Source: Hoplostethus atlanticus (taxonomy: Eukaryota; Chordata; Actinopteri; Trachichthyiformes; Trachichthyidae). Taken from it: a stretch of 64,000 nucleotides of DNA. Where the stretch lies: positions 186,001-250,000 of the forward strand of contig JAXDDX010000164.1 of NCBI GenBank assembly GCA_034670405.1, given 5' to 3'. The position numbers and the translations under genes are program-made. Numbering within the stretch: position 1 is the first letter of the stretch; every line of letters starts with the position of its first letter. Of this stretch, positions 1 to 64,000 are shown piece after piece. The notes beneath the pieces are model-generated. The model saw only the letters and a program-made list of their open reading frames with translations. It ran no database searches and was not told where the DNA came from.

Positions 1-58
1 ATTGGCTGATAGAGGTAGATTAGGGAGGTCAAAACAAATGAAATGAACAAAATTGCAC

Positions 59-216
59 CTTGGGACTGCTCTTCCCTTCTGTGGTTCCCGTCTCCTTGGC
101 GGCGGGTGACGTCTGACCTTGACCTTTCAACTCTGACCCCTGACCTTGACCCTGCAAGTCTCGACGCTGAGAGAGGGACAGCTTTTTTTTCCTGGGACGG
201 CCCTTCAGGTTTGGAG
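59..216 (-). CDS. arid5b: arid5b coding exon C (start of basic linker before ARID domain)
   Basis: Minus-strand exon encoding APNLKGRPRKKK followed by LSLSQRRD, a basic segment that in vertebrate ARID5B directly follows the conserved DTFDHPTL block and precedes the ARID domain. The acceptor (CACAG at 217-221 read on the minus strand) is clear. The first two bases, CT, complete an alanine codon started by the last G of exon B, so the join reads EEF-APNLK. The rest of the exon is a low-complexity Q/G/S/K-rich stretch (GQGQGS, GQGQTSP). The end at 59 uses the donor GTGCAA after an AAG codon. This is a weak donor and the exon end is tentative; the frame stays open to a TGA near 29. ARID5B is a nuclear AT-rich-interaction-domain protein that works with the PHF2 demethylase (family knowledge). 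The ARID exons must lie outside this window, below position 1. Confidence 0.85.
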
Positions 217-1105
217 CTGTGGACAAAGAAAAATATATATTTTTAAAAATAGATACTTAATTCATCTAAAAATCCGACAGATGCGTGCATGCAAAAATGC
301 AATAGAAACAATTTTACTATTATTGGTGTGCTGGCATATTCAAAGCTGATCTTTCATTCATATTTTGGTGCTCTTCCAGTGTACCAGTAAAGGATTAGCT
401 GATCCCTGTAGGTCACATTTTGTACTGACTCATCCTAGCAACCGTTACCGACGTCCCATCTAGAGCCTGATGGGCTGTGAGAATTAAAACCTTGAGAGTT
501 AATGAAGGTCCTGGTGGAGACGACTGGAACACATAAAAAAAAAAAACTGCATAGCTTCACGCTCTCTCTCTCTCGCTCTTTGATCTCTCTGGTGCATCCC
601 GAAAATACGCTCAAAGTACAGTCGTTGCCAGGATGCTGTTTGATTCAACACCTCCAGACCTCACCTCCACAATTACCAATTTTAAAAATAAAAAACCCAA
701 CAAGATGACAGATGGTGATTTATCTGCCGTCTCACTTGTGTGGCAGCATGTAATTTCCACACAACACTCCCTTTAAATGAGACTTTTGGATTATAAATAC
801 TACCCACAATATGCTCTGTTGACTGATTTCCTGACAGGTGAACAAGAAACATTCATGAATCTTCATTTTAGGCAATTAGCTGATGCTTTTTCCAGGAACA
901 TATGGCCTATTGTGTAAATTTAACCTACAAAGAGACAGTCTGTAACCGCTGAAGTACCATAACATCAGCATCTATGTCAGTTTATCTATGTCACATCGCA
1001 ATTAAACTTCCCCTTATTGATTAAGCCTTATATCCTAAGCAGGATCCTTCTGGATGTTCCTGTTTCTTCCTAGGAGAGAAGGGCATACAAATTTGAAACA
1101 AACTG
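217..1105. other. intronic stretch, nothing assigned
   Basis: AT-rich intron sequence immediately upstream of exon C. A short A-run (about 535-547) and a CT-rich patch (about 560-590) are the only obvious features. I see no gene or clear mobile element. Confidence 0.5.
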
Positions 1106-1553
1106 CCTACTATCACTAACCCTATGATAAAGTGTTAGCATGGAGCCTACTATCACTCAACATAGTATATGCTAAAGTGTTAGCATGGAGTCTACTATCA
1201 CTCAACATAGTCTATGTTAAAGTGTTAGCATGGAGCCTACTATCACTCAACATAGTGTATGCTAAAGTGTTAGCATGGAGTCTACTATCACTCAATGTAG
1301 TCTATGTTAAAGTGTTAGCATGGAACCTACTATCACTCAAATTAGTGTATGCTAAAATGTTAGCATGGAGCCTAGTACCACTCAACATAGTGCATGCTTA
1401 AGTGTTAGCATGGAGCCCACTATCACTCACCATAGTCTATGCAAAAGTGTTAGCAAGGAGCCTACTATCACTCACCATAGTCTATCCTGAAGTGTTAGCA
1501 TGGAGCCTACTATCACTCAACACAGCCTATGCTAAAGTGTTAGCATGGAGCAC
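1106..1553 (+). repeat. 45-bp minisatellite, copy 1 (about 10 units)
   Basis: Roughly ten tandem units of about 45 bp, each with the core GTTAGCATGGAGCCTACTA followed by TCACTCAACATAGT and TATGCTAAA. Units differ by scattered substitutions. Because 45 is a multiple of three, the array stays open in one frame and produces a repeated VLAWSLLSLN pseudo-protein, which is an artefact. The same unit occurs in reverse at 29018-29190 and 47590-47790. The sequence after the last unit (1554-1605, including GATTTTGGTGTCA) also recurs next to copy 3, so the array appears to belong to a mobile element. Confidence 0.9.
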
Positions 1554-2204
1554 CGGGCCCAATGATCTACCAGGGACACATGGGTGATTTTGGTGTCAAT
1601 GTTCTCATCACTTAATTCCCTTAAATGGTCTGCCTATTGAGTTATGATCCCATTAAACAACAGCTGCAGAGTGAAACTCCCTGCCTGCCGACTGTTTTGG
1701 CTGTTATCTGTTTTGCACCTGTACTTTCACCAGATGTCTTGGACGTGACGTGGAAAGCTAGGCCAATTAGACGGACAACAATGGCACACACGCTTGACTT
1801 CTGCTCTCTCTCCGTCTCTATTGGTTCTAATTCAATTACTCCACTTGTTGTTCCCCCGAGCCAGTCAGCATAAAAAAAAGAGAAACCCAACCCCAGGAGC
1901 AAAGAAATAAACAACTCCACAGCCACTGCTGTCAATAGTCTGAAGCTTTTCCCATTTGCCCTCTGTTCTCCATTTTTTTCTTTCTCCCTGTTTTGTCACC
2001 CTCTTAAATTCTTCATTTCTGTTCTCTGTTACTATTGTTTATTGCTGTTGTACTTTTATGGTTGCATGTTCTGCCCTGTGTAATGTGAGTCAATCATTTT
2101 ATCATATATTGAGTGAAACCTTCACTGAGGATTGCCCCAGTGCCAAAATGTCTATCCGGAGCACACTGATTCTGTTGCATTGAAAAAAATGCATTTAAAA
2201 ATAG
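1554..2204. other. minisatellite 3' flank, then unassigned intron
   Basis: The first 50 bases or so are shared with the flank of the third minisatellite copy. The remainder is ordinary intron, with a pyrimidine-rich stretch near 1940-2050 and no recognisable gene. Confidence 0.5.
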
Positions 2205-2335
2205 AAACAATTGGGCCATCCTGGTGGCTAAGCATGCTAAGGCAGATACTATGTGCTTAAAAAGTCATAGCTTCAAATTCAGCTCTTTGTCATGTCCTCC
2301 TCTCTCTCCAATCTTTCAATCTGTCTCTGCCCATT
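2205..2335 (+). repeat. decayed tRNA-derived SINE
   Basis: TGGTGGCTAAGCATGCTAAGG resembles a degenerate pol III A box. TTCAAATTC lies at the B-box position about 50 bases later. It is followed by CATGTCCTCC and CTCTCTCC, the usual body of a common fish tRNA SINE. It is heavily mutated. Confidence 0.55.
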
Positions 2336-3285
2336 GCACACTATTTAATAATGGAGAAATGGCAGAAAAATACTCATTCAAAATACTAATTTCACTGTAA
2401 ATACACCATAACTTCCATATTGTAAATTTCAGTATCATTAATTAATTAACCTGCAGTTACAGATCTACTTACTTGTCAATTACCGGTAATTTACCTCAAA
2501 TTCACTAAATTACTAAATTAACACTAATTTCACCTAAATAAGTCATTACTTACTATACTGTTTCCTCATAGACATATACCAATAATGACCTGAATCACCT
2601 ACAATATTATGACAAAATATTTTTCCTAAATTAAAGATTTATGAATTATTGAATAATTTTAACTCCCTTCTGGCATGAACTATCTTCTTGCCTCATTTAA
2701 GTTTCTTTACAAGCAAACAAATCAATAACTAATCAAGTGATCTACTAATATCTATTTCCTTAGCGTTATTTATTCATATATATTTAATTTAGCGCTAAGT
2801 GTGAGGTTAATGAGCTGTAACAATGAATTAGTGATACAATACCAAATAATTGAAAGTAAAGTAAGCGCACTGTAGGTACTGCCTTTTCCTGAATGCAGAC
2901 CTTACATTTACTGTAACTTACAACTCTCACAGGGGAGGTATCTGACTTCTGTGAAAAGCTAAACCTGGTAAAAAAAAAAAAGTTTTTAAAAGACAGCGAA
3001 GATAGAGAAGATACTTCAAACACGAGGAAGACCTGCACCAAAGAGAGCCAGCGGTGGTATTATATATAATTTAGTGGGAAAACTTTGTGAGATATTCTCT
3101 CATTCCTTTGCTTCTCTCCCCTCTCCTCTCTACCTGTCCTCGTCTTCTCTTCCCTCAACGTCCTCCCACCCTTCCTACCCTCTCATTATCCCTCCTTGCT
3201 TCTCCTTTCTGTTCATTTCTCTCCCATCCTCTCGTCCCTGCCTTGGCCCGGTGATACTTTATTCTGTTTGACTGGTGTGGGTGTT
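2336..3285. other. AT-rich intron, nothing assigned
   Basis: Very AT-rich, with many short ATTAATTA-like stretches and a pyrimidine-rich block at about 3110-3240. No coding signal on either strand. Confidence 0.5.
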
Positions 3286-3289
3286 TGAG

Positions 3290-3475
3290 GGACGATATTA
3301 TGCCAATTTATTTGGATTGAAGCAATATTTTGTGTCAATTTTCAGTATCTTTAACCATAGTAACCATTTTCATGGCCAAAAAATTTCCAAAGAATTGTAT
3401 TCTTGTCAGGGGTGAAAACAGCATTTAGACCACGGGACACTAAAACTCTCGATTGAAACAATAAACACAATAATG
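3290..3475 (+). repeat. dispersed ACCGATAT-family repeat, partial copy
   Basis: Contains CAATATTTTGTG, TTCTTGTCAGG, ACAGCATTTAGACCA and GGGACACTAAAACTCTC in the same order as the fuller copy at 40700-41090. The outer ends are missing. It belongs to a family with nine recognisable pieces in this window. Confidence 0.7.
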
Positions 3476-4119
3476 TGCATATATATAATAATAATAATAA
3501 TCAGGTAATTAATGGCTTAATGGAAATGGAAATGAATCCTTGCTCCCTTAGAATAGACAGGGAAACAATCATGGGCATCACAGTTAACCCAGTGAGTCAA
3601 AATGTGATGTAGCTTTCTTTGCAAGCCATATCTAAATACTATTTACATCAGGGGAGTGTGCAGGGCCAATTTCCCCTCTGGGCTGACAGTTTGGTGACCT
3701 AGGTCCAACAATTTATCACAGTTTTGGTGGCAAATGATATTAGCAGCAGGGACTTTGCCATAGTTCGGGTTTTAGTGAATGTGACGCCCCTGAGAAGAGT
3801 CATTTCCCTCTTGTTATTTACCTCTCTATGATGCAGCACTGCCGTTATTTCAAAGATAAGGCCTGCTGCCAAACAGGGGGAACGGTTGCTTGAATCATTA
3901 ATTGACTATGCTCTCTCTCTTTCTCTCTCCCTCTCTCTCCGTCTTGCCCTCTCCTGGTACAAAATGAGCTACTGCTGCCTATTAAACAGCAAAAACCATG
4001 ACGTCATGCCTCCTTCAGGCAGGATGGATTTAGATCCAGCCTCTATACTGGAAACAGCTGAATGTTAGTACAATACTGATACTGACAGAGCACTAACAGA
4101 TGTTTTGGACTAAATTCAG
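3476..4119. other. intron, nothing assigned
   Basis: Includes a short (TAA)n run near 3485-3500 and a CT-rich block at 3910-3945. No gene or clear element. Confidence 0.45.
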
Positions 4120-4150
4120 ATGGATGGATGGATGGATGGATGGATGGATG

Positions 4151-4218
<68 letters not shown>

Positions 4219-4250
4219 TAGATATAGATATAGATAGATAGATAGATAGA
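4120..4250 (+). repeat. compound (TGGA)n(TAGA)n microsatellite
   Basis: About 30 bases of TGGA repeats run into about 100 bases of TAGA repeats interrupted by GATATA. Open frames through it (SIYLSIY-type) are artefacts. Confidence 0.97.
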
Positions 4251-4843
4251 AGAACACAAAAAACATTGTCCAGTCTTATTAAAAGAGTTGAAACTACGCA
4301 GCCCTACCAATATTCCCTAGAATGATCATGTATGATAGAGAAACACTAGGCAAAAAAAATAAGGCACAATCTTCTATTTTCCTGAGGGAAAACAACTGTT
4401 GGGAGGTTAAAACACAGCTCCCCATATGAGTATTCTCTAAAAATAAATTCACTCCTTTGTTTTGTATGCTGAGAGCACAGAGTTCCCAGCCCTCTGCTCC
4501 ACATCAATATTTCATCAAACTTGCTTTCCAATTCTGCAGCTCAAACAACTTCATTGGCTCCATTCACCAGCACTGGCTTTCTGTAAATGGCTCCCTTGTT
4601 GGTTATTGCATAATGGCTGAATGAGAACAAAATGTGTTCACACGTAATATGAGCTAACAAGTGGAGACATTGCTACACAGACAAACATTAGCTGGGCTTT
4701 ATTGAAGCACTCTGTTTGAGTTTACGCAGCTATGCAAAAAACAAACTAGACACAGCAGGAAACCCATTCATAACAAGAGAAACCCCCAACATAAAAAATA
4801 TAAGAAATAATAAAAGCAGGTTGCGATCCAATACGGCAAAAAA
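4251..4843. other. intron, nothing assigned
   Basis: Mixed-composition intron sequence between the tetranucleotide microsatellite and the 43-bp hairpin. I see no coding or repeat signal that I can name. Confidence 0.4.
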
Positions 4844-4886
4844 ATGCATCTTACATATAGTATAGAATACTATATGTAAGATGCAT
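4844..4886. repeat. perfect 20-bp hairpin
   Basis: ATGCATCTTACATATAGTAT is followed by a 3-base loop (AGA) and then its exact reverse complement. It sits a few bases upstream of recognisable LINE sequence. It is probably a mobile-element terminus or foldback relic. At 43 bp it is too short for an ordinary miRNA precursor. Confidence 0.85.
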
Positions 4887-5989
4887 AAATCCATAAATAT
4901 ATACTCCTGGTATTGCAACCCTGTCCTGGAAAAAGAATTTCACCGGTGAAGCCAGGCCGGTCAGTAGTGCTTGCAGGTGAGGGACTGGTGGTCGGGTGAC
5001 CCCCATAGCTTGGCCTGGCACAGCCTGAACAAGCAGTGCAGGGCCATTACCTTGTGGGCTCACCACTCATAAGGCAAAGGGTGGGTGCAATGACCGTCGG
5101 GCAAAGGGCAGAAACAGAGCAGATCTAGGTGTTGTGAATTTAGCAACAGAAATTGTCACTTGGGTAACCTCTCTGGGGGGGAAGAAGCTTAAGCTAGTGC
5201 GAGAGGCTATACCAACTAGATATAGTTGGGCTCAGCTCCACGCACAGTGTTGGCTCTGGAGCTGAACGCCTCGATAAGGGGGTTTCTTGCCTACTCAGGA
5301 GTTGTCCAGGGTGAGAGGTGCCAGGGGATACTCATGAGTCCCCTGCTAGTTGCCGCAAAGTTGGATGAGAGGGTCGCCTCAATGTGAGTTGATTCAGAGG
5401 AAAACTCTGACTGTTGTTCGTGTTGCACGTGTGTGCCTAAAAGCAGTTTGAAGTATTTGACCTTCTAGAAGAAGGATGCAGACCTACTTACTCGGTAGTC
5501 CTATTAGGAGACTTCATGCTCATGTTTGCAATGACTGGGAAACCAAATGTGTTGTTGTTGAACTTCTATGCTATTCATGGATTGTCCATAATGAACACCA
5601 TGAACACAAGGACTTGATTGCCTTTGTAGTTGTTTCATGAGAGCTGAGGCAATATGTTCTGGACAAGCGGGTGAAGAGAGGGGCTGAACTGTCAACTGAT
5701 TTGGTGGTGAGTTGGCTGCTGGACAGGCCTGGTAGGCCCAACCGTGTAGTGAGGGTCTGCTGGGAAGGTCTGTTGGAGGAATGGACCCTGTTCAAAACCT
5801 CTGTTGTGGAAACAGCTGCAAGAACCTGTGGCCAGAAGGTGGTCAGTGTTTGTCATGGTGGACACCCAAGAACTCGCTGGTGGACACTGGCAGTGAGGGA
5901 GGCTGTCAGACCTGAAAGGCTGCAGCTGGGGTAGTTGCCAAAGCGAAAGCCTGGGTATTGGAGGAATTTGAAGAGGCTATGGAGCTATT

Positions 5990-7016
5990 TTGGGTGGCCT
6001 CAAAGAGGTTCTGGAAAACCATTCAGCAGCATTCAGGGATAGAAGGCAGGACACCGTTCAGGCTGTTCTCAGCAGGGGTGGGAAAATGCTGACCTTGACT
6101 GGGGATATTGTCGGAAGGCGGAAGGAAGGTGGACAGACAAGTTCCCTCTGTTCAGGAGGCAGAGCTGGAGGATTCAGGGGTGGGTCAGAGCCCAGCTCCT
6201 GGGCAGAGGTTGCTGAGGTAGTTAGAAAACTCCTCTGTGGCAAGGCGCCAGTGATGGATGAGATTCATCCAGAAATGCTGAAGGATCTAGATATTGTGGG
6301 GCTTTTGTGGTTGACACATCTCTTCAAGTCAGCCAAGTGTTGCAAGGATTTCGGAAACAGTGCCTTTGGATTGGCATACAGGGGTGGTGGTCCCCATTTT
6401 CAAAAAGGGGGGCGGGAAGGTATGTTCCAACTATTGCTAACTACTGCTCAGCCTCCCTGGGATTGCCGATGCCAAGGTGCTGGAAAGGAGACTCTGGTTG
6501 ATTGTTGAGCCTCAGATTCAGGAGGAGCTATGCAGATTCCATCCTGTTCACAAAGCAGTGAACCAGCTTTTTACCCTTTCATGAATGAACTTTAATCGTC
6601 ACATACACATACATGCAGTGAAATTCTTTTTCTGCATGAAATTCTGGGGATCGAACCAACGACCCCCTCTGGTGATGGGTGGGCCTCTCTAACTGCTAGG
6701 CCAACCTGCCGCCCCTGTTCGCCGATAACTAAAGGGTCATGGGAATTGTTAATCCATCTACATGTGTTTTGTGGCTTTGGAAAGGGCTTACGACTGTTTT
6801 CCCAGAGGTACTGAAGGGGAGGTGCTTTGGGAATATGGGGTCCCGGGCCTGCTGCTGGGAGCCATTTGGTCCCTATACACTCAGGGCAAGAACTGTGTTT
6901 GCATTCTTTGTATTAAGCCAAGCACGTTCAAGGTGGGCATCAGACTCCGACAAGGGTGCACCTTTTCCCATCTTCTGTTTATGATATTCATGGACAGGGT
7001 ATCAAGGCACTGCTGA
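5990..7016 (+). pseudogene. reverse-transcriptase remnant of the RTE-like LINE
   Basis: Two readable blocks of one reverse transcriptase, broken by frameshifts and by the SINE. The first block (5990-6508) carries the fingers region with GKAPVMDEIHPEMLK. The second (6762-7016) carries the palm region with ERAYDCF and LRQGCTFSHLLFMIFMDR. The catalytic YADD block that should follow near 7030-7080 is not readable in frame. Non-functional. Confidence 0.75.
6589..6716 (-). repeat. tRNA-derived SINE inserted in the LINE
   Basis: On the minus strand it reads GGCGGCAGGTTGGCCTAGCA then GTTAGAGAGG (A box), then GTTGGTTCGATCCC (B box), then AAAGAATTTCACTGCATGTA and GTGACGATTAAAGTT, a typical fish SINE tail. 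The same head occurs on the plus strand at 24753-24815. It interrupts the reverse transcriptase coding sequence, so it is younger than the LINE. Confidence 0.8.
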
Positions 7017-7690
7017 GGTCTAGAGAGTATCCACTTTGGTGACATAACGGTGGCATTTACATTGATGTTGTCCTTCTGACTTCATCAGATCATGATCTCT
7101 GATGTGCACGGAGTGTGATGTGGCCATGATGAGGATCAGCACCTCCAAGTCTGAGGCCATGGTTCTCTCTCTCCCATCAAGGTGAGGGATGAGTATTTGC
7201 CCCAAGTGGAGGAGTTCAGACATCTTATTTACAAGTTAGGGTAAGACGGATTGTGAGATTGACCACCGGTTAGGTGCCTGCAGTAATGTAGGCATTGTAT
7301 TGAATTGTGTTAATGAAGAATGAGCTGAGCCACAAAGCAAAGCTCTCGATTTACCGGTCAATCTTAAACCTCACCTATGGCCACAAGCTCTGAGTAATGA
7401 CCGAAAGAATGAGATCATGGCCTTACTTTTCGTGAGGCTAGCTCCTCATTGAGAGGAGCCAGCTGAAGTGGTTCGGGCAGCTGGTCAGGATGGCCCATGG
7501 GTGCATACTCCTCAACTGGGAGGAGACCCTGGACTAGACACAGGACACGCTGGGGACTACATCTCTCAGCTGGCCCAGGAGGAGCTGGAGGATGTTGCTG
7601 GGGAAAAGGACGTCAGGGCTGCTACACTGTTTCCACCACAGCCCTGGCCTGTACAAGCGACTGCCAGTACTGTATTTCCAACATATATTT

Positions 7691-8345
7691 TGCATATCAT
7701 GTATTTTTTGCAGTATGGAGGGAGAATTAAAATAGCCCCAAATCTTTCTCAAGAAATTGATTTCAAACGCTAGGCTGAATAAAATACCGTGAGGAGAGGG
7801 CATATTGTGCTAGGTTCATGAGCACTGTAAAGTAAACTGTGAATTAATTTTTTCTCACAAGAAAATATGTTTTTAATATGGATGCACATTATTGCACATC
7901 CTGTATATATGCTGTACATTCATCACATTTGTCCATATACTATTTTTTCACATTCTGCTTTACTTCTTACTTTTTTCGTCTGTTTTAAACTGCAGATTTC
8001 TTCTTCTTCTTTTTAGTCTTTAAATATGTTTTTCATTCATTTCCATACTGCATATATTTCATATTTTACATGTTTTCACATCTCAGTTAAGTTGTAATAT
8101 TATTTTATACACCCTGCATACATGCTGTTATTCAGATATTTCACACATGTTTGGCACTACTCATGTTGAATTCTACTCAACATGTGGAGTAATTGTTATT
8201 GTATGTTATATTTAACACCCCACATTTGTTGCATTCTTCTTTATATTCTTTTTCATTTCTTTGCTGAATCCTATTACTATTTGCTGCTGCAACGACCCAC
8301 TTTGCCCACAGGGATCATTTAAGTTTAATTCCATCTAATTTAATT
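7691..8345 (+). repeat. LINE/SINE 3' tail with ATCA-type end
   Basis: TATTGCACATCCTGTATATATG near 7890, followed about 400 bases later by TGCTGCAACGACCCACTTTG and CCACAGGGATCATTTAAGTT. The same pair of landmarks with the same spacing is found at 59565-59958, so this is a dispersed retroelement 3' region. It lies just after the RTE-like LINE but need not belong to it. Confidence 0.6.
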
Positions 8346-8549
8346 AAATCTTATGTCATCCACAGTGAATTTCCTGTTTGCCATTCCTCATTACTGTGTT
8401 TGGCAGCATTGCCCTTCCTTCCCAAAAGTTTTCTGTGTATCATCACCTTAAGAAGCTCAGTAAATGCAGGCCTGGGGCAATCCACTCAGTGTTGCATTTA
8501 AGCACATTACATAATGGAGAGGATGGTTTGTGTGCTGGGAAAATTGGCA

Positions 8550-8603
8550 AACACACACACACACATATACCTATAGATATAAACACACACACACACACAC
8601 ACG
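8550..8603. repeat. two (CA)n microsatellite runs
   Basis: CA runs at 8550-8566 and 8582-8603 separated by ATATACCTATAGATAT. Confidence 0.9.
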
Positions 8604-8700
8604 CAGAGAAACACATGGTTGGCTGGGAAAATATGCAAACAGTGTAGCATTTACAATTCAGAAAAGGCAGTGAAACAACTGCACCGGACAAGCCCCTCAT

Positions 8701-8703
<3 letters not shown>

Positions 8704-8754
<51 letters not shown>
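8704..8754 (+). repeat. (CT)n microsatellite
   Basis: About 50 bases of nearly pure CT with a shorter CT stretch at 8767-8785. A homopurine-homopyrimidine tract of this length can form triplex (H-) DNA. Confidence 0.95.
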
Positions 8755-8757
<3 letters not shown>

Positions 8758-8785
8758 GTTTGATTCTCTCTCTCTCCCTCTCCAA

Positions 8786-9582
8786 CTCTTATCTCTCTGC
8801 ACACTCCACAGTTGCAAATCCTAAGTAGGACAAGTAGCATCAGGATAAACACGATCACATCTTTGTGTAATTTCTTGATAAGAATTCTTGGAGAATGGAG
8901 ATTGCCTCGGCAACGTGGCAGTGTTTCCTGATTCAGAATTATCCGGATATTTTTCTGCCAACAAGAGACAAATAAACAAGTTTGCGCAAACATTCTGAGA
9001 GCTCGTTTCCTGTTTTTGGTGAGTAGTTGAGGGAACAGTGGAGTTTCAAAATATGCCAAAGTATGTAAGATAAGAGATTTGGAGAGCCACTCCCATCAAG
9101 GTCTTAGGTTCGAGCCATCTTTTTTCTCCTTAACAACTGTTCTTCCTATCCATTTATTTTTTGTCTTTTCTTTGTCTGTCTCTCGTCCACTCCATCATTT
9201 CCCTCTCTATCCTTCTCTAACAAGTGGAGTTTTTAATGTCAACGTAGTTTCACTCACTCCAATCATGCAGACCCCCACCACCCCTCCACCCCAGCAGCTA
9301 GAAAGCACTAGCACACTTGTTTAGACATTAGTTGAGGACAGCCAAGTCTCTAATGCACCATATCACCAGCTGTGGTTGTTAGGAGATTGATGACGCAACT
9401 GCAAAAGCCTCTTTTAATACAGTAACTTGCTTGTGTTTTATTGTCAAACCTCTGCTAATCATTGAGGTGATGGTATAATTTTATAACACACAGAGACACA
9501 TAGACACACACACACACAGATGGTAACATTTTTACAATATGACACCAAGGTACATTACTCAATGTGTTGTACTGGCAAATGC

Positions 9583-9620
<38 letters not shown>

Positions 9621-10940
9621 ATGTATACCCCTCACCCTACATCTATATCCATCTTGCATTAGTACTGCAGCAAGCATGTAAAAATTAAGACTTCTACATC
9701 TCTATAGCTACACACACACACGCACACACACACAGAAACTAGGCCAAGCAAGGCCAAACTCCTTGCAGCCAGAGCTCCAAGAGAAGTCTCATAATTAAAT
9801 TGTGTAACAAAAATACTGCCATTTTTATTTCAGACTCAAATCCATGAAGTGGATTTTTAATACCAGCTCACAACAAGAAAATTAAGAAAACAGGGCTGAG
9901 ACGAAAAAAAAACACAAGTGAGCCGAAGACTTGAAAGGAAAGGTTTCAATTTTTCGTCATGAATTATGCATGCACGGGCTTTGAGCAGCGACTGTGAACT
10001 CCACACTTTAAAGAACCCAATACTAATCCATGTGTACCACGGTGAAGTGCATTTGAAGAGTTTATTTCTACCGCGCATTAGCAACCAATTTAAAAAAAAA
10101 AAAAAACTAGACACTTTAACAGAGTGGATTGTGTATATTTTAGATATATTGGATGATGAACTTTAGCTGATTTCCCCCCCCCCAACATGAATATAGCATT
10201 TTGGAATAGAATGAATCATATTTAAAGTGGTATGTAGCCCACTAGCATATCCAGGCACCAATGCCACAAATTGTCTTCATGATTAATGTGCGACATCACA
10301 CGTGAATAGGCATGAAAAAAAAAAAAAATACTTTTATCCTCTCAGGGTGAAGTTTGATATGGTAAATATGGACACAAATATTTTTTTTTTTAAATGTATT
10401 TTCACTTTTCAAATGAGCTAATATTTCATTCAAATGTGTGGATTTGCACATCAGAATACTTTATTTCTCAGTGGACACAGTCAGAGTGCTCAGTTTTCAT
10501 TCTGATGAAAAGGGATTTGTAAAAGTGTTTGTATATTTGATGAATACTATGTTAATGGCGAAGTCTCTGATCTTTTGCTTTTTTTTTCATGTAAAATATC
10601 CCATAAAATATAAATGACAAAAGATATATATATATATATAAAAAATAAAAAATAAAGCCTGTATAAATTACCGGCTATTTTTTGTAGTTGAGTGTTTAGC
10701 AGACAGGGAATATGTCTTGAGAAAATGCCCCTTCAAGTTTTGTTTTTAGCAGATTTTGTGCTTGGTGTACTTGATGCAGCCGCTATAAAATGGATATATA
10801 CATTTTTACAGTTTTTTTATTATTGTTTTGGTGATTTTAGGAAACTACATTAACATCATTTCATAATATCTCAAAAAAAGGCCATTCAGGTGTTGAAATG
10901 CAGCATATAGTTATTAGCACACTGTATCTCTTTCTTTCTT
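8786..10940. other. intron, microsatellites and weak SINE trace only
   Basis: Holds (GT)n at about 9585-9620, (CA)n near 9500-9520 and 9712-9734, a (TA)n near 10625-10640 and several A or T runs. GGTCTTAGGTTCGAGCC near 9101 resembles a B box and may be a SINE fragment. No coding exon seen. Confidence 0.5.
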
Positions 10941-10943
10941 TAT

Positions 10944-10981
10944 CCCCCCCCCCCCCCCACACACACACACACACACACACA
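10944..10981 (+). repeat. (C)n(CA)n microsatellite
   Basis: Fifteen C residues run into a CA repeat. Confidence 0.9.
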
Positions 10982-11540
10982 CCTCCTGAGTATTTGCTGC
11001 CTTGCTGTATGACTTTCATTTAGTTAGCCTGGGAGAAGTCTAATTAGTCCAAATCACAGAGGAGAGCAGCTTTACTAAAAATACCATTAGCAGCAGCAGC
11101 AGTAGAGCTGACTCAAATGTCACTCCTTGATCTCTCTCACACACACATACACAAACACACACACAGTGAAAGGCAGCGGGGGAATTAGCAATTATACACA
11201 AATATTTCAAGGTATATTGACACGGTTAGGGGCGACTTCCCAGCAACACAAACACTTTTCCATCCCGAATATGGAGTGGAACAGTCGGAGCGTAGAGATG
11301 AAAGTGCTTCACGTGTAGAAATGTTGAATCTGAACCACCGACAGCCAGATGTTGCAGGAGGAATAATTACATTTGAGGTTATTTTTCTTGCTACAGTAAT
11401 CATTTATTTTTGCCTACTTGGCTTCATTATGATTTAAACGTCACCGCTTGACTTCCTCTGTAAAGAAATACGTCCTACTCAAAGAAATACTGATGGTCAC
11501 TGTGCTGTGGATACACAGCGACCCGGGTCCGCCATTAACG
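10982..11540. other. intron; possible regulatory stretch
   Basis: The segment 11010-11110 contains TTAGTTAGCC, TCTAATTAGTCC and a CAG run flanked by TAATTA-like homeodomain sites. By composition only it resembles a developmental enhancer. Nothing else stands out. Confidence 0.25.
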
Positions 11541-11571
11541 AGGTAGAGCAACACGCACACGCGCAAACACA

Positions 11572-11603
<32 letters not shown>

Positions 11604-11776
11604 CACACACACAGAGCTTATTGGTTTATTGCTATGTAGTAGTTATTTATTTTTGTGAATTGAATTGAATTGAATTGAATTGAATTGAATTGAAGTGAGA
11701 ATTCTAATCCTGAACTTGCACCTTGCACCTTACTGACTGACTGACTGGTTTACTGACTGAATGACCGACCGACCGA
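11540..11776. repeat. cluster of simple repeats
   Basis: CA/CGCA repeats at 11548-11613, a (GAATT)n pentanucleotide run at 11657-11693, and GACT/GACC tetranucleotides at 11735-11778. Confidence 0.9.
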
Positions 11777-11779
11777 CTC

Positions 11780-12041
11780 ACTGTTTTTGCTGCAGTCAAC
11801 TTTGAACTGATGAAGTGAGATATTTGGAAAATACGCAATGGATTTCTTTGTTTGCGTTTGTTCTGTTGTACTGGGTTTCTAGAGCGCTGTATCGCAAGGG
11901 TTCATGGTAGGAATGTTTTCCTTTCTGTGGTTTGACTAACTCCCTAAAATGAGTCTTATCACTGACTCATTTTGTCTGGCGCCCCACCTTCGTCAAACCG
12001 CCACAATTTGATGCTTATAAGGATAGAAATACAATAACGCG

Positions 12042-12072
<31 letters not shown>

Positions 12073-12645
12073 ACTAAGGTTGTCACAATATCACCATTTT
12101 ACCCGACAGTACTGTAGCAGGCCGTGTACTATTATTCTAAAAAGACAAAAACACACCTGGGTGTATTTTCCTCTGAATCCTCAAGCCAGCAGCAGGTTTT
12201 AATTCAACACCACGCAGTACAAACTGTTACTCTCTCGCTCACATCGCACTCTCTCTCTCCTCCTTCCCTCTCTCCAGGAGGCTGTCAGACTAAATATAAT
12301 ATTCACTTCATAAATGAATATGGAACAGCTACTGCTGCTGCAATGCCCAAAATACCCAGGCCACCTTGGGCAGCGCAGGCCTCTGTTCACCATATTCAAA
12401 GTGACACCGCGCTGCCTCCACTCCTGACAGGAAGCAGTGCGAAAAGTTAACGCATAGATGAACCCAAATCTGTATTTGAAACTGATTTTGGAAATAAAAT
12501 GCACAGGACTGCATGCACTGTTATACTGTGTCATGTCATATCAGGGCTTCTTCTGCTATGCATGCGATGTGATGCCATGTCTTGTCAGGTTAGGGTCACT
12601 TTGGGGCATGTTATAGTGTTATATTGTTATATATATATATATGTT
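11780..12645. other. intron with (CA)n and a possible conserved block
   Basis: A CA run lies at 12041-12072. The block at 12280-12450 (GAATATGGAACAGCTACTGC, CACCTTGGGCAGCGCAGGCC) is less repetitive and more GC-balanced than its surroundings. It could be a conserved non-coding element but shows no convincing reading frame with splice sites. A (TA)n lies near 12629-12640. Confidence 0.3.
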
Positions 12646-12649
12646 ATAT

Positions 12650-12825
12650 TTTTGGACTATTGCTGCCGATATTTTGTGCTGAGTCAATCTCTTTAAATTT
12701 GACAATTTTTAGTAGTCAAAGTCTTTCCCCCACAATGTAACTCAAGGTGGAAAAGCCTCAGAAACAGCATTTAGACTATGGGACACTAAAACTCTCCATT
12801 GAATCCCAGGATACTAATAATAATA
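12650..12825 (+). repeat. dispersed ACCGATAT-family repeat, partial copy at Tc1 left side
   Basis: GCCGATATTTTGTGC, TTTAAATTTGAC, AGGTGGAAAAGCCTCAGAAA, CAGCATTTAGACTATGGGAC and ACTAAAACTCTCC in the family order. It lies just upstream of a Tc1-like transposase remnant in the same orientation. Confidence 0.75.
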
Positions 12826-12856
12826 ATAATAATAAGAAGAAGAAGAAGAAGAAGAA
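12826..12856 (+). repeat. (AAT)n(AAG)n microsatellite
   Basis: Short trinucleotide run between the dispersed repeat and the Tc1-like coding remnant. Confidence 0.85.
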
Positions 12857-12869
12857 TTGCAATGTTATT

Positions 12870-14541
<1,672 letters not shown>

Positions 14542-14570
14542 CATGACCTGGCTAGATCACAAATTACACA

Positions 14571-14670
14571 GCCACGTCCGAGTTTACAGCGCTGGGACAG
14601 TCGGCTTGTCTGCTGGAAGGTTGCTGGTTCGAATCCGAATACCCGTCTGGGAAAAAGTGGGTGGGGAAAG
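14571..14670 (+). repeat. tRNA-derived SINE fragment
   Basis: Reads CAGCGCTGGGACAGTCGGC, then GGTTGCTGGTTCGAATCC, a near-perfect pol III B box. It is followed by GGGTGGGGAAAGTG, a familiar fish SINE body. The A box is not convincing. Confidence 0.6.
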
Positions 14671-17000
14671 TGAAGGAGTAACACTAATGGCTGCTTTCGG
14701 CTATATTTACTATTTATTTATTGTTGTTGCGTTTTTGATTATTCGATTTTGACATGACATTAAAGATGCAGTCTGGTCAGAAGAGGAGAGGATGGAGGGA
14801 TGGAAAGAGGAGGAGAGCGGAGGAGAGGAGGGTGAAGAGCAGGAGGAGAGGAGAGGAGTGGTAAAAAAAAAGATTGCAAATACAACGTTGTAGAGAATGA
14901 GAGTTAAAGTATGAGAAGCTACGCGACGAGTTCGGCATCCTGGCTCTGCAGCGAGAGCGAGAGAGGCACAGTCACACTTTCCCTCCACATATCACGCGAC
15001 TGACACCAACGTGATTGTGAATGGCAGCGAATATTAAACACACACAGAAAAGTACTTATTTGGATATGAATAGACTGCAGCGGGAACCAAAATGGTGCAC
15101 AATTTTTTCCCATATTTATCATGCAACTGCTGAGAGAGAGAACTGACACGTCTATGTAAGTTTTATGCTAAATGACTCCCAGCGGTGCCAAAATGGAATG
15201 CCAGCTCCCCTATTTTCCCATGTAACATCATGCAACTGTGAGCATAGCAGGGCTCTGTGCAGAGTTAGCTAATTACACAGTGGCCGCAGCATAAACCATG
15301 CCATTATATGACATTGAATTTTTTTACTGAGAGCTCCCATAATCCATTTTCTAAGTGTATAATAATTAAAAGAGATTATATATGCTTTGGTATGGCTATA
15401 CAGCAATTACTACTATAACAGATTTGCTATGACTGCGACTATTGATTGCTATAATAAGCTCGGGAATAGAGACGAAGAGTTACAACTTTGCGTGAGATTT
15501 GTTTTTTTTGCGTAAGAGTCATCAGTGCCATTTTCTCTAGCTCTAGCTGTTCTCTAACAGCACATTTCACTATTTTCCTGCCTGTTGCGTGTGATGCATA
15601 ACATAACCAGTCTCAGTGAAGTTTATTCTTTCATGACCCACCTCACCTATTCATAGGGAAACTCTGGGATACCTTAAAATTAATTAATTCACCAAAAAAC
15701 ATTCAACAATTAAAGAAATGAATACAATGAGAAATAAATATAATAATATATAATAAATAATATAATTAATAATATTTAATAATAAAGACATATTTAATAA
15801 TATTAAATACTATTTAGTAATAAATACATATTTAATCATCTTAAATCATATTTAATAATAATTAAATATTTAATAGTATTAAATAATATTTGATAAGAAA
15901 ATAAAATTGCATTTCAGGTTTTACAGATTGCCACCAATGCATTGCTCCAACCCTAGTGTGTAACAGTGTTGCATTATAGTGTAATATTAGTGCATTAAGT
16001 GTAATATAGAACTATCCCGTGATACCTAGAACCTTTTCAGGAACTTTTTGTTATATTCCAAGCTACTGTATATTGCAGCCTTTTTGTTAAAGCCTCTATT
16101 TAGCACTGCCAAGCTGCCAAAAAAATGATTACAGCCAAAACAAACCTCACAGGAACCATATTGTTTTAGTGTGATCTTTTTGCAGGGAATTTAAAATATA
16201 CAGATGTAAGTCAAGGGCTAATCAAAGGGCTGACGCACTGAGGTCATTTTCAGGAACTTCCAATCTGAAGACGGACCATCTGGACGGCATGAATTGCCTG
16301 TTAACTACACACACACACACACACAACACCAGTTTCCCATTATAATCACTAACCAGCACACAAGCACCGCAGCGAGGCAGCTCCCATGGAATGCAGTGTG
16401 TTGTAATAAATGTTCCTACTCTTAGCTGAGAACAGTTTTTTGGGGACTAAAATACAAACAGACCGTCCTAAATAAACTAACCGCCGATGACTTAAGTTTT
16501 ATTGCAGAAACTGAAACAATTTCACAACCTCCCACTGCTGAACTGAAGCCAACAGCTATGAATAGCAGCAGGAATATCTACTCTTACTGTAGACAGTAAG
16601 GGAACTATGAATAGCGATTCAGACGTGAGATATCCAATACTTGAAGAAGACGCCACCTACTCTTGCCGGTATTAAATTCAGTTAAACTATTCTGTGTTAT
16701 TAGGTCAGGAAACCTTTTTTTGTCATACCTTTTTAAATTATTTATACAAAAAAATCAGTGTATTAAACCTGGGTTTCGTTTTCTTGATGTATGAGTTTTT
16801 TCACTTTGATTCCAGATGGGATGTATCTTCTCTAGTGTGTTCACAACAAAGGAAATAGAAGGAAGTGAGGGAAATGGCAACTGTGTTGTATTATAAGGTG
16901 AGGCTAGAGGTTCGCTGAAATAAAACGACGGCCACTCGAACGTCAGTGTGCCCACGCCACACAGCTCTCTAAAGCCACAAAGGAAACACCCCCAATCATT
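14671..17000. other. intron, partly very AT-rich
   Basis: 14770-14870 is GA-rich. 15660-15905 is almost pure A/T with recurring TTAATAATA and AATATT motifs. (CA)n lies at 16309-16325. I see no exon. 15240-15470 (GCTAATTACACAG, TATTGATTGCTATAAT) looks enhancer-like only by composition. Confidence 0.4.
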
Positions 17001-17019
17001 GTTTTGTTCATTATTATCT

Positions 17020-17700
17020 ATATATTATAGAATTCATGAGGCCTGTGATAGATGCAGAATCCTTATCTAAGCGTGACTTGCTCTCGCTACTGGGCCATCT
17101 GAGCATCATGCACATGATTCCATAGAGGTGCTCTATTATGACTAGACTTTTCAGCCTTTCTAAAACGGAGAGATTGCATGATCGAGTAGCTTTAGATGTA
17201 GGACGCGGGTCTGATTTATGTTTCTGGCCTATGCCATGTGAGAGCTGGAATGGCATCTCGTTTTTCTATGACGAAACATCAGCTGCCAGTGGATTTTTCA
17301 CTGATGTGGCCTCGTTTCTACGGAGATCACTGATTTTTACACTCCTGGCCCAACAAGTTCCAGAGATCCAGTCAACCATGCTTTTTGAGGTGTATCCTAT
17401 TGTAGTGGCTTGCATTCCCTGGGGTAACTTGTGGCGTAGAAAGAATATAGTAATTTTCTGTGACAATGAGGCTACCTTTAATATTATTAATAAGGGGCGA
17501 TTCTCGGTTCCATTCATTGATTGGCTAGTGAAACGTTTAACCTGGACCTGCGTCACCTAGGCCAAATTAGGCCTTCAATGCTCCAAATTTCAGGAATTCA
17601 GAATCCTGCGTCCCAAAGCCGCTCCATCCAGCCTTCCTTGCCCAACATTCAGCTCCTGCTACTGTTTTTCAGAGGCCTGTCGGCGTGCAACTTAGTCGGG
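17020..17700 (+). pseudogene. DIRS-like retroelement remnant (RT thumb / RNase H)
   Basis: An eroded reverse transcriptase end reads LLSLLGHLSIMHMIP (about 17080-17120) and LHDRVALDVG (about 17172-17205). The RNase H-like part follows, with WNGISFFYD, LFEVYPIVVACIPWG and VIFCDNEATFNIINKG, then FQEFRILRP near 17586-17612 in another frame. The order and the wording of the RNase H segment fit DIRS-type tyrosine-recombinase retrotransposons of fish. No recombinase domain is readable downstream, so only a fragment survives. Confidence 0.65.
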
Positions 17701-18197
17701 AATCAAACAGCCTAAAGAGAAAGAAACCAGAAGGCCACAACAAATGTCTTACTCCTGCTCTACCTGTCGTTCACACAGTGGTGTCACATTTATGGCCAGA
17801 GTGTTACGGTCTTGCATAACATGTAGTCGACATGTTATCGGTAAAATAACCGTGCTGCATGAAAAGGTGGTCGGCTGGGTCCCTATAGCTCTGACATAAT
17901 GCTCACTGATTGGCTATTGGCATTGGTACAGTCTATGGATTCAGGCATGCACCTTTTTCTTGTCAGCTGGGAAAGAAATTGGACTGAAAGGTCAACACAT
18001 GAACGTGGATGCTCCACAGATATCATTATGTGGCCTGCTAATAGTAAGCGCTAAGCTACAGGCATATCTATTAGACTTTCGGGTGTATGGTTCAGGTTCT
18101 GAGAGTGTTCTGTAGTGAAATGGAGCATAGCGCGAGTTCAGGCAGGACACGGTCGTCACACTCACACTCACCGCACCAGATGATGCCAGCTGACTTC
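17701..18197. other. possible DIRS remainder, otherwise unassigned
   Basis: Directly follows the DIRS-like coding remnant and may be its decayed continuation. I could not read a recombinase domain in any frame. Confidence 0.3.
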
Positions 18198-18539
18198 CAG
18201 GGTCTGATGTAAAATTCCAAGACTTTTCCACGACTTTCAGTTTTAAGTCAGAGCACTTCCATGACCTAAAAATGTCATTCCTTCCTGGTTCGGTAACATG
18301 GTTTTTTCAGCTGAGAAAAGTTCCAAAGGGGTTAATCGTCTGGTTTACACTACAGTCGGGTTAGAAAACCACCAGATAATGCTATACATGTGTGAAAGAA
18401 GTTGTAAACCACATTTGGCATATTCCTTTATCGTAACCCATTTGTGAAATTCCCTGATATTCCCTGATTTTCCCAGACTTTCCCTTGTCTGTAATACACC
18501 TCTCAAAATTCCCTGATTCCATGACCAGTGGGAACCCTG
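18198..18539. repeat. CAGGGT-ended non-autonomous element (hAT-like)
   Basis: The left end is CAGGGTCTGATG; the reverse complement of the right end is CAGGGTTCCCACTGGTCATGG. Inside lie repeated TTCCATGACC, TTCCCTGAT and CCAAGACTTTTCC phrases typical of a common fish non-autonomous hAT family. The flanks do not give a clean 8-bp duplication. Confidence 0.6.
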
Positions 18540-20411
18540 GCTTGCTGGTGTTGGTAAAGCTACCTCCCCAGCCTCCGCTTGCTTGGTTCTGCTTATCTAA
18601 CTAGGTCTATGCTCCCAACTACGTCATGTTGTTTATCATGTATGGCTCTGTTGCACCTCTATCATGTGTATATACATTTTAGATTACATGAGTCATCAGA
18701 TAGCCCCATGACCCTTAAGAGCTGAGTCAATCATGCCAACCACAACTGCATTAACTTCCCACTGCTGCAGTAAAATGGTTAAACCAATGATATTGACATG
18801 TCAACAAGCAGACGGTTTTGTTGATGGTTATGTTACTTTGACATATCCTTGACTGGCGTTCGAGGCCAGCGCTGTTACAGGGCTGTTTTGAGGTGGGAAA
18901 CAACTCAAAAGGGATGACAAGGGACCGGGGACCGTCAGGCAGAACGCTTCCATTGCTGCTTGTTGTGCTTTTCCTCTATTCTCATGCCATGCTGAATCAA
19001 AACTAAGGAAAAAAAATAAGATGTTCTATCCCTGAAGGCCGTACTGTACATACATTTTGGAAACAAATCATTACCTGAAGCCATATATATTAAATATAGA
19101 GGATGCGGTCTGTTATCATTTTGTCAGCCGAGGAATTGTATTATAAAATGCCTTAATTCTCTTCCAAGTATGAGCTTTTGGTTGCTAGTAGGCATCAGCT
19201 GGGGTCTTATGATAAAGACACATGAAATATGGAAAGATATGAATAATTTATGATTAAGACAGGAGTTATGTAACATTACTGGCTGAGCGGGCCATCTCAA
19301 GCCAGAAGAATCAGCCAATAATTGTTGATATAATTAGGTTTATGAACTGTTGAACGGGGCTGTTCCAAGCCAGGAGTGTAAGCCGTCCCATTAGCTTATT
19401 GTTATTGAAACCAATAGCGAGACATTATTGAGTAATTGAGGGAAAAGCTTCTGCATAGGTACAGATTTGTGGGTTGCTATGTCGTTCTTTTGACATATGA
19501 ATCAGGCTTCTGCGTGAACGCTCACGCCGGATTATGGCACAAAAGTTGCAACATCAAATCCTGTGTAATGGTAACAGAAGGTTCTAAGAAACTGCTCTGA
19601 CATCGTTGCCTTGACCTTTTTTTTTTGATGCGCAGACCGTGATGCGTCTCCAAAGGCAGAGCTCAAAGAGATTAAAACAGAACAGCCACAGGGAGGCTAA
19701 TGTTAGAGAAATCTGTTAAATTACTCTTAGAAAACACACACTGCCTTTTTGGCAACTATTCTGCATCTTTGAAGTTCATTGTTAGGCGCTTGCTGTGGAG
19801 CTGTCAAGTGACCAACATGCCGCAGAATTCAGGCTATTTCAAACAATTCATCCTCAAAGAATAAAACTAGTGACCGTGTGGCCCCCTGGAAGACAGGCGG
19901 TCGCCGAGGCATCAGCTAATGACTTAATGATCTTAATAAAGATTAAAGATTAAAATAATAAGACACAAATTAAAGCTGATTTTTAATACACTTAATTTTA
20001 ACTGTCATTTTGGAATTTTGGGCCTTAATGGAGCCAACATCGCAAACTGTATTATAATTCTTTTCTTTTCTTTTCTTTTCTTTTATTTTATTTAGCACTG
20101 TGTTTCCAAACTGTCACTGTGCCACCTCAACAGTGAACAACAGAAACAACAGAAACAACATTTCTTTCAAGTCTCTGCATCAGGTTGAGAGCCACTGGCA
20201 GAAAGAAACTACTGTAAAATAGAGCAGAAATACCAAAAAAAGAATCCTATTTCACTTCCTGGAATAGCGCTCAACGTAGACAGGAAGTGAGTCACCAATA
20301 AAAGGAAGTAGGCATTTTGTTATTAATGCTGTTACATCAAAGTGTGTAATTCACATTCAGCTCCTCTCTACCCCTGACAAACTGCCCTCTCCACAGTCTG
20401 CCTACCTCGGC

Positions 20412-20442
<31 letters not shown>

Positions 20443-20540
20443 CATGTGTATGTGTATGTACATGCTGGTCCTCATTGCCTCCTCAGTCTCCTATGTGACA
20501 CGATGTCGACACAAAAATAAAAGCCCTCTGCCTCTCCACT
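18540..20540. other. intron, one enhancer-like block
   Basis: 19125-19440 is low in simple repeats and rich in short AT-type sites (CAATAATTGTTGATATAATT, CCATTAGCTTATTGTTATTG). It contains two similar GGGC(T/C)....AAGCCAG phrases. It may be a conserved element. A (TTTTC)n run lies at about 20063-20085 and GT repeats at 20412-20434. Confidence 0.35.
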
Positions 20541-20640
20541 GCAGGGTAAACTACAGTAAATCTGTTCCGTCCCGTAATCAAAAGGTCACAGGTTTGATCA
20601 CTGCGACAGCCGATGTGTCCGTCAACATCTGATCATTGAA
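20540..20640 (+). repeat. SINE fragment
   Basis: AAAGGTCACAGGTTTGATCAC (B-box-like), then GACAGCCGATGTGTCCGTCA, as in fish tRNA SINEs. A related AGCCAATGTGTCC segment occurs at 29468. Confidence 0.5.
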
Positions 20641-20669
20641 CTGTTTAAGCCATATTGATGTTTTGCTAG

Positions 20670-20835
20670 TGTTCGACCGATATGGGTTTTTGAGGGCCGA
20701 TAGCCAATATTTTGTGACTTTAAAATCTTAAAATCTTTAAAATTGATCACTTTCATTTAGACCATCATGGTCTAAAACTCTCCACTGAAACCCAAAGTAA
20801 TGAAAATCTAAATTAAATTTTAGGTAGCAGCTCTT
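20670..20835 (+). repeat. dispersed ACCGATAT-family repeat with left terminus
   Basis: Begins GTTCGACCGATATGGGTTTT, giving the family's left end. It then reads GGCCGATAGCCAATATTTTG, ATTTAGACCATCATGGTC and TAAAACTCTCCACTGAAACC. It is truncated after this. Confidence 0.75.
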
Positions 20836-21072
20836 TAAGCACCCCCCCCCCCCCCTTTCAGTGGTAGGGAAACTTTATTGAACCATTAAATGACTAAATC
20901 TAACCCTAATATTTACCATATGGCAGACTGCTGAACGTGTTGTACGCTGGTCTTATAAGGCAGCCAATGGCAACTGTGTTTAAAAACCTTAGAGGAATAA
21001 TGTTATTACAGCGATCTCACGTTAATTGGGCATATTCCGAGGGAGGTGTTTGTCATATTGCACGTTCCAAGC

Positions 21073-21411
21073 TCAAAGTTGGCGAAAAAGCTTGATTGAA
21101 TGGAAACCAGATGAGAAAGAGTGATAACTTATCCGTAGCATTTTCGATTTTAAAGGTAGGACTTCCCTGTCCGGCTCGATGAGGACGCTCCACTGGTTGC
21201 GGGGATCCGACCTGTGACCATCCTCGTACGGGACGGCCACCGTAAATAGCCTGCGTCCTCTTTCTCCTTCCTTGTAATTCTGTTTTTCCGCCCTGCTTTT
21301 TTCAGTGTCGCCGGCTGTGAAACGACTGTACTTAGGCCTCGCCAGAAAGGCCAAAAGAAGGAAAACCATTCTCTGGCTAAATGCAGCGGCGAGTCTAAAA
21401 AAACGCAGCAA
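21073..21411 (-). other. unexplained GC-rich open frame, possible alternative exon
   Basis: An open minus-strand frame of about 112 codons lies in a local GC-richer patch inside the arid5b intron, on the same strand as the gene. Readable parts are MVFLLLAFLARPKYSRF, TVAVPYEDGHRSDPRNQ and WSVLIEPDREVLPLKSK. I recognise no domain. A second frame is open over 21150-21518, which lowers the weight of the first. It could be an alternative first exon of arid5b, a transposon relic or chance. No splice sites are decisive. Confidence 0.2.
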
Positions 21412-21763
21412 GTAACTGTCATCCTAAGCATGAAAAGCAAGAATATTCCTTTCGTCATCCCTCCCTCCCTCCAGTTCTTCTTCAGTCCCTCCCACCCTCT
21501 TAGATTTTCTCCTCTCACTCTGATGTGATTTGATATTTCAGAACATACCCCCCCCCAAAAAAATTTAATTTGTTCATAATGTAATAAATTCAGTGTGTAG
21601 CTCAGTCTTACATGAGCAATGACATCATGCTCTGGGCTCAGGGTTAACTCTCCATATAATAAATCCCACCCTTCTCTGGAACTTCAACAACCTTTACAGC
21701 CTTTTAGTGCACTCGGATTGTGTTTCCCTGGCTGCCAAACCACCAAGTGGTGTGTTTGTGCAT

Positions 21764-21800
21764 ATGTGTGTGTGTGTGTGTGTGTGCATGTGTGTGTGCA
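21764..21800 (+). repeat. (GT)n microsatellite
   Basis: GT run with a GCATGT interruption. Confidence 0.9.
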
Positions 21801-22234
21801 CGCTCACATCAGTCTTGGTTACAGCTCATTCTCAAACCAGAACAGTGCAAACACATTTCCAAATACGCTGCGGCTACTCGAAATCATTTGGCACCATTCG
21901 AACTGCATTTCCACTCGCAAAAAAAAAAAAAAAAATGCTCAGCGGTCCTTCCCGTATTTATCTCGGGCGAATAATCGGGACTGAAGCTGGAAGTCTGGAA
22001 GCGCGTGCAGGTCGCTTGTCCAAAAACGTGCAGTTAGAAAAATAGGTTTTCTGCAAAAGGCAACCCCTGTAACCACATTAAGAGAGTCGGGTAGAGTCGC
22101 GAGCATGGAAAATATAACCCATAAATTAGATTATGGTTCAAATTGCTAAAGCCATTCCCTAGACAACCTCTTTAAGGGTAATATTTAAACCAATTTAACC
22201 AAAGTTTGGAAGTCAGGTGAAAACTGACTTTTTA

Positions 22235-22440
22235 TAGTTTATATTTTTTTATCTGTGTATTTTTCTCAACTGTGTATTTTGTATTTATATTGTATTTTTT
22301 CAAATAATAAAAAAAAAAATGCAAAAAAAAAAATTGCATTCTTGCATTGATATACTGCTCTGGACTGCACTGTTGCACCAAAGAATTTCACTCTCTTTAC
22401 TTGTGTAAATTGTCGTGACAATGAACTTGACTAAGCTATC
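22235..22440 (+). repeat. retroelement 3' tail
   Basis: CTGCACTGTTGCACCAAAGA, then ATTTCACTCTCTTTACTTGT and GTGACAATGAACTTGACTAA, a common fish retroelement terminus, preceded by A/T-rich runs. Confidence 0.55.
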
Positions 22441-22469
22441 GGTGCTACGCGGCTATCTATAATGACACA

Positions 22470-23044
22470 CACACACACAAACACACACACAAACACACAC
22501 ACAACAGAGAACGAGATTAGATGTGCCGTCCGGCGGATGTCGGGTCTAATATGAACTAATACGGCAGATGATAATCGCTCTTTCAGTGGACTACGCGTAC
22601 AGCACACACATTGCGGTGGCTACACTCATCTTAAGAGCCGCACTGCAAAACTATTCGACCATATGGGATTATTATTTGACTTAATAGTTACAGATGCCGC
22701 TTGTAAAAAAATGTTTTATTAAAAAAACACGACAACCTCTGTTGCAGTGAGTGATCCGCTTCACGCTTTTATTTAGTCCAGTTAGGGAGCTTTGAGACAG
22801 AACAGCACACAGATACAGTATGCATCAATAGCTACTCACAGGAAGGGGTGGGGGGGGGGGGTTAGCATGATTCATTTAACAATATGTGTAGAGGAAATCC
22901 TACACGTGACAATTCTATCTCTTAAAGTAGGAGTTTGGAAAATCATTATCTCATTTCATTAAGTCTTGGTTTGGAATAGGTGACTTTCTGAATGTCGGCC
23001 ATAAGAACCATACAGATTTTGACTTCTGTTTGGCCCACGACTAT
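22470..23044. other. intron with (CA)n
   Basis: CA repeats occupy 22466-22503. A G-run lies at 22848-22861. The rest is unassigned intron close to exon B. Confidence 0.5.
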
Positions 23045-23249
23045 GGGGCCCATATGTGCCACTCAATAATTTTCTCAATTTGTTCATCTATTTATACTTT
23101 CATTTATCAATTTATTTTTTGATTATCAAATTGTTGATTCATTTGTCTATTGTTTTATCTATTTCTGCATGTATTAATTGATTGATTATTGATTTATCAA
23201 TTGATTTATCTATTGACCAATTGATTATTGAGTGGCACATATGGGCCCC
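23045..23249. mobile_element. 205-bp MITE with perfect 26-bp inverted ends
   Basis: GGGGCCCATATGTGCCACTC plus AATAAT at the left is exactly inverted at 23224-23249. The interior is AT-rich with repeated TTGATT, ATTTATC and TATTGA motifs. It lies 149 bp from exon B in its downstream intron. No transposase. The superfamily is uncertain because no clean target duplication is visible. Confidence 0.85.
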
Positions 23250-23269
23250 CATACACTTCTGATATGATG

Positions 23270-23385
23270 GATGTGATGCCCTGGGGGGAACCCTGAATAT
23301 TTGTCCGTTTTTGGTATATTTTTGGCATGAAAAAGGTCATATTTAAAGATACCGAATATCAGCACAAAATATCGGCTATCAGTCG
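23270..23385 (-). repeat. dispersed ACCGATAT-family repeat touching exon B donor
   Basis: On the minus strand it reads CTGATAGCCGATATTTTGTG, GGTATCTTTAAATATGACC, ATGCCAAAAATATACC and AATATTCAGGGTTCCCCC, matching the family body. It begins about 12 bases past the GT of the exon B donor, on the coding strand of arid5b. Confidence 0.75.
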
Positions 23386-23397
23386 TCTGGCACTCAC

Positions 23398-23628
23398 CGA
23401 ACTCTTCGCACACGCTCTCATTGTGCAGCAGGGTGGGGTGGTCGAACGTGTCCCGGCAGTACAGGACGCGCGCGTCGCCGGACAACGTCGCGATGCCGCC
23501 AAGTGCCAGAACGACCTGGTCGGTGAGGAGGGACGGCGGCCGCTCGCTTAGCCGGGCCAGGACCGACCGGTACCGGCAGTACTGGGGGTAGGAGAGGACC
23601 AGCACTCGCTTCTGGGTCGAGTCTTCAC
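23398..23628 (-). CDS. arid5b: arid5b coding exon B (conserved N-terminal block)
   Basis: A 231-bp minus-strand exon with a strong CCCTCTAG acceptor at 23629 and a strong GTGAGT donor at 23397. It starts with GT, which completes a glycine codon begun by the last G of exon A. It ends with a single G that joins exon C to give alanine. It encodes VLVLSYPQYCRYRSVLARL, LLTDQVVLALGGIATLSG and VLYCRDTFDHPTLLHNESV, then CEEF. This is the segment that marks vertebrate ARID5B ahead of its ARID domain; human ARID5A lacks it, which supports arid5b. The exon is GC-rich in an AT-rich neighbourhood. The open frame on the opposite strand (23327-23551) is a shadow. The role of this N-terminal segment is not well defined; the protein as a whole is a chromatin-associated transcription regulator (family knowledge). 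Confidence 0.95.
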
Positions 23629-23639
23629 CTAGAGGGATG

Positions 23640-23891
23640 AGGGATGGAGGGGCAGATGAAAACAGTTTATTCAGAATAGGTTAACAGATTAAGAACAGTT
23701 TATTATTTATTTTGTAATATCCTATTACGAAAAGATTACCAGATAAAAACTTCACTTCAACTAAAATGTTGCCAAGGATACTTTATCACTCCGATCCCCT
23801 GCTTGTGTTTAGTATAACTTGGAAACTCTTAGGACATACAGAATAAAATTGACTGGGAAGGAAGCCAAAAGGATAGGAGAATGGGTTATAC

Positions 23892-23922
<31 letters not shown>

Positions 23923-24264
23923 TGATTCCCTGTGACATGGCCAAGTGGTATCATCGCACTCCTGGCACAGAGCAGGAAGAATGACGGTGAAATGAGGCCA
24001 AAGCTCTGTGCCAAACAACCTGCTGTGTCCAAATGCTCTGGCCCAGTAACGCTCTCGATCACACGCACACATGCACACGCACAAGTACACACACACGCAC
24101 ACACACACACACAAAATAGGTTGCCAGAGTGTATGAGGCTGTTGCCAGGAACCCATAAAACATGATCCATTTGACATAGAGAGCTCCCATTTGTCACTGT
24201 GCTCTGTGTGTGTGTGCGTGTGTGCGTGTGTATATGAGTGAAAAAGTGAGAAGAAATGTGTGTC

Positions 24265-24304
<40 letters not shown>

Positions 24305-24440
24305 AATAGTGTTTGACAAGGATAAACGCTACGGGACAGGAATAAACGCTACGACAAAGCTAACAGTCAACAATACAACAGCTATTATTATTAAGTGTGT
24401 AATGGCACACCGGTCGTTCGCGGATTCATTTGAAGAATGA
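23640..24440. other. intron with (CA)n and (GT)n runs
   Basis: (CA)n at 23896-23922 and 24062-24114; (GT)n at 24206-24232 and 24266-24301. Otherwise unassigned. Confidence 0.6.
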
Positions 24441-24650
24441 ACAACCGACACACAAGCCAAGAGTGTCAGCGGGTGTGAAAGGCACTGCCACTGCCAGGAG
24501 AGCAAGGCACCACCACTGCCAGGGGTTGGGGGTTCCATGCCCACAATAAATACGTCTCCACTTATGGCACTGCGAGGCACATTGGATAGAAAAGCGTCCA
24601 CCAAATGGCATACCATATGTTACAGTGAGATTGCATTGTGATTTACACTG
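24441..24650 (+). repeat. decayed SINE/L2-type tail
   Basis: GGTTGGGGGTTCCATGCCCAC (B-box-like), then GGCACATTGGATAGAAAAGC and GTCCACCAAATGGCATA. This resembles the GGATAAAAGCGTCTGCTAAA end of fish L2 and its SINE partners. Confidence 0.5.
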
Positions 24651-24654
24651 CCAA

Positions 24655-24722
24655 CCCCCCCCCCCACACACACACACACAGACACACACACTCCACACTC
24701 ATGCACACACACACACACACAC
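24655..24722 (+). repeat. (C)n(CA)n microsatellite
   Basis: C-run followed by interrupted CA repeats. Confidence 0.9.
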
Positions 24723-24752
24723 TAACCATGCGTGTGTACACACAGTATCAAA

Positions 24753-24815
24753 GAGGCGGCAGGGTGGCCTAGTGGTTAGAGAGACTGTCCTCTATCCGGA
24801 GGGTCGCAAGTTTGA
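24753..24815 (+). repeat. tRNA-derived SINE head
   Basis: GGCGGCAGGGTGGCCTAGTG, then GTTAGAGAGAC (A box) and GGGTCGCAAGTTTGA (B-box position). This is the same head as the SINE at 6589-6716 and better preserved here. It breaks off into AT-rich sequence without the usual tail. Confidence 0.75.
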
Positions 24816-25140
24816 TAATTAATGAATTAATAATAATAAATGCTGGAAAATGTAACAATGTAAATGTAAGAAAATGTCTCTCTAAATGAAAATGCATAAC
24901 TGTCATTTCGAAATATCAGCTATCAACAGCATCAACATTAATTAATAATTAAGTAATTGATAATTAATAATAAAATAATAAAAATATTAATAATAAATAA
25001 TAAAACATAAAATAAAAAAATAATTAAGGGACATCTCTCTCTCTCTGTCTGCGCGTCCGTCCGTCTACCTACCTACCTATCTATCTATCTATCTATCTAC
25101 ACCTGTCTGCCTTCCACCCATCCCTCTCTACCACCCTCTC
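24816..25140. other. AT-rich intron and CTAC/CTAT repeats
   Basis: Dense AATAATAAT sequence to about 25025, then CT-rich and (CTAC)n(CTAT)n repeats at 25064-25099. Confidence 0.6.
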
Positions 25141-25199
25141 CACCTTTTCCCTCCCCACCTCCCTCCCTATCCCATTTTTCTCCCCTCTCCCCAAACAAG

Positions 25200-26750
25200 G
25201 TCCTTCACCTTGTTACATCTAGCCGCCCCACCACATGCTCCCTTGACCCGGTCCCATCCACTCTGCTTCAGTCTACTGCACCTGAACTCCTTCCCTTCCT
25301 GACCCACCTCATCAACACGTCTCTGGTGTCTGGATGCTTTCCCTCTGCTTTCAAGACTGCCAGAGTCACCCCCCTTCTGAAGAAACCAACACATGACCCC
25401 TCTGAGGTCAAGAACTACAGACCGGTTTCCCTTCTACCCTTCCTATCAAAAACTCTTGAACTATGCTATCTTCAATCAACTGTCCTTGTACCTCCACCAG
25501 AACAACCTCTTGGATCCCCACCAGTCTGGGTTCAAAGTGGGTCACTCGACCGAGACTGCCCTCCTGGCAGTGACGGAGTCGCTCCATGCCGCTAGAGCGA
25601 ACTCTCTCTCCTCTGTCCTGATACTCCTGGACCTGTCTGCAGCGTTTGACACGGTGAACCACCAGATCCTCCTCTCCACCCTTGAGGGGATGGGTGTCTC
25701 AGGCTCTGCACTCTCCATGTTTGCATCCTACCTGACGGATCGCTCCTACCAGGTGACGCTGAGAGGGTCTGTGTCAGAACCACGCAGGCTCACTACTGGG
25801 GTTCCGCAAGGCTCGGTTCTAGGTCCTCTTCTTTTTTCCCTCTACACAACATCTCTTGGTTCTGTTATCCAGTCCCACGACTTTTCCTACCACTGCTATG
25901 CAGATGACACCCAGCTGATCCTGTCATTTCCCCCCTCTGACACACAAGTGGAGGCACGCATTGCTGCATGTCTGGCAGACATCTCGGAGTGGATGTCGAT
26001 GCACCACCTGAAGCTCAACCTGGACAAGACTGAGCTGGTGTTCCCCCGGGGAAGGGCTGTCCACACCGAGACCTGGCCATCACCATTGATAATGCTGTGG
26101 TGACGTCAACTTGGACTGCGAGGAATCTGGGTGTGACCCTGGACGACCAACTGTCGTTCTCGGCAAACATCGCATCAGTGACACGCTCCTGCAGATTCCT
26201 CCTCTACAACATCAGGAGGATTCGCCCCTTCCTCACTGACAAGGCAGCGCAGGTGCTCATCCAGGCTCTTGTCATCTCCCGCCTGGACTACTGCAACTCC
26301 CTCCTTGCTGGTCAGAGGTCTGCCATCAGACCTCTGGAGCTTGTTCAGAAAGCTGCAGCTCGTCTGGTGTTCAACCGCCCCAAGTTCTCCCATACAACTA
26401 CCCTTCTCCGTTCTCTACACTGGCTCTCTGTAGCAGCTCGCATCCAGTTCAAGACCCTGGTGCTAGCCTATAGGGCAGTGAAAGGAACAGCTCCTTCTTA
26501 CCTCCAGGCTATGGTCAAGCCTTACACCCCCACCCGACCACTTCGCTCTGCTGCCTCGAGGCGACTGGTTGCCCCGTCGCTCAGAGGTCCCTGCGGCCGA
26601 TCTACACGGTCACGGCTTTTCTCTGTTCTGGCCCCGCAGTGGTGGAATGAACTCCCCACTGATGTCAGGACAGCTGAGTCGCTGCCCATCTTTCGCCGCA
26701 GGCTGAAAACCCACCTCTTCAAGAAACACTACCCAGACCCTTCCTCTTAG
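25200..26750 (+). pseudogene. L2-like reverse transcriptase, two frameshifts
   Basis: The frame covering 25200-25460 carries TCSLDPVPSTLL, SAFKTARVTPLLKK and KNYRPVSLLPFLSKTLE. A frameshift near 25460 leads to the central frame with QSGFKVGHSTETALL, LDLSAAFDTVNHQILL, TTGVPQGSVLGPLLF and the catalytic CYADDTQL (YADD at 25897-25908). A second frameshift near 26070 leads to NLGVTLDDQLSF, SRLDYCNSLLAG and LVQKAAARLVFN, ending with HLFKKHYPDPSS and a stop at 26748-26750. All reverse transcriptase motifs are present, but the reading frame is broken and the endonuclease is absent. Confidence 0.9.
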
Positions 26751-26789
26751 CCTTGCCTATTTGTCATCAATTATTTGTCTGAGCTCTTG

Positions 26790-26900
26790 TTTATTGGCTC
26801 TTGTTTATTTGATACACTTATTTGTCTTAGCTCTTGTTTATTTGATTCACTTATTTGTCTTAGCTCTTGTTTATTTGATTCTCTTATTTGTCTCATTTGT
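26790..26900 (+). repeat. 33-bp minisatellite in L2 3' UTR
   Basis: Three to four copies of ACTTATTTGTCTTAGCTCTT plus GTTTATTTGATTC. Confidence 0.85.
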
Positions 26901-27090
26901 TTAAGAAAAAGTAGGTTGCTAACTTATTGCACTCTTACCTTAACACTAGTTATGCTCTTAGTTGCTTGTTTAGGAAGGAAATGCACTTAAGATTTCTGGT
27001 GACTAGTAGTTTTCTTGCCTACCTATGTTGAATGCACTTATTGTAAGTCGCTTTGGATAAAAGCGTCTGCTAAATGACTGTAATGCAATG

Positions 27091-27121
<31 letters not shown>

Positions 27122-27925
27122 TTATGTTACTGTCCCAAGTGGTGTTTGTATCATTGCTGGCAACACTTGTTTTTTTTATCATGATAATTTGCAAGGGATT
27201 CAGGAAGGTTCACTCTAAGCTGATGATTTGGTATTTGGTGATCCTCGTATAATAATTGATCCCATTATCCAATAATATCTTGTTAGTCATCTGTCATTAC
27301 TCCACTTTGTCCCCAGAAGTTTGGTGTCAAGGTTTTTACCATAGTGCGGGGGTTTCGTGACTTTACACCTGCCAGAGAGACCGATAGAAAGATAGAGATG
27401 GAGAAGTGAGAGAATAGAAAGAGAGAGAGAGGCTTTTGTCATCTTTCTAGTCTCTCTCCAGTGATCACTAATTAAGCAGAAAAGGCCATAAAAAAAAAAT
27501 CTCTAAGAAAAAGAAGCTTTTCCTTTCCTGGATGCTGGAGAGACTCTCCCCCATGGGAGCGAGGAAGCGAGGAATGTTGAGTGTAATAAACCATCGGCAG
27601 GTAACATTAATCATATTCCCAGCGATTCTCCCTGACACCAGCCTGCGGTGCTTAACCAAAGAATGGGCAATTTTCAGCCCTGACAAAATGGGATCAAATA
27701 AAGGGAAACATGAGTCAGGAGGTGCAAGGGGGGGAGGGGGGGTTGGGGGTTAAGCGATTGCACTATACTCCCTCGTCTTGGGTGTAATTGATTTTGATGC
27801 GTTCAAAGTTGAAGTCGTCCAATATTCCTTTTGGCTGTGGGGGAAAATAATCCTTGCGAGGGGAAACCAAACACTGTTGAAGTGATGAAGAGTGTGCATG
27901 GAAGTGAAATATTCTGCTGGTAATG
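27122..27925. other. intron; possible conserved block at 27440-27710
   Basis: 27440-27710 is GC-balanced, has few repeats and includes CAGTGATCACTAATTAAGCA, CTCCCCCATGGGAG and GGTAACATTAATCATATTCC. It has no coding potential with splice sites. It is a candidate regulatory element by composition only. Confidence 0.3.
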
Positions 27926-28240
27926 GTTTGACTGAAGTGGGTTTTTGAAGGCCGGTGCCGCCACCAATATCTTTGGATCAAAACCACCAATAGCCAGTAT
28001 TTTGTGCCGGTAGTCCATGTCTTTAATTTGACTTTTCATTCCAAAAGCAAAAAATGACAATTATTCAGCGTTTCTCCCTGAAATGTCACTCTTGTCAGGG
28101 TTAGACTCTGATGTAAGTGCCTTACTAGAGTCAGTTCAGGTTAAGGGCTTCCCATAGCCAGCCAGTGTAGCATTGATCAATTCTACAATAAATATGGAAT
28201 CAACCGACCTGCAAAACCGATATATTGGTCTAACGTTGGT
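27926..28240 (+). mobile_element. dispersed ACCGATAT-family element, both ends present
   Basis: The left part reads GGTTTTTGAAGGCCGGTGCC and AGCCAGTATTTTGTGCCGG. The right part reads AAGGGCTTCCCATAGCCAGC, CAGTGTAGCATTGATCAATT and ACCGATATATTGGTCTAAC. The right terminus inverted matches the left terminus seen at 20676 (GTTCGACCGATATGGGTTTT), so this is a short inverted-repeat element without a coding region. Compared with the 40.7-kb copy, it lacks about 100 internal bases around the AAAGCCTCTGAAACAGC segment. Confidence 0.75.
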
Positions 28241-28772
28241 AACCATTGTAAAAGTCCTCCATCTAACATGCAGAATATGCTGAATGGTATAGAGTAGGGA
28301 AGACATCAATAATGTCACGCAAAACCCGTCAAAACTGGCTGCCGTGCAATTCTGATTCTTGGAAAGGCAACATATTTTGGATTGTCCAAATATTTGCTCT
28401 CTGCAGCAGGCGTTCACACAGCAGGAAAAGTGGGACTTTTTATAGCAGTGTACAAAAAACGTGATGGTGGCAGAACAAGAACAATAGACATAGTGTTGAC
28501 AGCCTCGCTGAAAAGATTTACTCTCATAGCTTATTAGAAATATTTAAATATGAAAAAGGGGTTTATGATGCCAACACTGAGGGACTGGTATATCTTTCAT
28601 GGTCTCCATACATAATATTCATATTCCAGATGTAATATTCAGGCCGGGTAGAGGGGGTAGTGGCTGATACTACTGGGAAAATGAAGATAAATAGCCAACT
28701 CAGCAGCAGCAAGCAGGGAGCTCTGATTTATCAGTGGATATATTCTGCCTGCTTAGACAGCAGTTATTAGGC

Positions 28773-28818
<46 letters not shown>

Positions 28819-28916
28819 AAGTGTGTGTTTTCCGCTATGGTGCTATGATATATCAATTTCATAATCTGCCCGCTTCTTGGGTTGTTATTAGGCTGTGTGT
28901 GTGAGAGAGAGAGAAA

Positions 28917-28969
<53 letters not shown>

Positions 28970-29017
28970 GTTTCTATGAGCATATGAGGACAGTATTTCC
29001 ACACAGATACAGTACAT
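28241..29017. other. intron with (GT)n and (GAAA)n
   Basis: (GT)n at 28778-28812 and GA/GAAA repeats at 28902-28968. No gene seen. Confidence 0.6.
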
Positions 29018-29190
29018 AGTGCACTATGCTGAGTAATAGTAAGATCCATGCTAACACTTTAGCATGCACTATGTTGAGTCATAGTAGGCTCCATGCTAAC
29101 ACTTTAGCATGCACTATGTTGAGTGATAGTAGGCTCCATGCTAACACTTTAGCACACACTATGTTGAGTGGTAGTAGGCTACTAGCATTA
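29018..29190 (-). repeat. 45-bp minisatellite, copy 2
   Basis: About 3.5 units of the same repeat as 1106-1553, in reverse orientation (CTATGTTGAGTGATAGTAGG then CTCCATGCTAACACTTTAGC). Confidence 0.9.
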
Positions 29191-29424
29191 TCTGAAAAGT
29201 GAGAAGATGAGAACTTGTAGCAGCTCTAAAGCTAAATGGTCATTTTAAATGACAACGTCTGGCAGTTTTGATTGGTAGAATTCATACAAAATATGATACA
29301 AAAACTGTTCTGTTCTGTTACTGTTCTGAATTGGCGGGGACTTCTTTGCCTACTACCTCCATAGTATTTGTGTAGCATACTCTATGTGTAACTAATGTAA
29401 GTGTGTGCGTATGAGTGTACTCAG

Positions 29425-29575
29425 AGTGTATGGGGTCAGGGTATCCTAGCGTTAGAGACAGCCAATAGCCAATGTGTCCTGTCAAAGTGTCTTTAAGCAA
29501 GACATTGAATCCTGCTCGCTCAGTGCAAGTCACTCTAGACAAGGGCAGCAGCTAAATAACTTGAATGTAAAATGT
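29425..29575 (+). repeat. SINE with L2-type tail
   Basis: GGTATCCTAGCGTTAGAGAC (A-box-like), AGCCAATGTGTCCTGTC, GCAAGACATTGAATCCTGC, then CAAGTCACTCTAGACAAGGG and CAGCTAAATAACTTGAATGT. Typical of fish SINEs that share the L2 3' end. Confidence 0.65.
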
Positions 29576-30920
29576 CACATACATGAAAGTGAGTGTGTGC
29601 ACACATGCATGCTTGAATACGTGCCCGTGTGTGTGTGTAAATAAAAACAGCCCCAGCCAACTGGAAGGTACTGGTAGCTTACATCAATAGTTATTGATCA
29701 GGAAGCGGAGCGTAGCACAGCAAAGTCTTTCCTTAATGTTTCACCAGTTACAGTTTCTTGCTCTGCTACTCGGCTACAGCATCAGTACAAAACACAAATC
29801 AATAAAACCTGGAGGCAGAGGAAGGGTTAGCCAGCGGCAGATGATGCTGATGTGTTGAAAATTGATAAAGGAATGGTATAGAGGGATGAAGGAAAAGGTG
29901 GTTCCATTTTATTAGAGGTGGTGCTCATAAGGAATCATAATAAGTGCATTATAAGCACATTGGGCATAATAATTATTATAACCGGAAAATGACAATGTGC
30001 AAAATAAGTAGGGGGTGTAATACTTCATGGGAGCAACTTTATGGTTAACAACATGATGTTAAACTGAACGTCATTTTCTGATGTTCGTCTGATGATAAGA
30101 AAAATTAGCACTAGGCTGTCCTGGAATCAGAAACCTGAGTGTACCTGGAATCTCAATCAATGAACCAATGAATGAATGAATGAATGAATCAATCAATCAA
30201 TCAATCAAACAATATTTTCAACTTCTCGTACCAGCCAACCCTGTAGCATCATGCTGTATACAAGCCACATAGTTCTACTTCACAAGGCGTTTGTCCTGAA
30301 AGGAAGGTCACATTTAGCATTGTGCTCTACATCAATTTAGACTGCTTCACAGAGGGTGGGCTGCATAGAGTGTGTGAGATTACACACACACACACACAGA
30401 GTGAGAGACACAGAAAAAAAGAGAGCGCGCAAGAGAGAGAATATAATATCCCATATCAAAAAGCTTATGTTCTAGGTGGTCTGTCTTTCGGCAAACACAT
30501 TTACAGTGACAGAATAGACGCTGGAGCAATTCATATAGATGGAGTCCCAGGGTACGGCTGCTATGAATTTTTTATCAGATTTTCACAAAGCGAGGGACAC
30601 TAACAGTATGGCTGCTCGTGAATTGTGAGAGACCTTATTACATTGAATGTAATCACTCTTTTTTTGACATGAAAATCCAGAAAGAAGTATTGTAGCGGTC
30701 TGCAACCTCAGCGAAGCAAGAGAAATCTCAAGGCGTAGCAAATTATTGATTGGTTTAACGTATCAGGTCAAACAAATGTCTTGTATGATCATTAGACAAT
30801 ACAAGCAGCTGACCGAAAATGCATTAAACTGAAGGAAAGTCAGCTCATTGAATTGAAATCTAAGTGGTAATCCTTGAGGTATTTTTTGTCTCCATCTTTG
30901 CGCTCATTGCTGTGGCGTTT
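29576..30920. other. intron, nothing assigned
   Basis: A (GAAT)/(AATC) tetranucleotide run lies at 30168-30207 and CA repeats at 30383-30399. No coding or mobile element recognised. Confidence 0.45.
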
Positions 30921-30949
30921 TTGTTTTTTTAAATTTTGTCTGCGTCTTT

Positions 30950-31145
30950 GGTGCTAAACACTTATTGCTATGGGGCAGAAACACCAGCTTTTGATACAAG
31001 GGCTTATGATATATGACAGAAACATGGCTTGTGACCAGAGGGAAGCCAGTTAGAGCCTGTAAATTGAAGAATCTGGGTGGGGAAAATACCTTGATCTCCT
31101 AACTGCTCCAGCGGACAAATAAAGTAAATAAAATTAAGTAAAGGT
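30950..31145 (+). repeat. SINE-like retroelement
   Basis: CTTGTGACCAGAGGGAAGCC, AGTTAGAGCC, then GGGTGGGGAAAATACCTTGA, CTCCTAACTGCTCCAGCGG and AAATAAAGTAAATAAA. This is the layout of fish SINEs that end in a short A-rich tandem. Confidence 0.5.
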
Positions 31146-32159
31146 GACAAAAAGCTCAATACATTGAAACCTCATTAGGTTAATGTAATATTTGTATAAA
31201 ACGTTTGAGCAAAATCTCATGGTACACCCATGATCACTGCAGGCCACCTCGTTATACAGCAACACTGATCTAGAAAACAAAATCAAACCGTCAACAGCTG
31301 AATCATGGTTGGTGTAGAGCAGTAAAAATATAACCAGAATCCTCTCAACAAATCAAAAAAGGAAATTGCAAGCTATTATGTGAAATGCAATTATGCAAAT
31401 TAGGACACAGGCCAACAAATTAGGTTAGCTGTATACAGTATTACAAAGCCAGTGACGCTGAAATTCATCACAACAGTCGTGGCTTCAAGCCTCCCTCTTC
31501 CTCTCAGCAAAGAACGCAGTGTCCTTGTCCTCGTTCCACTGTTTCAATTGCACTCATAAAAGCTTTAATGTCTTTGTTCACTGTTCATTATGCACTTAAG
31601 ATCCAAACACATGCACACACACATACAGGAAAGGAATGGTTTATTTATTTATCCGGGCTAAATGGCTGAACTGTCCAGGAAAAATTGACCAATCAGCCAA
31701 AAAAAAAAAATCAGCTAAAACATTGCTTACTCCCTAACGTAATTGTTTCATCATTTTAATGAGCAATTTAAATATGTATTACATTTAAAAAAGCACGTGT
31801 CAAACAAACGCTGCAGAGATAAATCATGTCAGAGAGATTAACTTCTTTCTGCTTACAGAGAAAGGGAATCAAATTCTGACAAGCATCCTTGAAACACAAT
31901 AGCCGCTCGCCTTTTTTTAGAAAAACGAGTGGGAGAAATGATTACATTCGCCGAAGAATGGAGGAGAGAATGAGAGAGAGGGGGAGAGGGCGTACGGGGA
32001 AGACAGCAATATGGAGAAGGGAAGGGCGAGAGAGAGAATTCTAAAACACCTTTATTATCACAAATTCAGCAATCAAGTCACGGTCAAGATAAAACTATCC
32101 ATCACCCGATCATAATAAATCAATAAACCTTTCATTACATTACAATGCAGCTGCAGCCT
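31146..32159. other. intron, nothing assigned
   Basis: Ordinary intron. 31780-31960 is relatively free of repeats. A GA-rich stretch lies near 31970-32040. Confidence 0.4.
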
Positions 32160-32840
32160 CCTTCCCTCATCGACAGTACAGAGCACCTAATTGATCCTCA
32201 ATTGCTGCAGCCACGACCAATGGAGGAAAATCCCCATCAGGCTGACCCCGCTGCAACAGTCCCTGCATTGCCTCCAGAATGAGGCAGTGCACGGACTGCT
32301 GGATTGATGTTTTCCCTGGTGACAGTAAAAGTCCTCCTCCAAGCTTGTAAGACTGCTCAATAGAAAGACCTGTCAAGTCCACCTCTCCTGGATTCAGGCA
32401 GAAACAACTGTCTGTCATACCCAAGCCGCCGATACTGGAAGCTACAGAACCGTTACTCTGATGCAGTGCTGTCCCGCACATAAAAAAGTCCACCTGCACC
32501 TTTTTTCGTTCTTTTACTAATGGCGACCACCACCGCCATTTGGACAGCTTGGCAACAACTTTATCAATTACTCCTGCCCAATTCCTAGCCTCCATCTCTG
32601 TTGAGCTAAGGAACACCACTAGCACCTTCATACTGCCCCTCTTCCATTGCAGTCCCCCTGGTAGCCTTGGTGGTCCTGACCCAGCCCCCTTCCACTAAGG
32701 AGCCCTTCATTCTTCTTTCAATTCACCCTGGTTGAAGACGCAATGTGGCCAAGGCCTCACCTAGCACCTGCACAACCTGCTGTGTCCTCATTATGACAGT
32801 TATATCATCAGCATAAGTGGACACTCCATATTGTCCCTGG
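32160..32840 (-). pseudogene. L1/Tx1-like LINE fragment B
   Basis: Minus strand. The reverse transcriptase active-site block STYADDITVIM lies near 32790-32824 (YADD at 32804-32815). After a gap the frame at 32167-32631 reads KVLVVFLSSTEMEARNWAGV and LSKWRWWSPLV, then a decayed C-terminal part. It duplicates the YADD block already present in fragment A, so it is a separate insertion. Confidence 0.75.
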
Positions 32841-32940
32841 AATACTTAGCCCTCAATACACATAGTAATGACTCAATGGTGCACGTGTACAATTGAAGAG
32901 AGAGAGAGAGAGAGAGAGATGACACAGGGAGACACAATCT
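32841..32940. repeat. (GA)n microsatellite between LINE fragments
   Basis: GA run at 32897-32920. Confidence 0.85.
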
Positions 32941-32943
32941 TGC

Positions 32944-35728
32944 TTAAAATCTGCAGTATAATTTGCAATATAGAAATAGAAAACCCCTTCTCACCAATAC
33001 TCCACCCCCACACAAACATCTACTCATAAATCCATTTCTCCACACACATCCACACTCACACATCATAAAAATGCTAAATCCAACATTACATATATCACAA
33101 CACTTTAAAATATGAGCAGAAATTAAATTGCACACATCATATGGCCATAACACCCGTAATAGATACACATAAACCATCAGTGCCCCTTTTTCACCAAGAC
33201 ATGAAGCCCCATTGAGACGCCGCACATTCTAAAAACCTTCCATGTCATTAACTAGTGTAAATAAGCAAATTCTACCTAAAGGCGCGCAGAAACCTACCCG
33301 ATATACATAAGCAGTGGGTCAGTAGGCCCAATCCCCTCAATTTGTTTCTTCTGGTAAGCCAGATGGCTAATTTAACCTGGCCAAACAGAAAATTGAGTAG
33401 CATACATTTTGTCCTTCTCCCACACAGTCAAACACAGATGAAACACAGTTACATTGAACAAACACATTTTGAACAGTCTCAGGTAAGCTACAAAAAAGAT
33501 AACCTATACATGCATTTGAATCCACCTTCACCTTCAGGGTGTTTCTAGCCAGGGCCCCATGTAGAATACACCACTGCAAATCCCCTAATCTTTTAGGCAA
33601 TGGAGGTTTATAAATCACTCTCCATCTAAACCCTGCCATGGTATGTCCCCCCAGAAACTTCTGCCACTGATGCTCCCAATCATCACAAAGAGCCCTGGGA
33701 TGTCTGGTCCTTACCACAGCTTCATATAGCTCTCTCCCCACTACATCGCTAAAGCTCCCCAGGCTCAGAGTGTTGAAAGTCAATAGCCACCCATCCTCCT
33801 CTTACCAATCCCCTGTCAAGGGTGGCACCATCACAGAAGGGAGCTGGACAGGTTCCTCCCCCAGTGGCTAGTTGAGTGAAGATATTCAAGTCTGTTGTGC
33901 TAGCTCCTGGGGGGTCTTCCACTACCCACCGCCTGGCTGCTTCAGGGGACCCAGTATGGTAATGCCACTCCGTATGATGCGAAGACTCACTCAAACCTAC
34001 CAGGCTCCCCTGGAGGGTTCAGAACAGCCAGCTGGTGCCACAGCGACGAGGCTGCCAGGTTGTTTCTTATAAGCACATGCCCTCTGAAGAACACCTTCCA
34101 TTTAGCGAGTCTGGAGTCGAGAAACTGTAGCAATCCCTTCCACTTCTTCCTGATCCAACCCCCCGAGCCGAAATACACAGACTTTCAGCCCTTCCCTACC
34201 CTAGTGCAGCCGACTAGGCAACTGTGGCACTGTTTCCCCCTCGATGATCCACAAAGCAAGGCCTCACTTTTACCCCAGTTAACTTTTGCTGATTATGCCC
34301 CCTAATACACGTGTAGGCTATTCTGTAAAGCCTGCATGTCCTGCCCATCTCTAATAAAAACAGTTATATCATCTGCATAAGCAGAAACTATAACAAGAGT
34401 ATTCAGGCTCAGTGCTGCTTCGCCCCCCATCAAGTCCCAGCATACAACATCCTCACCACAGCGATGAAATTATCCCCACAACCAAAAGAAGACAAAGTTT
34501 TAAAAAGGTTACATTGAATGGTTCCCAGAACCTTCACACCAGGAGCCCGACCAGTGACCCACTGGGAAACTGCCTTGCTGCCTTGCTCATCATGAAAGTT
34601 AATGGGTGAGTCCATTTCAGTCCTTTGTAAATGTGTGAGTTTGGGTAGGTCACTACGTAAGGTATCAACACATTTAGGGTCACACAAAGCAGCAGCATAT
34701 AAATTCTAAAAAGCCTCACCCTGCTCTGTGCTACCAGCTCCATCTCTATTTCTTTAATGTTGTTCTCTTGCACCCCTAAAGCACTCCTACCCTCAGCTGT
34801 AGAGAAAGCAGTGTACTGCTGGGAAAATTGCTGAATGTGATAAGGGATTCAAAATCTCCCTTTTTCACCCTTCACATAGCCCAGACCTCTTCACAACTGG
34901 GACAAAAGGAAGCATCTTGTTATAGTTTAACATTACATTTCCTGTACAGTGATCTCTAAGGGCCCGATACAATGGAGAGGTGAGCCATTACTAAGTCTTG
35001 GTCAGTGAAACCAACTGGCGCTATGGTCACCACTGGTGTGGTGGTGTTTCAGGATATAAACGCAGTATGAACTGTACTGCACTTACCCTTTCTCCCAAAA
35101 CTTTGATCTGGGTGTATTGTTTAATGTCTGGGATTTTATTCTTCACGTATCCACCAAGTCATTGTCAGTAACAATATCCTTCAAGATTCCAGTACCAGTC
35201 TGGGGTTCCTCTCTGCTTCTATCTATTGAAGGGTCAATAGTTCAGTTACAGTCCCCTCCCACTACTAAAACATCATCTGGTCCTAATAGGGACAACTCCT
35301 GCCTCAATACCCTAAACAGTACCCCTCTCTCCCTTCCAGTATTGGGTGCACAAATATATAAAAACAGAAACTCCATGTTCTTTATATGGGCTGTCACCAC
35401 TAATAGTCTTCCCTTATGTAACTCTTTGGAATCTATATTTACCTCAAGGCCAGGTGAAAATAAAATGGCTACCCCAGCACTAAAATGTATGCCACGGCTC
35501 AACACCTGGGCACCCTTCCATTAGACCCCCCAGTCTGCCTCATTTTCAAGAATAGTGTGTTTCTTGTAAAAACAGGACATCAATATTTTTCTGTTTCACC
35601 AACTCAGCAAGCACACCCCATTTCCCCTGGCACCCTTTATATTTAGTGTACCTACCCTTAAGACCTCCATAATAATTAAGAGGGAAAGAAACAGAAAAGT
35701 TAAAGAACCCAGAAAACCCAAAAGCCAT
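32944..35728 (-). mobile_element. L1/Tx1-like LINE fragment A
   Basis: Minus strand, read from high to low coordinates. The endonuclease start shows GVLAELVKQKNIDVLFLQET (35546-35640). The endonuclease core shows GVAILFSPGLEVNI, KGRLLVVTAHIKN and RERGVLFRVLRQELSLLG (35242-35480). The RT fingers show TLSSFGCGDNFIAVVRMLY (34430-34510), followed by SAYADDITV (YADD at 34368-34379). The thumb/connection shows LAKWKVFFRGHVLIRNNLAA (34030-34130), and the C-terminal domain shows KRLGDLQWCILHGALARNT (33530-33610). Parts of the palm are missing, and many stops make it inactive. It lies in the same orientation as arid5b. Confidence 0.8.
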
Positions 35729-36214
35729 CTCACTATACTAAACCTACCCATCACAAGTCTAGTGAAGGCAAACTTTTACACACCACTGTAGCCCACTTAC
35801 TCAGTGTATTTTCTCGTGGGTGAAACCACAATGGGCTTTTGCACTCCTGCTGCGTTCCAAACTAATCTCAGTCACATAAACATTTTTCTTGTTTTTTGCC
35901 TTAACAAAGAACCGGTCTACCTCTTCCTCTCCTTGCTGACTAGCTGGTATCTTATTGGCACCCTGCATTTCATGCAGATAATGTACAATATCTTATGAAA
36001 TCATTGGAAATTGAATTTCAAACATTTATCTATCGATTTACAACACCACATCATCAAACAAACATGGTTTCAAAATTGAAAGGTCATGATTATTGTCACC
36101 CTTTAGAACAATTCAAATCACCTGTGACAGGTTGTTGGTGCCTACATATAAATGAACCAATTATCCATTTTAAAGTGATAAAATAGTCTGTTCTGCTTCC
36201 CTGGTTGTCTGTGA
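35729..36214. other. intron or LINE 5' remainder
   Basis: Immediately upstream of the LINE endonuclease. It may include decayed LINE sequence but nothing is readable. Confidence 0.35.
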
Positions 36215-36835
36215 AAATGGTGAAGAGAAAAGAGTTGACATCTGACGATGTCAAAAAAGCTCACCAAACAAGCGTTGTTACTGCTCATGGAATTGTTAAG
36301 ATTCTCCTAGTACGTTGTGGTAAGAGGAAAACAAAGGTTGTCGAAGGTTGGTGTGAGCCATTGAAAAAACACCTTGCATGATATCCAAAGACCTCAAGGC
36401 TGACCTGGAGAGGTCTGGGGTAATGGTTTCAGCCCCTACCATACGCCGGACAATGAACCAAGAAGGGCTTTACAGTCGGAGACCACGGAAGGTCATGGGT
36501 TCCCCCAGCAGGACAATGACCCAAAGCACACATTCAAAAGCACCCAGAAATGGTTCAAGAGAAAACATTGGACTGTTCTGTAGTGGCCAGCGATGAGTCC
36601 TGACCTCAAACCCATTGAGAACCAATGGCGGGACCTGAAATATGCAGTTGGTCAAAGTAATCCTTCAAACATTGAAGAACTGGAGCAGGTTGCAATTGAA
36701 GAGTGGGAGAAACTGCCAGCAGAAAAGAGCAGGAAGCTTATTGATGGTTACAAGAAACGTTTGGAAGCATCACCATTGCCAAAGGCTGTGCAACCAAGTA
36801 TTAGAAAAGGGTGCCAACAATTACGGCCAGAACAG
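36215..36835 (+). pseudogene. Tc1-like transposase remnant 2 (both ends, middle deleted)
   Basis: Begins MVKRKELTSDDVKKAHQ near 36217, the N-terminal helix-turn-helix half, with CEPLKKHL and later SAPTIRRTMNQEGLYSRRPR. It then jumps near 36500 to QQDNDPKHT-like sequence (second catalytic D) and MSPDLKPIENQWRDLKYAV, which carries the catalytic E. It ends with KSRKLIDGYKKRLEA. The central block with the first catalytic D (present at 13115-13170 in remnant 1) is deleted. Stops and frameshifts are present; it is inactive. Confidence 0.85.
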
Positions 36836-36839
36836 TTGA

Positions 36840-36960
36840 TCTCCCTCCAGCTGGAGGCAGTGGAGAGTTTTAGTGTCCTATGGTCTAAATGCTGTTTCAG
36901 AGGCTTTTCCACCTTGACAAGAATATAATCTGGGGTAAGCACTGAATGGGGGGAGGGGTT
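36840..36960 (-). repeat. dispersed ACCGATAT-family repeat at Tc1 right side
   Basis: On the minus strand it reads CATTCAGTGCTTACCCCAG, TTCTTGTCAAGGTGGAAAAG, CCTCTGAAACAGCATTTAG and ACCATAGGACACTAAAACTC. It directly follows the transposase remnant and faces the opposite way to the copy that precedes remnant 1. Confidence 0.75.
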
Positions 36961-37735
36961 GCCATTAAAATGTTGAAATGCCTTCAATAATCCATATTTG
37001 TCAAACCCTAGAGATGATTATTATCAGTCTGTCTGTGTCTCTATCTTGCCGTCTTTTTTCTCCCCCTCTTCCCCCTTCCCCCTCTCTCTCGTCCACTCCC
37101 TTCTTTTTATTTCAATTACTACAAACAAGAAGAGAAGAATCTCCCCCCTCTCAGTTTCTCTTTTCCTCTCCAGAACATCAGCATTCACTAGTTTTCTTCC
37201 ACTCTCTTCCCTCAACCTCTCCTTTTTGTTATTTTATTTCAATTATTTTCCACAGAATAAATTATTCATGACTCATACAGTGGGTCCTGGCGGTGAGTGG
37301 TTAGTACATGCATATTAAAACCATCTCCGTCCATCTCGTAAGAAAACAGAGAACAATTTCCTTGGCTGGATTTCCTATGAGACTGGAGAAAAAAAATAAA
37401 CAGAAAAAGGAGAATCCTTTGGCTGAACAACGTCTTTCATCTGCAGCAGTGACGGGGGATCAAAGCTGAAATAAGAAGTATGAAACAGAATATCACACAC
37501 AGAAAGCACTCTGAATTTAAACTAACTCAGTTTAATGCTGACAGATTGGAGTGTGATCATGGTGTATACGTGGAGAAACTTTGAGAAAATTTGCGCTTTA
37601 ACCTTCCTGATATTTTGTTCAGAGTTTTACACTTCTCCCGTCAAATCAAACCTTGTATAGCCAAAAAGTCAACTTTTCAGGGATCGTGAAATAGGCTACC
37701 GCCTCATTTTTTTTGGGGTGAAAGAAAATGTATTT
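36961..37735. other. intron, pyrimidine-rich part
   Basis: 37030-37240 is strongly CT-rich. Apparent open frames there are compositional. Nothing else recognised. Confidence 0.5.
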
Positions 37736-37800
37736 TTAAGACTTTAATGATCCCTGTGGGGAAATTGGGTTGCTGCGGCCACAAATCGTACAGGATATAA
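37736..37800 (-). repeat. retroelement 3' end fragment
   Basis: On the minus strand it reads GCCGCAGCAACCCAATTTCC then CCACAGGGATCATTAAAGTC, the same terminus as at 8288-8333 and 59902-59945. Confidence 0.6.
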
Positions 37801-38216
37801 TTGCAGAATATTGCAAATTGGGGGGCATTCAACATAACAGAGCCAACAATTAGTTGGAAGTATAAGAATAACATAAGTAAAAAAAATAGGTCTGCATGTA
37901 GGTCTAACTATACATATATTAATCTTAGGTTCACATTAACAGGACTAAAGAAGGTCATACATATGTACACAAAGTGTAAAAAAAAAAAATCTGCGATACG
38001 CAGTTTTCCATACTTAAAGAGAAAGTCTGTTCTCAGTGAGAATGCATATACATTATTCCCTGCATGGGTCTGGGTTGACATGCACACCAAACACCCCCGA
38101 TTTTGATGACATCATGTTTTTTTCTCTCATAGCCTGGTGTACAGAGATGCATTTATTAATATGTCTCCCGCTCGCCGTTGTGAATACAATACACGCAGTT
38201 TGAAAGAAATCTGACT

Positions 38217-38390
38217 AAGGCGTTTACATGCCCTAATAAATCCAAAGATTGGAATTGAAATGAGTTAGGGTTACTCCGATTACGACCTTACCCTGATTGA
38301 AATAATCATATAAATGCGCTATTTCAATAGTTGGAGTATTGCCGTAATTGGGTTAAGATCAAAGTATTAAAGTGCATGTAAACACACTCA
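38217..38390. mobile_element. short inverted-repeat element (GTTTACATGC ends)
   Basis: GTTTACATGCCCTAATAA at the left and AAAGTGCATGTAAACAC at the right are inverted. The interior holds ATTACGACC and GTAATTGGGTTA. About 170 bp, no coding capacity, MITE-like. Confidence 0.6.
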
Positions 38391-39548
38391 ATGACTCTGG
38401 GATATTATACCTGTGCCAGATGTTGTTGCCGATAGAGGTCGATAGAGGTCATAGATTACTTAATGCCCCTTTAATTCACTAGAAACGATCCCAATTAGAG
38501 AATGCGTAAGAATGACTGGTCTAATCGCAGGTCTCTCACCACTATTATGTGCAATGTACAGTGCGGGCAGTTCTACAAGTCAATAATAAATCAACAATAA
38601 CAAACATCTTCCCATGTGGGTCCCTTGGACTAAATTTGAGAAAGTCAGGTTCCGCCGTCCAATTAGTCATGGCTGGGCCTCGAAATAGTAAGTGTGTCTG
38701 GGTCTCAGAACCACAGCTAGACCCTACCGGTTCTAATTAAGTGTCCCACGATGGCCGCTCAGAGGTGGAGGAAGGGTTAGTGTGTGTGTGTACGTGCAAG
38801 TATATCTGTGTGTGTCTGTGTGTGAGAGAGAGGGAGAGAGAGAGAAAGGAAGTTGTGGGTGAAGGATGGAGATGGACGGGTGGTGATGGTGGTGGTGGGG
38901 GGGTGACATACTTTTAAAAGGGGCAGCCTGCTGCGTTAACTTTTAAGTCGGCCTGTTTTGACGAAAGGCATCTGCCTGGAAAACGAGCAGGATCTAAATA
39001 AAGCAAATGGGATAAGGGTTTCGACAACCAGAAAAGAGTAAGAGACACTCCGCCGCAGAAGAAGAACTTATTGCTAAACATAAACAAAATAAAACATTTT
39101 AAAAAAAAGGAAAAAAAAGAAAAGAAAAATACAGTAAAGTCGAGCTGAGCCGAAGCTGGGTCAAGTCATCTCTTTTTATTAGGGTTTGAGAGAGGGTTTT
39201 TGTTTCCACGTTTGAGAGCAGGCGTCCCGTTAATAAAGCGGAGTGTGTTGTTTCAACCTGAGTTTAACGGGCAGACAGACTATTCATTTCCTGTCTAGGG
39301 TCACACTTAGCAGACACACTGCAGATGCACATTTAGCACACCCTGTACGTACGATGTAAATCCACATATTTGTTTCTCATCATGCTCTCCTGTTTTTTTC
39401 TCATCTGTGCTATATGGCATACACCTTGTCATTTTTAATATTTTTTCCACGTATATAAAATTTCTGTATTTTTACATGCATGTATTTATTCATTTATCTG
39501 CATATTTATTTGTTTGCTTATTTATTTGTTTATTATTTATTGTATTTT
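38391..39548. other. intron, nothing firm
   Basis: 38436-38472 (CGATAGAGGTCATAGATTAC) recurs at 55742-55785. 39320-39480 resembles retroelement 3' sequence near 7890 (CACCCTGTACGTACGATG). GA- and G-rich runs lie at 38825-38850 and 38885-38905. Confidence 0.4.
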
Positions 39549-39549
39549 C

Positions 39550-39655
39550 CTATTTCCTACCCTGACAAGGATACAATTCCATTCATTCTTTGGTCTGAAA
39601 ATTGAAAAATCTAACAATACTGAATATTGGCACAAAATATCAGCTAATGGCAGCT
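39550..39655 (-). repeat. dispersed ACCGATAT-family repeat, partial
   Basis: The minus strand reads CATTAGCTGATATTTTGTGC, CAATATTCAGTATTG and TCCTTGTCAGGGTAGG in the family order. Confidence 0.65.
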
Positions 39656-40699
39656 TCAGTACAAACATTCATTCTCAATGGAGGTTTGGGCTTGAATCCC
39701 ACTCCTGACAAGCAGCTTTCATTGGTTTAGTTGGTGGTTACCCCGTGATTCCAGGCTTTTAATTTAGCAGAACTTTAGCAGAAACCAGAAAAAAAAGAGA
39801 TCAAAGAGGGAAATGAAAGAGAAACAGAACACAGCAGGAAAAACAGCAGAACAGAATGTAACAGAACTTTTGTACTGGTTTATTATAGCGGTTTATTATA
39901 ATAATGTAGCTTTTAACTGCACGCTACCGTGTAGAATTTTTACACTTTGTATCCTGGCACCGCAACAGCAGCAATGAGGGGAAACTTGAAACATGAAGTG
40001 TCACAGCAGTAACGGTAACAGTGACGGCCATTACCATCCAAACAGCTAATCAGAACAACATGACTGTTAAACCAGATAGGTGTAACTACAAAACGAGACG
40101 GGGGGGAAAAATAACCCTATCGGCTGCAGTGGCTCCGTGAGAAAGCGCAAATGACAGAGGGAGAGGTGGAAAGAGAGAGAGAGAGAAGAGAGAAGAAAAA
40201 AAGAAAGAGAATGGGGGGGGGGGGGCTGGGGGGGGGGGGCGCTAAAACAAAACAGTCGTTTAATTACTGAGGAATGTTCCAGGGGTCCTGAATGAGGTCT
40301 AGAGGTCTTAAAGTGTTTTTTCTCTGTAATTGATTTGAGTGTGGTGAGAGAGCAAGCAAGCAGAATAGAATAGAATAGAATAGAATAGAATAGAATCACT
40401 ACTACATATCTATTCTAGGAGAAATTAAATCATTGACTGAAGTTCATCACCCAATATCTCGAAATTATTATTGGGTGATGAACAGATGGGTGGGGTTCCC
40501 CACATACTGGAGGACAATGAAACCAGACATTTGTAGATGATTTAAAGGTGGAATTGGTAGGCTTTTCCCGCGACTGACAACTTGATGCTGAAATTTCCCG
40601 AACTGGTAACGTTATCAAGTACACCTACGGGCGAATTTAGAGTCTCCAATCCACCCGACCTGCGTGTCGGAGGACACGCAAACTCCACACCAGATCAAA
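39656..40699. other. intron with purine runs and a small hairpin
   Basis: GA/G-rich tract at 40155-40240, (AGAAT)n at 40362-40397, and a hairpin at 40440-40482 whose arms are GTTCATCACCCAATA and its exact inverse. No gene. Confidence 0.6.
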
Positions 40700-41090
40700 A
40701 CATGAGGCTGGTATAGGTTTTTGAAGTCCGATACCAATGGATTGAATTTGCTGATAGCTGATATTTTGTACTCATATTCAATACCTTTCAATTTGACCAC
40801 TTTTGTGCCAAAAATATCCAAGTATTCAGTGTTTTCCCCAAGAATGGTATTGTTGTCAGGGTGGAAAAGCCTCTGAAACAGCATCCAGACCATGGGACAC
40901 TAAAACTCTCCATTGAAACCCAGTAAAAGAATAATATAATAATACAAATAAATATTTGTGTGGAATCCGATCAAAATGTCTCATTAGAATCAATTCAGAT
41001 TAAGGTCTTCCCATAGACAACCAGTGTAGTATTGATCAATTTTACAATAAATACATAATCAATCAAACTGCATCATATCCATGATATCAG
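40700..41090 (+). mobile_element. dispersed ACCGATAT-family element, fullest copy
   Basis: About 390 bp in order: GGTTTTTGAAGTCCGATACC, TAGCTGATATTTTGTAC, TTCAATTTGACCACTTTTG, ATATCCAAGTATTCAGTG, GTGGAAAAGCCTCTGAAACA, CCATGGGACACTAAAACTC, AAGGTCTTCCCATAGACAAC, CAGTGTAGTATTGATCAATT and CAATCAAACTGCATCATATC. No open frame, so it is non-autonomous. It is the reference for the other partial copies. Confidence 0.8.
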
Positions 41091-44030
41091 AGGTGGAGGA
41101 CACTGACTGGACCAAACCCCATTTTTTAATAAAAGGAGAGTATCAGTACCATGCATTGGAAAATACACTGGTCTGACCCTGCAAAAGAATTATTGCAAAC
41201 ACTATTTCCCTGGCGTACACAGAGGAGAACGTAGAAGACAAACACTTTATTAGATAACAGCTACATCATCATCATCAACCTAAAACCACTTTAGTCGTTA
41301 TTTCATCCTTTTACAGGCTTTGTGCGATAGGAAGGTTTTTACAGCTGTCTTTGGGATGCAACGTTTGTTTTTCACACTTGGTCTAAAGGAACACTCTGTA
41401 AGCTAGACCCCCGTGACCCTCATGTGTTAGGTTACAATGAAAGAGCAGCAGTCTTTGAAGTCTTGGGAGGAAAATAGACGCAGTCGAAAGTTAAGTCACG
41501 GATAGAAACGATTGTCCGACTATAGTAAGAGTATCTGGTGCAGCTTTTCTCTCATCTGTGTAATGTAATGCGGATATACATGTAAGTTGTTGCCATGATA
41601 GTCATTATGTTTACAGCTGCTATCATGGCACAGGGTGATTTTGGATGTTGCACACTGGGTTTCCAAAAAGGACTTTGAAAACACACAGACATCTTCACCC
41701 TCTGAACCCCAAAGACTTTCTGGGCGATGTCGGCTCCTTTCACCTTTTTAACTCAATGTGGGCTCATTTTTCACTGCAGTATATAAGTCTTGCATACCAA
41801 TGGAATCAGCACAAGCATGGCTACAAGACATATGACACTCAAAAATGTCTGTTGTGCAGTATGAAACGGCTATAATGCCATAAATCATAAAAAAAAAAAG
41901 AAGAAAAAACAGAAACTGAATTTCAACACAATCTCCATAAAAAATATGTTTGATGAAATCTCAACATATCTTAAGTGTGTAAAAAATCCCACCCCCGGGT
42001 TCATGGGGTTCAGAGGGTGATCAGAATATTCACCCATATCAACCACTAATCAACATCTGAGAAGAGCCAAAGCTAAAAAACACAAAATATCAAATATCTA
42101 TACAATCCATTATTTAAAAAAAAAAATAGAAAATGATTGATAGCAGAAAACTAAAACAAATGTTATGTTTTAAAGAATAGTTACTTAAATCCTTGGTTCG
42201 CAAGATAATAATTATTCTAACTGCAATCTTTATTAGAGACTTTGGCGTGTTCCATCATATCATTCAGAACTTAGTCCGACCTCGTGCTTCTATGAATAAT
42301 GAGCAAGGATTAAAGGTTGCTCCCTCACCTCCAGGCTTGTTCGGATGGAAATGGATACTACTGACGAAATGTCAAACGTCTACAGTAACTGCTGAATTAA
42401 CAGGCAGGTATTAAATAGGCTCTACCCGGATGTACTGCATGGCCCGAAGAGACTGAAATCTATTGTCTGATCGTCCAATGCAAGTACTGGTAGTATGCAA
42501 CATCCACATGTAAAACCCACTTGTATTTTGAGTCATGATGAGTTGACTGCACTATAAACATCCATACATCATTGTCAAATAAACTGTGATACCTTGATAC
42601 CGTAAATAAAAATGATTACGGCAGTCAAGGTGACTGATAGCCTGCGAGTGTTTCTCCAAGTTAAGACCACATTTCCCATCAACCCTGTTGCGAAGAGAAT
42701 GCCGCTAACAGAAAAGCTTCGGCTCTGCTTGTGCTGAGTCTTCCTGTTTCGTGCCGTAAAGCGATCTCCCTACTTAAAGTAAGCCAGCGGATTTCGCCGC
42801 CCAAATGTCTCAAATTACTATGGCAACAAGTGATGTTAATTGCTTCAAAAACATATATATACATATATACCATATACCTAAAATAAATAAGTATACCAGA
42901 AATTGGAGATTTCTTTTTGGAGGATATGATTTATGTGATCCAATGTTCACAGATCCACTTTTTCTTTTGCGACATTTTTGTTAGTCAGTACAAAATCAGG
43001 TTCAAGTCTCTCTTCTTCATAGTAGTCTAACAAATGATTAAACAAGGATATGTTTCTAACTGCCTATACAGTACTATGACTACACCATTGATTCAGCAAA
43101 ATCCAAGTTGCGTCATTGCCTGAGCAATACCGATCTGTGCTCATGAACACCCCATTGTGCCGCCATGTCAAATAGCCACAGACACATATTCTGTCCAAGT
43201 GAACAAGCTGCCGATGAGATCTACTCTCCTATAATTGCCTCCCACGCACTTCACACTGGTATGCTGCAAAGCGATCGCTTTCAATAGCGCCAATAAAACA
43301 TCACATGGAAGGTGAGAACAAATTGCTGCGCTTGTTAAAACGTCAGTCTCGGAATCAGCTTTCACAGATAACCGTGTAATATCAGATCTGCGGTTAAGTT
43401 CTTCCTGCGCAAGAAATAAATAAATAAATGTGTGGCATTGATTCCTGTCATGGGAGGATGCTTAGATGACAGCAATAATGAGATATGTGATCGAAACAAG
43501 TGTCTCGACGGTTCGGTGTTCATTACTGTCATGAATTCATTATACTGGGGAGAGTTCTCGCTCCGCCTGTCTTGAATAATTTTCCTGACAGAGGTCACCA
43601 TTCAAGGCTGATGTCTGTCTTATATGAAAATCATTGGACAGTCAGGTTTCCAAGAGTGCCACAACATCCACACTGACAAATAAATCAGCGCAGGGAAAAG
43701 ATTCCTATTCTCTTTCACTTGAACAAAATTCTGTTTTTAGGAAGAGTTTTTGACAGGGTGTTTGCTATTCCCACTATCCATTAAAATAAATGGCTAGGTC
43801 TGGGATTAGGGAAGCTTACCCTAACACGATGTTTGAACAAAGTGAGCTCCGTGAAGAAAAATCTCAAAGAAAAATATGCACGTTTCACCCCTAATTTTCT
43901 AAAATTGTGCAGGAATGGTCTAATTGGGGGCTAAACTTGGCAAACAATAACTACCAGTCCTTAACTCGAGTCTGGTAAAAAATCAATCACTCATATTTAC
44001 ATAAAACAAAGTGATTACAGTGAAAGGTCA
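41091..44030. other. long intron stretch, nothing assigned
   Basis: About 2.9 kb of mixed AT-rich sequence with few simple repeats. Open frames are short and lack splice context. A small inverted pair (TTGCCATGATAG / CTATCATGGCA) lies near 41590-41631. No gene or clear mobile element. Confidence 0.5.
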
Positions 44031-44034
44031 GAAA

Positions 44035-44160
44035 GTGAGTTGCTCAGTGGGAGAAGGTACACACCATGTGCTACCTCCTGGGCTCAAATCAGGCTCACAA
44101 CCTCCCAGTTATCCTTACCCTCTTATCCATCTTTCCTGTCCTTCTGCACCAAACACTGTT
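44035..44160 (+). repeat. possible decayed SINE
   Basis: GAGTTGCTCAGTGGGAGAAGG at an A-box position and GGGCTCAAATCAGGCTC at a B-box position, followed by pyrimidine-rich sequence. Weak. Confidence 0.35.
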
Positions 44161-44939
44161 TTAAAAAGCAGAAATAACCTTAATTTATAAATGTTCTTCC
44201 AAAAAAAAAAGAGAATAAGTGAGAAATATTTATTCTCTAAATGTTGTTATTTATTTTCGAAATGTTGAATTGTTAAAAATAAGAGAAAAAATGTAGAATA
44301 ATTATGATAAATATTCATTCTCTAGTGCCCCTCATCCACCTATGGAGCAACAGGCTGTTTTGGGGGTGTTTCCCCTGCCCCAAATATAAGATGAGTGGTC
44401 AACTCATCTAAAATCACGTGTCAGACACATTACAGATTACTTGATATGAGGCAACTACTAAACGTACGGTTCCAATTCTGAAATAGGTCGTAGAATGATG
44501 TGATCTTCATGAATTGACTACCTTATAAAAACACTTTTGAAAACTGGTGTTCTTTGTATGAACCCCTGTTGTTCCCATTAAGTAGGCAATGAGCCACTGA
44601 TGCTAGCTAAATTTAGCTTAGCATAAATAGAAGTGCTGCTGGTTGCTCTGTTTGATTACTAAGTCGATATTTTATGCCCAACAATGCCCGTATTTATAAC
44701 AAATAATCAATGAGATTTATATGGGATTCATCATACTCATATGACATTATCCCTGTTTGTTATCAATCTCTGATTGAATGGTTTGTTAGCAGAGACAGCG
44801 CAGATATTGCCAACAATGCTTACATGTATAAACAGTAAATGCGGCTAACCATGTTTATATGGTGCTGTCCATTAGCTGTTAGTCTCGGTTTGAATGTTTT
44901 AGCGCAGCTTGTTAGCTTTAGCGCAGCTAAACTTCTAGT
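44161..44939. other. intron, nothing assigned
   Basis: AT-rich, with two near-identical phrases TTAGCTTTAGCGCAGCT / TTTTAGCGCAGCTTG near 44899-44930. Confidence 0.4.
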
Positions 44940-44947
44940 ACCAAAAG

Positions 44948-45458
44948 TAGGGGTGGGCGATAATCGTGTTTATAATCGTAATCACGATTTTAATTATGTA
45001 ATCGTGGCAAATTTTCAAAATCGTTGATTTCGATTGTTATTTAGGCTACAAGAACGAGGAAGCGCCAGTTAGAAGCGCCAGTTAGCAAAGCAACCAGTGT
45101 GTGTGTCTGTGTGTGCGCGCGCATCAGACGTAACATCACTTTCCCGCGAATGAATGGGCCAAATACTTTCCCCAATGCGTGCGTTCATGAACTGTCCCCT
45201 TAAAAAAATACTACGTCGTATTCAGTCACGTCCCTCCGCCCCGTCCAATACATTTTTTGCGAGCCGCGAGCGAATGTGTCAAGCCGGGCAGGAAGTCAGA
45301 CACCGGAACGGCATAGAGCATCCGGTCAATTTCAAAATAAAACAAATTTCAAAATAAAACAAAACAAAATTAAAAAAAATAATCGTTCATTAATCGTAAT
45401 CGAGGTAAAAGTTTGAAATAATCGCGATATTGATTTTTAGTCATATCGCCCACCCCTA
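44948..45458. mobile_element. 511-bp non-autonomous hAT element
   Basis: Terminal inverted repeats TAGGGGTGGGCGAT and ATCGCCCACCCCTA, flanked by a perfect 8-bp target duplication ACCAAAAG (44940-44947 and 45459-45466), the hAT signature. Subterminal sequence is rich in AATCG/CGATT repeats. The middle is GC-rich and without a transposase frame. Confidence 0.93.
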
Positions 45459-45466
45459 ACCAAAAG

Positions 45467-45950
45467 ACCCTTAATGTTAACAATGTTGTCAAGATGACAA
45501 GATAGATGATTAAATTTGACCTATGATGCAATGTTACTGTTATTATTTTCCTGTATTATTATGTTTTAATACTTGGTTAAAACATATTGCTAGTTGTCAC
45601 CAAAATATTAAAGTTGAGCTGCTTAACTTTCATGACTATTTTCAGAAAAAAAGAAAATGTTTCATGCTCAACTGGTCACATTTAAATGAGAGTATAAATC
45701 ATTTTAAAGTACATATATGCTTGTGTACATGCAAACATTTCATGTGTGTGTATGAATGCATTGCTCTGCCAAATACAATAACAGTACAATATAAATTTTC
45801 AATATCGTATTTCATGTCCTGTGTATTAATGAATGCTCTCTGCCATTGATTTCAAGTGTTTCCTGTAATGCACTTAGGCAGTGCCAAATTCAATTCTAAT
45901 TACATATTTGTGGTTTTTTTGGCTGTGATTTAAATGCCAACAATGGTTAT
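45467..45950. other. intron, nothing assigned
   Basis: AT-rich intron between two inverted-repeat elements. The open frame at 45523-45849 has no recognisable motif. Confidence 0.45.
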
Positions 45951-46050
45951 AGAACTATTCACCACCCTTGACTTTTTGCACATTTCACACTTAAATAAAT
46001 TCTGCAGCACAAGAACACATGTAAAAAGTCAAAGGTGGGAGGGCTATTTT
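45951..46050. mobile_element. short Tc1-like MITE
   Basis: Left CACCACCCTTGACTTTTTGC and right GTAAAAAGTCAAAGGTGGG are inverted around about 45 bases. The sequence resembles the terminal repeats of common fish Tc1 elements. Confidence 0.5.
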
Positions 46051-46487
46051 CTTTAGCCACTGTATACACTGTGTGTATTAGGAGAGTTGAGCAGCAGTCG
46101 ACCTCTTTGCTCAGTGACCCTCAGATAACACAAGGGAACCTACATAGTTTCTCTTTCCATGTTCCCCTGAGACAGCTTGCTATGCCTCCCTCTCTCTCTT
46201 TCTCTGTCTATATGTCTCTATCACCCTCCCCCTCCTTTCTTTCTCCTGTCTTTATCTACCCCACTCTGTGTTCTCACGAGCTCTTAAACGGCATTTTTAC
46301 ACCTAGTTGGTTTAGAGAAGCCGGTTTGAATCCTGTAGTGTTTTCCCCTGAGTGAGCGATGAGTGCTTAGCACCAAAGATGGAGACAAAATTTAAAAAAA
46401 TGTTGCGGATTACCGCTTTAATTTCTGCCTCTTTCATCTGTTATTGCTCTCTCTTCCACCTCCCCCTCTTCAAATGTCTTTCCCGGG

Positions 46488-46534
<47 letters not shown>

Positions 46535-47340
46535 ACGTCTTAAAACCCAATTATGTTTGCAGGACTTGGCCCTTGTAGGCAGAAGAGCATCGTACAAGCA
46601 GATTAAGAGGGCCTCCTTTGTCAGGCTTCTCTGTAACTGCAGAATGGCTTTACAAGCTGAAACAAAAGGCCCGTCAGAGCCAAATGACTCCTAAAATCCC
46701 CGGTGACAGGACTTTTACTACAAGCAGTGCTAACCAGCATGACCTGACGCATGCGCGTGAGCGGTCATGCACGCAAACACAACACACAAACACGCCTACA
46801 AGTATTAGGCTTGCTTTTACTTGATCACTTATCTGTATTGTTTTAAATTATTTCGATTAGTCTGTACGTTGTTATTATTTTTTAATATTTTTTATTATTT
46901 GTATTATTATTATTGTTCATTGTCTGTCTTGGCACTTTGAAAGCTGGCTCTTCCCTCAAAGCAAAAAAAAAAAAAAAAGCTAAAGCCTTTTCCTTCGTTC
47001 ATTAAAGCAACAATAATAATCCTTTCAGCTCGACATTCTCTTCTCTGCTCCTGCCTCTCTTCCTTCTCCTTCAATTATGGAGAAAAACTACTTTCCTCAG
47101 CATTATCAGAGGCAAGAAATTACACTCTGATCTTTTTTAATTCAGAAATGAGGCAATTTCCATATCAAAATTAGATGCATGCTGTTCTATCTATTGTTTG
47201 AAAAAGAACATGATGATAATTTAGAGGCAAATAAGGAGAATGAATTGTGTGTGTGTGTGTGTGTGAGAGAAAGAAGGCTGGCAGAGGAGTGAATCATACT
47301 GTTTAATCTGAATTGGAGGGTTTATCATTTCAAGAAAACA
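46051..47340. other. intron with (TA)n(GT)n and a possible conserved block
   Basis: (TA)n(GT)n at 46488-46533, an A-run at 46962-46978 and (GT)n near 47247-47265. 46555-46720 (AAGCAGATTAAGAGGGCCTC, GAATGGCTTTACAAGC) and 47020-47210 are non-repetitive and could be conserved non-coding sequence. No exon. Confidence 0.35.
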
Positions 47341-47499
47341 TGTCAGCTGTGTTTAGTAATATGTGGGCCAAGCAGTCAAAATTTGAAGCATCTCTAAATT
47401 ATAAATAGACCTTCGGTAAAAGAATAGAATAGAATAGAATAGGATGAGACAACCTCTAAATTCATGAGATTCTTTTAATTGAAGGAATACACCAGGTTT

Positions 47500-47589
47500 T
47501 TGGGAGACTGTCCCATTTCTCAACTTAGCCATTAAATAAATGACACCAAAATTACCCCTTTGTCCCGGCAGATAGTTGGCTCTGGTGCT
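47500..47589 (-). repeat. flank shared with minisatellite copy 1
   Basis: On the minus strand it contains TGCCGGGACAAAGGGGTAAT and TTTTGGTGTCATTT, matching 1571-1602 after the first array in the same relative position. Confidence 0.75.
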
Positions 47590-47790
47590 ACATTCTAACA
47601 TTTTAGCATACACTATGTTGAGTGATAGTAGGCTCCATGCTAACATTTTAGCAGACTCTATGTTGAGTGATAGTAGGCTCCATGCTAACATTTCAGCATA
47701 CTCTATGTTGAGTGATAGTAGGCTCCACGCTAACATTTTAGCATACACTCTGTTGAGTGATAGTACAGGCTCCATGCTAACACTTAAAAG
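47590..47790 (-). repeat. 45-bp minisatellite, copy 3
   Basis: About 4.5 units in reverse orientation (CACTATGTTGAGTGATAGTA then GGCTCCATGCTAACATTTTA). Confidence 0.9.
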
Positions 47791-48025
47791 TATAAATAGT
47801 TACTAGTAACTAATAACTAGTAAAATTGATATTTAAAAACTTTACTTATTTACTAGCAAAAACAAAAGTGACTGTCACAAATGAAATCAGTCACTTGTAA
47901 CTAAAAACTAGTGTTTATTAAATTGTTACTAGTAAAAGCAGAAACGTGACAAGTAAAAAACAAATTAGTCACGAATAACTAGTAGTATCTATTGTATAGC
48001 AACTAGTAAAATTGAAATAGTAGCT
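47791..48025. repeat. degenerate ACTAGTAA-rich stretch
   Basis: ACTAGTAA, TTACTAGT or close variants recur about eight times at irregular spacing, together with repeated GTGAC/GTCAC phrases. It directly adjoins the third minisatellite array. Confidence 0.6.
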
Positions 48026-48118
48026 GGCAGAATAATGACAAAAAAATAAGTACACATTTTTAGTGAATTGTGCTTTTTAGGGAATAAAGAGAGAGAGACA
48101 GAGAGAGGGGAGAGGGAG

Positions 48119-48145
48119 GGAGAGAGAGAGAGAGAGAGAGAGAGG
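48119..48145 (+). repeat. (GA)n microsatellite
   Basis: Purine run within a longer GA-rich block from 48087. Confidence 0.9.
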
Positions 48146-48300
48146 TTTTTGCTTAGACAGGCAAAGACAGGCACTTTGACTAACAACGTGTACAACCGTC
48201 ACAGAGGCCAAACCAAGACGGTCATTATAAAGACACTTCTTAACATCACAAGAACAAGATACGACCACATAATAAACACACACACGCACGCGCACACATA

Positions 48301-48595
48301 TGGAGGGTTAAATGTGACAATATTAAATAAATAAATCATTAAATAAATCATTAAATAAAAGGGGAAATATATAAATAATGAATTAATTAATTAAAATGGG
48401 AAATATAATATATTTAATTGTTCATTTCCACATTTATTTAATTATCTCCACATTTATTTAATTATTTCCACATTTATTTAATTATTTCCATATTTAATGA
48501 TTTATTTAATGATTTATTTATTTCATGGTTGCTGGTCTGTGTGTGCATTGTGAAATGTAAATCTGTCAACATCGTCCATCAAAGCCTGTGGGCGG
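48301..48595 (+). repeat. left inverted arm
   Basis: Inverse of 50966-51237, with three or four 21-bp tandem units at about 48420-48490. Confidence 0.9.
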
Positions 48596-48724
48596 AATCT
48601 AACATCTGATTGGTTTGACCGCACAGTAAGTCAAGAGCAATCGATAGCAGACTACTCGATGTATGGGTGTCAGCCGTGTGCCTTCACATTCTCGTCCAGT
48701 TGGTGGCGGTAAGGCGCCAATGAG

Positions 48725-49003
48725 TTGGATTGCCAACCATTTCTCAACGACCAAAAAGAACACCAAGAACTTCATCAGTTACTTGAGGAAATAGTTATGA
48801 CCTTCAACTTAATGTTACAACTCATTTATCAGAATGTCGAAAAGCTGTCCAGAACTTTTGCGGGAGGCAGCCAATTTAACCCTCTAGACCCCAGTAGAAT
48901 TCTAGAATGTTGCTGCAGTTCACTGAGAAAGTTAAATGAGCATTTTCTTACTCATTCCAAACAAACAGCTCTATTTAAAAAACAAAAAGAAATTGGTAAT
49001 TGA
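48725..49003 (+). pseudogene. unrecognised coding remnant inside the TA-flanked element
   Basis: An open frame of about 90 codons without an ATG, with QKEHQELHQLLEEIVMTF, LIYQNVEKLSRTFAGG and SRILECCCSSLRKLNEHF. It is leucine/glutamate-rich and helical-looking. I do not recognise a family. A possible continuation after a CTCCTTTCAG acceptor lies at 50100-50290 (SKYKRKHPVL, LVSPPDGLFDALAPG), with the nested hAT in the would-be intron. Whether this is the element's own gene or a captured fragment is unknown. Confidence 0.3.
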
Positions 49004-49260
49004 AAGTTGTTTTCCATTTTAAAGAACACATGGCAAAAGATGTATGTACAACTTTCTTCAGATGGTAGAAAGAAACTTTATTACTTCATTGGCATAACAG
49101 TGAAAGTTATCACATACTGTAAAACCAGTTGTACAAAATGTATGACTTCAAAAGTCAACTAATCATATCCTATAATCAATGCTATTTATTTTTACTTGTA
49201 TATAAATATTATCTATCTAAAAGAAGAGAGTCTCTTCAGGTTGAGATCACTAGTAACGTT

Positions 49261-50064
49261 CAGTGTTGGGCAAGCTACTTGGAAAGTGTAGTGAGCTAAG
49301 CTACCAGTTACTCTACATTAAATGAAGCTTCACTACACTTAAGCTACCCCCCAGAGAAATGTAGCAAGCTAAGCTACAGCAACATGGCAAAAGTAGTTTA
49401 CTACATCAAAACTATTTGTTTTTTTTTACATTGAACCAACTTCATTCCAAGTCAATGCTGATCAGTCAAACAGATAGGCAGGCAAAAAATGTTCAGTTCA
49501 ATTGTTTATTAAATTACGTGTTTGAGAGCAGCTTCTCCTTGGGGTTGAACAGTAAGCACCTGAACGCATCATTTTTCTCTGTTGTTTCACTTAAACTGAT
49601 GTATTAGCTCGAGGTACGGCCACGGCAACTCCATCGGGATCAATTCCTCTATGTCCTCACCCTCTGCCATCTTTCCATCAAGTAAACTCAAGCTCGCTGG
49701 TCTGTATTCACCTGCAGCAGACAAGTCGCAGGCATCAGCCCAAGGATTGGTAAGTGATGTCACCGTCATACGGAAGTGCTTCTGTCGGCTACACATAAAG
49801 GTCCGTGTATGGCGGTGGCGTCACTTACTGATCCTTAGCAGTTTTATTTCAGACCGCAGCAGAAAACTCCGCTGCGCTTCAGCTTCAGGAATGCCTGGGG
49901 AAATGTAGCTTGTGTGGACGCTACCTCACTACTTGATCAATAAAAGAGCTTCGCTACTGAAAAGTTATTTGATTCAGAAAACAGCGACGCTACCACCACA
50001 CTACTGAGAAATGTAGTTAAACTAGTAACGCTGCTACTTGTAGGGACGCTACTGCCCAACACTG
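49261..50064. mobile_element. 804-bp hAT element nested in the larger element
   Basis: Ends CAGTGTTGGGCAAGCTACTT and, inverted, CAGTGTTGGGCAGTAGCGTC. The flanks GTAACGTT (49253-49260) and GAACGTT (50065-50071) form an 8-bp duplication with one base lost, consistent with hAT. Subterminal GCTACACTA/GTAGC motifs are repeated. A minus-strand frame at 49587-49796 includes MAEGEDIEELIPMELPWPYL, which might be a decayed N-terminus; no transposase core is present. Confidence 0.85.
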
Positions 50065-50319
50065 GAACGTTATATGATCCACAACATTTCTCCTTTCAGT
50101 GTCAAAATACAAAAGAAAACACCCCGTACTTCACACAGACCCATACAGAAGTCTAATAAGATCAGACAACAAAAGTCGTCAAACTTATAAGGAGAAAACT
50201 CGGCATAAACTGGTCAGTCCTCCCGACGGACTCTTCGATGCACTCGCTCCCGGGAAACAGTGTCCCTCTCCGGCAGTCGCGACTAGGTAGGTTCCGCTAT
50301 GTAATCAAGTTGATTTGTG

Positions 50320-50483
50320 GCTTGTTTTATCAAACAGCAACAAGCGATTTCAATCAAAAAACCGAAACTCACAATGTCATCGTCACTTTCCATGATACAT
50401 GCCATTTCTGAATCTGTTTCACAGCATATCCTGACAGCTTCCATAAGGTTGTATAACCGGGGACGCTTAGGCGGCGCAGCCAT
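50320..50483 (-). pseudogene. possible first exon of an element-encoded protein
   Basis: The minus-strand frame starting at 50483 reads MAAPPKRPRLYNLMEAVRIC and MACIMESDDDI, then meets GTGAGT, a good splice donor. It is basic then acidic, with no domain I recognise. It points inward from the right arm, as a transposase gene might. Confidence 0.3.
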
Positions 50484-50965
50484 TTTTAGGACTACGGCGA
50501 TAAGAAAATGAAACCCAGAAAAAACTACAAAATTGTCAACGTACGACCAACATTTTACGGTTCCGGTTAATCGATGACAACTTGAAGTATATATAAAACA
50601 CAGTTCAAAACTTGATTTTCAGTTTTTTTATGCATTTTTAATGATCGGAAAATGACGGGCGCTCTTGGGCGCTATAGTGAAATATAGAACGGGCGCTCCA
50701 AGAGGCCCTGGAGAAACACCTCCGGCCACACAGTCCACTCCACAAGTCGTTGAGCAAGCTTTAACATTCAACAGAAACCCTGTCCACTGAATCAGGGTTT
50801 GCAAAATTAGACTCTATGTTCTCTACTAATGCTAACATATCTCTAACTAAGTCACGAGAGACCTCTTGGGTAGGATCCGCCATTTTTTTGTAATAAAAAC
50901 AAAGCAACAAGGAAGGATGCAGGCAAAAGCAATAGACTTAACTTGACCAACCAATCAGACGCAAG

Positions 50966-51237
50966 GCCCTCCCACAGGCTTTGATGGACGAGTTGACAGA
51001 TTTACATTTCACAATGCACACACAGACCAGCAACCATGAAATAAATAAATCATTAAATAAATCATTAAATGTGGAAATAATTAAATAAATGTGGAAATAA
51101 TTAAATAAATGTGGAAATGAACAATTAAATATATTATATTCCCCATTTTAATTAATTAATTGTTCATATATTTCCCCTTTTATTTAATGATTTATTTAAT
51201 GATTTATTTATTTAATATTGTCACATTTAACCCTCCA
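50966..51237 (-). repeat. right inverted arm
   Basis: Inverse of 48301-48595, with one fewer 21-bp unit. Confidence 0.9.
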
Positions 51238-52400
51238 TACACACACTGTCTCTCAAACCTGCAGACAATCGCAGCACAATAATGATGGTCCCTCCCTCAC
51301 ACACACACACACACACACACACACTTACACACACAGACAAGAAATATTAACAAGCTCTGATCTGCTCTGATCTATATAAGCAAATCACCATGAATTTTAT
51401 CCCCTCGGTGTCCCACTGAGCCTATTGATTGTGTTTCACCGCGGCGGTCTGATGTAACAGCTTGCCGCCACAAAGCCTCCATTATCGATTGTCCCATCTC
51501 ATCTCTGTGCTGGAATCTAATACATACATAGCGCTCCATTCCACATTTTGGTGCGGCCAACTGGGGAGGGGGGGGGAACAAAGCCTTATGCAAATCACCC
51601 CTCCTCCCAAAGCACCATGGGAGTCTGCGGCAGCATAATTATAGCACCCGCAGTGGAAATAATATGGGAATATACTGCACACTGCAAAGAAAACTCCATT
51701 GTGACAAGTCATTGAGTCTCATATTGAGTCTTAAAATCCAGTTTTGCTGGGAAAAAAAATGTCTGTCAATGAGGGTGATGCGATTTCAAGGAGGATTTTA
51801 CACAGGAAATAAAATCACTCCACCTGTTCCGAGACACTGTCACTTTTTTTCCTTGAGGTTTCTCGAAAACAAGTTGAAGAAATTAGAAATGACCTCGCCG
51901 CACACATATTGCATGTTTCGGGGGGAAAAAAACAGGACTTCAAGACTCCAAACAAGATTAAATTGCTCTATTAAGATGGAGGGTTGTTGTTTTTTTTGCA
52001 ATGTATGAGCACTTACTATGCAGCAGGAACGGTATAATTATAGTCAGAGCTCATTATGTGATTTTTTTTTCTCCCCTGTAATTGCATCTCATGCACTGCA
52101 CTGTTTTAAGATGCATTATCATAAATTCAATAAACAACACACACAAATGGGCAGACGCAAACACAAATCACAGCGCAAATACATGCAATTAACAAACAGA
52201 TATAATTAGAATTTGTAAATGGACTCCTGATGATTTTCTGTAGTTAAAGCTGGAACTGGAGTAATGGCTGTAGAGCTAAGAGCCCAGGTTTGGTCGCAGC
52301 TAAAATTAGTGGTTGGTAAATGTGAGACAGCTGAAGCAATATGTGTGTCTTGTTACCAGGGATAGAAGTAGTCTGAGCCTTGTATCTTTTAGACCAAGCA
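51238..52400. other. intron with (CA)n
   Basis: CA run at 51299-51324. 51360-51700 is non-repetitive (CATAATTATAGCACCCGCAG) and might be regulatory. No exon. Confidence 0.4.
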
Positions 52401-52900
52401 AGTGTAAAATGGTCTGGTTGATTTAGTGTTTAGATAATGTTAGCTTGTTTGCTAGCTAGCCATAGTATCTGGTCAGCTAACCATCACTGTCTTGTTGTCA
52501 ACACACTAGCTAACGTATCTAGTAGAAGCTAGCATTAGCAGTGGCTAGTAGTCACATGTTAGCATGAACTAAATGAACCTGCTGGCTAGTTAGCTAGCTA
52601 ACAGTTTGTTCAGGTTAACTGAGCTGACTCGTCTCAAGCTCCAACTCAGAGTGTTTTGGAGTGGAGACTAGGGCTAAAGACAGGACAGTTTACTGAGTCA
52701 CAGTAACCTACATTTGGAAACAAATCTACCTTATCACACTATTCACTTTTACTGAGAATGTTACTGAATGGATCTACAGACACACCACATTATTATATAT
52801 TTAGACATTAATAACTAACAGACAATTCTCCATGATAGACCTGGTGGATCGCACATTGGTGATGCAACTGCAAACACTGTAAAGCCAATTTGAATGGGAT
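52400..52900 (+). repeat. dispersed GCTAGC-rich repeat, copy 1
   Basis: Contains TAGCCATAGTATCTGGTCAG, CTAACCATCACTGTCTTGTT, CCAACTCAGAGTGTTTTGGA and CTGAATGGATCTACAGACAC, all found in reverse order and orientation at 61860-62310. No coding capacity. Confidence 0.9.
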
Positions 52901-52924
52901 GTAACATGAAACCATTTTTGATTC

Positions 52925-53290
52925 TGGTGTGACCTTTGCGAAACAAGTACAGTATTGTTCAATCTTGCTTCTATCAGTTAAGAAATGTATCTAACATCAG
53001 GTCGTCCCTGTCATTGTCTGACATGGAAAAAGTTATTCATGTTTTTATCTCATCCCGTATGGATTACTGTAACTCTTTGTATTCTGGCCTCAATAGGAAG
53101 ACTCTATCACCCTCAGCCAGTCCAAAACGCAGCTACTAGGCTTCTGACTAGATCCAATAGGATCCAATAGAGAGCATATGACTTCTTAGTCAATCTACAC
53201 TGGCTACCTTTTTAGGATTTTAGGATTTATTTTAAGATTTTATTGGTTACTTTTAGAGAAGTGAAAAACTTGGCCCTGTCCGATATCATG
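52925..53290 (+). pseudogene. L2/Rex1-type LINE C-terminal fragment
   Basis: The frame at 52936-53139 reads QLRNVSNIRSSLSLSDMEKV, IHVFISSRMDYCNSLYSGL. A shifted frame continues QNAATRLLTRSNR, and later HW-like and RSEKLGPVRYHGA pieces follow. This is the SRLDYCNSL domain seen at 26270-26300 in the L2 LINE but from a different family member. Dead fragment. Confidence 0.75.
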
Positions 53291-53326
53291 GAGCTTTTAT
53301 CCCCCATGTTCAAGAGCGCACTCTCA

Positions 53327-53445
53327 AGCTACTACTACTCCTCCTACTACTACTACTGCTACTACAGCTACTACAACTACTACTACTACTACAACTACTA
53401 CTACAACTACTGCTACTACTGCTACTACTACCACTACCGCTACTG

Positions 53446-53482
<37 letters not shown>

Positions 53483-53606
53483 AACTACTGCTACTACAAC
53501 TACTACAACAACTAGTACTACTACTGCAACTACTACTACTACTATTACTACTACTACTACTACATCAACTACTCCTACTACTGCTACTACTGCTACTACT
53601 ACTACA
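53327..53606 (+). repeat. (TAC)n trinucleotide array, about 280 bp
   Basis: CTA/CTG trinucleotides with interruptions. Open frames through it (poly-Y, poly-V) are artefacts. Confidence 0.97.
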
Positions 53607-53629
53607 TTTCTTCCTGTGTTATTCTCAAA

Positions 53630-53845
53630 GTGTGTGTGTGTGTGTGTGTGTGTTAATGCAGCTATCAGTATCCTAAAGGTCACTGTACTTGAGGTTTAAC
53701 CTCAGAAGTAACAGCAGACAAGTATTTCTGCTACCAATCGAGCACTGTATGATAAATACAAAGGAGAGAAGGTCAGGTATGTGTTGAATAATGAAATGTG
53801 TGTGTGTGTGTGTGCGTGTGCGTGTGCGTATGAGTGTGTTGACTG
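53630..53845. repeat. (GT)n runs
   Basis: GT repeats at 53632-53653 and 53798-53830. Confidence 0.9.
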
Positions 53846-54960
53846 TGGTAGTGTGTGTGATCTGACATTAAGTGGCCTTGAGTCTTTTGATCTGAATCGT
53901 AAGTCTTCAAAGCAGCTTCCCAAGCATAAAGCAGATTAAAGTGAGTCAAGGACTGAACAATTACTTTCAATCGAGAGCATGACAAGAGACAGACAAAGTC
54001 GCTGCACGTGACAACACATCGCAGGGCTCTGCAAAGGTTTTGTCAGCCATTTGAAAAAAACACATCTCTTACAAAATGATTGAAAACACATAATTGAGAA
54101 GTAATTATGTTTTTGTTTTTTCAGGGCGGAGGGTAAGCTTGAGCCCTTTTAAGGACAGGATCCTTAATTTAGAGATATTGACTGATGCCTTTTGGGAATG
54201 AACTCTTGATTGTTTTGGTTCTGTCTAGTAGTTAAAGAAACACCGATACAGCGTAATGTATAAATTAATAATTTCAGACCAGGTTTCCCCAAAGTACCCT
54301 CGAGCTAAGTTTAACTTTGCTTCATCGCAGAACAGATAAAAATGCTTACAGTGCTAATATGCGTGTATATTTTGTACACTATTGTCCTTGTTTTAAGTCA
54401 GATACTTTCTGATTTAGGAGTGAGAGTTAATGCCCCTTAAGCCAAACCTCTTCTGATAATAAGTTTCCTACCTACTCGCTCTCTCTCTCTTTCTCTCTCT
54501 CTTTTACACACACACACACATACACACAGCTGGTAGGAACCAATTAAAGACAAAAAAAGAAACGCAATCCCACATACAATATCCAGATCACGGTGCTAAG
54601 CACAAAGCCTCAGCGAAAAATAGAGAAAAATGATGCTGTGATGTTTTCATGCTGACTTTCTAAATGTATATGTGAAGGCCTCACTGGGGCAGTACAGTAT
54701 CCAGTCCAAATCTTTCCAGTGGCTTTGCACCTACGAGAGCGGGACATATGTCGCATGTCTTCCCCCCTCTCTCACCCGATCTTTCCTGTCTCTCTCTACT
54801 GCTGACTATCAAATGAAGCCAAAAAAAAAAAAATCTTTCAAAAAAAAACAAAAACAAAAAACGGGACGGCACGGGAGCCCAAGCATTTTTCAACCTGATC
54901 ATTAAAGGGGCACAAGAATATTTGTCACATCCATAGTCGGGGCGCTGTGGCCGTGACCCG
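53846..54960. other. intron, nothing assigned
   Basis: CT repeats at 54478-54503 and CA at 54508-54528; A-runs at 54821-54862. No gene. Confidence 0.5.
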
Positions 54961-54964
54961 GAAT

Positions 54965-55065
54965 CTTGATTAATGTTGGGCATCTAGGAACCGAGCCTTA
55001 TTCTGCTGTTGCAGTCGTTATGGGTCACTCTGGATAGGTCAGCTAAATGTAAATGTAATTAAGAG
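54965..55065 (+). repeat. SINE/L2-type 3' fragment
   Basis: GGGTCACTCTGGATAGGTCA then GCTAAATGTAAATGTAAT, a decayed version of the end at 27049-27090. Confidence 0.5.
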
Positions 55066-55366
55066 CCAGATTCGAGGAAGTGGCAGGCCAACCTTGTCAG
55101 CACTGTGTATGAGTACACACTAGATACTAAGTGTTCTTTGGCATTATGGTCTTTAGTGTCTTGGCTAGAGTGGGAGGCTGGAGCAAAGGTTAAAGGTTTA
55201 TATGAAATAACAGTAACAGGAGAAAATAGTGGCCGAACTCCACATCACCCTGGCCTTTTGATGGCTAAAAGTAAATCATACTGTAATACTGTACATAGGC
55301 GCCGACTACATGGGTGCCGGGCCCCGGGCAAATCGAACAAATCGTATTGCGGTTGTAGTTTGATGT
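55066..55366. other. intron, nothing assigned
   Basis: No recognisable gene or element. Confidence 0.4.
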
Positions 55367-55374
55367 GGGTGATT

Positions 55375-55480
55375 ACTGCGTTCAAGTGAGCCGCGCTTTA
55401 AATTTTGTTGTGCGTCTACTGTGTACGGTACAGTATTTTCTGCGCAACAAAAGTTAAAGCGCGGCTCACTTGACCGCAGT
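55375..55480. mobile_element. 106-bp foldback hAT-type MITE
   Basis: Arms of about 40 bp, ACTGCGTTCAAGTGAGCCGC... inverted at the right end with two or three mismatches, around a loop of about 25 bases. Perfect 8-bp target duplication GGGTGATT at 55367-55374 and 55481-55488. Transcribed, it would form a long hairpin. Confidence 0.93.
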
Positions 55481-55488
55481 GGGTGATT

Positions 55489-55873
55489 TAACGTGATTGG
55501 ATGATACACATGAAGTATGTGAAATAAATGTGAAAAAGCCTGTTTTTTATTGTTGTAGTAGCTCTATTAGTAGTCAATGTTTGGATGAAATTTTATATAT
55601 ATTTTTTTTAAAATTATTATTATTATATCTTCCGGTTGGATAGCTGGTTTGAATGATCGAAGTCTACTTTTGGAGTACCGCAGCCTTGGCTAGGAGGAGA
55701 AAAGTTCTGTTAATATTGTTGTAATTCCTGCTGGTTGCCAGTAGAGATCACTAGAGGTCATAGATTAGTTAATGTACTGTACCTTTAAATGCAATCTGAT
55801 TCCTCAAAGGGAAGCAGATCTACCAGCAGCCAAGCTTGACGATAAACATTAGCCACAACAATTTTCCACGACT
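55489..55873. other. intron, nothing assigned
   Basis: AT-rich. 55742-55785 shares CTAGAGGTCATAGATTA with 38443-38460. Confidence 0.4.
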
Positions 55874-55881
55874 TCCTAAAG

Positions 55882-56975
55882 CCGAGCTACTCAACACGCG
55901 GCCCGCGGGCCGCATGCGGCGTTGTGACGCTGGGTGAGTCCCTGGCTCTGCGCTCAAAGTTCAACTATATTCAACTTTGACATTCGCGACACTGATCTCT
56001 GCGACTCGCAACCAATCACAGCACAGTTTGATATCATAACCGCGAAATAAATAAAAAAACAATGGCGGAAAAACTTGTTTTATGTGTGTCGGAGCATCCC
56101 GAGTTATACAACATGACGCTTAAATCATACCACGATCTGACTAAAAAGTCTGGCATGGAATGATGTCGGTTTACAGACGGGACTACCAGGCTGGTTGACA
56201 GCTTAGTACAGGTTTGTATATGCAGCCAGTCTATATTCACTTCTATGGCTGTGCTAGTATGATCATTGGCGGTGTGGTTAGCTACGGCTGATGCGGGCTG
56301 TAGTCCGAAATTGAACTCCACTCTATTCTTTCCTGAATGCTGTCATTTTAAAAACTCGACAGTGTGAAAGTAATGAATGTAATGTAATTCTCCTGGCGCT
56401 GATCATGTGAAGGGGTCGCGCTCAACCTGGTGTTGACGCCGACGCTTTGCATGGATCATGTGAAAGCCCCAACTGTGCAGGAAGTCTAGCCTAGCCTACT
56501 CTCAAGTCATGGCAAAACCGGCAAAACGTAACATTTCTGATGAACACAGGGTATTTCAAAAAACATGGGAGGAAGAATTCGCTTTTGTTGAGGTAAATAA
56601 CAAACCAATGTGCCTTCTTTGCCAGAGAACAATAGCAGTACCAAAACGGGCAAACGTTCACATCACCATGATAGCTATCACATTGACTTGGAATTACATA
56701 TCCATCTGGGGTAATTTGATATACTCAGACCTGATTTCAATTTAATATGCCTATATTTATTTTATTAAACATTCTTGTGATTTATTGCAACAGCAATCTA
56801 ACACTTTTACATTTAATGAATAAAGCCTTATTGTCATTTAATCATTTGATATCCATGTGGCTTGAAATAACACTACAAAATAGTTTTATATGACAAAAAA
56901 ATTTGCGTTGCGGCCCTTTGACACAGCTGTATCTTGCTGTGTGGCCCTTGAGCTATGTAAAGTTGAGTAGCCCTG
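55882..56975 (+). mobile_element. 1.09-kb hAT element, internally deleted
   Basis: Ends CCGAGCTACTCAAC and, inverted, CAGGGCTACTCAAC, with a perfect 8-bp target duplication TCCTAAAG (55874-55881 and 56976-56983). The left subterminal region contains the palindrome GCGGCCCGCGGGCCGC; the right contains TTGCGGCCC and GTGGCCCTTGAG. It keeps only the start of a transposase gene. Confidence 0.93.
56509..56690 (+). pseudogene. hAT transposase N-terminus (BED-finger-like remnant)
   Basis: Starts MAKPAKRNISDEHRVFQKTW and continues EEEFAFVEVNNKPMCLLCQR with TIAVPKRANV. The CLLC pair after a VEVNNKP segment is the start of the zinc-finger region of Charlie-type hAT transposases and of domesticated relatives such as GTF2IRD2/ZBED proteins (family knowledge). 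The second zinc-ligand pair and the catalytic core are deleted. Confidence 0.75.
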
Positions 56976-57126
56976 TCCTAAAGCGTTTGGATATTCATGA
57001 TTTCCCCCAAGTCCTTCCAGACCTGGAAAGCACAGATTTCCAATTCCATAATGTTATCCACGACTGTGGGAATGCCGATAGATTACCAGACAACTCTGCA
57101 CAGAAAGACGAGGCATCAGTTTTTAC

Positions 57127-57367
57127 CTAGCTCTGCCTTCTCCCTTAAGACATCTTTGAAGTTGAGGCCACTGCTGAGGGTTGAGTCCCGGTAGCGGAGG
57201 AAGGCGGGGTCTCTCTGGTCAGTCCTGCCCCCGTCTCGGTGCACAGCGCTGGGCTTCAGAGGTACGGCCTTCATCCCCCTGCTCCAGGCCCGGGGGTCCC
57301 ACACCGTCCATTTCACCAGGTCCTCTAATCGAACGATCACCTTCTCAGAAACCGCGATGACCTCGTC
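57127..57367 (-). CDS. arid5b: arid5b coding exon A (N-terminal region)
   Basis: A 241-bp minus-strand exon with a good acceptor (CTCTCTCTGCTGCAG, 57368 upward) and a GTAAAA donor at 57126. It starts in phase 0 and ends with one base (G) that completes glycine in exon B, so the join reads AEL-G-EDSTQKR. It encodes DEVIAVSEKVIVRLEDLVKW, then a variable basic stretch, then RYRDSTLSSGLNFKDVLREK. DEVIAVSEKVIV and STLNSGLNFKDVL-type phrases are hallmarks of the N-terminus of the long ARID5B isoform, and the spacing between them (about 60 residues) is close to the mammalian protein. Probably coding exon 3 of the gene; the exon(s) for the initiating methionine are not found in 57368-64000. Confidence 0.93.
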
Positions 57368-57426
57368 CTGCAGCAGAGAGAGCGATATGAAGCGAACAAT
57401 AGTAATAGTGCATAGCATAGAGCATA

Positions 57427-57512
57427 TCTATGCAGATTAAGGGTTTCCCATAGACAACCAGTGTAGTATTGATCAGGTCTAAATATGTAACCAATCAAAC
57501 TGCATCATCGGC
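57427..57512 (+). repeat. dispersed ACCGATAT-family repeat, right part
   Basis: AGGGTTTCCCATAGACAACC, AGTGTAGTATTGATCAGG and CAATCAAACTGCATCATCGG, matching 41003-41070. It begins 60 bases from the exon A acceptor, close to where a branch point could lie. Confidence 0.8.
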
Positions 57513-57904
57513 CCCATTTATCTCAAATGCCTAGAATAAGACAAAATTTGATTTTTCAAAATAATTCCTTTGGCTGGTGGAGCAACATGATGGTTCAGCA
57601 GTAGTGCAACACTAATTCTATTTGTAGATAGAATTATAATGTCTATATTTTCAATAGGCCTGGGTGGAGTTTACTGCATCGGATAGATAATGATATAATA
57701 ATATAGATGGCGTCTGGTCTGGTTGCCGGTCTCAGAAGTGCACGTACACTAATATAACTCTCAAATACTTGAATGTCTGGCACAAATTCAAATCGTCCAT
57801 CGTATTATTGTTGCTCGTACATAAAGTGTGATTATTTTCTAAGAACCTTTATTGGGAGTGTGGAATTTCCAGGGGCATCTCCATTAAAATGCACAGTGTA
57901 TATG

Positions 57905-57944
<40 letters not shown>

Positions 57945-58075
57945 ACACACACGCAGATGAGAAGAGGCAGTCGATCTTAATGCAAATCATTTCACATGAA
58001 TCACAGCATGGAAATCAATACACACTGACACGAATAAACACACACACACGCAGCAAATGAAAGATGCCTTCTCCC
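57513..58075. other. intron with (CA)n
   Basis: CA repeats at 57908-57953 and 58038-58051. Otherwise unassigned. Confidence 0.6.
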
Positions 58076-58084
58076 CCCCGCCCC

Positions 58085-58345
58085 CGACTCTCTCCTGTTT
58101 TGCTTCAAGGATGCTGACTGACCAAATTACCAAATCAGCTTTAATTTTTAATGGAACAATCTTGATATTGAGTGACCTCGTTACATTATGTATCCGCGGG
58201 CCGCCCGCCTGGCTGGATGCATCGCCGCCATCGGGGGCCTTGATGGTGCCGAGCGCCTGGATTGCTTTGCCAAATAAATGCATGATTCATTAAAAGAACA
58301 AGGCGATGAGGCAGAGGCCGGAGCCTGGCGAAGATGACAGGATGG
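58085..58345. promoter_or_regulatory. candidate conserved non-coding element
   Basis: About 260 bases free of simple repeats, with dense AT-type factor sites (CAAATCAGCTTTAATTTTTA, GATATTGAGTGACC, AATAAATGCATGATTCATTA) next to a GC-rich core. No frame with splice sites. The call rests on composition and location in an arid5b intron only. Confidence 0.3.
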
Positions 58346-58484
58346 TAGTTATTTAGAGTGTGTGTACACACACATACAGTAAACATAAGCACATTAGGCA
58401 TTTTTCCACCGCCTTTCACCCTTGATGTGACCCAAAAAAAGCCAAAGACGAATCACACATCAATATGCTCTTGCTACCAAGCTG

Positions 58485-58522
<38 letters not shown>

Positions 58523-59560
58523 GATCCACATTTGCACACGTGTGTTTAAATGAATGAATGGTCCGATCACGTAGCTTCCAGTGGATCACAGCATCGATAA
58601 TATCGTGAATATCGGACAATATCTGAGAATGCGATATCGCACGTATCCACCTATTTCCATTATCTCACGCCGGGGGAAACGATTGATTATTTTGATCTTT
58701 TGCTTCTATTTCTCATGCACTGTTGCAATAAGTTGCTTTTATTTTACTTGATTTACTTCAGCTTCACTTCCTGTGGCACGTTGAGCTGATGTTTCAAATT
58801 GAAGTAAATATTTTTCATGTTCTGGTGTCAAACGATGATTTAAAGGTGTTATAAGGCAACCAACCAGCAGGCCCATTAAAACCTGCCACTCAATATGGGT
58901 TCAAAATGCTGTGTTAAATTAAACTGATCATTTCTTCTTTATAATAGCATAAGGCTTTAATCCTGCTCCGGTTGTTTCTGTCCCATTAGGCATCAAACCA
59001 AACGCATACGTGTATAAAACACAGCATTCAATACATTTCAATAATCCTTATATATACCTAAATAACCTGCCTGATTAAATAAAATTGTATTAAGTCACAT
59101 GGGTGAGTGTCAGATCATCAGTATTACAGTGGAAATGAGAGTGAATATCTCTGTCTCATTGTCTGCTGGGATTAAATAGACCCAGTTAGTTTAATATGGG
59201 AGTCCAAGAATATGGGCGGCCAAGATCGCCCCTGAGATCACTGGCTTTGTGAAATGTTCTTTCAACATGACAGAAATACATGAGATGTAGAAGTTTGTTA
59301 CCATGTGGATTGTTCATAGGGACAAAATGGATGTATCTTGATGTTAAATGGATGTACGGTGTGAGTCCACTACCACTTCATTTATCATCATTAATCAAAA
59401 ATGAATACAATTGTTTTTAGTCAGTTGATGCTTCCTATGTGAGAATACATCATTTAGAACTGATACAAATTTTTACATCTTTGAGAAATTAATATTTGTG
59501 CTTTCTCTGCTTCATGTTCTCTCATTTCCTTTCTTTCTTTCTTTCTTTCGTTCTTTCTTT
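58346..59560. other. intron with (CA)n
   Basis: CA run at 58489-58520, (TTTC)n at 59530-59560. No gene or named element in between. Confidence 0.5.
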
Positions 59561-59564
59561 TTTT

Positions 59565-59958
59565 GCACGCCCCGTATATATGCTGTAATCCTTCACGTGT
59601 CATCTTCTCTCATAGTTCCATATTCCCCTCATTGTTGTACATTGCATATAAATTATATATCATTTTAGTTCAACATTTCCATATTGCACAAATCTCTCTG
59701 ACTCAGTAACTTCTGCTGCTACTGATCCTACTGCTGCTATTTTACATCCTGTTATTGCTGGAATCCAAATCTTTTTCACATTTCTAATCACACATTTCTG
59801 CTCAATATGTCCGAATGTTGGATTTGTCAGTGGAATATGTTTATATAACCCTCATTTGCGCCGTACTTTCTTATTCTCTGCTGTATCCCATTACTGCTTG
59901 CTGCCGCAACGGCCCAATTTCTCCACGAGGATCAATAAAGTTTCATCTTATCTACTTT
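59565..59958 (+). repeat. retroelement 3' tail, second copy
   Basis: TTGCACGCCCCGTATATATG near 59563 and TGCCGCAACGGCCCAATTTC with GAGGATCAATAAAGTTTCAT near 59900-59948, the same two landmarks and spacing as 7890-8335. Confidence 0.65.
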
Positions 59959-60537
59959 TCTGTCTTTCTTTCTTTCTTGGTGTGTGATTTAGGTGTGAGT
60001 TGGTGAGTTAGTGACTTTATAAGTTTTTTTTTTCATTGTTCACAGTTTCATTGAAGAACATAAAAACTTTTCTTTCTTTCTTTCTTTCTTTCTATTCCCC
60101 AGCCTTTAGAAATTGATCATTTATTGAGATTCTTTTCTTTTCACAATGTTCTTTGTTCACGGTAAAAAAAAAAGTATTTGTGTATTTGTTGTTTCGCCAA
60201 AGTTTTATTTTGAAAAAAATGGCACCCCTGAAATGGGCTGGTCAGAACATTGGTCACAACACATCGGGTTGTGATGTAGAAAACTGACCAGTCGACCATT
60301 CAACCAGTCACCACATTTGGGGAAGGGGGAGGGGGAGGAGCATGCAGTACTGCCAGCCAATCACAGCACAGCACAGTTTCTGTCTTCAGAAACACCCCCA
60401 AACCAGCCTGGGAGAGGGACACTAGAGAATAAACAACTAAATATATGATAAAAATATGATAAATATGATAAAACAGGTGTGTTTCTTTGACTCTAGGTGA
60501 TCATATAAAATCTCAGGAACGAGAACCTTCACCCCTT

Positions 60538-60589
<52 letters not shown>

Positions 60590-61020
60590 AGCTACATGGA
60601 GTAAAGAGTACAGTGCAGCTCAGTGGCCCCTGAAGCAGTGGCATGCTGGGAGTGCTTGGCTGGCTTGGCTCAGGGGTCAGGGCAGGAATTCCTCAGGTCA
60701 CAGAGGATTTGTCCACCTGCTTGTATGCCTATTGAGCGATTCAGCCTCTAACTGGAAAAAATATGGAGACGAAGAGTCCAAGGGGGAAGACGAAGATGTC
60801 TTTCTGAGGCTCATAGCAACTCGCCAAGTGATGTTAAATTGAAGTCAGCAAGCCAAAATGACATGGTTCATGAAGTTAAATGAATCTCTCCCTTTGCTCT
60901 GCTGTGTTGTTCTGTCCTGTTCTCCTGCTCTCGCTATGATAGCCTTTGTCTAAACGCCCAGAGGAACCCAAAGACTAGAAAAACTCAAACAACCCTCTGA
61001 TTTGTTCAATTAAACATATA
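59959..61020. other. intron with CTTT and CA repeats
   Basis: (CTTT)n at 60070-60094 and (CA)n at 60541-60590. No gene recognised. Confidence 0.5.
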
Positions 61021-61021
61021 A

Positions 61022-61100
61022 CATAAGATTAAACTTTAATAATCACCGTGGACATTTGGTTGCTACAGGAGTAAATAGCAGCAAAAAGACTAATAGAATA
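61022..61100 (-). repeat. retroelement 3' end fragment
   Basis: Minus-strand CCTGTAGCAACCAAATGTCC then ACGGTGATTATTAAAGTTTA, a decayed version of the end at 59902-59945. Confidence 0.45.
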
Positions 61101-61234
61101 TAAAATAGGCAATAAAAACAGTAACACACTAACTAGACAATAAATCAATACTATAGAATATAAACAATTGTGGGTTTCTATAAACACATGTCAATTTAAA
61201 CACGTTATGTGGACTGTATTGGTTGGAAAAGAAC

Positions 61235-61462
61235 CCATGTGGCTATTATGAAGTTCTTTTAATACTACTGGTTTGGAACATTTCACTTCTTAAAGGGTTT
61301 TTCGCAGCACCATAAAGGTTCTAGGTAGAACCATATGAGCATGGTGCATTAGAGAACCTTTCTAAAAGGGTTATTTACAGCACTGAAAGGGTTCTGCTAT
61401 GCTACAAGTCTAAAGAACCCTTTTCCGGCACTCTACAGAACCCGTTTTGTTAAGAGTGTACC
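61235..61462 (+). repeat. AAAGGGTTCT-rich dispersed repeat
   Basis: TTAAAGGGTTTTTCGCAGCA, CATAAAGGTTCTAGGTAGAA, GAAAGGGTTCTGCTATGCTA and CAGAACCCGTTTTGTTAAGA with GTGTAC. This pattern is a very common fish interspersed repeat ending TTAAGAGTGTA. No coding capacity. Confidence 0.65.
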
Positions 61463-61680
61463 ATGCCCATTGCAGGCCCTTTATGGGGACGGTGTGGTAT
61501 TTACGCAGCGGAAAAACTGCTTGGCAACCGAGGTAGACGGGCAATACCACCAGCAACAGGCAGGCGAAATGAGACCCGGGGTTGAAGAAAAAGTCAAATG
61601 TTTCCTGAAACTTATGGCATTAAAGCAGCAATTCTTAGGCCACTTGGGACACTGTTGACAATCAAAGTAGCCCAAGAACT
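61463..61680. promoter_or_regulatory. candidate conserved non-coding block
   Basis: GC-balanced, repeat-free stretch (GGTGTGGTATTTACGCAGCG, GGCAGGCGAAATGAGACCC). A 62-codon open frame lacks splice sites and resembles nothing I know. Confidence 0.25.
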
Positions 61681-61859
61681 TGCACTATGAAAAAGAAAAT
61701 CCACCCTAAAACAGGACAAGATCCTTCAAGTGCAGTTAGGGTGATGATACCTCAGCAACTAGGCATTTTTTGCAATGCCAGCAGCAGGTAATAAAATTAG
61801 AATGAGAGTCGCAAAATATTTAGAACTCATGCATGTTGTAATATTATACCTTTACAGAC

Positions 61860-62310
61860 CTATAGATGCTTTGCAGTTGCGTCACCAATCTGCTATTAAC
61901 TAGATGTGGCTCCATCATGGAGGTCCACTGAAGAATTATCTATATATATCAGAACCAGGCTAGAAAAAGAGAGCTAGCTGAAACAGATTGTTGTGGTGTG
62001 TCTGTAGATCCATTCAGTAACGTTCTCAGTAAAAGTGAATATTCTAATAAGGTAGATTTGTCTCTAAATGTAGATTACTGTGACTGTAGCCCTAGTCTCT
62101 ACTCCAAAACACTCTGAGTTGGAGCCATTAACCTGAACAAACTGTGAGCTAGCTAACTAGCCAGCAGGCTAATTTAGCTACTGCCACTGCTAACGCTAGC
62201 TTCTACTAGCTACGTTAGCTAGTGTGTTAACAACAAGACAGTGATGGTTAGCTGACCAGATACTATGGGTAGCTAGCTAACAGGTTGACATTATCTAACA
62301 CAAAATCAAT
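61860..62310 (-). repeat. dispersed GCTAGC-rich repeat, copy 2 (inverted)
   Basis: Reverse complement of 52400-52900 with GTGTCTGTAGATCCATTCAG, TCCAAAACACTCTGAGTTGG and CTGACCAGATACTATGGG. The two copies face each other across exon A. Confidence 0.9.
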
Positions 62311-64000
62311 CAGATGTATCAGTGATGAAATTATCAGTTCCTAGTCAGAAACAGACAGAAATTGACAAAGTCTGTTCAATGCCGCCAGAGGTTATGTTAC
62401 ATCACCTGAAAACCCTCTACACAGCACACATACAGTATATAACATTAAAGAACCTCAGCATAGTTTAAAAATGCATGTTTCTGCTTATTTTTGACAAACA
62501 TGGCTGCCATGTCTCTCTCTTTCTCTCTTATTTTCTTATTCACATAAAACTGTCCAGTACTAACAGCTTTAGGAAACAAAACAATCACAGTAAAAGCGGT
62601 AAAGAAAAGCTGATGATCTAATTGGAAGTGTAAATACTTTTTATTCTGGTCTTCTCAAACACAAACATGGAGTGAGGCCAGCTATTTTAGAGGAGGCTGG
62701 CGGCACGCCATGAATTTCTCAGTTACAAGCCTTGCTATTGCTATTCACTTGCATAACAACCATACACAACAACAGCTTTTTGGACTGAATATAATTTTTG
62801 TACTAATATTCATGAACTGTCTATTAATAATTGTTCAGCAACTCATTTAACACAACCATGGCCAATTGGCGAGGTCGCAATAACGGCCCCCAAAACAATT
62901 TCTAGGGACGGTTAATAGATAACCATTTAAAAAAGCATTACCACAAATTGTTATTATCTATTGCTGCTGGCACAGGAAGACCTCGTGACTTCCAACCCAT
63001 TCAAACCCCAATGGGTAACTGCAAAAATGCATAGTGCTCCATCTGAAAATAACTCTGTTTTAAATCTTCAAAAAGTTGGCTTCTTGGAGAGAGGACAGCA
63101 ATCTATCTTTCCAGGATTTTTGCCAAAAACAACGGTCTTGCAATGATGATATACAGCTTTAATAAATATTAGAGCTACACAGTTTTTATGGGTCTGGGCA
63201 GATTGACAATATGCTAGTGATTCTAGTCAAAAGAAGCTTTAGTATGCAAAACCCTATGCAACAGAAGTGCAGCGTGGTCGATGGTATGAGATAGCAGGGT
63301 CTATTTTTAAAGAAGGCACAAAGCAGTTTTAGCTCCTCTTGCTTTCTTCTTCTGACACATCAGCATGATTTCACGGGTGCTGGCAATGTAATTCATAGAC
63401 ACACACACTCGCAGAGAAAAATAAGCCACACACTCTCACACGGCCTTAGCTGCTGAGTGTGTGAGCTAATATTCTGGTTAAGTAATTGAGATGAAAACTC
63501 AAGCTTGGCCTGAGTCAAGTGTTTCCGTCATCATCAAACTAAAAAAACAAAACACAAACTAGTGCAACAGTGCAGACTTGACTGGCCCCTGAATATAACG
63601 GGAACCCCACGTCTCCAGTTGGGTTTTATTTATACCATTAAACAGCTGACGTTATCCCCCCATACACACAGAAAACACGTCATGGCCCTGGGACCGAACC
63701 GAGTCGAGCCACTGATAATGCATTGCGACATGGCATGAACGTTGGGGTCAATGGGAAAGAAAGTCCTGCTTGAGGGAAACCCGCCAGGACGGTAGAAGTC
63801 ACACCAGCATGAGCAGCTCTAGGTTGGTGCGCGGTGCGTTCATGGGCCAGGAAGTAGCTTGGTTATTTTCTAAAGTCAGCCTAGTTTCACTCTACTCCAA
63901 TAATTCTGAATCTGCATTTCAGGTTTCATGCTCATTTCACGTGCCGCCACCCCTTCCTCCTCCAGAGCCACCTAGCAACCACTAGCGCACTTATTGAAAT
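62311..64000. other. intron, nothing assigned
   Basis: AT-rich with few repeats. I see no exon of arid5b or any other gene to the end of the window. Confidence 0.45.

Follow-up and report, generated by a model that had tools for sequence, protein, structure and literature searches.

A multi-copy foldback transposon family in Hoplostethus atlanticus with ends and target duplications that probably place it in the IS3EU superfamily

Within a 64,000-nucleotide stretch of Hoplostethus atlanticus DNA (the window; contig JAXDDX010000164.1), we delimited an element with long foldback arms that is very probably (about 0.85) a non-autonomous DNA transposon of the IS3EU (IS3EU/GingerRoot) superfamily. 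This assignment is drawn from two features, the ends of the element and the duplication of its target. The element spans 2941 bp on the plus strand (48299 to 51239; termini TATGGAGGG...CCCTCCATA), its bounds having been set from the sequence, the alignment of its arms, and sibling copies, and these bounds correct the limits of 48301 and 51237 given in the initial annotation. The same annotation had proposed a transposon with long foldback arms, which was borne out, and in the fish's own genome the element is a multi-copy family.

The foldback structure is formed by a left terminal inverted repeat at 48299 to 48615 (plus strand), whose outer part is AT-rich and self-complementary, and a right one at 50949 to 51239 (minus strand), and the arm end reads TATGGAGGGTTAAATGTGACA. 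Aligned with each other, the arms agree at 281 of 291 aligned letters, with an additional 26 gap positions, so that they are indeed near-identical as first described. Both arms match themselves in inverted orientation, and a DNA fold of the left arm has an energy of -49 kcal/mol, whereas shuffled sequences average -25.6 (z -6.9; 0 of 100 shuffles as stable). Tandem repetition was found by TRF in both arms (4.2 copies at 48424 to 48507 on the plus strand and 4.6 copies at 51039 to 51130), and together with the self-match and the fold this confirms that the arms are self-complementary and internally tandem, although the repeated unit is 20 bp long rather than the 21 bp first reported. One gap in the arm alignment also measures 20 bp, equal to a single tandem unit, and marks letters missing from the right arm opposite the left-arm units at 48424 to 48507. 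An exact 19-base pattern taken from the arm end had no match in viral contigs, and a 62-aa frame gave 11 pattern matches there, none of which was confirmed as a relative. Other repeats were noted in the window as well: one 45-bp minisatellite unit occurs in three arrays and in both orientations (1122 to 1551, 29020 to 29180, and 47587 to 47785, the last some 500 bp to the left of the element), an inverted pair of about 80% identity (52413 to 52789 and 61992 to 62314) probably represents two copies of another dispersed repeat, and a long CTA trinucleotide array of about 92 units lies at 53329 to 53605.

Comparing the left arm with the fish's own genome (632.8 Mb in 1161 contigs) returned at least 85 match rows, with 40 of 179 candidates scored; some of these rows record a single arm in both orientations, an effect of the arm's self-complementarity. 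A second arm, whole or partial, was present in 17 of 20 stretches fetched around arms, and these 17 two-armed stretches together with the window copy make up the 18-copy set used below, while L009, L015, and L025 were left out because the second arm was absent from the fetched stretch. In seven copies (L011, L017, L021, L023, L024, L026, and L028), the BLAST match at one end began at arm position 3, 4, or 10, and that end was extended by 2 to 9 bp so as to start at arm position 1 before the flanks were read. The arm match was partial at one end in L020, L022, and L023, and the count of 18 retains L011, in which the first 9 bp are replaced, and L022, in which one end is rearranged. The two arms of L028 are nearly identical, and the orientation chosen for this copy does not affect the duplication count. 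Measured across copies in bins of 100 bp, the share of letters differing from the majority was 0.8 to 3.2% in the region between the two arms and 3.1 to 6.5% over most of the arm sequence.

The copies decided what the target is. In the window, the core TGGAGGG...CCCTCCA has TA on both sides, and the initial annotation had placed the element at a TA within a CA microsatellite. The CA repeat is indeed there, and the 6-bp flanks outside the TA read CACACA on the left (48293 to 48298) and on the right (51240 to 51245), a duplication that is ambiguous at this site. Since it lies inside the CA repeat, it is uninformative taken alone and the window copy could not by itself have shown a 6-bp target, so that other copies were needed, and these do show 6 bp. 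Over the 18 copies, 14 first ends and 15 second ends have TA as the outermost letter pair (29 of 36 ends in all); the remaining seven read TG, TT, CA, or AA or are lost, and a TA directly outside the element was seen at 2 of 36 ends. The 6-bp flanks outside the TA are identical in seven copies, namely that of the window (CACACA), L016 (ACTGAC), L017 (TTCAAC), L018 (ATCACT), L020 (CATCTG), L021 (GTATTT), and L026 (CTTAAC), and L023, L024, and L028 raise the number that agree at five or more positions to 10 of 18. The duplication is poor in the other eight, with four matching positions in L010 and L012, three in L013, two in L011, L014, L022, and L027, and zero in L019; L011 and L022 apart, age, recombination, or wrong pairing may account for these. 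Summed over all copies, 76 of 108 flank letters agree. When right flanks were shuffled among copies (10,000 shuffles), the mean was 31.7 agreeing letters, 0.39 pairs matching at six of six positions (maximum 4), and 0.72 pairs matching at five or more (maximum 6), and in each of these three respects the observed value exceeded every shuffle. At the ends of the 18 copies, no direct repeat of exactly 5 bp or exactly 7 bp was found.

These counts bear directly on the reading that the element targets TA, as would a Tc1/mariner element or a relative of Harbinger that duplicates TA, and has unusually long foldback arms. The TA pairs flanking the core on both sides, and their presence at 29 of 36 ends, are what such an element would leave, but a 2-bp TA target predicts no 6-bp repeat just outside the TA, and the 10 of 18 copies that match at five positions or better, against a shuffled mean of 0.72, make this reading extremely improbable. 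It is for the same reason that we assign the TA to the element itself. The 2-bp TA duplication of Tc1/mariner was thus not found, and the 2-bp target of the initial annotation, once examined in other copies, gave way to a different duplication, with the TA being the element's own terminus and the 6-bp target lying outside it.

With the ends and the target so corrected, the element fits the IS3EU superfamily by description. IS3EU has been a Repbase name since 2013, and the parts of its description consulted give TA..TA termini and usually 6-bp duplications, and count 45 families of which 17 are autonomous, transposase-less families thus being common (PMC10045372). Fungal IS3EU families are characterized, in the corresponding excerpt, by terminal inverted repeats of over 30 bp, ends of the form TAYGG..CCRTA, and 6-bp duplications (PMC12730594). 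The window copy terminates in TATGG...CCATA, which fits this form and is kept in most copies; its terminal inverted repeats, at about 300 bp, are well within the range of over 30 bp; and, of the 18 copies, 7 have identical 6-bp duplications, 10 match at five positions or better, and 8 match at zero to four. What sets the element apart is that its arms of about 300 bp are AT-rich, internally tandem, and self-complementary and that no transposase was identified in the window copy. The consulted parts of these two descriptions (PMC10045372, PMC12730594) do not list long, internally tandem arms among the traits of IS3EU.

A superfamily with long arms and an adjoining dinucleotide was our first idea, namely ISL2EU of the PHIS group, on account of the GG start, the adjoining AT, and the long terminal inverted repeats. 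ISL2EU is known in teleosts, as far as the consulted part of PMC9179366 goes, and is described in the portion of PMC4482050 consulted as having an AT duplication, ends usually beginning with GG, and terminal inverted repeats of 6 to 259 bp. The core here begins GGAGGG after AT, so that both the start next to AT and the possibility of long arms are shared, whereas the duplication is 2 bp (AT) in that description (PMC4482050) and 6 bp here. That 2-bp AT duplication was not found, and the 6-bp direct repeat outside the TA led us to reject the idea. ISL2EU elements carry genes for a YqaJ exonuclease and a THAP/HTH transposase. No YqaJ- or Harbinger-type match was seen in the six scanned frames either, although a non-autonomous copy could lack both, and overall we consider an ISL2EU element very improbable.

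Duplications of about 6 bp are also made by Dada and Polinton elements. A non-autonomous member of one of these (Dada, or a deleted Polinton) or of an unnamed superfamily is therefore to be weighed, given that the IS3EU assignment uses the ends and the duplication, but we judge it unlikely: the TAYGG..CCRTA ends fit IS3EU as described in the excerpt consulted (PMC12730594), and Dada is portrayed, in the part of its description consulted, as inserting into multicopy small RNA genes, while the short flanks here share no common sequence as judged by eye. The IS3EU assignment also bears on what is new. The initial annotation had suggested that long, tandem foldback arms combined with a 2-bp target might represent a little-described transposon group; the TA target was wrong, and because the corrected termini and duplication match a described superfamily, this suggestion is not supported, the element being new at most as a family and not as a kind. 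In shape, the arms resemble those of Tetris, which reportedly has long inverted arms carrying tandem repeats, a likeness set by description only and one of shape, not descent. Tetris is a foldback element of Drosophila virilis, according to the part of PMC4079207 consulted.

The interior of the window copy contains open frames, as first described, that look like gene remains of an older, larger element. A 96-aa frame (48713 to 49003, plus strand) is a possible decayed exon, as is a frame that follows a splice-acceptor-like stretch recognized by eye (50099 to 50287, plus strand); a frame that starts with ATG and runs into a donor-like GTGAGT, also recognized by eye, is a possible decayed first exon (50361 to 50483, minus strand); and a short frame of 40 aa starts with ATG at 50764 to 50883 on the minus strand. 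None of the six open frames searched against Pfam, including the 96-aa and 40-aa frames, had a match above the cut-off, PA28_C being the sole listed entry at an E-value of 0.098, below it, which agrees with the earlier statement that the frames match no recognized family. Changes at codon positions 1/2/3 across copies were 16/25/16 (48776 to 49000), 18/23/35 (50099 to 50287), 13/24/11 (50361 to 50483), and 20/15/9 (50764 to 50883). A mild third-position excess (35 of 76) was thus present at 50099 to 50287, which we do not take as a sign of function, and none in the other three frames (16 of 57, 11 of 48, and 9 of 44, respectively), so that the proposed spliced coding segments stand as open frames with no good evidence of their maintenance as genes.

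A scan of the window and of fetched loci for transposase motifs found no IS3EU transposase, an enzyme of the IS3/integrase-like DDE type. In L011, L013, L017, and L020, the long additional stretches were covered by listing their open frames and by this motif scan, and a decayed or unfamiliar transposase may be present there. L018 (6,290 bp) was considered as an autonomous member and rejected, its extra length including a retroelement. This reverse-transcriptase retroelement (RVT_1, E 6.8e-20) lies inside the transposon copy, at 1706 to 2767 of L018 on the minus strand.

A second transposon is nested in the first. DNA transposons of the hAT superfamily leave 8-bp duplications and have CAGTG..CACTG-type ends, and both features were found for a segment at 49261 to 50064 (CAGTGTTGGGC...GCCCAACACTG), which we describe as a non-autonomous hAT-like insert. 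It is 804 bp long, about 27% of the element, and is preceded by the 8-bp duplication GTAACGTT (49253 to 49260) and followed by a right copy that has lost one base (GAACGTT at 50065 to 50071). Whole or partial, the insert is present in 16 of 19 copies (the 18 plus L009) and missing from three: in L020 and L023 the empty site reads GTAACGTT, and L026 has a small deletion at the site. The insert apparently entered the family once, and since its position is shared among copies, it was probably multiplied by its host element. The three insert-less copies have an extra segment of about 55 bp just right of the insert site. This segment is no marker of such copies, as a stretch of similar length is also found at that place in L017 and L018, both of which contain the insert. 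An imperfect palindrome within the insert (49742 to 49836) is perhaps a third nested layer.

Mechanistically, the family is probably mobilized in trans by a DDE transposase from another element in the genome. Such an enzyme would bind the ends of about 300 bp, with the AT-rich tandem arms as putative binding sites, would act at the TA..TA tips, and would insert the element at a target whose strands are cut 6 bp apart, and repair of the gaps would yield the 6-bp duplication. We regard it as rather doubtful, though conceivable, that the family forms an IS3EU lineage of its own, or a still unnamed relative that likewise duplicates 6 bp, in which the ends of about 300 bp are arrays of AT-rich units of about 20 bp. 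If so, tandem ends might bind many transposase molecules or extrude as hairpins, and arms as well as copies would differ in how many units they contain.

Overall, these results remove a false lead, in that a supposed foldback group targeting TA turns out to be a defective family consistent with a superfamily that already has a name, and they provide, in the hAT-like insert, an example of one transposon apparently raised in copy number by another. They also illustrate that termini resembling a dinucleotide target can mislead classification when it is made from a single copy.
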